DNA of 64,000 bases from Agarivorans sp. Toyoura001 (GTDB lineage Bacteria > Pseudomonadota > Gammaproteobacteria > Enterobacterales > Celerinatantimonadaceae), in assembly GCF_005405585.1 (NCBI RefSeq), contig NZ_BJEQ01000001.1, forward strand, positions 124,001 through 188,000. Reading direction: 5' to 3'. Below, piece after piece: positions 1-64,000 of the stretch. The position numbers were made by a program, and so were the translations under genes. The notes beneath the pieces were generated by a model that ran no database searches, was not told the origin of the DNA, and saw nothing but the letters and a program-made list of their open reading frames with translations. The number at the start of each line of letters is the position of its first letter. Position 1 is the first letter of the stretch.

Positions 1-2
1 GC

Positions 3-659
3 GATATCCCTAAATCCATCGATTGCCAAATCAGTGGCCAATTAATCAGTATTAGCCAACAAAGCCAAGCAATAGCCAACCTTTATGTTGAACAAAAGCG
101 CAACCAAATCGCCATTATTGTACCGCGGCAAGCCGCACCAAACCGAGTCAGGTTATTCACCCGCGAACAACTCACCTTTCCAAAGGTACGCTTAGCTAAA
201 CACGATTTAGCCACTGGCATTCATGAGATGTATGGCGAGGGATTTGATACCAACCAAGTGATTCAGCAAACCGTTGCCTTGGTTAAAGCTAACCACATTT
301 GTGGTCAGTTAGAACGACAACAAAATTTAAAACTGTCACCCGTGCCAATAAGCGATAGCTATATGAAGCAAGCGCATAAACTCACTCCCTACCTCATTAA
401 CATGGTACAGCGTTCGCCACTCAATGTTGAGGAAATACAAAGAACTAAGCAGCAAATCGCCCAGTTAGAAAGCGGTTTTCAAGAGAATACCAAGAGCTTG
501 GTAAATTGGCTTCAGCAAACCCAAAGTAACACACCAATCGATAAGCGATTATTGGAGTATCATTTGCGTGATTTGAAGCGCGCTAATCCAAGGCTCTACC
601 TACCTAGCTCCTGTAACCAAGCTTATATTCACTCAGCTGAGCTCACTCAAACCCTATAA
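3..659 (+). CDS. Hypothetical protein, C-terminal part (cut by the window edge)
   Basis: The reading frame is open from the left edge of the window to a TAA at 657-659, giving 218 visible residues. An internal ATG at 228 exists, but the frame upstream of it is open and protein-like, so the true start probably lies outside the window. The visible part is hydrophilic and rich in Gln, with no signal peptide or membrane segment. It carries a predicted helical stretch with many Gln, Lys and Glu residues in its second half. I do not recognise the family and assign no function. The next gene starts 91 bases downstream on the same strand. Confidence 0.7.
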   Translation, partial: DIPKSIDCQISGQLISISQQSQAIANLYVEQKRNQIAIIVPRQAAPNRVRLFTREQLTFPKVRLAKHDLATGIHEMYGEGFDTNQVIQQTVALVKANHICGQLERQQNLKLSPVPISDSYMKQAHKLTPYLINMVQRSPLNVEEIQRTKQQIAQLESGFQENTKSLVNWLQQTQSNTPIDKRLLEYHLRDLKRANPRLYLPSSCNQAYIHSAELTQTL

Positions 660-750
660 CTGTGAACAAATGTGTCTCAGCGCATGTTGTTTTCGCGCTT
701 ATTCGTTATACACTACCCCTACTAAGTGATTAAGAGAGGAAGATGACACA

Positions 751-1101
751 ATGGTAACTGATAGCGAAGGTTACATTCAGCTAATTGGCTTTTTAACAGA
801 TAACCTGGCCTTATTTGAACACACTCAAGCCCAGAAAAATCCGTTAACCATTTGCGATTATGTATCTGAACAGTTATCCGAAAGTGTTATGTTGGTCTGT
901 CGCCAACATGAGCATCTTGAGAGCGAACACCGTTTCATTGTTATTCGGGAAATTGACGCCATCGTAAATGACTTAGAGCAGGTATTGTCTGGAGTGTGGA
1001 TGTCTAGCCCTACTCAGCAGCAACAGCAGTTCATTGATGAATTTGTTGGACTAATTAAGAATATGTTCGACAACCAACTGATTGCCGTCGATCCTATTTA
1101 G
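751..1101 (+). CDS. Small cytoplasmic protein, DUF3802-like
   Basis: A 116-residue acidic protein with no signal peptide or membrane segment. Its middle and end (motifs like IVNDLEQVLSGVW and GLIKNMFDNQ) recall, from memory, the DUF3802 family of Vibrio and Shewanella, whose function is unknown. Length fits that family. A purine-rich AGAGGAAG precedes the ATG at 751 by about a dozen bases. The gene ends at the same base pair where the convergent metR gene ends. I infer the family from recall only, and no biochemical role can be proposed. Confidence 0.65.
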   Translation: MVTDSEGYIQLIGFLTDNLALFEHTQAQKNPLTICDYVSEQLSESVMLVCRQHEHLESEHRFIVIREIDAIVNDLEQVLSGVWMSSPTQQQQQFIDEFVGLIKNMFDNQLIAVDPI

Positions 1102-2025
1102 TTAGTTGCTACCAAAAGCTTTAATCCCCTGTAAGTGGCTAAAACAATGCTCCCTCGCAATATCTAAAAAGGCTTCAATGTAGGCGCTGTCTTGATGACT
1201 CTCATGGCGCGCCGCATACAAGTTCTGCCACAAATGCCCGTCACCCAATTCGCGCGTAACGATATAACCTTTGTTTACATACTCGGTTAAAGCCCAATTT
1301 GGTAATACCGCTACTCCGCGACCACTGGCCACTAACTGCATCATCATTATGGTCATATCAACTTTACGCACAGCTAACGGTTCTACGCCTGCGGGATCGA
1401 GAAACAGATTAAATAAATCTAAGCGGTGGGTATCAACCGGGTAAGAAATAAGCACTTGATTGGCAAAATCCTCGGGCTCAATCACGGCTTTCTTTGCCAG
1501 TGGGTGATTTGGGCTTAACGCTAAGGTAGGTTGGTATGAAAATAAAGGCTGAAACACAATGCCCTCACAAGGCTGGGGATCAGAGGTTATCACCAAATCA
1601 AGCTGGCCTTGGGCAAGTTCAGGCAAGGGTTCAAAACTAAAACCACTGCTAAAATCTAATTCGACATCAGGCCAAAGGCCGCGGTAATTATCAATAGCTG
1701 GCATTAACCAATTAAAACAGCTGTGGCACTCAATGGCTAAATGTAGTCGCCCGGCTTGTCCGCCCACCAACCTAGCAAGCTCTCGCTCGGTATGCTGAAC
1801 TTGCTCTAGTACATTGTCGGCCAGTTCCAACACACGTAATCCCGCCATGGTGAATCGTATCGGCTTGGTTTTACGCACAAACAACTTTGCCCCAATGCGT
1901 GATTCTAACTCTTTTAACTGATGAGAAAGCGCCGATTGAGTTAAACATAAGCGCTGAGCAGCGACCACTAACGAGCCGGTTTCTCTAAGCGCTTGTAAGG
2001 TTTTTAAGTGTTTGAGTTCTAACAT
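1102..2025 (-). CDS. metR: LysR-type activator of methionine genes, MetR
   Basis: A 307-residue LysR regulator. The start MLELKHLKTLQAL matches the E. coli MetR N terminus (MIEVKHLKTLQAL), so I chose the ATG at 2025 instead of a GTG 45 bases upstream. An N-terminal winged helix-turn-helix (residues 1-60, with QSALSHQLKELE) is followed by the effector-binding domain, with the MetR-typical IECHSC and DLVITSD stretches. MetR uses homocysteine as co-effector and activates metE, metH and related genes in E. coli. None of those targets is in this window. The gene is divergent from alaA, sharing a 170-base intergenic region. Confidence in MetR instead of a generic LysR protein is high because similarity runs over the full length. 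Confidence 0.9.
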   Translation of the reverse strand: MLELKHLKTLQALRETGSLVVAAQRLCLTQSALSHQLKELESRIGAKLFVRKTKPIRFTMAGLRVLELADNVLEQVQHTERELARLVGGQAGRLHLAIECHSCFNWLMPAIDNYRGLWPDVELDFSSGFSFEPLPELAQGQLDLVITSDPQPCEGIVFQPLFSYQPTLALSPNHPLAKKAVIEPEDFANQVLISYPVDTHRLDLFNLFLDPAGVEPLAVRKVDMTIMMMQLVASGRGVAVLPNWALTEYVNKGYIVTRELGDGHLWQNLYAARHESHQDSAYIEAFLDIAREHCFSHLQGIKAFGSN

Positions 2026-2194
2026 AGTCTCGCAATGGTTTGAGGTTTTGCACGGCCAGTTTATCACCAACTATTGGTGGTTCAGCCCTTTACTAATAAA
2101 AAATCCTGAAAAAGCTCAAATACCTTCGGCAAACACTTGCATGCAACCAGAAAAAGTAAGTTAATACGTCTATTCTAAAGGGACAGAAATAATC

Positions 2195-3415
2195 ATGTAT
2201 CAAATAGAGAAGTCACATAAGCTAGATAACGTATGCTACGACATTCGTGGTCCGGTATTAAAACAAGCTAAACGCCTCGAAGAAGATGGCCACCGAGTAA
2301 TCAAGTTAAATATTGGCAACACTGCCGAATTTAACTTTGAAGCCCCGGAAGAAATTCTAGTAGACGTAATTCATAACCTACCTACTGCCCAAGGTTACTG
2401 TGACTCCAAAGGTTTGTTCTCTGCCCGTAAAGCGGTGATGCATCATTATCAGTTACAAGGTTTACGCACCACCACCTTAGAGGACATTTATCTCGGGAAC
2501 GGGGTAAGCGAACTTATCGTTATGGCCATGCAAGCGCTATTAAATAATGGCGATGAAATGCTAGTGCCCTCACCCGACTATCCATTATGGACAGCAGCGG
2601 TAACACTCTCTGGTGGTAACCCGGTTCATTATGAATGCGATGAAGAAGCCGGCTGGTTCCCAGATATCGAAGATATTCGCAGTAAAATCACACCGCGTAC
2701 TAAAGGCTTAGTGGTTATTAACCCTAATAACCCAACCGGTGCGGTATACAGCAAAGAATTACTGCTTGAATTGGTAGAGCTTGCCCGCCAACACAACCTT
2801 ATTTTGTTTGCTGACGAAATCTACTCAAAAGTGATTTACGATGAAGCACTGCACGTGCCTCTATCCACCTTGTCAGACGATGTATTAACGCTCACCTTTA
2901 ACGGTTTATCTAAAGCTTATCGCGTATGTGGTTTCCGCTCTGGTTGGTTGTTAGTAAGCGGGCCGAAACATCGTGCTAAAGATTATATAGACGGATTAGA
3001 TATGCTGGCGTCTATGCGCCTTTGTGCCAATGTACCGGTACAACATGCCATTCAAACCGCCCTAGGTGGCTACCAAAGTATTAACGAGCTTATTGTCCCA
3101 GGTGGTCGATTATACGAACAGCGAAACCTAGCTTGGGAATTATTAAATGATATCCCAGGGGTAAGCTGCGTTAAACCACAAGGGGCTATGTACTTGTTCC
3201 CTAAACTGGACGTTAAGAAGTTCAATATTAAAGACGACCAGCAGTTTGCATTAGATTTATTGCAACAAGAGAAGATTTTAGTGGTACAAGGCACCGGCTT
3301 TAACTGGAGCAAACCCGATCACTTCCGCATTGTATTTCTTCCTCGAGAAGAAGAACTACGAGAAGCTATTGGCCGTATCGCTACCTTCCTTGACGGTTAT
3401 CGCCAAGCGGACTAA
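2195..3415 (+). CDS. alaA: Glutamate-pyruvate aminotransferase AlaA
   Basis: A 406-residue class I PLP aminotransferase, nearly collinear with E. coli AlaA (YfbQ, 405 residues), which makes alanine from pyruvate and glutamate in the cytoplasm. Strongly conserved stretches include the N terminus (LDNVCYDIRGPVLKQAKRLE), the PLP-contacting NPNNPTG near residue 177, and FNGLSK with the Schiff-base lysine at about K240. The ATG at 2195 follows AAAGGGACAG. A strong terminator follows 20 bases after the stop, so it is probably transcribed alone. The dGTPase gene downstream is reminiscent of E. coli, where alaA neighbours the nucleotidase gene yfbR. Confidence 0.93.
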   Translation: MYQIEKSHKLDNVCYDIRGPVLKQAKRLEEDGHRVIKLNIGNTAEFNFEAPEEILVDVIHNLPTAQGYCDSKGLFSARKAVMHHYQLQGLRTTTLEDIYLGNGVSELIVMAMQALLNNGDEMLVPSPDYPLWTAAVTLSGGNPVHYECDEEAGWFPDIEDIRSKITPRTKGLVVINPNNPTGAVYSKELLLELVELARQHNLILFADEIYSKVIYDEALHVPLSTLSDDVLTLTFNGLSKAYRVCGFRSGWLLVSGPKHRAKDYIDGLDMLASMRLCANVPVQHAIQTALGGYQSINELIVPGGRLYEQRNLAWELLNDIPGVSCVKPQGAMYLFPKLDVKKFNIKDDQQFALDLLQQEKILVVQGTGFNWSKPDHFRIVFLPREEELREAIGRIATFLDGYRQAD

Positions 3416-3435
3416 ACCAAGTAAAGTGAATTAGA

Positions 3436-3458
3436 GGGCGCTAACTGCGCCCTTTTTT
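3436..3458 (+). terminator. Rho-independent terminator of alaA
   Basis: A 6-bp GC-only stem (GGGCGC / GCGCCC) with a 5-base loop is followed directly by six T residues. It lies 20 bases after the alaA stop codon. Confidence 0.9.
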
Positions 3459-3545
3459 ATTGCTTTTTGCCTTAGCATAAGGTCATGTTATTTTTAGAAA
3501 ATGTGTTGTACTGTAAACAACATCATTTTTTAAAGAGCCACTTGA

Positions 3546-4847
3546 ATGAATGCACTGAGTGAACAAGCCGGTACAGCACGCTACGCAGAAGATCAAAGCC
3601 AACGTCGTAACGACCACCGTAACTCTTGGCAACGGGATCGCGCCCGCATCCTCCACTCAGCCGCTTTTCGTCGTTTGCAAAATAAAACTCAGGTGCTGAG
3701 CATTGGTAATAACGACTTTTACCGCACGCGCCTCACTCACTCTCTCGAGGTTGCTCAAATTGGCACCGGCATTGTTGGCCACTTACACACCGTTAAGCAT
3801 GCTCAAAACCATTGTCTTCCAGAGCTAAACTTAATAGAAAGCTTGTGCTTGGCTCATGATATTGGCCACCCTCCTTTCGGACATGGCGGAGAGGTAGCGC
3901 TTAACTATATGATGCGCGACGATGGCGGCTTTGAAGGCAACGCGCAAACCTTTCGCATTCTTACCAAGCTAGAACCCTACACCAAAAATAACGGGATGAA
4001 CCTCACTCGCCGAACTTTGCTAGGCATAATGAAGTACCCCTGTTTGCTCAGTCAGCTCCAACGCCAGCCCTTGCCACCTGTAGCTAAAAGCTTTCGCCAG
4101 CTCAAGGTTGCAGATTGGGCGCCAGCTAAAGGTGTTTACGATGACGACAAACATTTATACGACTGGGTATTAGCCAGCGTATCAGAACAAGACCGAGAAC
4201 AGTTTGTTCACTCCAGAAACATGGGCGAGCAACAACACCGTAAATCAAGCTTTAAGTCTCTAGACTGTTCAATTATGGAGTTAGCCGATGACATTGCTTA
4301 TGGGGTGCATGACTTAGAAGATGCCATTGTAATGGGCATTGTGAATCGCCATGATTGGCAAGAACAAGTGGCCTCTGCCATCGCCGATATTAAACAATGC
4401 TGGTTAGCGGATGAAATAGGCCCTCTATCGGTCAAACTGTTTAGTCGTCACCATTACGACCAAAAAGACGCCATAGGGAGTTTAGTTAACGCCTTTATCA
4501 CCTCTATTAGTTTGCAAGAGCAACAGCGCTTTGGCGAGCCCTTATTAGATTTACAAGCCAGAATGGACCCACCAATGGCGCAAGCGCTAGAAGTACTCAA
4601 GCGCTTTGTATTGCATTATGTTATTCAAACACCAGAAATTGAAATGGTGCGCTTTAAAGGCCAGCAAGTAGTAATGGAGTTATTCCAAGCATTCGCTAGT
4701 GACCCAATGCGCCTCTTACCCCTTAATACCCGTAGGCGCTGGCAGCAAGCCGGAGAAGACGGAGATAGCCAAGCGCGTGTTATTGCCGACTACATAGCCG
4801 GCATGACTGATGATTACGCAAACCGACTGTTCCAAACCTTGTTTTAA
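3546..4847 (+). CDS. dgt: dGTPase-like deoxynucleoside triphosphate triphosphohydrolase
   Basis: A 433-residue HD-superfamily protein of the bacterial dGTP triphosphohydrolase family, the shorter type usually annotated as dGTPase-like type 2. This family cleaves dNTPs to nucleoside and triphosphate in the cytoplasm. The metal-binding residues are visible: H65 in RLTHSLEV, H104-D105 in LAHDIGHPPFGHGG, and a later Asp in MELADDIAYGVHDLED near residue 247. The N terminus (RNDHRNSWQRDRARILHSAAFRRLQNKTQV) is the characteristic nucleotide-binding segment. It is probably monocistronic, with a terminator upstream and about 275 bases of non-coding DNA downstream. The substrate may be broader than dGTP. 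Confidence 0.9.
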   Translation: MNALSEQAGTARYAEDQSQRRNDHRNSWQRDRARILHSAAFRRLQNKTQVLSIGNNDFYRTRLTHSLEVAQIGTGIVGHLHTVKHAQNHCLPELNLIESLCLAHDIGHPPFGHGGEVALNYMMRDDGGFEGNAQTFRILTKLEPYTKNNGMNLTRRTLLGIMKYPCLLSQLQRQPLPPVAKSFRQLKVADWAPAKGVYDDDKHLYDWVLASVSEQDREQFVHSRNMGEQQHRKSSFKSLDCSIMELADDIAYGVHDLEDAIVMGIVNRHDWQEQVASAIADIKQCWLADEIGPLSVKLFSRHHYDQKDAIGSLVNAFITSISLQEQQRFGEPLLDLQARMDPPMAQALEVLKRFVLHYVIQTPEIEMVRFKGQQVVMELFQAFASDPMRLLPLNTRRRWQQAGEDGDSQARVIADYIAGMTDDYANRLFQTLF

Positions 4848-4881
4848 ATCGTGAGCCAGCTTGTTAACCCACCATTAAAAC

Positions 4882-4911
4882 CACCCTTAGCGTACTACCT
4901 CACTAAGGGTG
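4882..4911. repeat. 9-bp inverted repeat after dgt
   Basis: CACCCTTAG and CTAAGGGTG form a perfect 9-bp inverted repeat around a 12-base spacer, 34 bases after the dgt stop. No T-run follows on either strand, so it could be a Rho-dependent 3' end or a processing hairpin. The rest of the 275-base gap to the CBS gene shows nothing else that I can name. Confidence 0.45.
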
Positions 4912-5122
4912 TAAACCTCAAACACAGCAAAGTTTTTGACGTATTTTGCAGCAGAACATTACCCATTTTGCAAAGTATTCAATTGTATTTTTAGCGCTTT
5001 TTCTAGCGATACGACAAGTCTTAACCAGCGCCCCAAAAAGCGTTAAATTCGTTGATTTTTATCAAGTCGCTTTCCCCCTAAACCACTAGATTTAAGAGAG
5101 ATAAACAACAAGAGGTATCGTT

Positions 5123-5572
5123 ATGATTAAAATTGCAGACATCATGACAACTAACCCCCATACCGCCTCAGAGCAAACTACGCTAGAGCAAGCGATTAGC
5201 CTGTGCAATGAACATAAGATCCGCCACATTCCCATCGTCGATAATCAGCAAAACCTCATTGGCCTAGTGAGCGAGCGCACTTTGTTAGCGGCACAAGAGT
5301 CTTCACTTAGTAACACAAGCAAAGAACAGCGCACCGCTCACGAACAACAAATTATGCTTTGCCATATTATGGTGACCAAGTTACATACTGTAGATCCAGA
5401 GGCTGGTGTAGGAGAAGCAGCAAGGCATATAGAGCGTTATCGAATTGGATGCTTACCCGTGGTAGACGGTAAAAAGCTGATAGGTATTATTACCGATACT
5501 GATTTTGTTGGTGTGGCAATTTCTTTGTTAGAAATGTTAGCAGAACAAGAGCCTTTACACTCAGACCCTTAG
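5123..5572 (+). CDS. Two-CBS-domain protein
   Basis: A 149-residue cytoplasmic protein made almost entirely of two CBS domains, at residues 1-60 (VADIMT-like IADIMTTNPHTAS, then RHIPIVDNQQNLIGLVSE) and about 78-140 (CHIMVTKLHTVDPEAGVGEA, then GCLPVVDGKKLIGIITDTD). Paired CBS domains form a Bateman module that usually binds adenine nucleotides. With no attached enzyme it may regulate a partner in trans, but no partner is evident here. An AAGAGG motif precedes the ATG at 5123. The gene stands alone between two non-coding stretches. Confidence 0.85.
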   Translation: MIKIADIMTTNPHTASEQTTLEQAISLCNEHKIRHIPIVDNQQNLIGLVSERTLLAAQESSLSNTSKEQRTAHEQQIMLCHIMVTKLHTVDPEAGVGEAARHIERYRIGCLPVVDGKKLIGIITDTDFVGVAISLLEMLAEQEPLHSDP

Positions 5573-5672
5573 GTAATATTACAACAATATTACAAATTTT
5601 AGTGACGCACCACTAACTAATACACGAACATAAATTAAATTTTAGTAAAAAAATTACAAATTGAGGTTGTTT

Positions 5673-5688
5673 TGTGAGCTGCGTCACG
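5673..5688 (+). promoter_or_regulatory. CRP-type operator
   Basis: TGTGA-N6-TCACG matches the CRP consensus TGTGA-N6-TCACA at nine of ten conserved bases. A possible -10 element (CATAAATT) begins at 5701. The box stands at the upstream end of a hairpin-rich, non-coding stretch that ends in a terminator at 5864. Its position suggests it controls that stretch and not the hydrolase gene at 6040. Confidence 0.6.
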
Positions 5689-5713
5689 ATAGGATTGCAC
5701 CATAAATTGTTTG

Positions 5714-5864
5714 GCGCTTTCATCCTATGGCGCTGTATTCAGCCGATACTGAATTTGTCGATTTATGGGGCCGCTAATCGCCCCTGCTATTTTGCGCTTT
5801 AGCTGTAGCACGTATTAGTCATTCCTTATGTTTTTTTAGTCCAGCCTAGCGCTGGATTTTTTTT
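5714..5864 (+). ncRNA. Candidate small RNA, possibly CRP-controlled
   Basis: About 150 bases between a CRP box and a strong intrinsic terminator contain no convincing gene but at least three perfect hairpins. These are ATTCAG/CTGAAT (5737-5754), GGGGC/GCCCC (5767-5784) and the terminator stem (5840-5856). Only a 16-codon ORF without a ribosome binding site lies inside (ATG at 5727). It does not resemble Spot 42, CyaR, ArcZ or other sRNAs I know. The 5' end is a guess from the possible -10. It could instead be a long untranslated leader, but the terminator separates it from the next gene. Inference, moderate confidence. Confidence 0.42.
5840..5864 (+). terminator. Strong Rho-independent terminator
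   Basis: TCCAGC / GCTGGA stem with a 5-base loop, followed by eight T residues. No gene on the plus strand ends nearby (the CBS gene ended 265 bases earlier), so it must end a non-coding transcript or a very long 3' UTR. Confidence 0.85.
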
Positions 5865-6039
5865 ATCTGCTTCTCCTACCCCGTACGCCAATTAATCGTT
5901 AACAGATAAACAATACCCCTCAGAAATGCTAGAATTTTCCGTTCCTTAGTTTGCGTTGCTCGGTATGACAATGCTTATCGACAGCAATATGTTCTGATCA
6001 CTTAAGCCCGGTTAATAGCCACTGTTACGGATAATAAAC

Positions 6040-6879
6040 ATGCACGCTCGAATACTCACGTTGGGGTTAGTTCTTTTAAGCAGTTGCTGCATCGCCGAGG
6101 ATAACGGCGAAACCCTATGGATCCCAATGATCGATCCAGGGCTATTGTGGGACAGCGAGATAAGGCTTGAGGCAACTCTTTACAAACCTATTGGCGAAGG
6201 CCCATTTCCCTTAGTCGTGTTTAATCATGGGTCTACCGGTCCTGGCATTATTGATAAAGACTTGAGCATTAAACCTTGGGGTTTAGGCGCTTACCTTACT
6301 AAGCACAATATCGCGTTGTTAGTGCCTATGCGCCGTGGCCGCGGTAACTCTGAAGGCGAGTATAAAGAATCTTACAATTGCAGTGTAAACAGCGTGGAAG
6401 CAGGCCTGCATTATGCGCAACAAAGTTTAGACGCTATTTTCGCTTTTATAAAACAGCAAACTTGGGTCGACCAAGACAAAATCTTAATCAGTGGTAATTC
6501 TCGTGGTGGATTACTGTCGGTGATGTACGCCGCCAAACACCCCTCATTGTTTAAAGGTGTGGTTAATTTTTCAGGTGGCTGGATGGGTGAGCAATGCCAA
6601 ATAAACGCCGAGAGTGCCAGCAACCTTGGTTTGTTCGCACAAGCAGCACAAAATAACCCGCTGCCACATTTGTTTATCTACGGACGTAACGACGCCTATT
6701 ACTCTGACAGCACCATACAAAGTTACGTAAACGCATTTGCTGAACATTCCTCTCAAGTAGAATTTCAGTTCTATCAATTGGGTGACGGCATCAATGGCCA
6801 TGAAGTGTTTTATAACTATGGTGATTTATGGCTCTATGGATACAATCAGTTCTTAAAGCAAACGGGCATGCTAGAGTAA
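6040..6879 (+). CDS. Exported alpha/beta hydrolase (dienelactone hydrolase-like), probable lipoprotein
   Basis: A 279-residue alpha/beta-hydrolase. The N terminus is a signal sequence with a lipobox-like LSSC ending at C16, so it is probably a lipoprotein. The nucleophile elbow G-N-S-R-G appears near residue 152, an oxyanion-type FNHGS near 61, and a plausible acid and histidine in IYGRNDAYY and the GHEVF segment near the C terminus. Such proteins are often annotated as dienelactone hydrolases or prolyl oligopeptidase-like hydrolases, but the substrate cannot be read from sequence. It is followed 52 bases later by acpH on the same strand. Confidence 0.75.
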   Translation: MHARILTLGLVLLSSCCIAEDNGETLWIPMIDPGLLWDSEIRLEATLYKPIGEGPFPLVVFNHGSTGPGIIDKDLSIKPWGLGAYLTKHNIALLVPMRRGRGNSEGEYKESYNCSVNSVEAGLHYAQQSLDAIFAFIKQQTWVDQDKILISGNSRGGLLSVMYAAKHPSLFKGVVNFSGGWMGEQCQINAESASNLGLFAQAAQNNPLPHLFIYGRNDAYYSDSTIQSYVNAFAEHSSQVEFQFYQLGDGINGHEVFYNYGDLWLYGYNQFLKQTGMLE

Positions 6880-6931
6880 TTCACCTGCAGTTTTACCGCC
6901 TTAGGTCGTTACTCTGATATATGCTTATTGA

Positions 6932-7531
6932 ATGAATTACCTTGCGCATTTCCATATCGCCCAATACACCAATACCTCTATACCCGGGGCATTACTTGGC
7001 GACTTTGTGAAAGGTAATCAGTGGCAACATTATCCTGAGCCTGAACAGCTAGGGATATTATTGCATCGGCATATAGACAGTTTTACCGATCAACAGGTTG
7101 CTCAACTAAAGCTTAATCTCTGCTTTCATCCAACAATGCGCCGCTATGCAGGCATCGCCTTAGATGTATATTTTGATTATTTGTTGAGCCAACATTGGCC
7201 TCACTATCACTCTGGCTCGAGAGATGATTTTATTACGCATTGCTACCAACAGCTGCACAATTACCCGCTCAAAGAACGCGCGCTGGTTACTGCCACGCAT
7301 ATGCGCGAATACGATTGGCTTACCCACTACAATGACCATCAGCAAATAACTGGAACTTTAAAAGCAATAAGTCGTCGACTCCGTCGCCCAACTAAGCTTG
7401 AATTGATGTTAGATGACATAGATAAACATAGCCAAACTATAGATCAGGCCTTTTCTGAGCTTTACCCACTGGTGTTAAAGAGGGTGATTAAATTTGTAAA
7501 CGAATTTAATCTAGAAAGTTCAAGTCATTAA
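6932..7531 (+). CDS. acpH: Acyl-carrier-protein phosphodiesterase AcpH
   Basis: A 199-residue protein of the AcpH (YajB) family, which removes 4'-phosphopantetheine from holo-ACP in the cytoplasm. The start MNYLAHFHIA, then LLGDFVKGN, HRHIDSFTD and a central LDVYFDYLLSQHW block line up with E. coli AcpH (MNFLAHLHLA, LLADFVRGN, HRRIDVLTD, LDVMWDHFLSRHW). Length fits (E. coli 193). It ends at a bidirectional terminator shared with the convergent lipoprotein gene. Confidence 0.9.
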   Translation: MNYLAHFHIAQYTNTSIPGALLGDFVKGNQWQHYPEPEQLGILLHRHIDSFTDQQVAQLKLNLCFHPTMRRYAGIALDVYFDYLLSQHWPHYHSGSRDDFITHCYQQLHNYPLKERALVTATHMREYDWLTHYNDHQQITGTLKAISRRLRRPTKLELMLDDIDKHSQTIDQAFSELYPLVLKRVIKFVNEFNLESSSH

Positions 7532-7533
7532 AA

Positions 7534-7553
7534 AGAGGGTAAGCCCTCTCTTT
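7534..7553. terminator. Bidirectional terminator between acpH and a lipoprotein gene
   Basis: AGAGGG / CCCTCT stem with a 4-base loop. T-rich sequence follows on both strands, and converging genes end on both sides. Confidence 0.8.
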
Positions 7554-7569
7554 AATCAAATCGAAATAA

Positions 7570-8400
7570 TTAAAGCAAAGAGTCGATGGGAGCGTATGAA
7601 AAATGGCATAAACTCTGTGGGTCAGAGCCCAATTCGGCTTCTTTAATTAACGCAACCGAAGCTAACTCGTAATCAGTTGCGCCATTACGCATATCTAATC
7701 GAAGAATCTCATCTACCTGGGCAATATCAAAATCACCTCGAGTATCAGTATTATTAACCAAACAAGATACAGGAATTAGTACCGCATTCCATTCACCGTT
7801 AGTTTGTATCTCTTGCATTTTAGTTTGGTGAAAAAACATATTGGCGCGATTAACATAGTCAATCACATTACCTTCGCCATCACTTGTTCCCAAATTAGTT
7901 TGCATTGAAAATAGGTTGAACTGGCCAACAATGTCGTTCCAATCTACCGTGTTATCCACGTAAGTTGCTAATCCAACTTTCATCAGTAACACAAAGGCAC
8001 CTGATGATTCAAACTCACTCAAATCCATAGATTTGTTTGCAACTAGCTTTAGGTAAGCTTCTGATTCAGATGCAGTTGTAGAAATAGCTAACGACTCAAT
8101 CAGATCCCCTTCAACCTCTACAGTGCTGCCCGTTTCAACTGTGATACCAGAATCACTGTAACGTTGGTTCATTGTATACTCATGATCGGAAAACCCATCA
8201 GCGCTTCCAACCAATAAACGTAAACCTGGGTAAACCTCGCTTCCCTCAAGTAAAATATTGATATCTTTCAAAGGTTCAGGAGTAATTAATGGCGTAGAAG
8301 GCGAATCACCGCCAGCACTACCACCGTCACTACCTCCACCACAACCACTCAATAATAAGGCGATACATGAAATTCCCGATACCAATAACTTGTACTTCAA
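7570..8400 (-). CDS. Exported lipoprotein with a C-terminal beta-sandwich-like region
   Basis: A 276-residue protein starting at a TTG at 8400 with a strong GAGGG eight bases upstream; no better ATG exists. The signal peptide ends in the lipobox LLSGC (C20), followed by a Gly/Ser linker. The C-terminal half (residues about 120-260, including GEWNAVLIPVSCLV and DIAQVDEILRLDMRNG) recalls the ExoP/galactose-binding-like beta-sandwich found after GH3 domains, but this is recall only. The upstream region (8401-8540) is AT-rich with no clear operator. Function unknown; carbohydrate binding at the outer membrane is a guess. Confidence 0.7.
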   Translation of the reverse strand: MKYKLLVSGISCIALLLSGCGGGSDGGSAGGDSPSTPLITPEPLKDINILLEGSEVYPGLRLLVGSADGFSDHEYTMNQRYSDSGITVETGSTVEVEGDLIESLAISTTASESEAYLKLVANKSMDLSEFESSGAFVLLMKVGLATYVDNTVDWNDIVGQFNLFSMQTNLGTSDGEGNVIDYVNRANMFFHQTKMQEIQTNGEWNAVLIPVSCLVNNTDTRGDFDIAQVDEILRLDMRNGATDYELASVALIKEAELGSDPQSLCHFSYAPIDSLL

Positions 8401-8540
8401 AATAGATCCCTCTATAAATTTCGTTAAAATAAATTCACGGTCGGGTTATAACCTAAGCCATATTAGAATGAAACAATAAATATCAAACATCTAAAATAAA
8501 AGCATAAATATTAATAGTTATGACAGATAAATTAATAAAA

Positions 8541-8566
8541 GAAAAAGAGCAGCCCTTAGGCTGCTC
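8541..8566 (-). terminator. Terminator of aceA
   Basis: GAGCAGCC / GGCTGCTC, an 8-bp perfect stem with a 4-base loop. On the minus strand it is followed by TTTTTC, about 50 bases after the aceA stop. Confidence 0.9.
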
Positions 8567-8615
8567 AAATAGGTGTTACATAGCGTTTTTATTATTAGTG
8601 TCTAAGTAGTAAACC

Positions 8616-9926
8616 TTAGCTAAATTGCTCTTCTTCGGTAGAACCCGTTAACGCGGTTACTGAAGATTGACCACCTTGAATCACGTTGGTTACTTGGTCA
8701 AAGTAGCCCGTACCCACTTCTTGTTGGTGCGCTACGAAGGTGTAACCTCGGTCAGCAGCTTGGAACTCTTTCTCTTGAACCATGTTCACGTAGTGCTTCA
8801 TGCCCTCGCCCTGCGCGTAGTTATGCGCTAAGTCGAACATGTTGTACCACATGTTATGAATACCAGCTAAAGTAATGAACTGGTATTTATAGCCCATGTC
8901 GCTAAGCTCTTGCTGGAACTTAGCAATGGTTTCATCATCTAGATTCTTACGCCAGTTAAACGATGGTGAACAGTTGTAAGCCAACAGTTGCTCAGGGTGT
9001 TTAGCATGAATAGCTTCGGCAAATTTGCGAGCTTCTTCTAAACACGGCGTCGCTGTTTCACACCAAATCAAATCTGCGTATTCAGCATAAGCTAGGCCAC
9101 GACTAATCGCTTGATCGATACCCGCGTTTACTTTGTAGAAACCTTCTGCTGTGCGTTCACCTTGCACAAATTCAGCGTCATAAGGGTCAACATCTGAAGT
9201 CAACAAGTCGGCCGCATTTGCGTCGGTACGGGCAATAACCAGTGTTGGTACACCTGCTACATCAGCTGCAAATCGTGCAGCGACTAGCTTCTGAACCGCT
9301 TCTTGGGTTGGAACCAATACTTTACCGCCCATGTGACCACATTTTTTCACTGACGCTAATTGATCTTCAAAGTGAACACCTGCCGCACCTGCTTTGATCA
9401 TGTTTTTCATCAGTTCAAAGGCGTTTAGTACGCCGCCAAAACCTGCTTCAGCGTCTGCCACAATCGGCAAGAAGTAATCTAAGCCACCGTTTGCTGGCGA
9501 TAGGCCGTTCGCCCACTGAATTTGGTCAGCGCGCTGGAAAGAGTTATTAATGCGCTCAACCACTTTTGGCACAGAATCAACTGGGTACAAGGATTGGTCT
9601 GGGTACATGCTTGATGCAGAATTGTTATCGGCAGCAACCTGCCAACCAGATAGGTAAATGGCTTCAATGCCCGCTTTAGCTTGCTGAACGGCTTGGCCAC
9701 CGGTTAGCGCACCTAAACAGTTAACATAGCCTTTTTTGGCTTGGCCATTGACGAGAGACCATAATTTTTCTGCGCCGCGACGCGCGACTGTATTTTCTGG
9801 AATGAATGAACCGCGCAATTTAACAACTTCTTCCGCGCTATAAGGGCGCTTAACCCCTTTCCAACGAGGATTCTCTGCCCAGTCTTTTTCTAATGCTTGA
9901 ATTTGCTGTTCTCTTGTTAATGTCAT
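8616..9926 (-). CDS. aceA: Isocitrate lyase
   Basis: A 436-residue isocitrate lyase that cleaves isocitrate to glyoxylate and succinate in the glyoxylate bypass. Similarity to E. coli AceA is strong along the whole length. The catalytic signature KKCGHMGGK (Cys196) and the C-terminal STEEEQF-like tail are present. I place the start at the ATG at 9926, eight bases after GAGGG; a TTG two codons earlier lies too close to that site. No malate synthase gene adjoins, unlike the E. coli aceBAK operon, so it is a single-gene unit with its own terminator and a very long upstream region (to 10867). Confidence 0.96.
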
Positions 9927-10058
9927 GTTCAATCCCTCTTAGACCCTATTCCTAGATACAATTTATTTGTACCGCATATTCACGTAGTTCTTTCTATACC
10001 CGCTATAACTGCGGATTGTTTTAGTACACACCAAGCCAACAGGGCTTGGAAAATTTAA

Positions 10059-10103
10059 CTCAGTACTTTTACCTTTTTTTTGGTTTTATCTAAAAGTACT
10101 GAG
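10059..10103. repeat. 13-bp perfect inverted repeat upstream of aceA
   Basis: CTCAGTACTTTTA and TAAAAGTACTGAG flank a 19-base T-rich spacer, about 130 bases upstream of the aceA start. It could be a regulator site or a stem in the aceA leader RNA. No terminator-like T-run follows on the minus strand. Confidence 0.6.
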
Positions 10104-10822
10104 CCAATGTGTGAGACGCCATGGTCAGCATTATTATTGCTATTGGCTGTGGTTACTGCCTCACTGTAGCTGGGTTAAATAGGCCTCAGCCTGTTTAACA
10201 TGGTCGGCTAATGCGTTCAGTGTTTACCTACTGCTTATATGTCAAATGAATCACCCGTAAATTACGACCCAAAATGTAATAATCACGTAGTTGTAACTCA
10301 GGTTACGATAAGCAACAGCCTCAATGTTAAACACTAAAACTAAAGTCTCACCAGCAGATAAATTTAAAACAACCGTTTCAAAACCACCTCAAGACCCTGT
10401 TTTTTATATCATCGTAAAAAACAAAAGCAAAGCTTTATTTAAAGTAATAACTCTAAACAGGCAACATTTCAGCAACATCCCTGTTACTACAAAAGTCTAA
10501 AAAAGGAAGTTAATTACGTAACTAAATAACCTAATGACGTTATCGTAACGACTAGCGGGAGAACCAATTTACCCTTACGTAAACGTAAAGATTATTAGAA
10601 GTGAATGAAAAGAAACAAGAGAAGGCGATATTATCGATTAAAAATAGTAACTTAAGGAAAAATTAAAACAGTAGTTTAAATCTTATTTTGCAGTTTTCAC
10701 TGAGAGGTTGATCGTTGACTCGACCGAAGCTAAAAGTGAGTCGTTATAAAACAAAACTCTAATCTCTGACTGTTCAGACCAGAAAAACAAAATTTTTTTT
10801 AAAAAAATATTCGGAAAAATAA

Positions 10823-10847
10823 AAAAGCCGACAATATGCCGGCTTTT
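10823..10847 (-). terminator. Terminator of the pst-phoU operon
   Basis: AAAAGCCG / CGGCTTTT stem with a 9-base loop, followed on the minus strand by a T-rich tail, 21 bases after the phoU stop. Confidence 0.9.
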
Positions 10848-10867
10848 AACTGGGTAATACCGATTAA

Positions 10868-11572
10868 CTACAGCAGTTTTTCTACTTCATCACCAGCTAA
10901 ATGGCGAATATCCTTACCTCTTACGAAGTAGATAATGTACTCAGCAATGTTTTGGCAGCGGTCGCCAACACGCTCGATCGCTCTCGCAGCAGCTAAAGCA
11001 TCTAGTACCTGGGGAATAGAACGTGGATCTTCCATCATGTAAGTCATTAACTCACGAATCAAACGTTCGTATTCTTTATCTACTTTCTTATCTTCTTGGT
11101 GTACTTGCCACGCAGTTTCTACATCCATACGTGCAAACCCATCTAACACGTCGTGCAGCATTTTTGCCGTATGTTGGCCTAAATGCTCCAAACTGGTTAA
11201 CGATGCTTTAAAAGGTTTGTCCATATTGCGCTCAACCATACGTGCAATGCTTTCTGCAGCATCACCAATACGTTCTAAATCTGCAATGGTTTTAATAATG
11301 GCCATGACTATACGTAAGTCACTTGCGGCAGGCTGGCGCTTCGCAATAATGCGCGTACACTCTTCGTCTATCGCCACTTCAAAAGAGTTAACTTTGCTAT
11401 CGGTGGTGATAACTTTATTCACCAATTCAGCATCGGGCCGGCTTAACAAGCTAAGTGCGTCTTTTAGTTGCTGTTCAACTAATCCACCCATCGCCATAAT
11501 CTGATTACGCACATGATCCAGTTCAGCATTAAACTGACCAGATATGTGTTTATTCATATTTAACTTATCCAT
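10868..11572 (-). CDS. phoU: Phosphate-specific transport regulator PhoU
   Basis: A 234-residue cytoplasmic protein made of two PhoU three-helix repeats. Each repeat has the conserved E/D-rich metal-binding pattern ([20 protein letters not shown] around 85-105 and a second [13 protein letters not shown] near 200-215). PhoU links Pst transporter activity to the PhoR kinase and keeps the Pho regulon off when phosphate is plentiful. The ATG at 11572 is preceded by AGGAAGAG. It is last in pstC-pstA-pstB-phoU, 24 bases after pstB, and is followed by the operon terminator. Confidence 0.95.
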
Positions 11573-11596
11573 ATCTCTTCCTCAGCCACGGTATGG

Positions 11597-12415
11597 TTAA
11601 CCGTAGCGGCCTGTAATGTAATCTTCGGTTTGTTTCTTCGCCGGTGTGGTAAACAAGGTATTGGTATCAGCGTATTCCACCATGTCGCCCATATACATAA
11701 AGGCTGTTTGGTCGGATACACGCGCCGCTTGTTGCATATTGTGAGTCACAATCACCACGGTGTAACGACTCTTGAGGTCGTTAATCAGTTCTTCAATCGT
11801 CAATGTTGAAATTGGGTCGAGAGCTGATGTAGGTTCATCCAATAATAGCACTTCTGGCTCAATAGCAATGGCGCGGGCAATAACTAAACGTTGTTGCTGA
11901 CCACCTGATAAACCAAAGGCATTCTCGTGCAAACGATCTTTTACTTCTTCCCAAAGTGCTGCGCCACGTAATGAGCGCTCTACTGCTTCATCTAATACTC
12001 GGCGGTCTTTTATACCTTGCAGGCGTAAACCGTAAACTACATTCTCGTAAATTGATTTAGGGAATGGGTTTGGGCGCTGGAATACCATGCCCACATTACG
12101 TCGCAGCGCGGCAACATCTACGCTTTTGTCATAGATGTTTTGGCCATGCAGCATAATTTCGCCGCTAATTTTACAAATATCAACCAAGTCGTTCATGCGG
12201 TTAATACAACGCAACAAGGTAGATTTACCACAACCCGACGGGCCAATAAATGCGGTAACCTGCCCTTTAGGGATCTTCATCGATACGTCGAACAAGGCTT
12301 GTTTACTACCGTAGTAAAGATCGAGATTCTTTACTTCCAAAGCGGTTTGTTCTGCCGTTAAGTTAGCCAAATCTAATTTAGTATCTCGACTATTTTCTGT
12401 ATTCAAAGAAATCAT
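11597..12415 (-). CDS. pstB: Phosphate ABC transporter ATP-binding protein PstB
   Basis: A 272-residue ABC ATPase that powers phosphate uptake at the inner membrane. The Walker A motif GPSGCGKST is at residues 58-66, the signature LSGGQQQR at 169-176, Walker B LLLDEP at 190-195, and the switch histidine is in [14 protein letters not shown]. The PstB-typical [15 protein letters not shown] is present. It has an N-terminal extension of about 20 residues over the E. coli protein. Gaps to pstA and phoU are 27 and 24 bases. Confidence 0.96.
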
Positions 12416-12442
12416 TTTTTTTCCTACAAATTTGCCGTTAGC

Positions 12443-14098
12443 TTATTGGTCTAACGTTTTAAACTTTTCACGTAAACGGTTACGGATTTGAATGGCTGCC
12501 AAGTTCAAGCCAATAATAACCGTTACCAATAAAAATGCAGTGGCATATACCAGAGGGCGTGCCGCTTCTACATTCGGGCTTTGGAAACCTACATCATAAA
12601 TGTGGAAACCTAAGTGCATGAACTTACGCTCAAGGTGAATAAACGGGAAGTTACCATCTAAAGGTAAGGTTGGCGCTAGCTTCACCACACCCACTAACAT
12701 TAATGGTGCTACTTCTCCTGCTGCACGAGCTACCGCTAAAATCAATCCCGTCATAATGGCTGGACTAGCCATAGGAATAACAATACGCCACAAGGTTTCT
12801 GCTTTGGTCGCACCTAACGCTAACGAACCTTGACGAACCGCACTTGGAATACGCGACAAGCCTTCTTCAGTGGAAACAATAACCACCGGTAAGGTAAGAA
12901 TAGCTAAGGTTAAGGCTGCCCAAATTACCCCTGGCGAACCAAAGGTAGGTGTGGGTAAAGACTCTTGATAGAACAAGGAATCAATACTGCCTCCTAGCAT
13001 GTACACAAAGAAACCTAAGCCAAATACGCCGTATACAATAGACGGCACACCCGCTAAGTTAATCACCGCGATACGAATCAAGCGAGTTAAGCTGTTATTA
13101 CCCGCATATTCGTGCAAGTAAATAGCGGCAACCACACCTAAAGGCGTAACAATAACCGCCATCAGCATTACCATGAATACCGTACCAAAGATGGCCGGGA
13201 ATACCCCGCCCTCGGTATTCGCTTCACGCGGTTCAGATACAATAAACTTGGTTGCTTGATGTACCCAATGGCCTACTTTATCGAACCAGTTCATCTCGTT
13301 AGGGAAGAACACATCCAATACATTGTCCATTGGAATGGTCACCAACTCGCCACGCATATCGCGAATAATAAGTTGGTCACGACGCGCATCGTCTCGGTAA
13401 GCGAACAACTGCTTCTCTAATACCAAGTAATCTTGATGAAGCTGTTCTTCTTCGGCCTCAATACCCGCTAGGCGCTCAGCGGTTAACTCTTCAGCCATTT
13501 CATATTTACGCTGTTTAAGGCGTAAACGCTCTAGGCTGTAGTTAATGCTACCAATATCGCTGCGTTGCAACGAGTCAGCTTGTTCAATAATGTCGTTTGA
13601 ACGCTCTAACAGCTCATACAGTGTTGCGTGGTCAGTATCTAAAGAAGCGTCAATGGTTTCGCCGCCTTTAACAATACCTTCAACGTAACCATAAAAGTTA
13701 CCGTTGGTTCTGCGCTCTACCACCGCAATATTTTCTGGGCGTGTCTTCGACAAGATTTCGTTTTCAGTTAGCCAGCGAAAATCTAGATCAACATATTCGC
13801 GGTTACCGGTTTTTATTAGAAAACGTTCTACAAAATCACCGTCTAAGCCTTCTAAGTTAGCACCAGAGGCTTGTAAGCGCTCAATTGGCACTAACTCTGT
13901 TTCGTACAGTTCACCAATAACCGTTTGGTTTTTGCCAAACTGATGAACTTCCATTTCAAGCACTGGGCTTGGCCAGAAGTAAACTAAGCCTCGTGCGGCA
14001 ATCAGTAGCAGTAATCCAATTACTGCTACTAAGCTTATGCTTACCGCACCGGCTGTCATCCAAATCCACGGGTTACCTGATTTAAACCACTTATTCAT
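12443..14098 (-). CDS. pstA: Phosphate ABC transporter permease PstA (long form)
   Basis: A 551-residue permease, almost twice the length of E. coli PstA (296). The first membrane segment (about residues 11-40) is followed by a periplasmic insert of roughly 240 residues with a charged coiled-coil stretch around 190-240. The permease core fills the C-terminal half, with the ABC coupling motif in SLALGATKAETLWRIVIP. Long PstA and PstC proteins of this kind occur together in marine gammaproteobacteria. It acts with PstC as the channel, PstB as ATPase and PstS as binding protein. Confidence 0.92.
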   Translation of the reverse strand: MNKWFKSGNPWIWMTAGAVSISLVAVIGLLLLIAARGLVYFWPSPVLEMEVHQFGKNQTVIGELYETELVPIERLQASGANLEGLDGDFVERFLIKTGNREYVDLDFRWLTENEILSKTRPENIAVVERRTNGNFYGYVEGIVKGGETIDASLDTDHATLYELLERSNDIIEQADSLQRSDIGSINYSLERLRLKQRKYEMAEELTAERLAGIEAEEEQLHQDYLVLEKQLFAYRDDARRDQLIIRDMRGELVTIPMDNVLDVFFPNEMNWFDKVGHWVHQATKFIVSEPREANTEGGVFPAIFGTVFMVMLMAVIVTPLGVVAAIYLHEYAGNNSLTRLIRIAVINLAGVPSIVYGVFGLGFFVYMLGGSIDSLFYQESLPTPTFGSPGVIWAALTLAILTLPVVIVSTEEGLSRIPSAVRQGSLALGATKAETLWRIVIPMASPAIMTGLILAVARAAGEVAPLMLVGVVKLAPTLPLDGNFPFIHLERKFMHLGFHIYDVGFQSPNVEAARPLVYATAFLLVTVIIGLNLAAIQIRNRLREKFKTLDQ

Positions 14099-14119
14099 CG
14101 GTTAGTTCCCATATCCCTA

Positions 14120-16330
14120 TTACAGCGAGCTGTATTTGTCGCGCAGACGTTGGCGCACAAATTCAGCAATGGTGTTAAATGCGAAGGTAAATACAAACAA
14201 AACAAAGGCCGCTAAGAACAGCACTCGGTAATGTGAGCTTCCCACTTCAGACTCTGGCATTTCTACCGCGATGTTAGCCGACAAAGTACGCATACCCTGG
14301 AAGATACTCCAATCCATTACCGGAGTATTACCCGTGGCCATCAGTACAATCATGGTCTCGCCAACTGCGCGACCTAGGCCCATCATTACGGCCGAGAAAA
14401 TTCCTGGGCTGGCGGTAAGAATGACTACCTTAGTCAAGGTTTGCCAAGGCGTAGCGCCTAACGCTAACGAGCCATTGCTCAAGTGCTTAGGCACCGAGAA
14501 AATCGCATCTTCGGCAATTGAGAAAATAGTCGGAATAACCGCAAAACCCATGGCTAAACCCACCACCATTGAGTTACGTTGGTCAAAACTAATCCCTAAC
14601 TCGTTGGTCAGGTACAAACGTGCATCGCCGTCAAACATCCATTGCTCAAGCGCAGGACTAATTTGAATACAGCCCCAACCAATAAACAGTACTACTGGGA
14701 TAAGCACGATGGCGTCCCAACCGTCTGGTAATAGTTGACGCACTTTCTTCGGCATTTTTGACCAAGCAAAAGCAGTGGCTAGGAAGCCGACCGGCAGTAA
14801 CACCATAATGGCGATAACACCGGGTAAGTTGTCTTCAATAAGAGGGGCTAACCATAAGCCGGCTAAGAAGCCCAAAATTACCGTAGGTAAAGCTTCCATA
14901 ATTTCAACGGTAGGCTTAACCACTTTACGTAGCGGCGCAGACATAAAGTAAGCGGTGTAAATAGCACCAGCTAAGGCAATGGGTGCAGCAAATAACATCG
15001 CATAAAATGCAGCTTTAATGGTACCGAAGGAAATCGGCACTAAACTCAATTTAGGCTCAAAGTCATCACTGGCCGAGGTTGATTGCCAAACATATTGCGG
15101 TTCTGGGTAACCTTCGTACCAAATTTTGCTCCACAATGCGCGCCAAGTTACTTCTGGGTGCTCATTATCTACGTGGTAAAATTCTAGGCCCTTCTCAGAT
15201 TCTGTTAATAAGCCGCTGGCACGTGGTGAGAAGGCTAAACCAAAGGCTTTAGAGTCGGTCATCTCGCGCACTAAACGCCCACCGCCAGTAGTGTGAAATA
15301 GGGTAATAGACCCATCTTCGCCACTTACTGCAAACCCTTTGCGGAAATACTCAACACCAATCTCATTAATTTTAGTGCCAGCGTTAAACTCGCGAATTTG
15401 AGTGAGTTTGCGTACGCCATCTTTAGCCACATCAAACCACTGAGTAATACTGCCATTGTCGTTTGCAACAATCAGCGAGCTAGCGCCAGTGAGTAAGGCA
15501 AGGTCTGTAACATTAGCGTCTTTACTGTTGATGAAATCAACCGAGTTTAAACGCACATCGTCAATGTTTGAAATGTTGTAGTTTGCTAGTTGGTTACCGC
15601 TGCGAATATACAAACGACGCAAGTCAGGTGTGACCAACATTTGATCAACACTTTTTGGCAGACTCGGAATTTCAGCGAGTTCAGGCAACCATTCTAAAGA
15701 CTCGCTAAACATGTCTTCTTCGGCTTCTAAACGTACCAACATACCTCGGCCATCTTCGGTAATGGCGGCTACTACCGCAGACTCTTCTTCGCGCTCAAAC
15801 GCCAACTGAACAATAGGCTGCCCTTGGGCATCAATGCTCAATGCTTGCTCACCCATTGGGTAGTCTAAGCTCGGCGTAATTAAGCGTTTGTCGTTGGGGT
15901 AACTAACGCCAAACTTCGGCGCAACCACGTAAGCTGTACCTTCACGAGTACCGTAGGCCACTAAACCTTGGTTTGGCACTGTGCGGTCTGCCGCAGTTAT
16001 TTCTGCGTCAACTTGATAGTCTGTAAACTCACGCGGCGTATCGGTTAGGTTGAAGAAACGTAAGCGGCCATCACTGTTAAAGCGATAGGCAATTTCATTT
16101 TGTTCTTCAACACCAATGGCCACGGTAGTATGACTATCGTTTAGCGGAATGGTTTTTGACTTTTCTAAGCTAGCACCATAAAAAATAGGTGCTACCACGT
16201 ACAATAAATAGAAGAAAATTAAGATCAACGCCAAAAGAACCACAATTCCGCCAGCACTTACGCTGTAGCGGGTTAGTCGGTCCTTAATTTGCCGCTGAGC
16301 ACTACTATTAAATGACACTGACTGCGTCAT
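14120..16330 (-). CDS. pstC: Phosphate ABC transporter permease PstC (long form)
   Basis: A 736-residue permease, over twice the E. coli PstC length (319). After one membrane segment (about residues 24-50) comes a periplasmic region of some 380 residues with repeated beta-type patterns resembling a propeller. The PstC membrane core starts near residue 430 (FGTIKAAFYAMLFAAPIALAG). The coupling motif is in SLALGATPWQTLTKVV. It is first in the pstCAB-phoU operon and has a clear Pho box 37 bases upstream of the start. The pstS gene is not adjacent; a PstS-like protein is encoded at 37465-38439. Confidence 0.92.
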   Translation of the reverse strand: MTQSVSFNSSAQRQIKDRLTRYSVSAGGIVVLLALILIFFYLLYVVAPIFYGASLEKSKTIPLNDSHTTVAIGVEEQNEIAYRFNSDGRLRFFNLTDTPREFTDYQVDAEITAADRTVPNQGLVAYGTREGTAYVVAPKFGVSYPNDKRLITPSLDYPMGEQALSIDAQGQPIVQLAFEREEESAVVAAITEDGRGMLVRLEAEEDMFSESLEWLPELAEIPSLPKSVDQMLVTPDLRRLYIRSGNQLANYNISNIDDVRLNSVDFINSKDANVTDLALLTGASSLIVANDNGSITQWFDVAKDGVRKLTQIREFNAGTKINEIGVEYFRKGFAVSGEDGSITLFHTTGGGRLVREMTDSKAFGLAFSPRASGLLTESEKGLEFYHVDNEHPEVTWRALWSKIWYEGYPEPQYVWQSTSASDDFEPKLSLVPISFGTIKAAFYAMLFAAPIALAGAIYTAYFMSAPLRKVVKPTVEIMEALPTVILGFLAGLWLAPLIEDNLPGVIAIMVLLPVGFLATAFAWSKMPKKVRQLLPDGWDAIVLIPVVLFIGWGCIQISPALEQWMFDGDARLYLTNELGISFDQRNSMVVGLAMGFAVIPTIFSIAEDAIFSVPKHLSNGSLALGATPWQTLTKVVILTASPGIFSAVMMGLGRAVGETMIVLMATGNTPVMDWSIFQGMRTLSANIAVEMPESEVGSSHYRVLFLAAFVLFVFTFAFNTIAEFVRQRLRDKYSSL

Positions 16331-16366
16331 ATATCCCTCACAATTTAATAGATCTGGCGAAAGTAT

Positions 16367-16395
16367 ATGGCAGTTTTATGACAGTATTGTTACAG
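16367..16395 (-). promoter_or_regulatory. Pho box upstream of pstC
   Basis: On the minus strand CTGTCATAAAACTGCCAT matches the PhoB box consensus CTGTCATAWAWCTGTCAY at 17 of 18 positions. It is preceded by a third 11-bp repeat starting CTGTAACAATA, so there are three tandem half-sites. The rest of the 322-base gap (16331-16652) holds the divergent promoter region of the ACT-domain gene, where I see no further motif. Confidence 0.88.
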
Positions 16396-16652
16396 AGCGA
16401 AATACTAAAAAAAATGTCACAATTTTGAGGGCTTTAAGGGGCTTACTGTTCTATCATTAGCAAGCCAGTGCTACATTTGTATGTAGCTAATATTACAGTG
16501 AAATTATATTGCGTAGGTGGGTGATTTTTCTTCAAGTGCGCGGGCTTACATCTTCCTAAATCAATAAAAGCTATGCATACTTTAATCCCTCGGGAATTAC
16601 GCTTAGTTTTCTGCACTTAGCGCGATAACCTACCCTACTAAGGAGCAACAAG

Positions 16653-17156
16653 ATGAAACAACTCGTAGTCAGCGTAATTGGTAAAGACCGCCCCGGTATT
16701 GTAGACCAATTATCTTCTTTAGTAGTGCAACATAAAGGCAACTGGCTAGCCAGCAGTTTAACCGAGCTTGCCGGGCAGTTTGCCGGCATTCTGCATATAG
16801 AGGTAGACGAACAGCACTTAGCTATCCTAAGCCATGCCTTACAAGATCAAGATGGCTTATTGGTTAACATCGCAGAAGGCGATAAAAGTGGCGATGCAGA
16901 GCAAGCTCAAGTGGCTATTACCGTTACAGCCAACGATCGTGTAGGCATTGTTAAAGAAGTCACTCAAGCGCTAAATGCACTAGGTGTTAGCATCACTGAA
17001 ATAAACACCCTTGTTGCCAGCGCGCCTAACTGGGGCGGCCTTATCTTTACCGCGCATCTATTAGTACCTTGCGCTAATGAAGAGCAGCTAGGTAATATTC
17101 AAGATTCTTTGGAATCACTAGCTGATGATTTGATGGTAGATTTTGACCAAGACTAG
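16653..17156 (+). CDS. ACT-domain regulator of the GcvR family
   Basis: A 167-residue cytoplasmic protein with two ACT domains (about 1-75, starting KQLVVSVIGKDRPGIVDQLS, and 88-165, with VTANDRVGIVKEVTQAL). This arrangement is that of GcvR, the co-repressor that acts with GcvA on the glycine cleavage operon in E. coli. No gcv gene is present, so the target is unproven. AAGGAG lies seven bases before the ATG. It is 36 bases upstream of ppk on the same strand and may be co-transcribed with it. Confidence 0.8.
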   Translation: MKQLVVSVIGKDRPGIVDQLSSLVVQHKGNWLASSLTELAGQFAGILHIEVDEQHLAILSHALQDQDGLLVNIAEGDKSGDAEQAQVAITVTANDRVGIVKEVTQALNALGVSITEINTLVASAPNWGGLIFTAHLLVPCANEEQLGNIQDSLESLADDLMVDFDQD

Positions 17157-17192
17157 ATGAGTAACTTAAGCAGTATTTTATATAGGTGACCA

Positions 17193-19274
17193 ATGAGCGA
17201 CAGTCTTTATATTGAGAAAGAGTTAAGTTGGCTTTCGTTTAACCAACGTGTTTTGCAAGAAGCCCAAGATCACTCCGTGCCTATCATCGAGCGAGTGCGC
17301 TTTTTAGGGATTTTTTCTAATAACCAAGATGAGTTTTATAAAGTACGCGTGGCAGCACTAAAACGCAGAATCATCTTAAATGAGTTAAAACAGAAAGACG
17401 ACGGCTCGATCAAGTTACTTAGTGACGTACAAGCAAAACTTGCCGAGCTACAGCAAGACTTTGATGAGACCTACCGAGAAATTATTCTCACATTAGCGCG
17501 CCGTAATATCTTCCTGATTAATGAAGACCAGCTAAGTGATAATCATCAAAACTGGGTGCGTAAATACTTTAAAGACAAAGTACTTCGTCACATCACACCC
17601 ATTGTTATTACTAAACGTACAGACTTGGTTCGCTTCTTAAAAGATGAGTACACCTACTTAGCGGTTGAAGTTAAAAAAGGGGACAAAGAAAGTCACTTGT
17701 TGATTGAGATCCCCACCGATACCCTACCGCGCTTTGTAGTATTGCCGCCAGATGGTTCTAAAACCCGCAAAACAATGATCATCTTAGATAATATTATCCG
17801 TTTTTGTTTGGATGATTTACTGCGTGGATTTTACGAATACGACACCATATCGGCATACTCAATTAAAATGACCCGCGATGCAGACTACGATCTCACCGAT
17901 GAGGTAGACCAAGGTTTATTAGAAAAAATGTCTGGAGGCATTAAACAGCGTTTAACAGCAGAACCGGTGCGTTTTGTTTACGACAGAGAAATGCCCAACA
18001 GTATGATCAAACGCTTGAGTAAAATGCTGCACATCTCAAAACTAGACCACAGTGTAAGCGGCAGTCGTTATCATAACTTTAAAGACTTCATTGGCTTTCC
18101 AAACGTGGGCAGGAAGTACCTAGAAAACAACAAGATTCCGGCATTAAATTGCCGAGATTTTGATAGCTTTGATACCGTATTTGACGCTATCAGCGCGCGT
18201 GATATTTTGCTGTATTACCCTTACCATAAATTCCGTTATATTTCGGAGTTTGTTCGCCAAGCCTCGTTTGACCCTAAAGTCAGCAGCATCAAAATCAACA
18301 TTTATCGGGTGGCCAAAAAATCTCACCTAATGAACTCGTTAATTGACGCCGCCAATAATGGCAAACGCGTCACCGTAGTGATTGAATTACGCGCTCGTTT
18401 CGATGAAGGCGCAAACATTGGTTGGGCACAAATGCTCACCGATGCCGGCGTAAAAGTAGTATTTGGCGTGCCCTCGCTAAAAGTGCACTCTAAGTTGTTG
18501 CTTGTTACACGTAAAGAAGGCGACCAAAGGGTATTTTATAGCCATATTGGTACTGGTAACTTCCATGAAAAAACCGCCAAAATTTACACAGATTTTGCGC
18601 TATTTACTAAAAACCAAGAGATTGGCCAAGAAGTAGAAAACGTATTTCGTTTTATTCAGCAGCCTTATCGACGCTTTAAGTTCCAGCACTTAATTGTTTC
18701 GCCTAACGATACTCGTCGCCGCTTGTTCAGCTTAATTGATTACGAGATAAACCAAGCCAACTTAGGCCACCCTGCAGCCATTACCATTAAGGTAAACAAC
18801 TTAGTTGATAAAGGCTTAGTGACCCGTTTGTATGCAGCAAGCAAAGCTGGGGTAAAAATTCGCATGGTGATCCGCGGCATGTGTTCGTTAGTGCCAGGTT
18901 TAGAGGGGGTAAGCGACAATATCCGTATTATTAGTATTGTTGACCGCTTCTTAGAACACCCTCGAGTATTTCATTTCCACCACAGTGGAGAAGATCAGGT
19001 CTACATTGCCTCGTTCGACTGGATGACTCGAAACATTGAAGAACGAGTTGAAGTGGGTGTACCTATTTATGATGAAGAATTAAAACAGCGGGTTATCGAC
19101 TTACTAGAGCTGCAGTTTGCTGATACCACCAAGGCGCGAGTATTAGATGGCAAACAACAAAACTTGTATGTGAGCCGCGGTAATCGCCGTAAAATTCGCT
19201 CGCAAATTTGGACCCATGATTACCTAAAAGCCATTGAATCTAAGCCACGCCGAGTAATAACAAGTGATGAGTAA
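17193..19274 (+). CDS. ppk: Polyphosphate kinase 1
   Basis: A 693-residue PPK1, which makes polyphosphate reversibly from ATP. The N-terminal domain starts YIEKELSWLSFNQRVLQEA. The two phospholipase-D-like catalytic domains follow, with the autophosphorylated histidine in KVHSKLLL (H432) and a second conserved histidine in YSHIGTGNFHEKTAKIY (H451). Length and motif spacing agree with E. coli PPK1 (688). No exopolyphosphatase gene adjoins. It is read with the upstream ACT-domain gene and ends at a strong terminator. Association with the nearby pst operon suits phosphate storage. Confidence 0.96.
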   Translation: MSDSLYIEKELSWLSFNQRVLQEAQDHSVPIIERVRFLGIFSNNQDEFYKVRVAALKRRIILNELKQKDDGSIKLLSDVQAKLAELQQDFDETYREIILTLARRNIFLINEDQLSDNHQNWVRKYFKDKVLRHITPIVITKRTDLVRFLKDEYTYLAVEVKKGDKESHLLIEIPTDTLPRFVVLPPDGSKTRKTMIILDNIIRFCLDDLLRGFYEYDTISAYSIKMTRDADYDLTDEVDQGLLEKMSGGIKQRLTAEPVRFVYDREMPNSMIKRLSKMLHISKLDHSVSGSRYHNFKDFIGFPNVGRKYLENNKIPALNCRDFDSFDTVFDAISARDILLYYPYHKFRYISEFVRQASFDPKVSSIKINIYRVAKKSHLMNSLIDAANNGKRVTVVIELRARFDEGANIGWAQMLTDAGVKVVFGVPSLKVHSKLLLVTRKEGDQRVFYSHIGTGNFHEKTAKIYTDFALFTKNQEIGQEVENVFRFIQQPYRRFKFQHLIVSPNDTRRRLFSLIDYEINQANLGHPAAITIKVNNLVDKGLVTRLYAASKAGVKIRMVIRGMCSLVPGLEGVSDNIRIISIVDRFLEHPRVFHFHHSGEDQVYIASFDWMTRNIEERVEVGVPIYDEELKQRVIDLLELQFADTTKARVLDGKQQNLYVSRGNRRKIRSQIWTHDYLKAIESKPRRVITSDE

Positions 19275-19300
19275 TGTAGAATAAGCAAAGCGCTAACATT

Positions 19301-19330
19301 AAGCCGACCCATCTTAACGTCGGCTTTTTT
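19301..19330 (+). terminator. Terminator of ppk
   Basis: AAGCCGAC / GTCGGCTT, an 8-bp perfect stem, followed by a T-run, 26 bases after the ppk stop. Confidence 0.9.
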
Positions 19331-19485
19331 GTTACCGACACATCCATGTTAATACTCTTTCTTAGCCCTCCAAGCAGTGTTCAGATTTAGCTATAATCCC
19401 GCATAAATATCGACCAAATCAATATTAAATCTCAACATTGAATTACAATACAGACATAAACACCAAATAATAAAAGATATTAAGA

Positions 19486-20418
19486 ATGCGGCTCGATGAA
19501 ATAGAGTTAGGCACACTAAAAGTACTGCTTGATTTACATCAAACCCAAAACACCTATAAAACGGCTGAACGTTTACAACTCTCTCAATCAAAAGTGGTTC
19601 GCCATTTAGCCAAAGCGCGAGAGATTTTAAATGATCGCCTGCTCATACGTTCTGGCAATCGTTTAGCGCCCACCAACTATTTAGAAAAAATTGTAGAGCA
19701 TATCCCTGGGCTATTACATGCTGCGCAGCAGGCCTTACAGAACGATAAACAAATTGACCCTTCACAACTAGAAGGTGAGCGAGTGATTATTTTAAATCGT
19801 CCTCTCATGTCTGTTTATGGTTCTCGTTTATACAAGGCGCTGTCAGACGCCGCTCCCAATGTTACTTGGTGCTTAGAGGAATGGGGTGAGTCAAGTACAG
19901 AGAAGTTGCTGCAAGGTAGAGCTTGCTTAGGTGTGAACTTTTTTAACCGCTTTTTACCTAAATCAATCAGTCAAAAAGTCATCGCTAAAGATGAGTTTAT
20001 CTTGCTCGTCAATCCGCAGCACCCTTTAGCCACGTCTCCTCCAGAGACTTTAGACAGTATTTTCCATTGGCCTTTAATTATTTGGAATGCCAGTAACTGG
20101 AACGACTTACGTGCTCACTTCGACATGCTAGTTAATAACCTAAAAGTGGAGCCGCAAATCAGCCTAAAAACCGATAACTTTCTATTAGCGATGAATGCGT
20201 GTGAGCAAAGCGAAGGGATATTAGCGGCAAGTCGCTCAATGCTGCCAGAAAAAACCAGCTTAGTCAGCGTGTCGTTGCCGCAAAGCCTGGATGATTTTGC
20301 CGAAGGAGTCTCAGATATCGTAGTCTGCCTTCGCCAGCAAAATAAAGATAATCCACTAAACGAATGGATTATATCGATAATAAACTCCATATCTAGCTCA
20401 AGTCAGAAATCGAATTAG
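19486..20418 (+). CDS. LysR-family transcriptional regulator
   Basis: A 310-residue LysR-type regulator with an N-terminal helix-turn-helix (residues 8-60, ERLQLSQSKVVRHLAKAREIL) and a degenerate substrate-binding domain. The HTH differs from the usual A-x-x-L-x-x-S-Q-P/S-A-L-S pattern, having SQSKVVRH, so it belongs to a less common branch. The outer-membrane protein gene begins 81 bases downstream on the same strand, separated by an inverted repeat. Co-orientation instead of divergence makes the usual LysR target rule hard to apply. Effector unknown. Confidence 0.8.
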   Translation: MRLDEIELGTLKVLLDLHQTQNTYKTAERLQLSQSKVVRHLAKAREILNDRLLIRSGNRLAPTNYLEKIVEHIPGLLHAAQQALQNDKQIDPSQLEGERVIILNRPLMSVYGSRLYKALSDAAPNVTWCLEEWGESSTEKLLQGRACLGVNFFNRFLPKSISQKVIAKDEFILLVNPQHPLATSPPETLDSIFHWPLIIWNASNWNDLRAHFDMLVNNLKVEPQISLKTDNFLLAMNACEQSEGILAASRSMLPEKTSLVSVSLPQSLDDFAEGVSDIVVCLRQQNKDNPLNEWIISIINSISSSSQKSN

Positions 20419-20426
20419 TTAAAGTC

Positions 20427-20495
20427 ACTACTGGGTATTTTACAAAAAACAGCTTGTTTGTAAGATGCCGCCACTCAAACAGCTAACCCAGTAGT
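20427..20495 (+). promoter_or_regulatory. Long-range inverted repeat in the leader of the outer-membrane protein gene
   Basis: ACTACTGGGT (20427-20436) and ACCCAGTAGT (20486-20495) are perfectly complementary and enclose 49 bases. The right arm ends four bases before the ATG at 20500, where a ribosome binding site should be and none is evident. A smaller imperfect hairpin (AAACAGCTTGTTT) lies inside. If transcribed, the stem would occlude translation initiation. It could also be a regulator site. Confidence 0.5.
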
Positions 20496-20499
20496 TACT

Positions 20500-21354
20500 A
20501 TGACAAACCTAAACAACACGCTAATCGCATCGGCGATTTTAACCGCACTGTTCTCTCCGTTAAGCTTCGCTGAAGAAGTAGCAGCACCAACTGCTGATGA
20601 AGAGTTTCACGATGCCGACCCTCGTAACAGCAATTGGCGTGGAGGCATCGCTGCCGACCACAACGGCCAAATTAAACTCGCTGCTGGCGGTGGTAGCGGA
20701 ACAGAAACAACCCAAACCACTTTATTAGGTGAGTACTACACCGAAAGTGACAACTTCCGCTTTCGTCTTGCTCACTTTGATGCGCGCTTTGGTGGCGTGT
20801 ATACCGATTTATATCGCGTGACCGATCTTACTAACATGTATACCGCTGGTTACATGCTGCCGCTAAAAACTGCCGAAGGTACAATGTTCTTCCCATCTAT
20901 CAACTACACTTATGTTGACTGGGATGTAGATGGTATTGGTAACAGCATTGATTCTAATTGCCGCAATTATGGTGACCTAGAAAATGGTTTATGCAAAGGC
21001 ATTGCAGACTTTGGCGGCGCAAACGGAACCAACGTTGCAAAATTTTTAGGCTCAGACAACTCTCATATGAGCTCACTTAATCTCTACGTATTACAGCCTT
21101 GGAACAATACCCACTACACAGTGCTTAATGCCAATATGGGTAAGTCTTTTGATGGCGTAGAAATGAATGTGGTAAACCTAATGTGGTTACAAGGTATCCG
21201 TACTCATCTAGGTGATAACATCTTAAACATCTACTTAGAAGTGAAGTACGACGTGCTTGAAGTAGACAGTGCTTACTACAACCCGATTAGTAACAAAGGC
21301 AGTGTAAAGTCTGAGGAAACAATTGGAACGATAGGTTTCGATTTCCGTTTCTAA
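20500..21354 (+). CDS. Outer-membrane beta-barrel protein
   Basis: A 284-residue protein with a signal peptide (cleavage near LSFA-EEV, residue 24) and alternating aromatic/polar strands typical of a porin-like barrel. It ends in TIGTIGFDFRF, with the C-terminal phenylalanine recognised by the Bam machinery. The size recalls the Tsx/OmpK nucleoside-channel family, but I cannot confirm that from motifs. Two cysteines (in DSNCRNYGDLENGLCKG) may form a loop disulphide. The LysR gene upstream may control it. Confidence 0.72.
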   Translation: MTNLNNTLIASAILTALFSPLSFAEEVAAPTADEEFHDADPRNSNWRGGIAADHNGQIKLAAGGGSGTETTQTTLLGEYYTESDNFRFRLAHFDARFGGVYTDLYRVTDLTNMYTAGYMLPLKTAEGTMFFPSINYTYVDWDVDGIGNSIDSNCRNYGDLENGLCKGIADFGGANGTNVAKFLGSDNSHMSSLNLYVLQPWNNTHYTVLNANMGKSFDGVEMNVVNLMWLQGIRTHLGDNILNIYLEVKYDVLEVDSAYYNPISNKGSVKSEETIGTIGFDFRF

Positions 21355-21444
21355 ATATACAGTAATAAGCTGACCAAGGATGGTTAGTACTCAACGCTTT
21401 TAAACAGCAGTCTAAGCCCCCCAACATCAAAGTGAATGGCTGAA

Positions 21445-22089
21445 CTAAAACGATAACTCACTTTTTAGCTGAGTTAAGAAGCGCTGCATAAACTGAGTGC
21501 GTATTTTGGCCTCTTTCTTAGCGGCGTCGGTGTGCACCGTATCCTGAATTAACAATAATTTAGTAAAGAAATGGTCGATGGTATACAGCGTGTCATTGGG
21601 AGTGCGTTGCTCACACAAGGGATCATTGGCGTGATACAAATCTCTTCCTAATCCACTGCCAACCTGAATACAGCGACTAATGCCAATAGCGCCTAAAGCA
21701 TCTAAGCGATCGGCATCTTGAACAATTTTCGCTTCCAAGGTTTGCGGCTTAACTTGCCCACTATAACTATGCGCCACAATAGCATGATGAATGTCGGCCA
21801 AATAATCGGCGGGATAATCTATATCAGTCAAGAACGCTACTGCTTTATCTGCAGCAAGCATTGAGGCATTAGCACGCTGCAGGTGGTTTTTAGCTAGCGT
21901 CACGCAGTCATGCAAGTAGGCCGCGGGTAAAACCACCGCCAACTTTGCGTCTTCTTGCTGACAAAACAACGTCGCTAAGCCAACAACTCGCATAATATGA
22001 TCAAGTTTATGGGCAGCATCAGCACAGGCTTGCAGCTGTAAAAAGGCAAGGCATTTCGCTTCTAATTGATTAGTCACAATTGAGTTCAT
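21445..22089 (-). CDS. HD-domain phosphohydrolase, YedJ-like
   Basis: A 214-residue cytoplasmic HD-superfamily protein. The metal ligands are visible in AHKLDHIMRVVG (His), AAYLHDCVTLAKNH (His-Asp) and AKIVQDADRLDALGAIGISR (Asp). The last block and the LAKNHLQR motif align closely with E. coli YedJ. Substrates of YedJ-type proteins are not established. The gene is convergent with the outer-membrane protein gene and stands alone. Confidence 0.82.
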   Translation of the reverse strand: MNSIVTNQLEAKCLAFLQLQACADAAHKLDHIMRVVGLATLFCQQEDAKLAVVLPAAYLHDCVTLAKNHLQRANASMLAADKAVAFLTDIDYPADYLADIHHAIVAHSYSGQVKPQTLEAKIVQDADRLDALGAIGISRCIQVGSGLGRDLYHANDPLCEQRTPNDTLYTIDHFFTKLLLIQDTVHTDAAKKEAKIRTQFMQRFLTQLKSELSF

Positions 22090-22225
22090 TTAGATGGGGC
22101 TACCGATGGATGTAATAAGTGCTAACGCTAACTAAATGAGACCAGCCTGTCAAAAGCAAAATCGCTATCAGCAAAGCTTAAGTTTACCTAAAAAAACCTC
22201 TCTTATAAGTATTTACTTTGAGAAT

Positions 22226-22275
22226 TTTATCATTCATTATTTAATGATAAACGATAAATAAACATTGTTTATCGT
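22226..22275. promoter_or_regulatory. Two adjacent palindromic operators with GATAAA half-sites
   Basis: TTTATCATT-N8-AATGATAAA (22226-22251) is immediately followed by ACGATAAA-N9-TTTATCGT (22251-22275). Both palindromes are perfect and share the half-site GATAAA. They lie 32 bases before the DUF2975 gene. The HTH protein encoded next to that gene is the natural candidate binder; this is inference. Confidence 0.65.
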
Positions 22276-22306
22276 AGAGATTCGTCTAGTAGGGAGAACA
22301 TAGACA

Positions 22307-22987
22307 ATGCAGTCCATTGAGGCTATTAGTGCCGTAGGTAAAAGAATGCGGATCTTCTTATGGGGCTTAGTAGCACTAATCTTGGTGTGTTTAATCGGCT
22401 TTCCTAGCGAGTTAGGCTTAGATATTGAGCCAATGCGCCACAGCCCTTGGGTATATAGCTTTTACAACTTGGTTGAAATGGTGTTTGGCCCACCAGAATT
22501 GCCCTTTGACGACCTGTTACTCCTACCGCCAGATGCACCATTTTTACACCCCGAGCCCTTGCCTATTTCTATGAGAATTAGCTCGGTGGCCATCTTCTTC
22601 ACTACGTCTTTACTCATGGCATCTTTAGTCTGGGAAATCGACCGATTATTTAAGGCATATAGTCTTTGTGAGGTATTTACTCTAGAAACCACTAGCCATT
22701 TTCGTTGTATAGGCTGGACCTTAGTAGCGCTATTTGTGGTGAATGGTGTAGCTAATTACATTATTGAACACATCATGATCCCCTTTGAAATGGAGATGAA
22801 CCGCCCGTTTAATGGTCCACCTATGGGAGATATGTTTGGCTTAATCCCTCCTCCACATGAATGGACAAACATGGAGTATATCTCTCTCGACTTTCCACTG
22901 TTATTAGCAGGCTTGTTTATGATTGTAATTGCTCACGTAATGCACTTGGGCGTGCAAATTCAAGCTGATGTAGATGCAACTATTTAG
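22307..22987 (+). CDS. Four-helix membrane protein, DUF2975 family
   Basis: A 226-residue inner-membrane protein with four predicted membrane segments (about 16-35, 95-115, 130-155 and 195-220). The last (FMIVIAHVMHLGVQIQADVDATI) is typical of DUF2975. Between TM1 and TM2 is a Pro-rich loop (PPDAPFLHPEPLP). DUF2975 genes are usually paired with a small XRE-type regulator, as here: the HTH gene begins 12 bases after the stop. GGGAG precedes the ATG. Function is unknown; the pair resembles a membrane sensor with its cytosolic regulator. Confidence 0.82.
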   Translation: MQSIEAISAVGKRMRIFLWGLVALILVCLIGFPSELGLDIEPMRHSPWVYSFYNLVEMVFGPPELPFDDLLLLPPDAPFLHPEPLPISMRISSVAIFFTTSLLMASLVWEIDRLFKAYSLCEVFTLETTSHFRCIGWTLVALFVVNGVANYIIEHIMIPFEMEMNRPFNGPPMGDMFGLIPPPHEWTNMEYISLDFPLLLAGLFMIVIAHVMHLGVQIQADVDATI

Positions 22988-22999
22988 TGGGAGCGGTTC

Positions 23000-23218
23000 A
23001 TGACAATAGTAATCAACTTAGATGTGATGCTAGCTAAACGAAAAATGCGCTTAAATGAATTGTCTGAAGCAGTAGGAATATCAATACAGAATTTATCTAT
23101 TTTGAAAACTGGCCGCGCTAAAGCGATCCGCTTTTCAACCCTAAATGCGATTTGTCAGGTTTTAGAATGCCAACCTGGTGATTTGCTAGAGTACCAACCG
23201 GATCAGGATGCACCCTAA
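23000..23218 (+). CDS. Small XRE-type helix-turn-helix regulator (YozG-like)
   Basis: A 72-residue protein that is nearly all one HTH domain (MRLNELSEAVGISIQNLSILK, then ICQVLECQPGDLLEY). It belongs to the short XRE/YozG class found beside DUF2975 proteins. GGGAG lies nine bases before the ATG. Its operon with the DUF2975 gene starts behind two GATAAA palindromes, so autoregulation is likely. Confidence 0.88.
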   Translation: MTIVINLDVMLAKRKMRLNELSEAVGISIQNLSILKTGRAKAIRFSTLNAICQVLECQPGDLLEYQPDQDAP

Positions 23219-23269
23219 ACCGGCTGGTTTGACATAAGCATGAAATACTAAGTCATTAAGGAATTTAGC

Positions 23270-23770
23270 ATGAAATACCGACTTAAACAAAACTTGAGGT
23301 TACTCGCGCCATTGCTCGCTTTAGCGCTATACCTCAGTGGCGCGCAAGCCGAGGCCATCAAAGACTTCGAGCCATTTAATGACCCCTTTATAGTGGTTGA
23401 TTACGACGCTTCTATCTCACGTTTACCGCTAGACCAACAATCTCAAGCGCTAGAATGGCGTGAGCAAATGCTAGCGTTAGAGTACCAACTAGATGGCAGC
23501 GAACTGGACGATAATGTGAAAGCTGAAATCAGCTTCAGCGTTCTTTATCAGCGCCTAGACCAACTGTTCTACGAGACTAAAACCGACCTTGTTAAAGTGA
23601 ATGTACTGGAAAGTTTAACCAGCGAAGAACAGTTACAAGCCTTGAAGCTATGGCGAGACATTCAGCATAGTGAAATAGCCTTATTGAGTAATACTTATAA
23701 TGAAGCGGAGGAACAAAAAATCTTTGAGAAGTACGCCAAACTTGATGCTATTTTAGCCTCAATTAACTAA
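23270..23770 (+). CDS. Exported protein of unknown function
   Basis: A 166-residue protein with a clear signal peptide (hydrophobic 10-23, cleavage after AQA near 27). The mature part is acidic and mostly helical, with no cysteine and no motif I recognise. TTAAGGAATTTAGC precedes the ATG at 23270. It lies 51 bases after the HTH gene and could belong to the same operon, which ends at the terminator at 23799. Confidence 0.75.
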   Translation: MKYRLKQNLRLLAPLLALALYLSGAQAEAIKDFEPFNDPFIVVDYDASISRLPLDQQSQALEWREQMLALEYQLDGSELDDNVKAEISFSVLYQRLDQLFYETKTDLVKVNVLESLTSEEQLQALKLWRDIQHSEIALLSNTYNEAEEQKIFEKYAKLDAILASIN

Positions 23771-23798
23771 TTTTATTCCGAATACCACTTTCTTTTTT

Positions 23799-23824
23799 GG
23801 TGCGCTATGGCGCACCCTTTTTTT
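23799..23824 (+). terminator. Rho-independent terminator
   Basis: GGTGCG / CGCACC stem with a 6-base loop and a T-run of seven, 28 bases after the exported-protein gene. Confidence 0.92.
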
Positions 23825-24521
23825 ACTCACTAAATACTTAATGTTTTGTGTAACACTCCTTCGCTTTAAGGTTTAGCTTCTAAACCTCTTATGCTGGTTA
23901 CAGCAGTCTCTAATTCACGAATATCATTTTCAGTCTTAACAATGAGTAGCAGCGTTATGAGTTTTTCTCTGACAAAAGAAGTTGAGGCCTAAGGCAATAG
24001 GGAAGCAAAATTTCTTATTGCAACTGTTACCACAATAAACCCGCTAACAATAGAAAGATGCGGCGCTTCAAATGTTCATGAAAGCAGCAGCTAACTATAA
24101 AGGGAATAAATGGGGCGAACTTGCCCCAGCCTATCAAGCTTGTTGCTTTAGTCTTAGTCGGTAAAGCTCATGGTAAGGCATGCTTTGTTGCTACCTTGCT
24201 GTAGCTAGCTGGCTTACAGGCTGGGCTCCCCCCCTCTGCGATTAAATAGTACGATAAAACAATAGATCATTTCGTTCATTTTTTATCACTAGTCAATTTC
24301 GTTTTTTTGTAAACGGCAAAATTTCATCGCTTAGTATGATGCGCCCTTGTCTTTTAATTTTTGGGTTTGACCTAGAAATCTTACCAAGCCAATACTATGT
24401 CCGTACAAAAAACGTACACAAATTCAAATAATTAAACATAGCATTTAACGAGTTGTATGGTCTTATGAAACGCATTCTCTGACTAGTTCGTTGGTAACCT
24501 AAACGGAATAGGAACACCCAA
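23825..24521. other. Non-coding region of about 700 bases upstream of the GH11 gene
   Basis: No protein-like frame on either strand. A perfect hairpin TGGGGC / GCCCCA lies at 24111-24128, and a GC-richer patch at 24170-24240 contains short repeats of TAGCTAGCTGGC and GGCTTACAGGCTGGGCT. I compared it mentally with cobalamin, c-di-GMP and moco riboswitches and found no match. The last 200 bases are AT-rich and probably carry the GH11 promoter. Confidence 0.5.
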
Positions 24522-25331
24522 ATGAAAACTCCACTTCTAGCCTTATCATTAGCATTTGGCTCATTACTTTCACTCACCCCGAATACAACCTTAGCAGCCA
24601 GTATTGGTAAAACGATTTGTGACCCCGCAGCCGACTCAGACAATGGTTACGGCTCAGGCACCTATCGAGGCCACTTTTATTCGTGGTTTGAACTTAGCCA
24701 AAACAACATTAAAAGCTGTGATGTGAAAATCGGTTTTTATAATGATGCGGGACGTCATTATCGAGCTGAATGGAACATGGCCAAATCTTGGGGCGAAGAC
24801 GCCATTGGCGGCCTAGGTTGGGAAAATGGTGCACGTTACAGAAAAATTGGTTACAACGTTGGCGAGCTCACCAGCAACTCAAATATTCAAAAAGCCTTAG
24901 TCGCACTTTATGGTTGGTCTTGCAGCGGCAGTAACTCCCAAGAGTACTATGTAGTAGACAGCTGGAAGGGCCCTGGTAAGTTTGTGCCTTGGGACGAAAA
25001 TGCAGGAGCACCTGCGATAAGTAAAGGCACCGTAAATGCCAACGGAGCCACCTACGACGTATATTTGGTTGACCGTAACGGCGCTCAATATTGTGGCAAC
25101 GGTGATAGCCGACAATTCAAACAATATTGGAGTGTTCGTCGCTCCCCTACTTCCACAGGAAGCAACCAAGAACTGGATTTTGGCCCACATGCAAACCGCT
25201 GGGACAACTCAGATTTAGGCTTTAAAACCAACGGAATCACCAATGGCTACCAAATCCTAGCCATTGAGGTTTTTGGCGATGCTAACCTTAATCACAAAGG
25301 CGCGGTAGATTTATCGCTTTGGTTACGCTAA
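24522..25331 (+). CDS. Secreted GH11 family protein (endo-beta-1,4-xylanase-like)
   Basis: A 269-residue protein with a signal peptide (cleavage near LAA-SIG, residue 26) and a single GH11 jelly-roll domain. Conserved GH11 blocks are SQEYYVVDSW with the nucleophile at E141, GATYDVYLVDR, FKQYWSVRRSPTSTGS, and NGYQILAIEVFG with the acid/base at E249. GH11 enzymes are true xylanases that cut internal beta-1,4-xylosyl bonds. It differs from classic members by four cysteines (33, 66, 134, 191), an insertion before the thumb and a C-terminal extension, so specificity may differ. It stands alone, behind a long non-coding region. Confidence 0.8.
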   Translation: MKTPLLALSLAFGSLLSLTPNTTLAASIGKTICDPAADSDNGYGSGTYRGHFYSWFELSQNNIKSCDVKIGFYNDAGRHYRAEWNMAKSWGEDAIGGLGWENGARYRKIGYNVGELTSNSNIQKALVALYGWSCSGSNSQEYYVVDSWKGPGKFVPWDENAGAPAISKGTVNANGATYDVYLVDRNGAQYCGNGDSRQFKQYWSVRRSPTSTGSNQELDFGPHANRWDNSDLGFKTNGITNGYQILAIEVFGDANLNHKGAVDLSLWLR

Positions 25332-25344
25332 AGCTTAATTGCGC

Positions 25345-25376
25345 AGAGACTAAGTAGCTTATTCCAGCTTAGTCTC
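25345..25376 (+). terminator. Hairpin terminator after the GH11 gene
   Basis: AGAGACTAAG / CTTAGTCTCT, a perfect 10-bp stem with a 13-base loop, 13 bases after the stop. The following T-run is weak (TCC), so termination may be partly Rho-dependent. Confidence 0.65.
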
Positions 25377-25446
25377 TTCCATTTGAATGACTGTAAGATG
25401 CTGGCAATTAAGTAAGCACTGCAACTTGGCCTGCTTGGAGAGCACA

Positions 25447-26445
25447 ATGAAAAACCTACGTTTGGCACTGTCTTTTGGTGCATGCTTTATTGCTGGCTAC
25501 CTGGTTGCAGCTGTTTATCATCCAACAGCTGTCGATAGTCGCCATCAAACTAGCGCCATGCAAAGTGTCTTAGCACAAGAAACGACAAATTCCAGACGCG
25601 ATACAAGCAGCACTCTTTATCCATCGGATAATGGCATCTCCTCAAATATGCAAACAGGCCATACCAACAATCCTATTGTTGCTACACCTACCAATAAACA
25701 AGCGCTTGAAAAGAGTCATCAAGAGCAAACAGAGAATAAGTCAGCCCAGCGCTTTGATGCACTTAAACACTCGCTACGCAACGACCCCAACAGTTTAGAT
25801 GACACGATTAGTCAACTTGAGAACCTAAGTATTGAAGACCCTGAATTCAACTTGCTGATATCAGCCATTAAAGGCGCATCGAACCCGCAAAGTGATGCCG
25901 CCTTATTTGAATTGGCTGAACACTATGCGATGCAAACTGATCCGCAATCTCAACAAAAATTCATTGCGATACTGGCCAGCACCTCAACGAATATTCAATC
26001 GGAGCAGTTAATTAATAGCTTGATAGATATGGCGGTGATAAATCACTCTGATAACTACAGTAGTGTTGAAGCACTTAACTTAATTCAACCTTATCAACTC
26101 AGCCAGGCTGACCGGGACATACTTACCCGCGAGCTTGAAAATAAGGTGTTTGACACTGAAGGGGATGAGGCCGAGATGCTACTCTCACAGCTGATGCGCT
26201 TTAGTGCTAGTGAACAACGAAGTGAAATTGCCAGTAACATGCTAGAGGGTGACTCAAACATGCTGAAAGAAGCCGTATTTGACAGCATTAACAGTGGCAG
26301 TATTCCTGCAGCAGAGCCTTTAAAAACCCTGCTACTCGATATTGCATTTAATCAACAACATCCACTAAGCGGCGAAGCGCAATACACTTTATTAAACAAT
26401 TTTGCACTTAGCCAGCAAGAATACACTCAACTGCAGAACCATTAA
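25447..26445 (+). CDS. Membrane-anchored or exported protein of unknown function
   Basis: A 332-residue protein. I place the start at the ATG at 25447 because GGAGAG lies six bases upstream and the protein then begins with a signal/anchor segment (residues 4-22, LRLALSFGACFIAGYLVAAV); an ATG 60 bases earlier has no such site. After a Ser/Thr/Gln-rich linker to about residue 95, the rest is helical, with repeats reminiscent of a superhelical scaffold (HEAT- or TPR-like), but no recognisable signature. It ends 13 bases before the convergent alpha-galactosidase gene. Confidence 0.7.
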   Translation: MKNLRLALSFGACFIAGYLVAAVYHPTAVDSRHQTSAMQSVLAQETTNSRRDTSSTLYPSDNGISSNMQTGHTNNPIVATPTNKQALEKSHQEQTENKSAQRFDALKHSLRNDPNSLDDTISQLENLSIEDPEFNLLISAIKGASNPQSDAALFELAEHYAMQTDPQSQQKFIAILASTSTNIQSEQLINSLIDMAVINHSDNYSSVEALNLIQPYQLSQADRDILTRELENKVFDTEGDEAEMLLSQLMRFSASEQRSEIASNMLEGDSNMLKEAVFDSINSGSIPAAEPLKTLLLDIAFNQQHPLSGEAQYTLLNNFALSQQEYTQLQNH

Positions 26446-26458
26446 GCCAAGCACTAAC

Positions 26459-31746
<5,288 letters not shown>

Positions 31747-31874
31747 TTAAAAACGCTGGCTTGATTTCAGTATCAAGCTGAAGCTTAGCCGCTTTATAAA
31801 AATAGCAGTCCCTAATTTACAGATGATTCTAGTAGGCCTAACGAGGCAATAATGCGAAGACCATCACGAAAGAA

Positions 31875-31888
31875 GGAAAACGTTTACA
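31875..31888 (-). promoter_or_regulatory. LacI/GalR-type operator upstream of lacZ
   Basis: GGAAAACGTTTACA contains the central AACGTT and near-symmetric flanks typical of LacI/GalR family operators. It lies about 175 bases upstream of the lacZ start. The cognate repressor is not in the window. Confidence 0.55.
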
Positions 31889-31951
31889 TGAGGATAATCA
31901 ATATGCAACAGTTACGCTTTTAACCTCAACAATTGGCGGCTTTAAATAACA

Positions 31952-31974
31952 AAACACCCCAGTGAGAGGTGTTT
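31952..31974 (-). terminator. Probable terminator of the PEP-CTERM gene
   Basis: AAACACC / GGTGTTT, a 7-bp stem with a 9-base loop, followed on the minus strand by TTGTTATTT, 19 bases after the stop. Confidence 0.6.
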
Positions 31975-31992
31975 ATAGTGGAAAGGCAGCGA

Positions 31993-32919
31993 CTAATACT
32001 TACGTGAGTATTGTGTAATAACAACACCAAATATCGCTAAGATGATAATGCCAAAGGTGCTCGGTTCTGTTACCAATACACGTGGTTCAGGGTCTGAAGG
32101 ATCTCGAGCCCAAACGTTCAAATGCGAAATGCCTTGAGCGTTATTCCCTTGAGGGTTAAGAAAATCATTTGTATTTAGAGTACCAGACAGTTTGTAAGGG
32201 GTAGTAAAATTAAGCGTTGAATTAGGGAAATCACTCAACTCTTGGGCAAAGATATCGATAAAATCGAAATCGTACAGAATGAAGCCATTAGAGGCTTTTA
32301 CCGAGAACGCTAAATGATCAAAGGTAGCGCCTCCCAGAATCTGGGAGACTTGGTCAATAATGCTTGGATCTGTCTCTATCTGCCACGTTAGCGATTTACA
32401 TTCACCGGTAACCCCTTCCACACAAGTAAAACTCATACTGAGCAAAGCACCAATGTCTAAGGAAAGCCCACTATTAACCACCGGACCAACTTGGTTGTAA
32501 TCAACATCTAGGTTTTCATTTACACTGGCTAAGTGGATCCAACCAGGATCATCAGCCACATCGACAGGATTATTATCGAGGTTCTGTAACTCATCAGGCT
32601 CAATAAAAAATAAGGAGTTACCAAGCCCGTAAGTAGTATTTAGCAGTCCATCATTCTTTTGGCCAATATTCACATTGGGTTTATTCTCAGCATTATCATC
32701 GTTGCCATCAAACACCAAACAAGAACCTGCTGAATAAGATGGATTTGCGCCACCAAGCAGCTCATTCGCCTGACCGGACTCCATAATGGAAGTCAGGGTT
32801 ACTCGAGATGGATCGCACACGCCTCCGGGGACAAAAGATGAAACAGGTACTGCCCAAGTGATGGTGGTAAATAATGAGGCCAAGCTAAAACCCAAAATCG
32901 GCAATAATCGTTTACTCAT
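31993..32919 (-). CDS. Secreted PEP-CTERM protein
   Basis: A 308-residue exported protein. The ATG at 32919 has GAGGG four bases upstream and gives a clean signal peptide (cleavage near TWA-VPV); an earlier in-frame ATG lacks these. The C terminus has the sorting signal: TEPSTF, a hydrophobic helix (GIIILAIFGVVIT) and a basic tail (SRKY), which exosortase systems recognise to process surface or extracellular proteins. The middle has cysteine pairs and acidic, Asn-rich, beta-type sequence and no enzymatic motif. No exosortase or EPS gene is in the window. Upstream, 32920-33214 is AT-rich and shows no motif that I can name. Confidence 0.8.
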   Translation of the reverse strand: MSKRLLPILGFSLASLFTTITWAVPVSSFVPGGVCDPSRVTLTSIMESGQANELLGGANPSYSAGSCLVFDGNDDNAENKPNVNIGQKNDGLLNTTYGLGNSLFFIEPDELQNLDNNPVDVADDPGWIHLASVNENLDVDYNQVGPVVNSGLSLDIGALLSMSFTCVEGVTGECKSLTWQIETDPSIIDQVSQILGGATFDHLAFSVKASNGFILYDFDFIDIFAQELSDFPNSTLNFTTPYKLSGTLNTNDFLNPQGNNAQGISHLNVWARDPSDPEPRVLVTEPSTFGIIILAIFGVVITQYSRKY

Positions 32920-33214
32920 AAAACCCTCATTAGTATTTACTGGCTCTAGTGATAGCACTGCACTAACCGAGAAATATCCAACAAAAACTAAACGCATAAA
33001 CCACGCCAAAAATTTATTCACATTCCTTATCAACAAGTTGACTTATTGCTCAAAAGTCAAAGTTAACAACTTGTAAAATATACTGACGTTTGTACACATC
33101 TTTTTACATTGACAAAAGCAATTACAAATCAATAGCTTATTAAGGCTAACAATCATCTAGAGGAGACGCTTTCAAGTTGTTAAACTCAGGAAAAATACGT
33201 AATACGAGTAAACC

Positions 33215-33703
33215 ATGAGCACCACCATTTATTACTTAGAGCAAACTGATCCGACGCAAATAAAGGGCAAGACCCTTCCCTCAGAAATCACGGTGAGCGA
33301 AGTGACGAAGCATCAAGCTGAGAGTAGCTTGGCCTTTTACACCGAAGTAGGTAAACATTGGCAATGGACAGATAAGCTGAGTTGGAGCCAACAACAATGG
33401 CAAAATTACACTTCGGGTGAGCAGCTAAAAACCTATGCCGCCTATCTAGGATCTGAGTTTGTAGGATACTTTGAACTAGAAAAACACGCTGATAACAGCG
33501 TAGAAATTGCTTACTTTGGTTTAAGTAAAGCATTTTTAGGCAAAGGCTTAGGCGGGGGCTTATTAACCCGCTGTATAGAAACAGCCTGGCAATGGCCAAC
33601 CCACAGAGTATGGGTACATACTTGTGATTTAGACCACCCCAGCGCGCTGGCTAATTATAAAGCGCGAGGGATGAGCTTATATAAAACAGAGCAGGAAGAC
33701 TAA
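33215..33703 (+). CDS. GNAT family N-acetyltransferase
   Basis: A 162-residue cytoplasmic GNAT protein. Motif A is visible in AYFGLSKAFLGKGLGGGLLT (acetyl-CoA binding G-K-G-L-G), followed by motif B around DLDHPSALANYKARGM. The N-terminal part (about 35-70) is rich in Trp and Gln. Substrate unknown. Its last four bases overlap the end of the convergent Dyp peroxidase gene. Confidence 0.85.
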   Translation: MSTTIYYLEQTDPTQIKGKTLPSEITVSEVTKHQAESSLAFYTEVGKHWQWTDKLSWSQQQWQNYTSGEQLKTYAAYLGSEFVGYFELEKHADNSVEIAYFGLSKAFLGKGLGGGLLTRCIETAWQWPTHRVWVHTCDLDHPSALANYKARGMSLYKTEQED

Positions 33704-34575
33704 AACTGCAAGTAACTAAGATCGAGTTTTGCTCCGGCTACTGGTGGGCACCAGTAATAGGCTGTGCTTAATGGGCGGCTAAACTCAAACAAGCCGTCTT
33801 CAATGCCATCTTCACAGCCTAACATGCGTTTTAACTGCGCTTCAAAAGGGTAAAAGCTGTTAGCAAAACAGACAAAGTTTAATCCGCAGTCTTGCTGCTT
33901 AACCCATGGCAAGCTTCGGCGTAACATAAAGGCCTCAGGGCTAAAGCTTTCTTGCGCGGTACGACGAGTATGTGCAGACGGCGGAGACTCTGCAAACTCT
34001 ACGTTATCGCTTTTTCTGCGGCCTATTAAGTCATCTTGTTGCTTACTCGGTAAGCTATTGAAGTGTTTCATTTGATGTTGCCACTTTTGAACCGCTAACA
34101 TCGACGATCCCTCAACACCAGGCTCACCCGTTAACGCAACAACCGCTGCGGCATTATCTTCAGGGTTTTCAGTGCCATCTTCATAACCAGTTAAGTCTTT
34201 ACCGCCACGGTGACAAAAGCCCTCTACTTGCTCGTTCACACTAAATGTTGGGCATAACACTGCTAGCCACTCTTGTACTCTTAGCATCACTTCACCGGGA
34301 TCACTGCCACTAACCCTAAGCCATAAATCATCTTGATTGGCTGGGCTGGTGCGTTTTACGCCTTCAATGCTAATCGCACTTTTTAAACCAGGGATTTTGC
34401 TGCTGTTTAAGGCAAGTAAAGGTGCGCCAAAACCAATAACACTGTCGTCAGCATTATAAGTATCAACTAAAGATGCCAAGCACGCAGCTAATGATTGCTG
34501 CTCAACTAAGCTGAAACGTAAGAAGCTTGCATGGCTTTGTTCAGCCTTAAGAATAAGCGGTTGGATCAACGACAT
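33700..34575 (-). CDS. Dyp-type heme peroxidase
   Basis: A 291-residue cytoplasmic Dyp-type peroxidase. The family motif with the distal aspartate is in GGKDLTGYEDGTENP (about residue 145), and the proximal heme histidine is probably in PPSAHTRRTAQES. Conserved LMRRS/FMLRRSLPW and FVCFANSF follow. No Tat or Sec signal is seen, so it is likely cytosolic, like YfeX-type enzymes. A partner encapsulin gene is not present. Its native substrate is unknown. Confidence 0.88.
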   Translation of the reverse strand: MSLIQPLILKAEQSHASFLRFSLVEQQSLAACLASLVDTYNADDSVIGFGAPLLALNSSKIPGLKSAISIEGVKRTSPANQDDLWLRVSGSDPGEVMLRVQEWLAVLCPTFSVNEQVEGFCHRGGKDLTGYEDGTENPEDNAAAVVALTGEPGVEGSSMLAVQKWQHQMKHFNSLPSKQQDDLIGRRKSDNVEFAESPPSAHTRRTAQESFSPEAFMLRRSLPWVKQQDCGLNFVCFANSFYPFEAQLKRMLGCEDGIEDGLFEFSRPLSTAYYWCPPVAGAKLDLSYLQF

Positions 34576-34664
34576 AAATAACTCTCATTTAGCTTTCATT
34601 GCTAAGCAGTATAAGTAATTTTTGGCCGAAGTAATTTGATAAGAAGTAAATAAAACGATGAAAT

Positions 34665-34698
34665 GAAAAATGCCTGATGCTTTTCGCTATCAGGCATT
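34665..34698 (-). terminator. Terminator of micropeptide cassette 1
   Basis: AATGCCTGAT / ATCAGGCATT, a perfect 10-bp stem, followed on the minus strand by TTTTTC. The stem core TGCCTGA...TCAGGCA is shared with the terminator of cassette 2. Confidence 0.88.
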
Positions 34699-34797
34699 CT
34701 AATGCATTTGACTCATAGTGTTTCTCGCTCAGGTTACTATCACTCTTTCGCTACAGCGAAAGGCTAAGTGCTAAGCCCACATGTTCAAATGTGAGGA

Positions 34798-34893
34798 TTA
34801 ACGGTGTAGGTTGTTAGAATCAGTAGCTTTGTTGTAACCCGCAGCTTTAGTAAAATAGTAAGTGGTATATAAAGAACCGAAGTAATCAAACAT
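34798..34893 (-). CDS. Micropeptide 1 (31 residues) of a duplicated pair
   Basis: A 31-codon ORF with GGGAGA five bases before its ATG. The product begins MFDYFGSLYTTYYFTKA and ends in NNLHR. It is clearly paralogous to the 32-residue ORF at 35210-35308. Both are rich in Phe and Tyr at the N terminus, basic and polar later, and lack a standard hydrophobic membrane helix. The ORF lies at the 5' end of a unit with two CRP boxes upstream and a terminator about 100 bases downstream; a further hairpin (34745-34762) sits between. Conservation of sequence and arrangement in two copies argues that it is translated. I do not recognise the family. Confidence 0.72.
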   Translation of the reverse strand: MFDYFGSLYTTYYFTKAAGYNKATDSNNLHR

Positions 34894-34919
34894 AGTGTTT
34901 CTCCCAATAAAAATAAAAG

Positions 34920-34964
34920 TGTGAACCAAGTCACGAAACGAATAATAATGTGACACACATCACA
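34920..34964 (-). promoter_or_regulatory. Two CRP boxes upstream of micropeptide 1
   Basis: TGTGA-N6-TCACG at 34920-34935 and TGTGA-N6-TCACA at 34949-34964. The second is a perfect consensus, the first has one mismatch. Centres are 29 bases apart. The proximal box is only about 35 bases from the ATG, so a class II promoter would have to use the distal box, and the proximal box would then overlap or follow the -10 region. Confidence 0.8.
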
Positions 34965-35040
34965 TTGCAAGTTTATTTTAGAGTTTTTACTGAAATACCT
35001 AACAGAAAGGAGAAGAACATCGAGAGCTGGGAACCCACAT

Positions 35041-35074
35041 AAAAAATGCCTGAAAGAGCGAACTCATTCAGGCA
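35041..35074 (-). terminator. Terminator of micropeptide cassette 2
   Basis: TGCCTGAA / TTCAGGCA, an 8-bp stem extended inside by GAG-TTCG-CTC, followed on the minus strand by six T residues. Confidence 0.9.
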
Positions 35075-35099
35075 CTGGGTTTATCGTGATTCATTACAT

Positions 35100-35186
35100 T
35101 TATCTCTGTTGTCGTTTACCTTGCTCTAAGCATCCAAAACGAACATAAGCTAACAATGCTGAACCAATGATCGGATGAAGAACCAT
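35100..35186 (-). CDS. Possible second micropeptide (28 residues) of cassette 2
   Basis: A 28-codon ORF starting MVLHPIIGSALLAYVRF and ending in a basic tail (GKRQQR). AGGTGAG lies just upstream of its ATG. It follows micropeptide 2 by 23 bases and precedes the terminator. It has a short hydrophobic stretch (IIGSALLAYV). Cassette 1 has no equivalent ORF, so the evidence is only the ribosome binding site and context. Confidence 0.4.
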   Translation of the reverse strand: MVLHPIIGSALLAYVRFGCLEQGKRQQR

Positions 35187-35209
35187 ATACTCACCTATAA
35201 GTTAGTGGC

Positions 35210-35308
35210 TTAACGGTGAATATCTTTGCGAGTTTCGCAATAAAAGTTGTAATCATCAGCTTTCGTAAAATAATACGACGAGTAAAGTGCACCAAAGTAA
35301 TCAAACAT
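35210..35308 (-). CDS. Micropeptide 2 (32 residues) of a duplicated pair
   Basis: A 32-codon ORF with AGGAG seven bases before its ATG. The product begins MFDYFGALYSSYYFTKA and ends in KDIHR. Against micropeptide 1 the first 17 residues differ at only three positions (S/A, T/S, T/S), while the following part diverges and the HR end is kept. This pattern suggests selection on the N-terminal peptide. It is the first ORF in a unit with two CRP boxes upstream (35354-35397), a possible -10 (TTAAAT, about 35325-35330) and a terminator at 35041. Function unknown. Confidence 0.74.
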   Translation of the reverse strand: MFDYFGALYSSYYFTKADDYNFYCETRKDIHR

Positions 35309-35353
35309 AATCGTTCTCCTAAGTATTTAATATTGTTAATGACTTGAACTAAG

Positions 35354-35397
35354 TGTGAACCAAGTCACACCTCTAATTTAATGTGACGGGAATCACA
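35354..35397 (-). promoter_or_regulatory. Two CRP boxes upstream of micropeptide 2
   Basis: TGTGA-N6-TCACA at 35354-35369 and at 35382-35397, both perfect consensus matches, with centres 28 bases apart. The proximal box has the same N6 (ACCAAG) as its counterpart in cassette 1. It lies about 53 bases from the ATG, consistent with class II activation from around -41. Confidence 0.85.
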
Positions 35398-35549
35398 TTT
35401 CAAGTGACAATTTAGTTAAATACAAAACTCACTTAGATCTGCTGTTGAAAGCAGTTTCATGGCAAACGGTAAGCGATTTATTGCTAGTTATTTTTACTAG
35501 GCCATATAAATAACTATTCATCGACTGTCTCAAGCTAACGACAAAAACC

Positions 35550-35639
35550 TTAATTTTCAGCAATATAGCGATTTATTGCTAATGTAAGCTGCAATTTTTC
35601 TTCACAGTCACCGCAATATTGCTCTAAAGGCGCTAGGTT
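35550..35639 (-). pseudogene. Remnant of a TPR-protein gene (C-terminal end only)
   Basis: Reading leftward, 29 codons and a stop encode a piece with NLAPLEQYCGDCEEKLQL. This matches the end of the intact TPR protein at 36892-37341 (NLQRLEQYCGNCAEKLQL). There is no in-frame start codon before an upstream TGA, and the rest of the gene is missing. The lipoprotein gene at 35977 lies between the remnant and the intact copy. The remaining stretch 35640-35976 is AT-rich and holds no gene that I can see, only a small hairpin (GTGGCTT / AAGCCAC, 35938-35953). Confidence 0.72.
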
Positions 35640-35976
35640 ATGCTTTGGGTAATGACTGTAAAATCAAGTATAGCTCCCAACTTGGAGGTTTTTAGATTGT
35701 AATTATTGAATAGTTTTAGAAAGCTCATTGGTTACTTTTCATATGGGACAAAGACTTAAGCAAACAAGTTTTGATATGTTTCAATGAGGGATTTTAGCTG
35801 ACTTACGTTAATGAAAAAGTACATAAGCTACTTAGGCCTAAACAAGTGTATAACCTAACAATTTAGTCTAATACGTCGACTGACGTCTCGATAACATGAT
35901 AAATTGACAATAGTCATATTAACTAATATTCGTGTTCGTGGCTTTTAAGCCACTAAAATAAAAAGGATTTTAATAG

Positions 35977-36786
35977 ATGGTGAGATCGACCTTAACGGCT
36001 GCACTATTAGGACTGACATTAACTAGCTGTGCATCTGTACAGCAAGATACCCCTAAAAACGTATCGGAATCGCTGATTGGCATCTGGGCTATGTTACCGC
36101 TAAAAGGAGGAATTGCTAATGTTGTAGAATACTCAAAAGATGGTTCATCAACTCTATACCCATTTAACTGTGCTAATGACAACAAAGAACAACCTGAAGT
36201 ATCAACATATTCATTAAGTAATAACGATAAAACTATTCATCACCAGTCAGACAAAAACGAGTTTAAACTTGAGATATTGAGCTTGAATGAAAGGATGATG
36301 GAGCTTGAAATGCCTTTAGGTAATAAATCTTACAACTTTGCGTACTACCGAGTTAATAACGTCAAACCATTATGCGATTTATACAAAAAGTTTACTCCTT
36401 TCAATGCTTCGGAATTTACACCTCAGCTAATCCTGCCTGCACATTCAAAATTGGACCATCTTTTAGGCAAATGGTCGTCTCATTCATGGTTCAACGACGA
36501 CAAGTGGGTAATCGAAATCCTCAAAGATATTGACGGAAACTATATTCTAGAAAACACGGAGTCAACACACTTCACATACTTGTTTAACAATTTTAAGTGG
36601 CACAACGACGAGCTACGAATGTCAGCATATTCATACGCAACTGACCCTAAGCTATTCAAAGAAAAATATCACAAGTACAGACGCCCTTTATCTATCTCCT
36701 TCAATGAAGATCCAAGCAAATTAGACATCCACCTATATGAGCATGCTAGAAAATCTACAATAGTATTGCGAAAAATAGAGAAATAA
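35977..36786 (+). CDS. Lipoprotein of unknown function
   Basis: A 269-residue protein with a lipoprotein signal: hydrophobic TLTAALLGLTL then the lipobox LTSC (C18). The mature part contains two similar-looking halves, each starting with an IGIWAMLP- or LGKWSSHSW-like motif (about 34 and 163), suggesting a repeated lipocalin-like beta domain. No catalytic motif is seen. Codon use is more AT-rich than in its neighbours. With flanking TPR copies, this hints at insertion or local rearrangement. AAGGATTT lies upstream of the ATG. Confidence 0.75.
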   Translation: MVRSTLTAALLGLTLTSCASVQQDTPKNVSESLIGIWAMLPLKGGIANVVEYSKDGSSTLYPFNCANDNKEQPEVSTYSLSNNDKTIHHQSDKNEFKLEILSLNERMMELEMPLGNKSYNFAYYRVNNVKPLCDLYKKFTPFNASEFTPQLILPAHSKLDHLLGKWSSHSWFNDDKWVIEILKDIDGNYILENTESTHFTYLFNNFKWHNDELRMSAYSYATDPKLFKEKYHKYRRPLSISFNEDPSKLDIHLYEHARKSTIVLRKIEK

Positions 36787-36816
36787 AGCACCTACATATT
36801 TTGATTTTTGTATAAA

Positions 36817-36855
36817 GTAGTTGTTTGCTAGCGCTTTGATACGGCAAACAACTAC
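36817..36855. terminator. Shared hairpin between convergent genes
   Basis: GTAGTTGTTTGC / GCAAACAACTAC, a perfect 12-bp stem with a 15-base loop, between the ends of the lipoprotein gene and the TPR gene. No long T-run follows, but position and symmetry suit a bidirectional transcript end. Confidence 0.6.
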
Positions 36856-36891
36856 AAATTATACCAGTACACAACCTTTTTAACCCTCAGC

Positions 36892-37341
36892 CTAATCCTG
36901 CATTCTGAACTTACGGACAACTAACTCTAGCTGTAACTTTTCTGCGCAATTCCCACAATATTGCTCTAAACGTTGTAGATTTTGCTGAGCGCGCTGCGGC
37001 TGCTGCATACTCAAATACAGTTCACCCGAGTATTCCAGTGCCCCTAGATGTGAAGGTTTGATCGACAAGGCCTGTTGGTAGGCATACAAGGCTTGTGAAT
37101 ATTGGCCTAACTTACGCTGACTAAACCCCAGTAAATTCCAGGCATCTGCTGAGCGTCTGCCCTTTGAGCTTTGAAGATAACTTTGTAGCCAAGTACTTGC
37201 CGCACGATAGTCTTCCTGCGTAACAAGCTTCTCTACTTTTGCCAACGGTGATTTATCACTGCTGGATTCATAGCGCCCACTACCCGCTGCTAGCACTTGG
37301 GTGCTGATCAATAAACTCACGAACACTAATTGCCTAATCAT
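36892..37341 (-). CDS. Exported TPR-repeat protein
   Basis: A 149-residue periplasmic protein with a signal peptide (cleavage near VLA-AGS, residue 19). Two to three tetratricopeptide repeats follow; AWNLLGFSQRKLGQYSQALYAYQQALSIKP is a textbook TPR unit around 62-93. The C terminus has a Cys pair in QYCGNCAEKL. TPRs mediate protein contacts; the partner is unknown. A fragment of a second copy lies at 35550. pstS is downstream in the same orientation as read from the right. Confidence 0.85.
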   Translation of the reverse strand: MIRQLVFVSLLISTQVLAAGSGRYESSSDKSPLAKVEKLVTQEDYRAASTWLQSYLQSSKGRRSADAWNLLGFSQRKLGQYSQALYAYQQALSIKPSHLGALEYSGELYLSMQQPQRAQQNLQRLEQYCGNCAEKLQLELVVRKFRMQD

Positions 37342-37417
37342 ACCGCTCTCCCTCTGTTATTAAGATTAAGTACGATACGCACTAGCAAATGGATTGGTTT
37401 GTTGTTCCCTAAAACGC

Positions 37418-37443
37418 AAAAAACCCCGCCAAGGCGAGGGTTT
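37418..37443 (-). terminator. Terminator of pstS
   Basis: AAACCCCGCC / GGCGAGGGTTT stem with one bulged base and a 2-base apex. On the minus strand it is followed by TTTTTTG, 22 bases after the pstS stop. Confidence 0.88.
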
Positions 37444-37464
37444 GTAAATTAAGCGAGTCTCAAA

Positions 37465-38439
37465 TTATAGAGAGATGCCTAATTTTTCTAAGTCAGCCAT
37501 AACCACTTTTGAAGGTAGTGGTACGTAGCCGTCTTTAGCAACAATAGTTTGACCTGTTTTAGACAGAATCATTTTTAGGAACTCACGATCCATAGGTGCT
37601 AGAGGCTTGTTAGGGTGCTTGTTAACGTAAACGTATAAGAAGCGAGAAAGTGGGTATTTACCCGTAGCAGCGTTATCTAGGCTAGCTTCAATGTAGTCGT
37701 TACCTTTCTTAGCAAGAGCAACGGCTTTAACACCAGAGGTTTTGTAACCGATACCTGAGTAACCGATTGCGTTCAACGAAGAAGACACTGATTGAACCAC
37801 TGAAGCAGAACCAGGTTGCTCGTTTACAGTGTTCTTAAAGTCACCTTTACACAATGCTTTCTTCTTGAAGTAACCGTAAGTACCAGATACTGAGTTACGA
37901 CCGAACAATTGAATGTCTTTATCTGCCCACGAACCGTCTAGGCCAATTTGACCCCAGCGGTCGGCAACGCCATTCTCGCCACACTTAAGTGTAGAAGAGA
38001 AGATGGCGTCAACTTGAGCCAGGTTTAAACCTTCAATTGGGTTATCTTTATGTACAAATACTGCCAATGCGTCAATTGCTACGCGAACTGGAGTAGGCTT
38101 GTAGCCAAAACGTTTTTCAAAGGCTTCAACTTCTTTGCTCTTCATCTGACGGCTCATTGGGCCGAACTGAGAAGTACCTTCAGTGAGTGCTGGAGGAGCA
38201 GTAGAAGAACCAGCAGCTTGAATTTGAACGTTTACGTTAGGGTATTCACGTTTGAATTCTTCAGCCCACAAAGTCATCATGTTAGCTAAAGTATCAGAAC
38301 CTACAGAAGAAAGGTTACCAGAAATACCGGTGGTCTTTTTGTATTCCGGTAGAGTGGCATCCAGGCCAGCTGCAAGTACGGTAGTTGTTACCAATGAAGC
38401 AGAAATAGCTACTGCACTAAGCAATTTTTTAAATGTCAT
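37465..38439 (-). CDS. pstS: Phosphate-binding protein, PstS family
   Basis: A 324-residue periplasmic substrate-binding protein. The ATG at 38439 is correctly spaced from GGAG; an ATG 12 bases upstream overlaps that GGAG. A signal peptide ends near VLA-AGL. Phosphate-binding signatures are SSVGSDT near the N terminus, [11 protein letters not shown] with FGPMSRQMK, and [15 protein letters not shown]. It would deliver phosphate to PstC-PstA. It lies alone, about 21 kb from pstCAB, behind its own Pho box and before its own terminator. It belongs to a PstS subtype different from the short E. coli form, so another PstS gene may exist elsewhere. Confidence 0.92.
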
Positions 38440-38519
38440 CTTTATCTCCATAAATGACGCGTTGAGTTATTTTCGTCATGTAGTATTGGTGAATTCGATG
38501 ACAATTATATTTCTACTGT

Positions 38520-38537
38520 GTGACAGTTATATGTCAG
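38520..38537 (-). promoter_or_regulatory. Pho box upstream of pstS
   Basis: On the minus strand CTGACATATAACTGTCAC matches the Pho box consensus at 17 of 18 positions when degenerate bases are allowed. It lies about 80 bases upstream of the pstS start. Confidence 0.78.
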
Positions 38538-38649
38538 CCTCTTTTTTTCGTAAAAAAACTGTCTTTCTTTAAAGGCTTTCTATTTAACTCTTTGATTTTT
38601 AATCACTATTAAGTGGCAAATAATGGCGATTTTTTGGTATTTAGCGAAT

Positions 38650-38678
38650 CAAGCCCGGTAGTGAGGCTACCGGGCTTG
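38650..38678. terminator. Long GC-rich hairpin after the alginate lyase gene
   Basis: CAAGCCCGGTAG / CTACCGGGCTTG, a perfect 12-bp stem with a 5-base loop, four bases after the alginate lyase stop (read leftward). The T-run is short, so it may act mainly as an RNA end protector. Confidence 0.75.
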
Positions 38679-38682
38679 ATTA

Positions 38683-40137
38683 TTAAGGGTTGTAACCGTC
38701 GTGACTATTGTTCAATACGTAAAATGTAGCTTGAACATAATCATCATCATCACCCGATTTATTCTGATTATATACACCAGCTTTAAAGTACATATATTGG
38801 TCGGCATCATCATAGCTGCTGCTACTCATGTTGTAGCTCGCCGTTACTTGATCTTTGCCCTCTCGATAAATTGTTACATAAAGCATATTTGCAACTACTT
38901 TAATTCGGTAACTGAACTTCTCATCTAGTGCGATACCGTCTGCAGGGTTACTGGCATTGTCACTGCGGCTTCCTATCATCTCTACCCAATCGTCACTCGA
39001 TGCATTACGTGATTCATGTGCAAAGTAAATCGCACCATTTTGGTTATTAGGTAATTTTCGGTAATAAAGTCTAATGGGTTCGTCATCATTGGCGTGGATC
39101 TGTCCAATAATCACTCGACCTATCTGATAAGCATCACCTGTGGTGGTAACGTGGTTCACCGCCAAAGTGGCAAACAGTTCACCATTGACTCCACCTGCGG
39201 CAGTTTGCGCACTGGACGGCGCACTAGAAAACACCCAGTTGTTTTTATTTACGCCTTGGGTCTTAATGCTGGTATTGCCACGTCGCAACATTTCACGCAA
39301 TTCGGTACGTACATAGGTAGTATTGGCCGAGGTTTTATAACCGTAAATCGGGCTTTTAAATACCATGCCTCCATCTGCGCCAGTATAAAAGTACTCGTTG
39401 TTTTCATAGCCGTTATTGAGTTCTGATTCTTTAATTGAATCAGCAGTACCCGAGTTATCCGTATCGGTAGGAATGCTTAGGTACCAATCTTGGAGATCAA
39501 AGTTAGCCGATGGTGGCAACGAAGGATTAAGGTCTTCAACTGGCTCTGTCACTTCTTCGTCATTACAGCCCAAAGCGGTAATTTCAATCAAACTGTTCCA
39601 ATTGCTTTCTGAGTTTCCATTACCAGTAACTCGCAAGTATTGAATATCTTGATGCAAGGTATCACTGATGTCTATAAACTCTGGAGTGCCTGTAGCGTTG
39701 TCAGAGTTGCCACCAGTAACCACATCTTGCCAGGTGACATTGTCGGTTGAGATAGCCACATCGTAATACGTTGAACGCTCCGTATTGTTTAGCCAATAAA
39801 GACTCAGGCTATTAAGAATAGAAGGGCTGCTAAGGCTAAAAGTAATCTGTTTACCGATACCTTCTGAAGACCAACGTGAGTCACTGTCGATACTACCGTC
39901 TATCGCATTCTCAGGTCCAAAGCCCACTTTATGGGCGCCATCGTCACTGGCAAGCTTAAAGATCAAATCTTTAGGTGCACTGCAACTAGGATCTACCGGC
40001 TCGCCCGGCTCTTCTGGCACCGTCGGTTCATCAGGAACACTTGGTGTGGTGTTGCCTCCTCCCACTTCTGAAGAGCCTCCACAGCCGACAAGAGGTAAAC
40101 AGATGGCTATCGCTAAGGGGGTTACGTAAAGCTTCAT
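38683..40137 (-). CDS. Alginate lyase PL7 with N-terminal CBM32-like domain, lipoprotein
   Basis: A 484-residue surface or periplasmic lipoprotein (lipobox LVGC, C19) that should depolymerise alginate by beta-elimination. An acidic Pro/Glu linker is followed by an F5/8-type C (CBM32-like) domain at about 57-190 and the PL7 jelly-roll at about 212-482. The three PL7 signatures are present: RTELR (277-281), QIH (346-348) and YFKAGVYNQ (450-458). QIH, as opposed to QVH, is associated in the literature with G-containing or mixed substrates. No other alginate genes adjoin. The upstream region has no evident operator. Confidence 0.93.
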   Translation of the reverse strand: MKLYVTPLAIAICLPLVGCGGSSEVGGGNTTPSVPDEPTVPEEPGEPVDPSCSAPKDLIFKLASDDGAHKVGFGPENAIDGSIDSDSRWSSEGIGKQITFSLSSPSILNSLSLYWLNNTERSTYYDVAISTDNVTWQDVVTGGNSDNATGTPEFIDISDTLHQDIQYLRVTGNGNSESNWNSLIEITALGCNDEEVTEPVEDLNPSLPPSANFDLQDWYLSIPTDTDNSGTADSIKESELNNGYENNEYFYTGADGGMVFKSPIYGYKTSANTTYVRTELREMLRRGNTSIKTQGVNKNNWVFSSAPSSAQTAAGGVNGELFATLAVNHVTTTGDAYQIGRVIIGQIHANDDEPIRLYYRKLPNNQNGAIYFAHESRNASSDDWVEMIGSRSDNASNPADGIALDEKFSYRIKVVANMLYVTIYREGKDQVTASYNMSSSSYDDADQYMYFKAGVYNQNKSGDDDDYVQATFYVLNNSHDGYNP

Positions 40138-40239
40138 GCTTGAGGGTTATCCTAAAAACTCACTATTGTATTACAATACTAACTTTAGATATTTAGTTTA
40201 GCAATTAGCACACTTATTGAATTATCTATGTTGTGAGCT

Positions 40240-40270
40240 AAGCAAAAAAAACGAGCCTTTAAGCTCGTTT
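40240..40270 (-). terminator. Terminator of the MltF-like gene
   Basis: AAACGAGC / GCTCGTTT, an 8-bp stem with a 6-base loop, followed on the minus strand by a run of T residues (eight in all including the stem end). Confidence 0.92.
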
Positions 40271-40338
40271 ATTATCGCCCTATCTTTGGGCCTTTTGTGG
40301 GATTGGGTTATTTATAAAAGCAGATTGGAGAATTCTCT

Positions 40339-41820
40339 CTACTCATCTTCGCGTTGGTTCTCTAGCTCCAAGGCTAAGGTATACGCAATGTAGTATTTGT
40401 ATACATTAGAGACATACCGCACCGTTTCCTTGCCAATAATACGCCCAGCCGCAATTTCTACATTTCCAAACCAAGCATTGGGGTCTAAATTCATTTCCTT
40501 AGCTAAGCGGCGCATTTGGTTCATTTTGGTTGGGCCGGCATTATAGGCAGCCCAAATCAGTGCCATTCGCTCACTCTCTTCTATATCGTCTTCATTAATA
40601 TAGTGCTCTCTAAGCCACGCTAGGTATTTAATACCGGCGGCTATATTTTGTTCTGGATCGGCTAAATCGTTGTAGCCCATTTCTTTAGCGGTTGACGGTA
40701 GCAGCTGCATAATCCCGCGCGCACCACGGTGACTCACTTTACTATTGTCTAATCCCGACTCTTGATAGCCCTGTGCGACCACTGCCAAATAATCAAATTC
40801 GTATTCATTAGCGTATTTTTTAAAGAAAGGCACATAACGATTAAAGCGATTTCGGTCTTCCGAATTGGCAAGCCGGCTAATCCAAGCGGTGTGGTCAAAA
40901 TAGCGATTAAGCAAAGTATTTCCCAGTAAACTGCCCTGCTTCACTTGAGTATTCACAAACTCTTGTAAGTTTGCTTGTAGCTTGGGGTTAGAATTCCGTA
41001 CCGCCCAACCTAAGCTTTGTCCTTGACTGGTTTTTAAATGGTTGTCTATGCGGATATCTTTAAATACTTTTTCCCACAAACGTGCTTTGTAATCATCAAT
41101 TACCGTATACCGCATAACCCCTGCGTTAACCATTTCCAGCACATCTTCAGACAGCAGGTTGCCATCAGCTTCAATCACTTTAATCGGTTTAACACCCCGC
41201 AGCTTCAAGGTGAAATTAAGCGCTTCAAGGTGTTCGGCATAACTACTGCCATGCATTACATAGATTTTCTTGCCAGATAAATCTTGCCAACTGTTTACCT
41301 CGGGCGCGTCTTTATGGCTGACCAGTACTTCGCTAATATTATCTGCATTGCCCAAGGCAAAGCTCAACTGTTTTTTCCGCTCTGGCGTTGCAGTTAAAAA
41401 TGCCGCCACAATATCGCCTCGACCAGCTTCCAAGGCAGGGATTAACTGATCAAAGTGAACGGGCACTATTTTAACTTTGGTTTTGTTTACGTCTCGGCGA
41501 ATGCCTTTATTTAGAAATTTCTCGTAAAGATTAAGCAGTTCGATTTGTATACCTAAGGGGCGGCCGTTTGCTAAATGAAAATCAGATTTACCATAGGTCA
41601 CCAGTGCGCGAACAATTTTGCGCTCTTTTATTTCGGGCAAGTCGCCAACAAAAGGCTCTTGGATATAGAAAGGAAATTGCAGTAGGTCACTGCTTTCAGT
41701 CAACGCCACTTCATCATCTGCGGCATTCGCGGTAAAAGGCATCAACCCAAGGCAGAAAAGGCTCAATAGCAACATGAAGTAAGGTCGAAAAAGCGAGAAT
41801 AACGTCAAGATAATAACCAT
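40339..41820 (-). CDS. mltF: MltF-like lytic transglycosylase with solute-binding domain
   Basis: A 493-residue exported protein with a family-3 solute-binding-like domain (about 65-300) followed by an SLT transglycosylase domain (about 325-470). The catalytic glutamate is in GYQESGLDNSKVSHRGARG (E354), followed by IMQLLPSTAKEMG and AAYNAGP. This is the MltF layout, in which the first domain regulates the muramidase domain that cleaves peptidoglycan to anhydromuropeptides. I prefer the ATG at 41820 over an earlier TTG. It follows phoR in the same direction after about 100 bases, but has no sequence link to phosphate control. Confidence 0.88.
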   Translation of the reverse strand: MVIILTLFSLFRPYFMLLLSLFCLGLMPFTANAADDEVALTESSDLLQFPFYIQEPFVGDLPEIKERKIVRALVTYGKSDFHLANGRPLGIQIELLNLYEKFLNKGIRRDVNKTKVKIVPVHFDQLIPALEAGRGDIVAAFLTATPERKKQLSFALGNADNISEVLVSHKDAPEVNSWQDLSGKKIYVMHGSSYAEHLEALNFTLKLRGVKPIKVIEADGNLLSEDVLEMVNAGVMRYTVIDDYKARLWEKVFKDIRIDNHLKTSQGQSLGWAVRNSNPKLQANLQEFVNTQVKQGSLLGNTLLNRYFDHTAWISRLANSEDRNRFNRYVPFFKKYANEYEFDYLAVVAQGYQESGLDNSKVSHRGARGIMQLLPSTAKEMGYNDLADPEQNIAAGIKYLAWLREHYINEDDIEESERMALIWAAYNAGPTKMNQMRRLAKEMNLDPNAWFGNVEIAAGRIIGKETVRYVSNVYKYYIAYTLALELENQREDE

Positions 41821-41921
41821 AAAAATCAAACTTATATTTTAGTATAAGCTCAATTGCCTAAAAAAAATGGTCATCACTTAAAGCTGTGAAGCTACGCATT
41901 GCGTCCAAGAAAGAAGAGTAT

Positions 41922-43223
41922 TTAATCCTCTGAAATGAACAATTTTCGCGGGATAATAAAGCTAAACGTGCTGCCTTTTGTCACACTACTTTTGATTTTT
42001 AGTTCGCTGTCATGATGCTGAAGCGCGTGTTTAACAATCGATAAACCCAAGCCTGCACCGCCAGTATCGCGCGAACGCGCTTTATCTACACGATAGAAAC
42101 GTTCGGTTAATCTTTGCAGGTGTTTGGGGGCTATGCCGGGGCCTGAATCTTTTACGGCAAACAAAGCTCCAAGTGGAATCAACGTAAGACTAACTTCAAT
42201 CTTCCCAGGCTCACCACAGTACTTAATTGCATTCCCCAACAAATTCCCACAAGCACTGCGTAGCTGCTCGCGGTCGCCTTTAATATGAATATCAGATTCA
42301 ATGTTAAAGCTAAAACTATGCTGCTTGTCTTTGGCAAGACCTGTCACTTCGGCTTCGAGGTTACCAACCATCGCTGAAAAATTGATAGTCTCTTGATTGT
42401 CTTCAACCGACGCCGATTCAATTCGAGCCAAGGTGAGTAGTTGGTTAACCAAGTTTTCCATGCGACTACTTTGATCGAGCATGGTATTGCGCGCTTTGCC
42501 CCAAATCATTGGGTCAACTTCATCTTGATCTAGCATTTCCAAATAGCCACGCATCACCGTGAGCGGTGTACGTAATTCGTGGCTTACGTTTGATACAAAA
42601 CGTTTGCGCATTTTTTCTAATTTACGTAGCTGGCTAACATCGCGAATGACCAATAACAATTGTTGTTGGCTGTAAGGCATGGCACGAAATTCTAACCATA
42701 CGTTGCTTTGTACTGGGCTAATAATTTCTAAGGGTTGGTCGAAACGACCTTTTCGTAAGTAGTTAACAAAACTAGGGGTTCGAACGAGGTTGGTTAAGTG
42801 TTGTCCGGCATCGGCTGGCCACTTTAGACCCAACATACCTTGCGCTAATTGGTTACACCACAAAATTGCGCCGTCTTGATTAATCACCACAATGGCATCG
42901 GGCAAGGCCTCGGCACCTAAGCGGAAGTACTTCATTAACTGGGCAAGTTCACGCTCTCGGCCAAGCCGGCGCTTAAGCATATTATATATGCCATGAAATA
43001 CTGGTTCCCAGCTGCCAGAACCATGAGGTGGAGACAACTTACGCTGGTTATATAGCCAATCTAGCAACTTATGTTGTTGGTTATACATCCAAACAATATG
43101 AATGACCGCCGCCAACAAACACATTTCTAAGGTATAGCCGGTAAACATACCTAAAACGAATAAAGGCGAATAAACTAACGCTACTCGCCATATTACGCGT
43201 TGCCATGAGAAAGGCACAAACAT
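41922..43223 (-). CDS. phoR: Phosphate-regulon sensor kinase PhoR
   Basis: A 433-residue inner-membrane histidine kinase. Two N-terminal membrane segments (about 10-50) with almost no periplasmic loop, a PAS domain (about 100-195), the dimerisation domain with H215 in FVSNVSHELRTPLTVMRGYLE, and the ATPase domain with DSGPGI and GGAGLGLSIVKHAL. The lack of a periplasmic sensor fits PhoR, which senses through PstSCAB-PhoU. It starts six bases after phoB. Length matches E. coli PhoR (431). Confidence 0.96.
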   Translation of the reverse strand: MFVPFSWQRVIWRVALVYSPLFVLGMFTGYTLEMCLLAAVIHIVWMYNQQHKLLDWLYNQRKLSPPHGSGSWEPVFHGIYNMLKRRLGRERELAQLMKYFRLGAEALPDAIVVINQDGAILWCNQLAQGMLGLKWPADAGQHLTNLVRTPSFVNYLRKGRFDQPLEIISPVQSNVWLEFRAMPYSQQQLLLVIRDVSQLRKLEKMRKRFVSNVSHELRTPLTVMRGYLEMLDQDEVDPMIWGKARNTMLDQSSRMENLVNQLLTLARIESASVEDNQETINFSAMVGNLEAEVTGLAKDKQHSFSFNIESDIHIKGDREQLRSACGNLLGNAIKYCGEPGKIEVSLTLIPLGALFAVKDSGPGIAPKHLQRLTERFYRVDKARSRDTGGAGLGLSIVKHALQHHDSELKIKSSVTKGSTFSFIIPRKLFISED

Positions 43224-43229
43224 TCGTCG

Positions 43230-43931
43230 TTACTTCACCCTAGTTGAAAAACGGTAACCAGAACCACGTACAGTTTGAATTAAACGATCATATCCCTGTA
43301 GGCCAATTGCTTTGCGCAAGCGGCGAATATGCACGTCTACTGTACGATCTTCTACATACACGTTAGTACCCCAAACATTGTTTAGCAGTTGCTCACGGCT
43401 ATATACACGCTCAGGATGCGTCATAAAGAAGTGCAGTAGCTTAAACTCTGTTGGCCCCATATCCAAGGGTTCATTTTCAACACTCACTCGGTGCGATACC
43501 GGATCAAGGCGCAAGCCTTGAACTTCAATGGTTTCTTCTAAAGAGGTTGGCGAAATACGGCGAATAACCGCTTTTACGCGCGCCATTAATTCTTTAGGTG
43601 AAAACGGTTTGGTTAGATAGTCGTCTGCACCCGCTTCAAGGCCTTGAACTTTGTCTTCTTCTTCGCCTTTAGCGGTAAGCATAATCACCGGGATTTGACG
43701 CGTTAGGTCGTGGCGACGCATGTGCTTAATAATTGAAATACCACTGCCACCTGGCAACATCCAATCTAATAATGCCAACTCTGGGTAGGGTTCTGTAAGT
43801 TTTGCTATGGCTTGATCATAGTCAGCAGCTTCAATCGGCTCGTATCCATGCTGCTCTAATACAAAACACAGCATTTCACGGATTGGCGCTTCATCTTCTA
43901 CAACAAGTATCTTCCTGGGCATCACATTCAT
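43230..43931 (-). CDS. phoB: Phosphate-regulon response regulator PhoB
   Basis: A 233-residue OmpR-family response regulator. The receiver domain has the phospho-acceptor D56 in [11 protein letters not shown], and the C-terminal winged helix carries [20 protein letters not shown] and [11 protein letters not shown], almost identical to E. coli PhoB. Translation may start at 43931 or at an ATG three codons later, which matches the E. coli start better. It binds Pho boxes; one lies 38 bases upstream (43970), so it is autoregulated. Other likely targets in the window are pstC and pstS. Confidence 0.97.
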
Positions 43932-43969
43932 CTCAATCTAAGAAACTGTGGCAATTATGCGACGTATTA

Positions 43970-43987
43970 ATGACAGATTTATGACAG
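43970..43987 (-). promoter_or_regulatory. Perfect Pho box upstream of phoB
   Basis: On the minus strand CTGTCATAAATCTGTCAT matches the consensus CTGTCATAWAWCTGTCAY at all 18 positions. It sits 39 bases before the phoB start. Confidence 0.92.
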
Positions 43988-44241
43988 CAATAAGTGTAAA
44001 TCAAAGACTTAAGTAAATACAGCCAGACCCAATTTGGTGCAAGGAAACTATTAAATGTTAGCGCTGCACCAATCAAGTTCAACGCAAGTCTTATCACTGG
44101 TTCGACAGCATAGCTCAAATCAATAGTTAACAACATGAATAATAAGGTTTTTTATACAGGTTAGTGAAAATAAATTACGATTATGGCATTGCTCGTGCTT
44201 TGTTAACTACAAACGCAATTAGGCTAACATTTAGGGGCAGC

Positions 44242-45123
44242 ATGCAGTATTTCGCTAAGCAACTATCGTCAACAGAGCTATACACTAACGCCAGCAGCAT
44301 TTTGGTATTTACCGATTTAGACGGCACCTTGTTAGATCATGATAGTTATAGCTATGAGGCCGCCCTACCTAGCTTAAACCAATTAAAACTGCTTAAAGTA
44401 CCCGTCATTTTCAATACCAGTAAAACCTTTATGGAAGTATTGGAACTGCAAAAGAAAATGTCCTTACAGCAGCCATTTGCCATTGAGAATGGCTCAGCGG
44501 TTTGCATTCCAGCAGACAGTCCAATCCATCATGATGAGCTAAGCCCACTCAATGTAGGTAAGCAACACTGGAAAATAAAAACCTTTGGCCCGAGTTACCC
44601 TGACATTTGCCAGTACTTGAGTGTATTGCGCCAAAAGTACCATTTTCGTTTTCAAGGTTTTAACGATATGAATGTTGCAGAAGTGCAACTTAACACTGGC
44701 CTACCTAAGTATGATGCACAATTAGCGAAACAAAGGATGGCCTCTGAGCCTTTGTTATGGAACGACAGCGACGAACAACTCGACTTATTTATTAAAAAGC
44801 TCGAAGCCCACAACTTAGCGGTGATTAAAGGTGGCCGCTTTTACCACGTAAAAGCCAAGTTTGATAAAGCCGACGCCATGTTATGGCTAACCAGCACCTA
44901 CCAGCAACATTACCAACGCAAATTTACCAGCATTGCGCTTGGCGACAGCGACAACGACCGCAGCATGTTAGAGCAAGCCGATGTGCCGGTGGTTATCCCT
45001 AAAAAGCACTCATCTGCGTTAATGATCAATCACCCAAATTCAAGCCTAGCGCCCTACCCGGGCCCTTATGGCTGGCATCAATCGATGCAACAGATTTTAC
45101 ATTCCATGATAAACGGAGCATAA
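44242..45123 (+). CDS. Glucosyl- (or mannosyl-) 3-phosphoglycerate phosphatase, HAD-IIB
   Basis: A 293-residue HAD phosphatase of the mannosyl-3-phosphoglycerate phosphatase family. HAD motif I is FTDLDGTLLD (residues about 24-33), motif II is FNTSKT, motif III is the lysine in VIKGG, and motif IV is LGDSDNDRSML. I prefer the ATG at 44242, preceded by AGGGG, over a GTG at 44164. The next gene, gpgS, starts two bases after its stop. With gpgS it should complete glucosylglycerate synthesis by removing the 3-phosphate. Family members accept both glucosyl and mannosyl substrates, so the neighbour decides the name. Confidence 0.85.
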   Translation: MQYFAKQLSSTELYTNASSILVFTDLDGTLLDHDSYSYEAALPSLNQLKLLKVPVIFNTSKTFMEVLELQKKMSLQQPFAIENGSAVCIPADSPIHHDELSPLNVGKQHWKIKTFGPSYPDICQYLSVLRQKYHFRFQGFNDMNVAEVQLNTGLPKYDAQLAKQRMASEPLLWNDSDEQLDLFIKKLEAHNLAVIKGGRFYHVKAKFDKADAMLWLTSTYQQHYQRKFTSIALGDSDNDRSMLEQADVPVVIPKKHSSALMINHPNSSLAPYPGPYGWHQSMQQILHSMINGA

Positions 45124-45125
45124 CC

Positions 45126-46337
45126 ATGGCTGATTTCTATCAAAACGGTATTGTGACAACCTTACATAACTTAACCGATCGCCCACTCGAAGAGTTAGAG
45201 CAGGAGCTTATAGCGTTCTCAAAAGTTAGACCGATGAGTTTGGTACTTCCCTCCTTATTCTCAGAGTTGGAGCGCCCAGCGCTAGCCACTATTGTGGAAG
45301 AGTTGGCTAAAGTACCTTATCTCAATGAAATCATCATTGGTTTGGATTGCGCCACCGAAGAACAATTTGCCTACGCCAAAGAGTACTTCTCAGGGCTGCC
45401 ACAACATGTTCGTATTTTATGGAATGACGGCCCACGCTTACGCGCCCTAGACGCCCAATTAGCCGAGCACAACCTTGCCCCCAAAGAAGCCGGCAAAGGC
45501 CGTAACGTGTGGTACTGTTTTGGGTATGCGCTTGCCTCAGGCAAAAGTAAAGCCATTGGCCTACATGATTGCGACATTACAACCTACGACCGCAGCATGC
45601 TAGCGCGCTTAATGTACCCCGTTGCTAATCCCTTGTTTAACTACGAATTCTGTAAAGGCTTTTATGCCCGCCATGCCGATGGCAAGTTAAACGGCCGAGT
45701 AGCTCGCCTGTTAGTGACTCCACTGCTTAAAGCCTTGAAGAAAATTGAAGGCTACGACGATTACCTAGAGTATTTAGATAGCTTCCGTTACTCCTTAGCA
45801 GGCGAATTTTCGATGCAGTCAGACGTACTTAATGACTTGCGGATCCCGTCAGATTGGGGATTAGAAATTGGCGTTTTATCCGAGATTTACCGCAACCATT
45901 CTACTAACCGTATTTGTCAGGTAGATATTGCTGATGTTTACGACCATAAACATCAAGACTTAAGTTTAGATAACCTTGATGCTGGTTTGGCTAAAATGGC
46001 CACCGATATCAGTAAAGCTGTGATTCGTAAACTGGCCACCCAGGGCCATACTTTTAGCCCCGGTAAGTTGCGTTCACTAAAAGCCACCTACTATAGAATG
46101 GCCTTGGACTTTATCGATAACTACCACAGCGACGCCTTAATTAACGGCTTAACCTTAGACCGCCACGCCGAAGAAGACGCTGTTGAACTGTTTGCCAAAG
46201 CCATTACTGTAGCCGGTGAAACCTTCTTGGAGAATCCGTCGGCGACACCGTTTATTCCAAGCTGGAACCGAGTACAAAGCGCCGCACCGGACTTTTTAGA
46301 ACGTTTATACGAAGCAGTAGAGGCAGATAACTGCTAA
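45126..46337 (+). CDS. gpgS: Glucosyl-3-phosphoglycerate synthase
   Basis: A 403-residue GT-A glycosyltransferase of the GT81 GpgS family, which transfers glucose from NDP-glucose to 3-phosphoglycerate. Typical blocks are YQNGIVTTLHNL at the start, GKGRNVWYCFGYALASGKS, the metal-binding D-C-D in IGLHDCDITTYDR, and DWGLEIGVLSEIYRN. It is cytoplasmic and soluble. It is read with the phosphatase gene upstream, so the pair makes glucosylglycerate, a compatible solute known under salt and nitrogen stress. UDP-glucose would come from GalU (57297). Confidence 0.9.
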   Translation: MADFYQNGIVTTLHNLTDRPLEELEQELIAFSKVRPMSLVLPSLFSELERPALATIVEELAKVPYLNEIIIGLDCATEEQFAYAKEYFSGLPQHVRILWNDGPRLRALDAQLAEHNLAPKEAGKGRNVWYCFGYALASGKSKAIGLHDCDITTYDRSMLARLMYPVANPLFNYEFCKGFYARHADGKLNGRVARLLVTPLLKALKKIEGYDDYLEYLDSFRYSLAGEFSMQSDVLNDLRIPSDWGLEIGVLSEIYRNHSTNRICQVDIADVYDHKHQDLSLDNLDAGLAKMATDISKAVIRKLATQGHTFSPGKLRSLKATYYRMALDFIDNYHSDALINGLTLDRHAEEDAVELFAKAITVAGETFLENPSATPFIPSWNRVQSAAPDFLERLYEAVEADNC

Positions 46338-46350
46338 CTCTCCTTAATGC

Positions 46351-46372
46351 GCTCGGTAGGTCACTACCGAGC
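46351..46372 (+). terminator. Terminator of the gpgP-gpgS operon
   Basis: GCTCGGTAG / CTACCGAGC, a perfect 9-bp stem with a 4-base loop, 13 bases after the gpgS stop. The T-run after it is short. Confidence 0.78.
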
Positions 46373-46573
46373 TGCTTTACTCACCCTTTATCTTCGCTTG
46401 TCACTTGCTTCACTCAATTTAGAAAACAACAATCTTGGTAAGTATGTGACATTTTTATTACATAGAGTTTACTTGGCATGATACTACTCACACTATCCTA
46501 AGGTCATACCAGCCTAAATAGGTTTCCCAATAAACGTTTATTAACATTTCGACGGAAATCTAAAAGGAATTTT

Positions 46574-48502
46574 ATGCTGATTAAAACCAAACTATCTTTA
46601 GCCACTGCGGCTATTTTGACACTTAGTGCATGTGATAATGACAACAATATCCAGGCTGAGCCATTTCAACTCACCATTGCTCATATCAACGATACTCACT
46701 CTAATTTTGATCCCCGTTCCCTCGATTTTGTCAATGCGGATTTATCGACAGAGAGTAGCAATTTTGATGTTAGAACCAGCGTTGGGGGTTACCCACGTTT
46801 AGCCACTCAGTTAAAGGCAGCACGAGCGGCGGCCGCTGAATCGGGGATGCCGTTCTTGGCTCTACATGGCGGCGATGCTTTTCAAGGTTCTTTGTATTTC
46901 AACCTATTAAAAGGCGAAGGTAATGCCCGTTTGCTGAGTCAAATGGGGCTTGATGCAATGGCGGTGGGTAACCATGAGTTTGACTTAGGAAACGACGCAT
47001 TAATCGCATTTTTAGAGGATGTTAATTTTCCAGTGCTTGCTGCCAACATGGATGTTAGTGCTGACCCAAGTTTGGCCAACCAAACTAATCTGCAACCTTA
47101 TGTAGTTAAAGAATTTAACGGCGTGCGTGTAGGTATATTTGGCTTAGTGTTAGAAGACATGCCCACCATATCTTCGCCGGGAGAGCTCCTTACATTTGAG
47201 TCTGAAGTAAGCTCTGCTCAAGCCACAGTTGACGCCCTGCACGCAGACGGAGTTAATAACATTATCATGGTCAGTCACATCGGCTTAGACCGTGATTTGC
47301 GTGTCGCTAATAACGTTAACGGCGTAGATCTCATCGTTGGCGGCCACTCTCATACTTTACTGGGCGATTTTTCTAACCTTGGTTTAGGTAATGGTGATGC
47401 CAATACTGATTACGCCGAGCTCATCACCAATCCTGACGGACAAAGCAAAACCTGTGTGGTTCAAGCTGGTGAATATGCACAAGCCGTTGGACAAGTCACA
47501 GTATCGTTTAGCGCCAATGGCGAAGTGATAAACTGTGAAGGCCGCAATACTCTGCTTATTGGCAGTGATTTCTTACATGAATATATTGAAGACGCCGGTC
47601 GAATTGCTTTAAGCAGTGAAGACCAGACCGCAACCGAAAACTTCGTTGGCAAACAAAACAACATTGCAGTGACAACTGAAGATTTAACAGTGCGAACCAT
47701 CATCGATACTGATTACTTGCCTCAAGTTGCTGCCTTCCAAGGACAGGTGATTGGCACAATTAACGATGCTAACGACCCCGTAGATACTCAGCAACTCGAC
47801 CACGTACGTATACCGGGTAAAAACCGTGGTGGAGCCTCTTTGGCTGGAACTGGCTCCGAAGCAGGCGTTCACGTTGCTACATCAATGGTTTGGAAACTTA
47901 ACAATGCAGGTTATAAGGTAGATATGGCAATTACCAATACCGGTGGAGTACGTGACCATATCATTGTGGAACAAGGCAACAGCGGCGTGACTGCAGGATA
48001 CATAATGGGTAGCTTACTGTATTTTAGCAACCAGCTCGCGGTGGTTGAACTTAAAGGCCTTGATGTAAAAGATTTACTCGAAACGGCTATTGATTACGCC
48101 AGAACTACCTCATCGGGAGCCTTTCCTACCTTCGCCAATCTGCAGTTTACGTATAACGGTACCGCTGCTGAAGGCAACCGCTTAGAATCATTACAAGTGT
48201 GTCCCGGCGGTGTTGAGGCAGGCAACTGCGCCAACATAGAAGATGAAACCGTTTATCGCATTGCCACCAATGCTTATATTGCGGCAGGACGCGATGGTTA
48301 CAGCATATTCTCCGAACGCGCACAAAGTGCTACGGTAAACAGTGGATTTGTAGACAATGAAGTAATGATTGAGTACATCCAACACCTCACCACAGAAGGC
48401 AAAGCCTTAGTAGAGCTTGCTACCGGCTTAACTTATATTCCAGTGGCAGGTGACTCTATCGATGCTCCTTTGCTAAAGACTCAAGACAACCTAAATCTTT
48501 AA
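46574..48502 (+). CDS. 5'-nucleotidase/metallophosphatase lipoprotein (UshA family)
   Basis: A 642-residue lipoprotein (lipobox LSAC, C20) with a calcineurin-like metallophosphatase domain and a C-terminal 5'-nucleotidase domain. Metal-binding motifs in order: AHINDTHSNFD (about 35), HGGDAFQGS (96), GNHEFDLG (136), SHIGLD and GGHSHT (about 256-262). The C-terminal domain has TNTGGVRDHI and NAYIAAGRDGY, which form the nucleotide-binding pocket. It should release phosphate and nucleosides from extracellular nucleotides. It is a single gene with a terminator. The promoter region 46430-46570 has only a weak, wrongly oriented Pho-box-like sequence. Confidence 0.92.
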   Translation: MLIKTKLSLATAAILTLSACDNDNNIQAEPFQLTIAHINDTHSNFDPRSLDFVNADLSTESSNFDVRTSVGGYPRLATQLKAARAAAAESGMPFLALHGGDAFQGSLYFNLLKGEGNARLLSQMGLDAMAVGNHEFDLGNDALIAFLEDVNFPVLAANMDVSADPSLANQTNLQPYVVKEFNGVRVGIFGLVLEDMPTISSPGELLTFESEVSSAQATVDALHADGVNNIIMVSHIGLDRDLRVANNVNGVDLIVGGHSHTLLGDFSNLGLGNGDANTDYAELITNPDGQSKTCVVQAGEYAQAVGQVTVSFSANGEVINCEGRNTLLIGSDFLHEYIEDAGRIALSSEDQTATENFVGKQNNIAVTTEDLTVRTIIDTDYLPQVAAFQGQVIGTINDANDPVDTQQLDHVRIPGKNRGGASLAGTGSEAGVHVATSMVWKLNNAGYKVDMAITNTGGVRDHIIVEQGNSGVTAGYIMGSLLYFSNQLAVVELKGLDVKDLLETAIDYARTTSSGAFPTFANLQFTYNGTAAEGNRLESLQVCPGGVEAGNCANIEDETVYRIATNAYIAAGRDGYSIFSERAQSATVNSGFVDNEVMIEYIQHLTTEGKALVELATGLTYIPVAGDSIDAPLLKTQDNLNL

Positions 48503-48519
48503 TCCCAACAAAGTACACA

Positions 48520-48548
48520 AATAGGCGAATATTCTTCGCCTATTTTTT
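48520..48548 (+). terminator. Terminator of the 5'-nucleotidase gene
   Basis: AATAGGCGAA / TTCGCCTATT, a perfect 10-bp stem with a 5-base loop and a T-run, 17 bases after the stop. Confidence 0.93.
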
Positions 48549-48775
48549 GCCTTATCCAGTAACCGATTTATCAGGCGTTATCTGTTAACAATGCACTTTT
48601 TGCCAGTAAGAGTTATCTCTAATGCGAAACACCAGCGCGACTAATTCAAGTAATTAAGTAGAACATGTCTGATTCAAGCTCTGTACTTAATTTCAATCAC
48701 CGTCATTCGCAAAACATCAATTTTTATTTGAGAGCCTTGTAAAATGATCCCCTATCTTAATCACCTGTTGCTCGT

Positions 48776-48931
48776 ATGAACCGTAAACGCATTGCTCTTA
48801 TCATTACTTTTTTTGCCAGTGTGCTCGCCTTAGATTTTGAGCTTATGGCTGAAGAAATACTCTACAAAGAAGCGGTGCCAACTCAAAGCAATACACATCA
48901 CTTTCATTTGAGGGGAACACACCTTGAGTAA
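48776..48931 (+). CDS. Possible 51-residue membrane or exported peptide
   Basis: A 51-codon ORF beginning MNRKRIALIITFFASVLAL, a short basic start followed by a hydrophobic helix, as in a signal anchor. The rest is polar with several histidines. Its last eight bases overlap the TTG start of the PilZ gene, in another frame, and its coding region contains the GAGGGGA site used by that gene, so the two could be translationally coupled. Its own ribosome binding site is poor. No homologue comes to mind. Confidence 0.45.
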   Translation: MNRKRIALIITFFASVLALDFELMAEEILYKEAVPTQSNTHHFHLRGTHLE

Positions 48932-49640
48932 ACGACAAACCACCAATGACAGAGCGACCATTGTAAATACCTTGACTAAGTTTCGTCCGGGTACCATGGT
49001 AGACATACAGCTCTCTGCAGGCGACAGTCAGCGAATAAAAGCTAAACTGGTGGGTTACCAAGAGGGTGGCTATTTTGCTTTTTCTATCCCCCAGCAAGTG
49101 TATGCAGAAAATATGCAGCGTGTTTTTGAAGGTAAAAGTTGTGTCGTAAGAATGATGGCTGAAAGCGACGTAGGGGTATGTGTAGCGTTCAAAACCCAGG
49201 TAATGACTCTAAATAAAAAGCCACAGATTTTGCTGTTTGTTCAATATCCACAGCAAATTGAGTTTTTTAGCTTACGCAGCAATAGCCGCATTAGCACTCA
49301 CCTACCGGTACTTGTGAGCGAGCAACAAGACACCAATACCTTGCCCGAAAATATTACACAACGGCTTGAAGGCGTAGTGTTAGATTTATCTGAAGGGGGC
49401 TGTCGAATTGAGGTAGCCGCACCTGCAAACCAACATCGCTTAAGCATGGTATTTGTGCAACTCATTTTGCGCTTTCCACTAACCCCAGAAAAGCCGATTG
49501 TGTTAAATGGTCAAATCAAGAGCCAACAACATAGCGCTTCTAATACCTTACGTGTGGGTATTCAGTTTGAAACAAATAAGCATTTAACAGCAATGTTCAA
49601 CAAACTAAATTTATTTACTCACCCTGGCTTTGCTGCCTAG
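48924..49640 (+). CDS. PilZ-domain protein (YcgR-like c-di-GMP receptor)
   Basis: A 238-residue protein with an N-terminal YcgR-type domain (about 20-115) and a C-terminal PilZ domain. The c-di-GMP contacts are visible: RSNSR (about 124-128) and VLDLSEGGCRIEV (D-x-S-x-x-G). The only suitable start is TTG at 48924, which has GAGGGGA about eight bases upstream. YcgR-like proteins slow flagella or alter surface behaviour when c-di-GMP rises. No flagellar gene is adjacent. The small ORF at 48776 overlaps its start. Confidence 0.85.
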   Translation: MSKRQTTNDRATIVNTLTKFRPGTMVDIQLSAGDSQRIKAKLVGYQEGGYFAFSIPQQVYAENMQRVFEGKSCVVRMMAESDVGVCVAFKTQVMTLNKKPQILLFVQYPQQIEFFSLRSNSRISTHLPVLVSEQQDTNTLPENITQRLEGVVLDLSEGGCRIEVAAPANQHRLSMVFVQLILRFPLTPEKPIVLNGQIKSQQHSASNTLRVGIQFETNKHLTAMFNKLNLFTHPGFAA

Positions 49641-49722
49641 CCTTTTGCTGCGCAGAACAGCGCCGCATGCTTTTTTACTGGGGAGTCATTTGTATCCACC
49701 AAATGCAAACCGCTGCTGAGCC

Positions 49723-50124
49723 TCAGCTTTTTTTAGCATGTAACAACTTGTCTATTTGATAAATCACTTCCAGTTCTTCGGCGCTGCGCGAAAGCAATAC
49801 ATCCCACATTTTCAACATAGAGGCTTTTGCTGGCGGTTTGCCCCCCGCCACGCGCTCGGCGGCAGTTAGGGGTAAAAGCTGTATCACACTGATATCCATC
49901 GCTTTTGCGATTGCACACATATCTAATAACGTTAGCTGGCCGGTGCTTTCTCTGTCTAGCTTGGTATATATAGAGCTAGTGGGTAAACCGGCCTTATCGG
50001 CCAAGGTCTTTTTCGACCATGATAAGTTGGCCATTAAAAACTCTATTCGCTCAATCAACATACCTCTTATTTCGGCGTCTTTTAAACCAAAAAACTCGTA
50101 GCCTTCACTGTCTAAATTTGGCAT
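49723..50124 (-). CDS. XRE-like DNA-binding protein
   Basis: A 133-residue protein with an HTH domain at about 30-80 (WSKKTLADKAGLPTSSIYTKLD, then MCAIAKAMDISVIQLLP). The C-terminal 50 residues are helical (AEELEVIYQIDKLLHAKKS) and may dimerise. It is divergent from the Ntn-hydrolase gene, with 107 bases between the two starts, so it may control that gene. No palindrome is obvious in the gap. Confidence 0.82.
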   Translation of the reverse strand: MPNLDSEGYEFFGLKDAEIRGMLIERIEFLMANLSWSKKTLADKAGLPTSSIYTKLDRESTGQLTLLDMCAIAKAMDISVIQLLPLTAAERVAGGKPPAKASMLKMWDVLLSRSAEELEVIYQIDKLLHAKKS

Positions 50125-50231
50125 TCCATAATCCGTAACATTGCCTTATCACTCTTCCAATATATAGAAAAACGCTTTGTTAAGCTAAGCCTAAGTTAAC
50201 AAATCAGACCGAACTAACTGAGGCAAATACA

Positions 50232-51374
50232 ATGAAAAATCTACCTTCGTATACACTAAAAGCAAGCGCAGCAATATTGCTCATGTCGGCTGCTAACCTT
50301 GCTTTAGCGGCTAACAAACCGGGCGACGATTTACCTTACTTTAACGCCCAACGAACAACTGCCCAGCCTACTGTTGAGGTGGCAGACTTCACAGGGAAAT
50401 CGCAACAACAACTGGCTACTTACCTAGCGGAACAACCTAGAGAACAAGCGCCTCAAAACATCATAAATAGCTTTAAAGTTGCGGTTGAAAACAACCGAAA
50501 AATTGCCCCTGAGTATACCGCAATGATGGAGCAACAAGCCGTTATCCGAGGCGTACCAGTAGAACAACTATTTGCTGAAGCCAGCATGATCGATTGGGCG
50601 GTGAACCAACAAATCATTAAATCGATGCAACAACAGCAAGCGGTTAAAGATATGAATGGCTGCACCACAGTAGCGTTTAACAATGGCATCGTTGGCCAAA
50701 CTAACGATTTAGCTATAGCCGCGTTAAGCGCAAATACCACCATAGTAAAAACGGATGACGTGATATTTTTACCTACCGATGGTGCTCACTTTCAAGGCAT
50801 GGGCAAACATGTAGGTATTGTGATTAATTTCTTAGGGGTAACCGCTGGCGAAGATGGTTTAGGTCGCAGTAACTTAGTCTCTACCGATGCAATATTTGCC
50901 GCAGCTACTGGCGCTAAATCTATTCAAGATTTTATTACAACCATTGAAGGGTACACTAGCATTACGCCGCTTAATTTCACTCTAGCAGATGACCAAGGTA
51001 ACCACGCCGCTATTCGTATCCATGCCGACGGTATGGAACTGCTTAGCGGTAATGAACGCGGTATCGGCCATGCTAATCATACCGAGCAGTTTAAACAAAC
51101 CATGCTAGACAACATGGGTAGCTTTAAAGCGAATCAAGCTTTCTTCAATACCTTCGCTCGTGAGCAAGCCGTCTTCTCTTTCTTAGATTACTCACCTGAG
51201 CTCAGTGTTGAATCTATGCAGTGGTTGTTTAACAAAAAGCCCATTAACCTCTCTAAATATCAGGGTAAAGACTTTGTTACTGTAGAGGCGATGGTATTCG
51301 ATGTTAAAAATGGCTGCGCCTATGTAAGCGGTGATAACCCTCGCTTTACCTCTTACAGTAAAACCTGTTTCTAA
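50232..51374 (+). CDS. Exported Ntn hydrolase, peptidase C45/acyltransferase-like
   Basis: A 380-residue protein with a signal peptide (cleavage near ALA-ANK, residue 27). It resembles the C45 family (penicillin acyltransferase, carcinine hydrolase). The block NGCTTVAFNNGIVGQTNDL has the Cys-Thr-Thr and G-Q-x-x-D pattern in which autocleavage frees Cys144 as N-terminal nucleophile. A propeptide of about 115 residues would precede it. Downstream FLGVTAGEDGLGRSNLV fits the family's oxyanion region. The substrate, perhaps an N-acylated amine or peptide, is unknown. Based on motif recall, not alignment. Confidence 0.68.
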   Translation: MKNLPSYTLKASAAILLMSAANLALAANKPGDDLPYFNAQRTTAQPTVEVADFTGKSQQQLATYLAEQPREQAPQNIINSFKVAVENNRKIAPEYTAMMEQQAVIRGVPVEQLFAEASMIDWAVNQQIIKSMQQQQAVKDMNGCTTVAFNNGIVGQTNDLAIAALSANTTIVKTDDVIFLPTDGAHFQGMGKHVGIVINFLGVTAGEDGLGRSNLVSTDAIFAAATGAKSIQDFITTIEGYTSITPLNFTLADDQGNHAAIRIHADGMELLSGNERGIGHANHTEQFKQTMLDNMGSFKANQAFFNTFAREQAVFSFLDYSPELSVESMQWLFNKKPINLSKYQGKDFVTVEAMVFDVKNGCAYVSGDNPRFTSYSKTCF

Positions 51375-51406
51375 TCGCTCTTTTATGGCGCTGTCAACAA
51401 GCAGCG

Positions 51407-52264
51407 CTATTCTCCTGTTTGAGTAAGTGCTTGCCAATTTTCCACCCGCTTTTGTGCAACTCCCGATTGCTCTAAGGCTTTTTGTACCAAACCCATACTA
51501 AACAAAATGTCTAAGCCTTGATCAATGGCTTCGGCAATTTTTTTGCCGCTAGGGTGTTGCTTCGACACCATAAAATGACGGCTTTGAGTAAAACTAACCT
51601 TGTAGTTGGGGATAGGTAAAAACACGCCATATTGATCATAAATGGCTAACTCAGAATTATTAGGAAACTCCAGAAAGGCAATGCTAATTCGCTCTTTACT
51701 CAACAAACCAAACAATGACTGATTACGATTAAGCTTCTTAATTTTAGTAAAACCAATTTGCTCAAGTTGAGCAATATCCTGATACCAGGTTTTACCAAGT
51801 GCAACCTGCGAGTCTAGAAGCTGCTCAATCTTTAGATCTTGCTCAAGTAAGGCCGAACCTTGTTTTACATAAAAGCCTTTCTCAAAGGTATTTTTAGCAA
51901 TAACTGCCCGCGACTTATAAGTGCTTGTATCAAACTCACTCTCCCAAATATCAGATTGATAAACGGCCACACTTCCCTTTTTTACTTCGCGAAGGCTGCG
52001 GCCTGTGTTAGGGGAATAGGTAAATACTAATGAATGGTTTAACGAACTTAAACTCAGTGCTTGCACCATTAACAATAGGCTCACTGTTGCTCGGTCAGAA
52101 ACCGCAGAACGGTAATCGGTGATTTTTGCAGGGTCTCCACCTTTCAGTTCCAACAGCTGTTGGTAGTTGCTGATAGTACCTATATCACCAATAATGCTTA
52201 CTTCTGTTGCAGCCACAGAGTGTAGGCTAAGACAAACTAAAACACTCGCTATCCACGCTCTCAC
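51407..52264 (-). CDS. Periplasmic solute-binding-like protein
   Basis: A 285-residue protein with a signal peptide (cleavage near VAA-TEV, residue 19) and the fold pattern of family-3 solute-binding proteins. It has a GSALLEQDLKIEQLLDSQVALGKTWYQD segment like the hinge-crossing part of amino-acid-binding proteins. The usual arginine ligand motif is not clear, so it may sense and not transport. No ABC transporter gene is nearby. It stands alone. Ligand unknown. Confidence 0.72.
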   Translation of the reverse strand: MRAWIASVLVCLSLHSVAATEVSIIGDIGTISNYQQLLELKGGDPAKITDYRSAVSDRATVSLLLMVQALSLSSLNHSLVFTYSPNTGRSLREVKKGSVAVYQSDIWESEFDTSTYKSRAVIAKNTFEKGFYVKQGSALLEQDLKIEQLLDSQVALGKTWYQDIAQLEQIGFTKIKKLNRNQSLFGLLSKERISIAFLEFPNNSELAIYDQYGVFLPIPNYKVSFTQSRHFMVSKQHPSGKKIAEAIDQGLDILFSMGLVQKALEQSGVAQKRVENWQALTQTGE

Positions 52265-52384
52265 TTACTCCCCTTTCATGCTATTTGCATGCTTATAGCC
52301 TGTAACTCACTCGCCACGGTAAACGACCTAAAACCTTTTAAGTGTAGTCAGCCTCACCGTCGGCATTGCGAAAGCAATAGCAGA

Positions 52385-52669
52385 CTAGCGCTTTGATTGG
52401 TTTTTAGTTGCTCTAACACGTTCAATAATAGTCAGAATAAGCACCCAGGACGCAAGAATGAAAGTAATAACATTAGCCACAAACACAGCCAAATCTTGAA
52501 TCAAGAAGCCGTATAACATCCATAAACCCACACCTGTAGTTAGAATGCTATACATCGACAAGGAAATACCTGAAACATTTTTGGTTTTAATAATTTGCAA
52601 TACTTGTGGCACGAAAGAAAAAGTGGTGCAAGCGGCAGCAATCAGGCCTAAAACAGTCAGTGCGGTCAT
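52385..52669 (-). CDS. SemiSWEET sugar transporter (PQ-loop protein)
   Basis: A 94-residue inner-membrane protein with three transmembrane helices, the single-unit form of SWEET transporters that works as a dimer. The PQ motif is in TTFSFVPQVLQIIKTKNV, and helix 3 has FVANVITFI. It lines up with the Leptospira SemiSWEET (TTVSFLPQVLRVVMTK). I prefer the ATG at 52669 over an upstream TTG because it gives the usual length. Sugar specificity cannot be judged. Ribosome binding site weak. Confidence 0.88.
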   Translation of the reverse strand: MTALTVLGLIAAACTTFSFVPQVLQIIKTKNVSGISLSMYSILTTGVGLWMLYGFLIQDLAVFVANVITFILASWVLILTIIERVRATKNQSKR

Positions 52670-52970
52670 AGTCAGTACATACAATAAAATTGGTAAACCA
52701 ATATATCAAAATACCGTTAAATCAGCCGAGTATAAATGCCTATGCACGTCACACTCTTAAAACTCTTTAGTTTTTGCATACTGATAAACTGGCGTACGAG
52801 CATTCACCTAAGCTCCATTTATTGCACCACAATAAAACAAAGGCACCAAAACGGTTCGAAATATATATTAAAATATCATATGAAAATCTATCAATCCCAC
52901 TATCACCACTAGCGAGCCCCAAATAGATGCAAGGGCATATTTTTTGCTTAATCATGCAAAAATAATATAA

Positions 52971-55109
52971 ATGGACTTAGGCTCAATGTATTTAACATCA
53001 CAAGAAAAACACTGGTTGCCCATATTTGGACAGACCGGAAAACTGGCCATGCGTAAAGCATGTTGGCTAAATAGAGAACGTAAAGAACAGCTAAAGCAAA
53101 CCTTTGAGAGCATTTCTAGCACGCGGGTAAAACTGCTGCATAGTTGGGCAAATACTCAATGGGACTTCTTACAAGACGCCATGTTTTATTTGGCCACCAA
53201 ACCGCTAGAACAACAGCCCGAAGTATTGTCTCAGCTGCTAAGCCGAAACAACGATTTTTCGGAGCTATTTATTGTAGACCTACAAGGTAAAGTTACCGCC
53301 AGCAGCTTCCAGCCACACACCGGACAAATAGCTGCCAGTAAACAAGCCCTAGAGCAAGGTATAGCAAAACAATTTCTGCACGGACCTTATCAAGATCCAC
53401 GCACACTTGCTCCTGGCGCATCTAGCTCAAAATTCCATGACCAAGTCACCTTAATGTTTTACCAACCGCTAGAGGTGAATGGTCAAATTGCCGGTTGCTT
53501 ATGCGGTCGGGTACCTAATGATGTATTAGGTGATTTAATTCAACGTGAAGCCGGACATATTTATAGCGAATCTGGCGATAACTACATCTTTATGGTTGAT
53601 GCAAACTTCGACCGCTCTATAAAACCAGGCATCGCTTTATCGCGATCCCGGTTTGAAGACAACACCTTTTCTCACGGCGAAAACCTTAAATCGGGCGTAA
53701 GTACCGATTGGGGGACAGTTAAAGTGGCTAAGCACACTGAGTTTGAGATCCGTTTTACCGATCCCGCCACGAAAGACCTACACCCTGGCGTGCGTGAAAC
53801 CATCAAGAATGGCAGCAATGTATTCATCGATTACCCCGGTTATTCTGATTACCGCCACATCCCCGTGGTAGGTAAAGGCATAACCTTTCAACTACGCGGT
53901 TCACCCGATGTGTGGGGTATGATGTGTGAAGCCGATTTGGAAGAGGTTTATCGTCACCGTTCACTCAGCCACAAGTTAAGTAATAAATACTTACTTAGCT
54001 CTCTATTTAGCATTGTGCCGCCGCTAGTAATCGCCAATCAATTCAGCTTAAGCGTGAATCAACTGGCCGGTTTACTGTTGCTGTTTTCAGCCCTTAGCTG
54101 GCTAGCGTTTAAGCAAATTGTTGCTGCACCTTTAGCTAAGCGTTTAGAGAAAATGAGTGGCGTCATTCAAACCATTGCCGAAGGTGATGGCGATTTAAAA
54201 CGTCGCCTAGATGCCAGCAGGTTTCGACCCGATGAAACCGGCGACCTAGGCCGCTGGATCAATAGCTTTATTGATAATCTAGAAGGCGTAGTAGGCGGTA
54301 TTATCTATGCCTCAAATGAAGTAAAACAAGTGAGTAGCTCAATGCTCCGCCGCTGTGGAGTGGTAGATAACTGCACTCAGCAAACATCAAACTCTATCGA
54401 TTCATTACTTAATCTCGCTCAACACCAACAAGGCGAAATTATCAAAGCCACTCAATCAGCAGAAAACCTACAACAAGTAATGAGCAATATGGTTGAAAGC
54501 GCCGAAACTGAATACCAACATGCAGTAGAAAATACCCAAGAGATCAAACGAATAGTTGAGGCATCAGCCAAAAGTGTTAACCACGTAAACAACGAAATGA
54601 AGCAGATTGAAGACATCGTTAAACTGATTACGGGTATTACAGAACAAACCAATCTTCTGGCCTTAAACGCCGCCATTGAAGCAGCCCGCGCAGGTGAACA
54701 CGGTAGAGGTTTCTCGGTGGTCGCCGATGAAGTAAGGCACCTTGCCACAAGAACATCGGAAGCCGCCAACCACATTGGTAACACCATGGGTAAGCTGCGT
54801 TCACAAACAGAGACCGCAGTGGACTACATGGAGCAAGGCGTTAAAAATGTCGACCAAAGCTCTGCCCTACTCGATTCCGGCCAACGTAGCGAAGAACTGC
54901 AACACGCAGTGGAAAGCATGTTTAACACCATTAACCTGATTGCCGGAAACAGCGAGCGGCATAGCGAAACCGCAGAGCAGGCTCAAGTCACCACCTCTTC
55001 GCTTGAACTGTCTTCGCAACAACTTACCCGCCGAACGACCTTGGTTAAAAACTCGATTATTCGCCTACATCAACTGGTGGAGCGTTTTGAGGTCACCAAA
55101 GCCGCTTAA
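52971..55109 (+). CDS. Methyl-accepting chemotaxis protein with N-terminal sensor and central TM hairpin
   Basis: A 712-residue chemoreceptor. The first 335 residues are a Cache/PDC-like sensor region ([18 protein letters not shown], then [12 protein letters not shown]) with no membrane segment before it. Two membrane helices follow close together (about 341-358 and 364-381), then a HAMP domain (to about 435) and a long signalling helix with the hairpin tip [20 protein letters not shown] and [13 protein letters not shown]. The sensor therefore seems to be in the cytoplasm, unlike classical Cache receptors. The ATG at 52971 or one five codons later could be the start. It is monocistronic, with a terminator at 55120. 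Confidence 0.92.
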
Positions 55110-55119
55110 TGAAAACACA

Positions 55120-55151
55120 CTAAAATGCTTCCAAATCCGGGGGCATTTTAG
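55120..55151. terminator. Bidirectional hairpin between the chemoreceptor and GH13 genes
   Basis: CTAAAATGC / GCATTTTAG, a 9-bp stem with a 14-base loop, lies between two convergent genes. A-rich and T-rich arms supply U-tracts in both directions. Confidence 0.72.
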
Positions 55152-55163
55152 ATTCTTGGCTTC

Positions 55164-56882
55164 TTAACAGCTAGGCACCAACCAAAGCACTTGATAGGGT
55201 TTCAGTTTGCAACTGGCTAACTCAATAACGGTATCGCCCAACAAGTCTTCACACTCACCCAAATAAGCCTTTGGCAGTTGCGCATGATGCTCAACTTGTT
55301 GCGGGTACTTTGTTAAGTTAAATACCGCTAGGAGTGACTGCCTAGCAACAGTTTCATTATCTCTTGGCGCATCGCCACGCTGCAATACAAATAAAGCATC
55401 GCCACAGTCGTAAACCCGTTGCGCCGATTCAGGATGAAAAGCCCCAATGGTTTTACGTAAGGCCAATAAGTCACGATAACGTTGAAACACTTGGGCTTGT
55501 GAGCTGTGCTCTTGAGCAAGTAAAGCTTCAAACTCTTCACGCTGCCAACGGTGGCGGTTAATCGAGCGAGTTCGGCCAGTTTGCTCAACCAAGGTATGGT
55601 CATTAGCCGTAGCGGTTAAACTATGAATATACACACCCGGTATGCCTTGCAAACTCAACAGCAGTTTTTGGCTGCATAAAAAGCGCTCTACTTGCCATTG
55701 GTCTGAACCAGTACGGGTACCTTGCAGGGCATCAAATAATGAAATATTCAATTCATAAGGATTTTGTGTGCCGTCGCCGTTCGACTTCATACTCACAAAA
55801 CCACCAAAGTTGTGAACCGATTCGGCTAAATCTGTAATTTCATGCTTAGGAATGATTTGCTCTACCGCTCTCACGCCAATTCCGTCGTGCGATGCAACAA
55901 AGTTAAAATAGTTACAGCCTTTAGGCAGTGCGACTAAATCACGCGCCCAAGCCGTAAGGTAGTGTCCATTACCACGGTTTAAGGCATGTAATAACAGGGG
56001 TGGCAGTGCAAACTGGTAAACCATATGCGCTTCGTCACCTTGGCCAAAATAACTGATGTTTTCCTGATGAGGCACGTTAGTCTCGGTAATCAATACCAAG
56101 TTGGGATCCAACTGCTGCATAACCCAGCGCAGCAACTTCACTACTGAATGAGTTTGCGGTAAATGAATACAGTTGGTACCCAGTATCTTCCATACAAAGG
56201 CCACCGCATCTAGGCGCACAAATCGTGCACCTTGTTCTAAGTAGTAAATAAAAATATCGAGAAAGGCTAACATCACTTTTGGATTAGAAAAGTCTAGGTC
56301 GATTTGGTCGTCACTAAAGGTCGCCCAAACGTGTTTCAAACCTTCGCGCGTATACACATCAACAATCAGTGGGCTAGTTCTAGGGCGGGTTACCGCGCTG
56401 TAATCTAGCTTAGGATCAGACTCTACAAAGTAGTCTTTGCCCTCACCCGACCCATTCACAAAATCGTTAAACCACAAGCTTTGGCGCGAGCAATGATTCA
56501 TGACCAAATCAAACATAAGCTCAAAATCTTGGTTAAGTGTGGCAATATCACTCCAATCGCCAAGGTTGTAATTCACTTGTTTGTAGTCGATGACAGAAAA
56601 GCCATCATCTGAGCTAAATGGGAAAAACGGCAATATATGTACTGAGCTAATTAAACCAGATAGATATTCCCGCAAAAATTGATGCAAACTTTGCAAAGGC
56701 ATTAAACCCTTGCTGAGCACGCTATCGCCATAAGTAATGAGAATGAGATCTTGCTCAGACCATGCTTGATAACGAGGAAAGCTTGATTTAGCCCGCTCCA
56801 CTTTACTCAAGATTTGTTGGGCTAAATTTGTGTCTAGTTCTGTTCCGTAGATTTTAGTAAGCAGCTGCTCGAGTTCATCCAT
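55164..56882 (-). CDS. GH13_18 sugar phosphorylase, probably glucosylglycerate phosphorylase
   Basis: A 572-residue cytoplasmic GH13 enzyme of the sucrose-phosphorylase subfamily. Nucleophile D225 in GARFVRLDAVAFVWK, acid/base E267 in VLITETNVPHQ, transition-state D333 in VASHDGIGVR. HILPFFPFSSDDGFSVIDY near residue 82 is the subfamily signature. Members include sucrose, sucrose-6-phosphate, glucosylglycerol and glucosylglycerate phosphorylases. Given gpgS at 45126 and galU 0.4 kb away, I infer that it cleaves 2-O-glucosylglycerate with phosphate to glucose-1-phosphate and glycerate. Sucrose cannot be excluded. The upstream region has a LacI-operator-like site. Confidence 0.83.
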   Translation of the reverse strand: MDELEQLLTKIYGTELDTNLAQQILSKVERAKSSFPRYQAWSEQDLILITYGDSVLSKGLMPLQSLHQFLREYLSGLISSVHILPFFPFSSDDGFSVIDYKQVNYNLGDWSDIATLNQDFELMFDLVMNHCSRQSLWFNDFVNGSGEGKDYFVESDPKLDYSAVTRPRTSPLIVDVYTREGLKHVWATFSDDQIDLDFSNPKVMLAFLDIFIYYLEQGARFVRLDAVAFVWKILGTNCIHLPQTHSVVKLLRWVMQQLDPNLVLITETNVPHQENISYFGQGDEAHMVYQFALPPLLLHALNRGNGHYLTAWARDLVALPKGCNYFNFVASHDGIGVRAVEQIIPKHEITDLAESVHNFGGFVSMKSNGDGTQNPYELNISLFDALQGTRTGSDQWQVERFLCSQKLLLSLQGIPGVYIHSLTATANDHTLVEQTGRTRSINRHRWQREEFEALLAQEHSSQAQVFQRYRDLLALRKTIGAFHPESAQRVYDCGDALFVLQRGDAPRDNETVARQSLLAVFNLTKYPQQVEHHAQLPKAYLGECEDLLGDTVIELASCKLKPYQVLWLVPSC

Positions 56883-57296
56883 GTAGGGTCCTCAATAATG
56901 GCTTTTGATTCTCATCTAAGAACGTTTCCAATTACTGTGCCAATCACTCAATAATCAAACTCGATTCGCTGCACAATCATAAGTGACTGTATAAAAAGAC
57001 CTTTAATCAAATTGATTGCACTTAAAGCAACACTTATCTCTAAACCGCAAGGCGGGTCATCCGGCATCAATGCTCGCTTTTAACGCAAGCTAATGATGCA
57101 TTCATCTATTTCGCACCAACAAGGTGCAAGCACAACCTAGGTAACCCTTAAGTGATATCAAAGGAAAATCTATCATTCATCATAAAAACAAACACTTAGC
57201 ACTATAGTGGCCGCTTGCTGGCATCGCTCTTGCTGGGTAACAGTAGACGTTAATAAACCCGCACTCATTAAGAATGTAAGGTTACAAGGAGTTCCA
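56883..57296. other. Divergent control region between the GH13_18 gene and galU
   Basis: 414 bases with no gene. AAGAACGTTTCCA at 56918-56930 has the AACGTT core of LacI-family operators, 36 bases from the GH13_18 start. The rest is AT-rich. A GTG/ATG-led frame runs into galU from 57207 but lacks a ribosome binding site. Confidence 0.4.
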
Positions 57297-58127
57297 ATGA
57301 CCATGATAAAGAAATGTTTATTTCCCGTAGCTGGCTATGGTACCCGCTTTTTACCGGCCACTAAGTCTATGCCGAAAGAAATGCTTCCTATTGTAAACAA
57401 GCCACTCGTGCAATACGGCGTGGAAGAAGCGGTTGCCGCAGATATGAGCGACATGGCTTTTATTACCGGTCGAGGTAAACGCGCCATTGCCGACCACTTC
57501 GACATTAGTTATGAGTTAGAGAACGAGATTGCAGGCACCAGCAAGGAAGAGTACTTAAAAGAAATTCGCCACCTGGTCGACAATGTTAACTGTACCTACA
57601 CTCGCCAAAAGAAAATGATGGGATTAGGCCATGCGGTTCTTTGTGGCGAAACACTGATTGGCCAAGAACCTTTTGGCGTAGTGTTAGCCGACGATTTATG
57701 TTTTGGTGATGACGGTGGCGTATTGGCCCAAATGACCAAACTCTACGAACAATTCCGTTGCTCAATTATTGCCGTAATGGAGGTGCCCCTTGAAGAGGCT
57801 CATAAATACGGGGTCATTGAAGGTGAAGCCTTACGAGACGATTTATTCCGTGTTACTTCAATGGTAGAAAAACCCGCCAAAGGCGAAGAGCCCTCTAACC
57901 TTGCGGTAATTGGCCGCTATATTCTTACTCCCGATATTTTTAGCTTAATTCGCGATACCAAACCAGGGAAAAATGGCGAAATTCAATTAACCGATGCGCT
58001 GTTAACCCAGGCACAAAATGGTTGTGTAATGGCGTATAAATTTAAAGGGAAACGTTTTGATTGCGGCAGTGTTGAGGGCTTTGTTGAAGCCACCAATTAC
58101 TGCTTCGAGAACTTATACGGTAAGTAA
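57297..58127 (+). CDS. galU: UTP-glucose-1-phosphate uridylyltransferase GalU
   Basis: A 276-residue GalU that makes UDP-glucose. The ATG at 57297 follows AAGGAG by five bases, so I chose it over an upstream in-frame start. Nucleotide-binding G-Y-G-T-R-F-L-P-A-T-K-S-M-P-K-E-M-L-P (about 11-29), ADDLCF and the VEKPAKGEEPSNLAVIGRY block are typical. It supplies the glucosyl donor for GpgS and for polysaccharides, and its product glucose-1-phosphate pool could be fed by the GH13_18 phosphorylase encoded divergently. It ends at a hairpin that overlaps the next gene. Confidence 0.95.
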   Translation: MTMIKKCLFPVAGYGTRFLPATKSMPKEMLPIVNKPLVQYGVEEAVAADMSDMAFITGRGKRAIADHFDISYELENEIAGTSKEEYLKEIRHLVDNVNCTYTRQKKMMGLGHAVLCGETLIGQEPFGVVLADDLCFGDDGGVLAQMTKLYEQFRCSIIAVMEVPLEEAHKYGVIEGEALRDDLFRVTSMVEKPAKGEEPSNLAVIGRYILTPDIFSLIRDTKPGKNGEIQLTDALLTQAQNGCVMAYKFKGKRFDCGSVEGFVEATNYCFENLYGK

Positions 58128-58135
58128 GTACTAAC

Positions 58136-58167
58136 ACCAGTGCCAGCGTTAAGGCGTTGGCACTGGT
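58136..58167. terminator. Hairpin between galU and a convergent acetyltransferase gene
   Basis: ACCAGTGCCAGCG / CGTTGGCACTGGT, a 13-bp stem with one mismatch and a 6-base loop, eight bases after the galU stop. Its right half encodes the last residues of the convergent gene. Confidence 0.75.
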
Positions 58168-58637
58168 TCTACCAAAGCCGGTTGTAAATTAAACCCCATG
58201 TGAACCAGAGTATAACCGGTATAACGCTCTGGCCTTTTCCACACTACCTCAAAACGATGGCGCAAATAAAAGCTAAAGGCTTCTGAATTATCGGCAAATA
58301 AATGTAGAACCAATCGCGAACGCAAACTCTTAGCTAGCTCTAATAGCTGTGAGCCAATGCCTTTACGTTGCCAACTTGGCGACACAAATAATGCGATGAG
58401 CTTTTCGTCCATCAGTGCTAAAAAGCCGCAAACCTGTCCTGCCACTTCGGCAACCCAAACCTCAGATTTAAATTGGTACAAACGCTGCAGCGCGTCTTGT
58501 CGCTCCCACCAATATTTACCGGGCAAAAAATCATGTGCGCGCAAACTGGCAGCAAGCCAAATATCGCCAATTTCTTCGTAATCGTTTTGCTCGGCTTTGC
58601 GAAGTGTTAATCCCGCAGCGTTAGTAAAAGAGTTCAA
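58149..58637 (-). CDS. GNAT acetyltransferase, YjaB-like
   Basis: A 162-residue GNAT protein. The acetyl-CoA site is in ALFVSPSWQRKGIGSQLLELA (Q-R-K-G-I-G), with a C-terminal EAFSFYLRHRFEVV block. The N terminus (YEEIGDIWLAASLRAHDFLPGKYW) resembles E. coli YjaB (VAIWRRSVDATHDFL). No ATG is available near the N terminus, so a TTG at 58637 is used. The Pro-rich tail (VEPVPTP) is encoded by the galU terminator hairpin. Substrate unknown. Confidence 0.82.
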   Translation of the reverse strand: MNSFTNAAGLTLRKAEQNDYEEIGDIWLAASLRAHDFLPGKYWWERQDALQRLYQFKSEVWVAEVAGQVCGFLALMDEKLIALFVSPSWQRKGIGSQLLELAKSLRSRLVLHLFADNSEAFSFYLRHRFEVVWKRPERYTGYTLVHMGFNLQPALVEPVPTP

Positions 58638-58863
58638 AGGACTTGCTTCACTTTCTGTTCATAGATTAATCATTATGGGTAATAAGGAAAAATAGCAGTG
58701 TGAATTAGATCGTGTTCTCCTTGCTCATGCCCGACATAGATCACAAGGTGTTAACAAAATCACAAATGATTCGCTTAACACCTATCAACGTTTACTGGTT
58801 TCAGGTTTACAGAAGCCATAACCAAATGACAGTTTGACTCTGTGATGCTGCTTCAGTTAAGGC

Positions 58864-59190
58864 TTACGGTACTGGGGTAATAGTAGAGATGTCACAAAAG
58901 CTATTATATTGACGGGTTTGGGCTTCCAGTTTTACTTTCTTACCTGAACCAGCCAATTGGGTTAGCAATAAAGAGTATTCTTCAAACTGCGGGTGCTCAC
59001 TAAGTAAATACAAGCCCCCTTGGCTTGCGGGACAACTATTGATGCTAGGTGCAGGTAACACTGCAACCAAAAGGCCTTGTTTAACTTCTTTCACATTTTC
59101 GATACTTAACTGCGAAGGCAAATTAGCTAATTCAGCATGTGACGTTGATATAAACAGCAAGGAGGCAAACGCCAAAACAATTTTTCTCAT
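58864..59190 (-). CDS. Small exported protein of unknown function
   Basis: A 108-residue protein. The ATG at 59190 has GGAG seven bases upstream and gives a clean signal peptide (MRKIVLAFASLLFISTSHA). The mature part is about 89 residues, with two cysteines (in NSCPAS and SFCDIS) that could form a disulphide, and no known motif. It stands alone between acetyltransferase and a non-coding region. Confidence 0.75.
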   Translation of the reverse strand: MRKIVLAFASLLFISTSHAELANLPSQLSIENVKEVKQGLLVAVLPAPSINSCPASQGGLYLLSEHPQFEEYSLLLTQLAGSGKKVKLEAQTRQYNSFCDISTITPVP

Positions 59191-59778
59191 AAATATCTCC
59201 AACAACAACGAGGTTAATAATGCACTTAACCAACTTAGTTTACGCCAAACCAGCAAGCCGCCCTAGGTATTCACTGCATTTTTGCTAAACCAGCCACAGC
59301 AAAATAACCCTAAGAAAAAATTCATTACCGTTAGCAATAAAACATGAGGGAAATAATCTCCGCCAGCTACAGTTACTTACCGAGTTCGCCACTTTACAAG
59401 GTAGTTAGCGCGATACGCTTCAAAATCTCCTAAAAGCCGATTTAAAATGCATAAATACAAAACATCAGCAGATGCTATATTTTTTGTAAAAGTCTCTGGC
59501 AAATACGTTTAATATTATTTACTATTCGCTCAATTAACTCGTAACCAACTGTAAAAATAGAATTGTGGTTAAGATGTAGATTTTTTGCTCTTTTGATAAT
59601 GTAGCCATCACGGTGGTTTACATTTGACAAAAACGAGGAACAAACATGATTTTTTATTCTAGATTTACGCATATAAGTGACTAACCGACACGTCACCTTC
59701 TGAGCGTTTTTCAGCAAAATATATAATCGCAATCATCTATCGATTCACCCAAATTTAAGTAGCACAAGGAGTGTTTTT
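59191..59778. other. AT-rich non-coding region of about 590 bases
   Basis: No convincing gene. A leftward frame at 59475-59732 (85 codons) lacks a ribosome binding site and looks random. The right end must hold the promoter of the propeptide-like gene, which has AAGGAG ten bases before its ATG. I see no operator or hairpin worth naming. Confidence 0.5.
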
Positions 59779-60498
59779 ATGGGCTTTAACAAATTGTCAT
59801 ATTATATTGTTTTATCGGTGGTTTGTGGCAGTGTTTATTACATCAGCTCTAACGCCCGCCAACCAGGACAAGTCCATCATCTTCACCCAGACAATTCCTT
59901 AGCAGGAACAGTTACTCAACCCAAACCAACCCCACCCAGCGCAAATGAGCCATCACTTTCTCAAACAACGCTACAGCAGCCTAAATTACCGGAAAACATC
60001 GCCGAGCCGAGCCTCGTTCCCCCCTCTGCCATTACCGAAACCGCAGACCTAACACTATGGCGCGGTTCAGAACAAGGAGTTCCCAGTGATTATCAGGACA
60101 TTGAGGATCCTCGAGTAAATCGAGCGTACTTTGAGCTCAACTCATTAGCATTCACATCGATTACCGATGGCAAACAATTTGACCTGCATATTCCACAAAT
60201 AGATCAACATTTTGAAGTGTTAGGTACCCAAGTAGAATTTCACCAAAACGGTGACCGAACGATTACTGGCAAGATACTTGACCTTGATGGACATAGTTAT
60301 TCAGTGGTATTCACCCACGGCGAACATGGCACCTTTGGCAATGTCACCACACCGCAGGGGTCATATGTAATAGAAAGCAATAACGCCGACGGGTGGATAG
60401 CCTCGGCGACTGACTTACACAATCTACAAGACTTTTCTAAACCTGATTACATCGTGCCAAATCCAAATAACCATCTGCAACCAACACCAGAAATCTAA
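59779..60498 (+). CDS. Membrane-anchored protein resembling a metalloprotease propeptide
   Basis: A 239-residue protein with an N-terminal signal anchor (residues 5-25), a Pro/Ser/Gln-rich linker (to about 90) and a C-terminal beta-type domain (about 110-225). That domain (QVEFHQNGDRTITGKILD, VVFTHGEHGTFGNVTTPQGSYVIES) resembles the N-terminal propeptide that precedes reprolysin-like proteases in related bacteria, where it is part of the same polypeptide. The metalloprotease gene begins 69 bases downstream and lacks a propeptide. I infer a separate inhibitor or folding helper; this rests on pattern recall. Confidence 0.62.
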   Translation: MGFNKLSYYIVLSVVCGSVYYISSNARQPGQVHHLHPDNSLAGTVTQPKPTPPSANEPSLSQTTLQQPKLPENIAEPSLVPPSAITETADLTLWRGSEQGVPSDYQDIEDPRVNRAYFELNSLAFTSITDGKQFDLHIPQIDQHFEVLGTQVEFHQNGDRTITGKILDLDGHSYSVVFTHGEHGTFGNVTTPQGSYVIESNNADGWIASATDLHNLQDFSKPDYIVPNPNNHLQPTPEI

Positions 60499-60567
60499 AT
60501 AACAACAATAAAACATACTTACACAGCAAGGATGCCGCGAGCTTAGTGGCGAATCAAAGGAAATGAG

Positions 60568-62880
60568 ATGAAAAAAACAATTAAGTCATCGTGGTTAAAA
60601 TCACTCTCAGGTGCAGCATTAACTTGCACTATTGCGCTTAGCGCTAACCAAGCGCTGGCGCTAGATACCATTGATGTAATGGTGCTTTACGATGATGCAG
60701 CAGAAGTTGATCGCCGCGGTGCGATAGAAACCTACATCAACCAAATAGTCGCATATAGCAACTCAGCATACGAAGCCAGTAACATGAGTGTTCGAATGCG
60801 TTTAGTACATCAACAAAAATTTACCGGCGTAAACGCTACCGCATTAGATGGAACAGCCTTAGACAATTTAGTAAATAACGCCCAAGTAAAAGAACTGCGC
60901 GCCGAATATGGCGCTGATGTAGTGGCCATGCTAACCAAAGCCACGGGAGGCATTTGTGGTTTAGGTTATGTTGGTACTGGTAGTAATGGGAAAATGAACG
61001 ATTGGTTCAAAAACTACATGTATTCTATCTCAGGCTCTAACTGCGGTGGGGCAACTTTTGCTCACGAGGTTGGCCACAATATGGGCCTAGCCCACGACCG
61101 CAAACAAGACACCGCTGGTGGCGTTTTCCCATATGGCATGGGCCACGGCGTAGATTATAGTTTTGCCACTATTATGGCTTACGCTCACTTATATAATGCG
61201 CCATCGGTAGACGTATTCTCTAATCCACGCATTGCCAGTTGTAAGAACCAACCTTGCGGGGTAGACGCATCCTTCTCTAACAGCGCAGACTCAGCCTTAG
61301 CGGTAAACCAAATTTCTGCACAAATGGCCGCCTTCTATCCTTCTAAGATTGTCGACCCTACTGATCCGGTAGACCCTGTTGACCCGGTAGACCCCGTTGA
61401 CCCGGTAGACCCCGTAGACCCTGTTGAACCGATAGTGCCAGATCCAATTAACCCAGTACCGGTTATCGACGACAACATCATCACTAACGCTAGCTTTGAA
61501 GAAGGCTTAACGCCGTGGTTTGGTCAATATGATTCAGCGGTAGTCCTTAACGATGTACGTCGTTTTACCGGTGAGAAAAGCTTACGTTCATACGACCGAA
61601 AATACAGCTATGCAGGCCCAGCGTTTCAGTTAAACAACAAATTACAAGCGGGTGAAAAATACAATTACTCAGCAGCGATAAAACTGCTTGGTGAAGGCAG
61701 TCAAAAACTAAATGCCACGCTGTCGGTAGAAGACCAAAACGGACATCGTTTTCAATCAATTGGCGCAACAATGATTAACCCAGATGGCTGGGTAACGCTT
61801 GAAGGCACTATTGATTTAACCACTAGCACAAACCTAAAAGGCGCTTATATATTGTTCTACGGCCCAGAAGTAGGCCGTGAATTCTACTTAGACCAAGTTA
61901 GCTTAGTAAACCAAAATCCTAATGGCGGTGAAGAAGCCGACCCCATCAATCCAGTGCCAGAGATTGAAGGCAACTTGGTAAGTAATGCCAGTTTTGAACA
62001 AGGATTAGCACCTTGGCTTGGTCAGTACAATTCACAAGTGAGCGAATCGGCGATGGCCCGCGCAACTGGCGAATACAGTTTACGCTCGCATGGGCGAACG
62101 AAAAACTACGCGGGCCCTGCTATCTACTTAAGCAATGAGCTAACACCGGGGCAAAAATATCAAATTAAAGGCTCGGTTAAACTGCTGGGTACAGGCTCTC
62201 AACCCGCTCAGGCTACTTTAGCAATTACCGATAACAATGGCTTCCGCTTCATAAACCTTGGCAAAAGCGCGATGAACGGTGAGCAATGGAGCGAGTTTGT
62301 TGCAGAGTTAGATTTGTCTAGCTCCACCAGCATCGAGTCAGCTTATTTGATGTTCTATGGCCCAGAAGCGGGTCGCGAATTTTATTTAGACCAAGTATCG
62401 GTAGTGAACTTAGGAGCAGACATTCCGCCTCAAGAGCCAGTAAACCTATTAGGTAATGGTAGCTTTGAATCAGGCAACGCTGCGAGTTGGCTGTCGGGAT
62501 ATTCGGCCACTACTCGCGTTACAGATACCGCCTATTTAGGTAACTATGGACTATCTAGTAGCAAGCGAACCGAGTGGTATCACGGCCCTAAACAGCTAAT
62601 CACCACTAAACTTAAAAACGGCGCTACCTACCAATTAGACGCTTGGGTTCGCATGGCATCAGGTTCGGATAAAATTGAAACCCGCCTTTACTACCAAGAT
62701 AGCAACGGTTACCACTGGGTACGCCTTGACCAAGTAACTGGCACCACGGCATGGTCGCCACTTAGCAGCCAATTTACGCTTAATTATACAGGCACCCTAA
62801 AAGAAGCCGCCCTGCACTTCTTTGGTCCCGCTAGCGGAAGCTCTTTTATGCTAGATGAAGCGGTGTTAGTCGAGCAATAA
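60568..62880 (+). CDS. Secreted reprolysin-like metalloprotease with three CBM-like domains
   Basis: A 770-residue secreted zinc protease. The signal peptide ends near ALA-LDT (residue 31). The catalytic domain (about 32-258) has the M12B-type zinc motif HEVGHNMGLAHD (H166, E167, H170, H176) and a Met-turn in TIMAYAH (M203). A Asp-Pro-Val repeat linker (261-290) leads to three similar beta-sandwich domains (about 302-448, 470-617, 625-770). Each starts like NxxxNASFEEGLTPW and has a YAGP and FYGP-E-x-G-R-E-FYLDQV pattern, as in CBM4/9/22-like carbohydrate binding. AAAGGAAATGAG precedes the ATG. It is probably co-transcribed with the propeptide-like gene. Confidence 0.88.
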   Translation: MKKTIKSSWLKSLSGAALTCTIALSANQALALDTIDVMVLYDDAAEVDRRGAIETYINQIVAYSNSAYEASNMSVRMRLVHQQKFTGVNATALDGTALDNLVNNAQVKELRAEYGADVVAMLTKATGGICGLGYVGTGSNGKMNDWFKNYMYSISGSNCGGATFAHEVGHNMGLAHDRKQDTAGGVFPYGMGHGVDYSFATIMAYAHLYNAPSVDVFSNPRIASCKNQPCGVDASFSNSADSALAVNQISAQMAAFYPSKIVDPTDPVDPVDPVDPVDPVDPVDPVEPIVPDPINPVPVIDDNIITNASFEEGLTPWFGQYDSAVVLNDVRRFTGEKSLRSYDRKYSYAGPAFQLNNKLQAGEKYNYSAAIKLLGEGSQKLNATLSVEDQNGHRFQSIGATMINPDGWVTLEGTIDLTTSTNLKGAYILFYGPEVGREFYLDQVSLVNQNPNGGEEADPINPVPEIEGNLVSNASFEQGLAPWLGQYNSQVSESAMARATGEYSLRSHGRTKNYAGPAIYLSNELTPGQKYQIKGSVKLLGTGSQPAQATLAITDNNGFRFINLGKSAMNGEQWSEFVAELDLSSSTSIESAYLMFYGPEAGREFYLDQVSVVNLGADIPPQEPVNLLGNGSFESGNAASWLSGYSATTRVTDTAYLGNYGLSSSKRTEWYHGPKQLITTKLKNGATYQLDAWVRMASGSDKIETRLYYQDSNGYHWVRLDQVTGTTAWSPLSSQFTLNYTGTLKEAALHFFGPASGSSFMLDEAVLVEQ
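61351..61431 (+). repeat. Tandem 9-base codon repeat encoding Asp-Pro-Val
   Basis: About eight repeats of a 9-base unit (GTn GAC CCn) encode the Asp-Pro-Val linker between the protease and its binding domains. Copies alternate between GTA GAC CC and GTT GAC CC, giving an 18-base superunit. Such arrays can change length by slippage without breaking the frame. Confidence 0.85.
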
Positions 62881-62903
62881 AAAGTAATAACTAAGTAATA
62901 AAG

Positions 62904-62928
62904 AAGGCCTCTGTTTGAGGCCTTTTTT
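62904..62928 (+). terminator. Terminator of the protease gene
   Basis: AAGGCCTC / GAGGCCTT, a perfect 8-bp stem with a 5-base loop and a T-run, 24 bases after the stop. Confidence 0.93.
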
Positions 62929-62976
62929 ATAAGACAGCGCTTTGCGCAGTCTCTAAGTAAGGCTTTCAATTTTACC

Positions 62977-63255
62977 TTAGGCTGTAGTTATCCGATAATG
63001 CCTTTCAAGATCTTTGGTTACCTCTCCCCAATAAGAGGCTTTAACCCTAGCTTGATGACAGTCAAATGCTGCTTGGCTAATAAACACTTCATACACATTA
63101 AATTGCTTCGGATTAATCTCATCAGGCTCAACCCTAAACACCAAACAGCCTTCCTCGGCTAAGGTGAGTTGTTTGTGATGAATCAGCGCACATTTTACCG
63201 TTTCAAGATCGGCGTCGTTAACCATGATAAAGCCTTGCAGAATGACTGTAGACAA
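62977..63255 (-). CDS. ABM-domain protein (YgiN-like putative monooxygenase)
   Basis: A 92-residue cytoplasmic dimeric ferredoxin-like protein of the antibiotic biosynthesis monooxygenase family. Typical blocks are VKCALIHHKQLTLAEEGCLVFRV and FNVYEVFISQAAFDCHQ. I place the start at a TTG (63255) with AGGAG seven bases upstream; the frame continues upstream without a better start. Members include quinol monooxygenases and many small proteins of unknown role. Confidence 0.82.
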   Translation of the reverse strand: MSTVILQGFIMVNDADLETVKCALIHHKQLTLAEEGCLVFRVEPDEINPKQFNVYEVFISQAAFDCHQARVKASYWGEVTKDLERHYRITTA

Positions 63256-63361
63256 GCAGCTACTCCTGAATAACATAGAATGGTTAATCGCTAGCGACAG
63301 CACTATCGCTTATACAAAGTAAAAAGAACCTAACTCACTCCGCCCTATGCCAAACCAAGCG

Positions 63362-63781
63362 CTAGAAAGAACGACGACTGTAAAGCAGTGCATCCTCAGC
63401 TGAGTACTCGCCCGTTAGTTCGCGTTTAACGTCCTTAGGGTTTATCTGCTGTCTAGGTTTACCATAAGCATATACAACAAACTGGTCATTGCTAATCTTA
63501 CAACGAACACATATCTCAACCCTGTTATAGCCATCTGGCTCGGTAATACGTTCCAATTTATCCATTACAGCGAGTGCTTCATCAGAGACTTGAAATACCT
63601 GCCCTGAAACTCGACTTCCTGAACCTTTTTGCAAAATCAACCAAGGTGAATAGCGATCTCCCACAAGATACAAAGGGTAGCGCTCTATTGTTTCAAACTC
63701 ACTCCGAAATCGAACGCCTCTATTCGACCGATGGTTAGGGAATCCTTCTTTCAATGTTCCAAACACAAATACTTTAGGCAA
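63362..63781 (-). CDS. Gamma-glutamylcyclotransferase-like (GGCT/AIG2 family) protein
   Basis: A 139-residue cytoplasmic protein of the GGCT-like fold. The substrate-loop motif VFVFGTLKEG (Y/F-G-T/S-L-x-x-G) opens it, followed by VSGQVFQVSDEALAVMDKLERITEPDGYNRVEI with the catalytic-glutamate-like LER. Its start is TTG at 63781 with GGAG six bases upstream. Members cyclise gamma-glutamyl or gamma-glutamylamine compounds to pyroglutamate. The true substrate is unknown. Separate from the ABM gene by 106 bases. Confidence 0.82.
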   Translation of the reverse strand: MPKVFVFGTLKEGFPNHRSNRGVRFRSEFETIERYPLYLVGDRYSPWLILQKGSGSRVSGQVFQVSDEALAVMDKLERITEPDGYNRVEICVRCKISNDQFVVYAYGKPRQQINPKDVKRELTGEYSAEDALLYSRRSF

Positions 63782-64000
63782 TTTATCTCCTTTGTTTACT
63801 CAAATAGCACTAAGCAATAGCGGAAAGATTCGACGGTGTAGTTATTCACTAATTCACTCTGCAACCTGGCGCTAATATATTGATAATAGGTAGATTACTC
63901 TGCTCTCTCAAGATCAAATACATTTAGGAAATATACAGTTACGGCATCTTTAAAGGCGTACAAGAAAGCACAATAAGCCATGCTTTTGATTTACCGCTCT
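63782..64000. other. Window end, no gene seen
   Basis: AT-rich sequence with no protein-like frame and no recognisable hairpin. A gene or promoter may begin beyond the window. Confidence 0.5.

Follow-up and report, generated by a model that had tools for sequence, protein, structure and literature searches.

The minus strand of the window (the whole 64-kb stretch of Agarivorans DNA that was analysed) carries two small leftward units in tandem, u1 (35403-35041) followed by u2 (34970-34666). Their best joint explanation, to which we assign a little better than even probability, is that they are CRP-repressed, peptide-encoding, dual-function RNA units.

Anatomy of the two units

Each unit contains two CRP-type palindromes, a Shine-Dalgarno sequence, a 31- or 32-codon ORF (ORF1) and a terminator with a GCCTGA/TCAGGC stem (Table 1). 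An earlier note on this DNA, made from the letters and their open reading frames, had described two consecutive leftward units sharing this architecture, and every element that it named was found on the minus strand. Its span of 34665-35397 excludes the -35 hexamer of u1 (35403-35398); further features that go beyond it are the -35 (TTGMAA) and -10 hexamers flanking CRP box 1, a second ORF with its own Shine-Dalgarno sequence in u1 and a strong conservation of the 3' parts. The units are flanked by a region with a pstS-like phosphate-binding gene on one side and by a Dyp-type peroxidase gene on the other. A simple terminator scan recovered neither the u1 nor the u2 terminator; however, the stems and T-tracts of both are kept in all relatives. 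Taken together, the anatomy is best explained if the units are small genes independent of each other, each with a predicted promoter of the sigma70 type, a peptide and a terminator.

Table 1. Features of the units u1 and u2, in window coordinates
Feature	Coordinates	Strand	Remark
u1 predicted -35, TTGAAA	35398..35403	-	TTG[A/C]AA present in 18/18 units
u1 CRP box 1 (TGTGATTCCCGTCACA)	35382..35397	-	sits in promoter spacer
u1 predicted -10, TAAATT	35375..35380	-	spacer 17 bp
u1 CRP box 2 (TGTGACTTGGTTCACA)	35354..35369	-	overlaps predicted start site (~35368)
u1 Shine-Dalgarno, AGGAG	35316..35320	-	
u1 ORF1, 32-aa peptide MFDYFGALYSSYYFTKADDYNFYCETRKDIHR	35210..35308	-	
u1 ORF2, 28 codons MVLHPIIGSALLAYVRFGCLEQGKRQQR, Shine-Dalgarno GGTG	35100..35186	-	first ~30 nt identical in 7/7 genus genomes
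u1 start-codon-like element / mini-ORF (MNHDKPSA*)	35068..35094	-	ATG 21 nt before terminator stem core
u1 intrinsic terminator	35041..35074	-	
u2 predicted -35, TTGCAA	34965..34970	-	
u2 CRP box 1 (TGTGATGTGTGTCACA)	34949..34964	-	sits in promoter spacer
u2 predicted -10, TATTAT	34942..34947	-	spacer 17 bp
u2 CRP box 2 (CGTGACTTGGTTCACA)	34920..34935	-	at predicted start site (~34935)
u2 Shine-Dalgarno, GGGAG	34901..34905	-	
u2 ORF1, 31-aa peptide MFDYFGSLYTTYYFTKAAGYNKATDSNNLHR	34798..34893	-	
u2 conserved 3' element TCCTCACATTTGAACATGTGGGCTTAGCACTTAGC	34763..34797	-	34/35 positions identical in 7 genomes; non-coding for ORF1
u2 second conserved 3' element with Shine-Dalgarno/ATG (GAGCGAGAAACACTATGAGTCAAATG)	34705..34732	-	ATG 34716-34714, 21 nt before terminator stem core
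u2 intrinsic terminator	34666..34697	-	

Distribution of the units

Relatives were sought in the genus (7 genomes including that of the window, G000, of 4.65 Mb), in 395 genomes of the order and in 369 of the class. The unit pair is present in 7/7 genomes of the genus, one of which (G003) carries three units. Single units occur in a second genus, in the genomes G078 and G139, and in a third genus, in Alginatibacterium sediminis (G096/L039). Homologues thus extend beyond this strain, with a total of 18 units in 10 genomes from three genera of one family. Two genomes from a fourth genus of the family carry no unit, and among the 395 order and 369 class genomes no match from beyond the family was better than E 0.005; the best of these outside matches were rejected as homologues, being either situated inside a 390-aa frame or interrupted by a stop.

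The peptide has no match in Pfam or NCBIfam, libraries of a kind that covers short proteins poorly, and no relative in the PDB, while a literature search on the peptide string and on sRNAs in Agarivorans retrieved nothing relevant. Viral contigs and plasmids contain no relatives of the units, and on this ground a phage, plasmid or viral origin was rejected. In Alginatibacterium the unit sits elsewhere, in a gene neighbourhood different from that in the window. Prediction of a function from the neighbours (the pstS-phoBR side or the Dyp peroxidase) was rejected because this neighbourhood is not kept there.

The encoded peptide

The peptides of the window follow the pattern MFDYFGxLYxxYYFTKA...[D/N][I/L]HR and differ, as the earlier note had it, at three of their first 17 residues (A/S, S/T and S/T). 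Across all members the MFDYF start, Y12, A17 and a terminal HR are common, with a middle of variable length. The same note had argued that the peptides are translated and under selection, and both the homologues in three genera and the pattern of substitution bear this out. By Nei-Gojobori counts, u2 of the window and u3 of G003 differ by 14.0 synonymous changes over 19.0 sites and by 1.0 non-synonymous change over 74.0 sites, and the latter unit and u1 of G005 are separated by 9 synonymous and 2 non-synonymous changes; in the deeper pairs the synonymous sites are near saturation, so that the exact ratios are rough although their direction is clear. The first 17 codons of u1 and u2 in the window show 8.0 synonymous changes over 9.8 sites and 4.0 non-synonymous changes over 41.2 sites, and five u1 ORFs encode one and the same protein although any two of them differ at 0 to 3 synonymous positions. 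The pairwise differences are thus strongly synonymous, rather than of the kind expected from a dN/dS near 1, and because synonymous change exceeds non-synonymous change so far, we regard it as very likely from these comparisons that the peptide is translated and selected.

One copy, the first unit of G005 (u0, L081 6220-6315), encodes MFDYFFATYSAYYVTKADDYNFYCETRKDIHR and departs from the N-terminal motif, which means that G6 of the peptide is not absolutely invariant. The changes cluster in the N-terminal part, and the C-terminal half is identical to that of the other u1 copies. This copy may be at an early stage of decay or may have changed its specificity.

The hydropathy of the peptide (maximal 15-residue mean 0.1-0.7) is not that of a membrane-spanning segment, and AlphaFold2 predicts a single helix with modest confidence (mean pLDDT 65). 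From these properties we infer a soluble or peripheral, aromatic and largely helical peptide with conserved termini, MFDYFG and [D/N][I/L]HR. Short ORFs in tandem on short RNAs are also what would be expected of tandem type I toxin genes (Ldr/Ibs-like) with an RNA antitoxin. However, the peptide is too little hydrophobic to span a membrane, no antisense promoter or homologous RNA was recognised, a promoter with CRP operators is atypical for this class, and Rfam shows no such family in the window, leaving a toxin function highly improbable.

A conserved predicted promoter with two CRP boxes

Six sites in the 64-kb window match TGTGAN6TCACA with at most one mismatch, against a chance expectation of 1.8 per window; four of these lie in u1 and u2, as do all three perfect sites of the window. 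In 18/18 units TTG[A/C]AA is directly followed by box 1 (TGTGAN6TCAC[A/G]), a TANNNT hexamer (TAAAAT, TATTAT, TAATAT, TAAATT or TAGATT) is found 16-17 bp past the -35 hexamer, and the start of box 2 lies 28-29 bp from that of box 1. The leader, which separates box 2 from the ATG, is 24-49 nt long depending on the unit, and the fixed geometry therefore ends at box 2, upstream of the leader. The predicted start site that fits this arrangement is the left edge of box 2. As a composite pattern the promoter recovered 16/18 units and no other place in 395 genomes; the two units missed are those of the second genus, in which one fixed position differs. The -10 matches themselves are imperfect (e.g. 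TAAATT, TAATAT and TAGATT), and in a simple scan promoters of such quality are no rarer than chance in this region. It is for this reason that the argument for the promoter rests on conservation across the units.

The fixed succession of -35, box 1 and -10, together with box 2 at the predicted start and the varying length of the leader, leads to the prediction that CRP acts as a repressor of these units, which we consider likely. Thus, of the earlier description of the units as CRP-controlled, the boxes are borne out; a direction of control was absent from it, and repression is now argued from the geometry. The converse possibility is that CRP activates the units, with box 1 serving as an activator site of class I or class II, so that they would be made under carbon limitation. 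Both boxes are close to the CRP consensus, CRP is most often an activator, and a placement of box 1 at about -41.5 would still leave the Shine-Dalgarno sequence in the leader of the short-leader units. Yet box 2 would then contain the -10, and its sequence at that place (GGTTCA/GGATCA) is unlike TATAAT, and no -10-like hexamer is found at a fixed distance past box 2, the leader being of variable length (24-49 nt). Moreover, every unit has TTGMAA and TANNNT on either side of box 1, with the spacing of 16-17 bp. On this evidence activation appears unlikely.

The six central bases are free in box 1 and nearly fixed in box 2 (C[T/C]TG, GCTG), a difference that would follow if box 2 is transcribed as well. 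As a rule CRP has no strict requirement for the bases at the centre of its site, and because of this constraint box 2 may double as a hairpin (UGUGA-loop-UCACA) at the 5' end of the RNA.

Conservation of the 3' parts

In the genus alignments the invariant columns of u1 and u2 respectively make up 72% and 68% of the stretch from stop to terminator, 78% and 74% of the ORF, 31% and 11% of the far upstream region and 7% and 9% of the region after the terminator. The 3' part of u2 begins with 35 nearly unchanged nucleotides, which are followed by a small hairpin of variable sequence and length and by a second unchanged block. Its consensus fold includes three compensated pairs with a weak covariation term (-0.64), and on folding both transcripts are more stable than their shuffles (z -2.9 and -1.7). 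In u1 the conserved 3' stretch coincides with the start of ORF2 (MVLHPIIGSA...), which is open in 7/7 genus genomes. Its first ~30 nt are unchanged even at synonymous sites, and in its later codons, unlike in ORF1, several pairs show at least as many non-synonymous as synonymous changes (4:4, 4:6). This stretch looks more like one under RNA constraint than like a second selected peptide, though both might apply.

Between u1, u2, the G003 middle unit and the units from the other genera, the 3' parts cannot be aligned apart from an element with a Shine-Dalgarno sequence and an ATG. This ATG, with purines upstream, is placed 21 nt before the core of the terminator stem in all units of the first two genera and 19 nt before it in Alginatibacterium, and opens mini-ORFs such as MNHDKPSA, MSQMH, MKQSTSSA and MNQR. 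In the window these elements lie at 35094-35068 and 34716-34705. Possible second ORFs were also noted in the unit of G078 (L083), where MQQTITSTRPTTFACGGSVYRLPKPKEQGNEKS directly follows ORF1 with the Shine-Dalgarno sequence GGAGAAGG, and in that of Alginatibacterium (L085), where MALSQQQGTCCRRLSLVFDYDPYQRACRFEMRMKRRLK overlaps the ORF1 stop (TAATG); neither has a match in Pfam.

Conserved to the same degree as the ORF and yet different between paralogues, the 3' parts fit a dual-function RNA, and we consider it rather probable, from the alignments, that the 3' part functions as RNA. Similarity searches with the 3' parts for base-pairing targets in the units' own genome recovered only chance-level matches within long ORFs (E 0.27 or worse), and a match antisense to sucC was rejected as a target on the same grounds, i.e. 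its position inside an ORF and its E value. The earlier suggestion that the transcript could also act as a regulatory RNA therefore finds indirect backing in 3' regions as conserved as the ORF but not in any recognised target.

Alternatively, the units might be plain small-protein mRNAs in which only the peptide matters, the 3' parts having a role in stability or processing or, in u1, coding for a second peptide. The peptide is indeed the sole transcribed part common to all units besides the terminator and the Shine-Dalgarno/ATG element, ORF2 of u1 has a Shine-Dalgarno sequence and is open in all seven genomes, and possible second ORFs follow ORF1 in G078 and Alginatibacterium as well. Set against this, those ORFs of the other genera are unrelated to ORF2 of u1, the start of ORF2 is frozen at synonymous sites while its later codons show the ratios given above, and the 35-nt block after the u2 stop is conserved more strongly than the synonymous sites of the ORF. 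A purely coding role is hence the less probable reading, although one that retains some weight beside a 3' part acting as RNA.

Relationship to known small-protein and dual-function RNAs

In Vibrio cholerae the VcdRP RNA limits sugar uptake, its 29-residue product VcdP raises citrate synthase activity, and the gene is repressed by cAMP-CRP (PMC8672173). The units resemble VcdRP in being RNAs of ~300 nt with a mid-placed small ORF (29 codons in VcdRP), a conserved 3' part and an intrinsic terminator, as well as in repression by CRP/cAMP, which is shown for VcdRP and predicted for the units. They differ from it in genomic position, in their tandem copies and in the CRP sites, of which one falls within the spacer and one at the start site rather than upstream of the -35 as in VcdR. 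For comparison of the peptides, the VcdP-like ORF (MKGLPSA[A/M/T]FWLNSSVYTSNF...) was read from Vibrio loci beside pepD and identified by its length, position and CCCC site. Homology to VcdP was rejected, as the alignment is no better than that of shuffles (p 0.55-0.95), and a search for VcdP in the family of the units yielded no close relative, all matches being at chance level and lying within other frames or antisense to them. The CCCC pairing site, which was found in the Vibrio VcdRP-type loci as described and is conserved in VcdRP, has no invariant counterpart in u2, whereas u1 has CCCC, CCC or CCTC depending on the genome.

SgrS/SgrT is likewise a short RNA with a small ORF, possibly paralleled by the units in combining RNA and peptide, but the units have no adjacent SgrR gene and have CRP boxes as their control. 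Homology of the peptide to SgrT (the E. coli copy) was rejected, with p values of 0.04-0.57 of which one in five comparisons reached 0.04, not significant after multiple comparisons.

Spot 42 with SpfP (RF00021) is similar in being a short RNA with an ORF starting MF; it is, however, a separate gene unrelated in sequence to the units. It is present in 12/12 genomes of the family, with the copy of the window genome on another contig, and no Rfam family, including Spot 42, reaches threshold in the window. In the genus Spot 42 loci (L111, L106 and L113) no TGTGAN6TCACA-like box is seen in the ~90 nt upstream stretch read. If the peptide antagonised CRP, as does SpfP encoded by Spot 42, it would form, together with the CRP-repressed promoter of its own gene, a feed-forward loop. 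The regulator logic would be the same, and the genus Spot 42 ORF MFYLSDLYFT is superficially like MFDYFG-LYT-YYFT, but this similarity is not significant (shuffle p 0.26-0.58), and a role as CRP antagonist is improbable.

AzuCR encodes a 28-aa protein and is comparable to the units as a small-protein-encoding RNA under CRP repression, which for the units is predicted; AzuC is not known to share the MFDYFG motif. Repression by CRP of both AzuCR and, in E. coli, Spot 42 is given as cited in PMC8672173. As far as their anatomy tells, the units would work like this known kind of gene, the CRP-controlled small-protein or dual-function RNAs, while they appear to belong to none of its described families and to constitute a new one.

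Proposed mechanism and implications

As CRP-repressed dual-function RNAs, the units would be shut off when cAMP-CRP occupies box 1, at about -22 between the -35 and -10 hexamers, and box 2, at about +7, and there excludes or blocks RNA polymerase. At low cAMP, i.e. with glucose-like or other preferred carbon, transcripts of roughly 330 nt (u1) and 270 nt (u2) would be made. Working like VcdRP, such an RNA would have two functions, with the ORF1 peptide most likely binding and modulating a protein of carbon metabolism and the paralogue-specific 3' part most likely base-pairing with mRNAs or other RNAs. Modulation of a metabolic protein by the peptide is conceivable at somewhat less than even probability. 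The units could also have taken over the CRP input of Spot 42 in this genus. Through the tandem duplication the module of promoter and peptide would have been kept, with divergence in the 3' parts. A still more tentative extension is that of a modular array, in which a shared CRP-repressed peptide/promoter module is joined to an own conserved RNA part in each gene; were this true, one carbon signal would elicit a single peptide activity and, along with it, several different RNA specificities.

Only a few RNAs are known to combine the coding of a peptide with regulation through base pairing. Several dual-function RNAs belong to the CRP/carbon circuit, and the units would add a dual-RNA family from marine polysaccharide-degrading bacteria. 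As natural paralogues in which the peptide and RNA parts have evolved separately, they would render the two functions separable by comparison. Their operator layout, with one CRP box filling the -35/-10 spacer and a second at the start site, would offer a compact and testable design for repression by CRP. Elsewhere in the window, another CRP-like site (TGTGAGCTGCGTCACG) is present on the plus strand at 5667-5691, with TTGTTT upstream.
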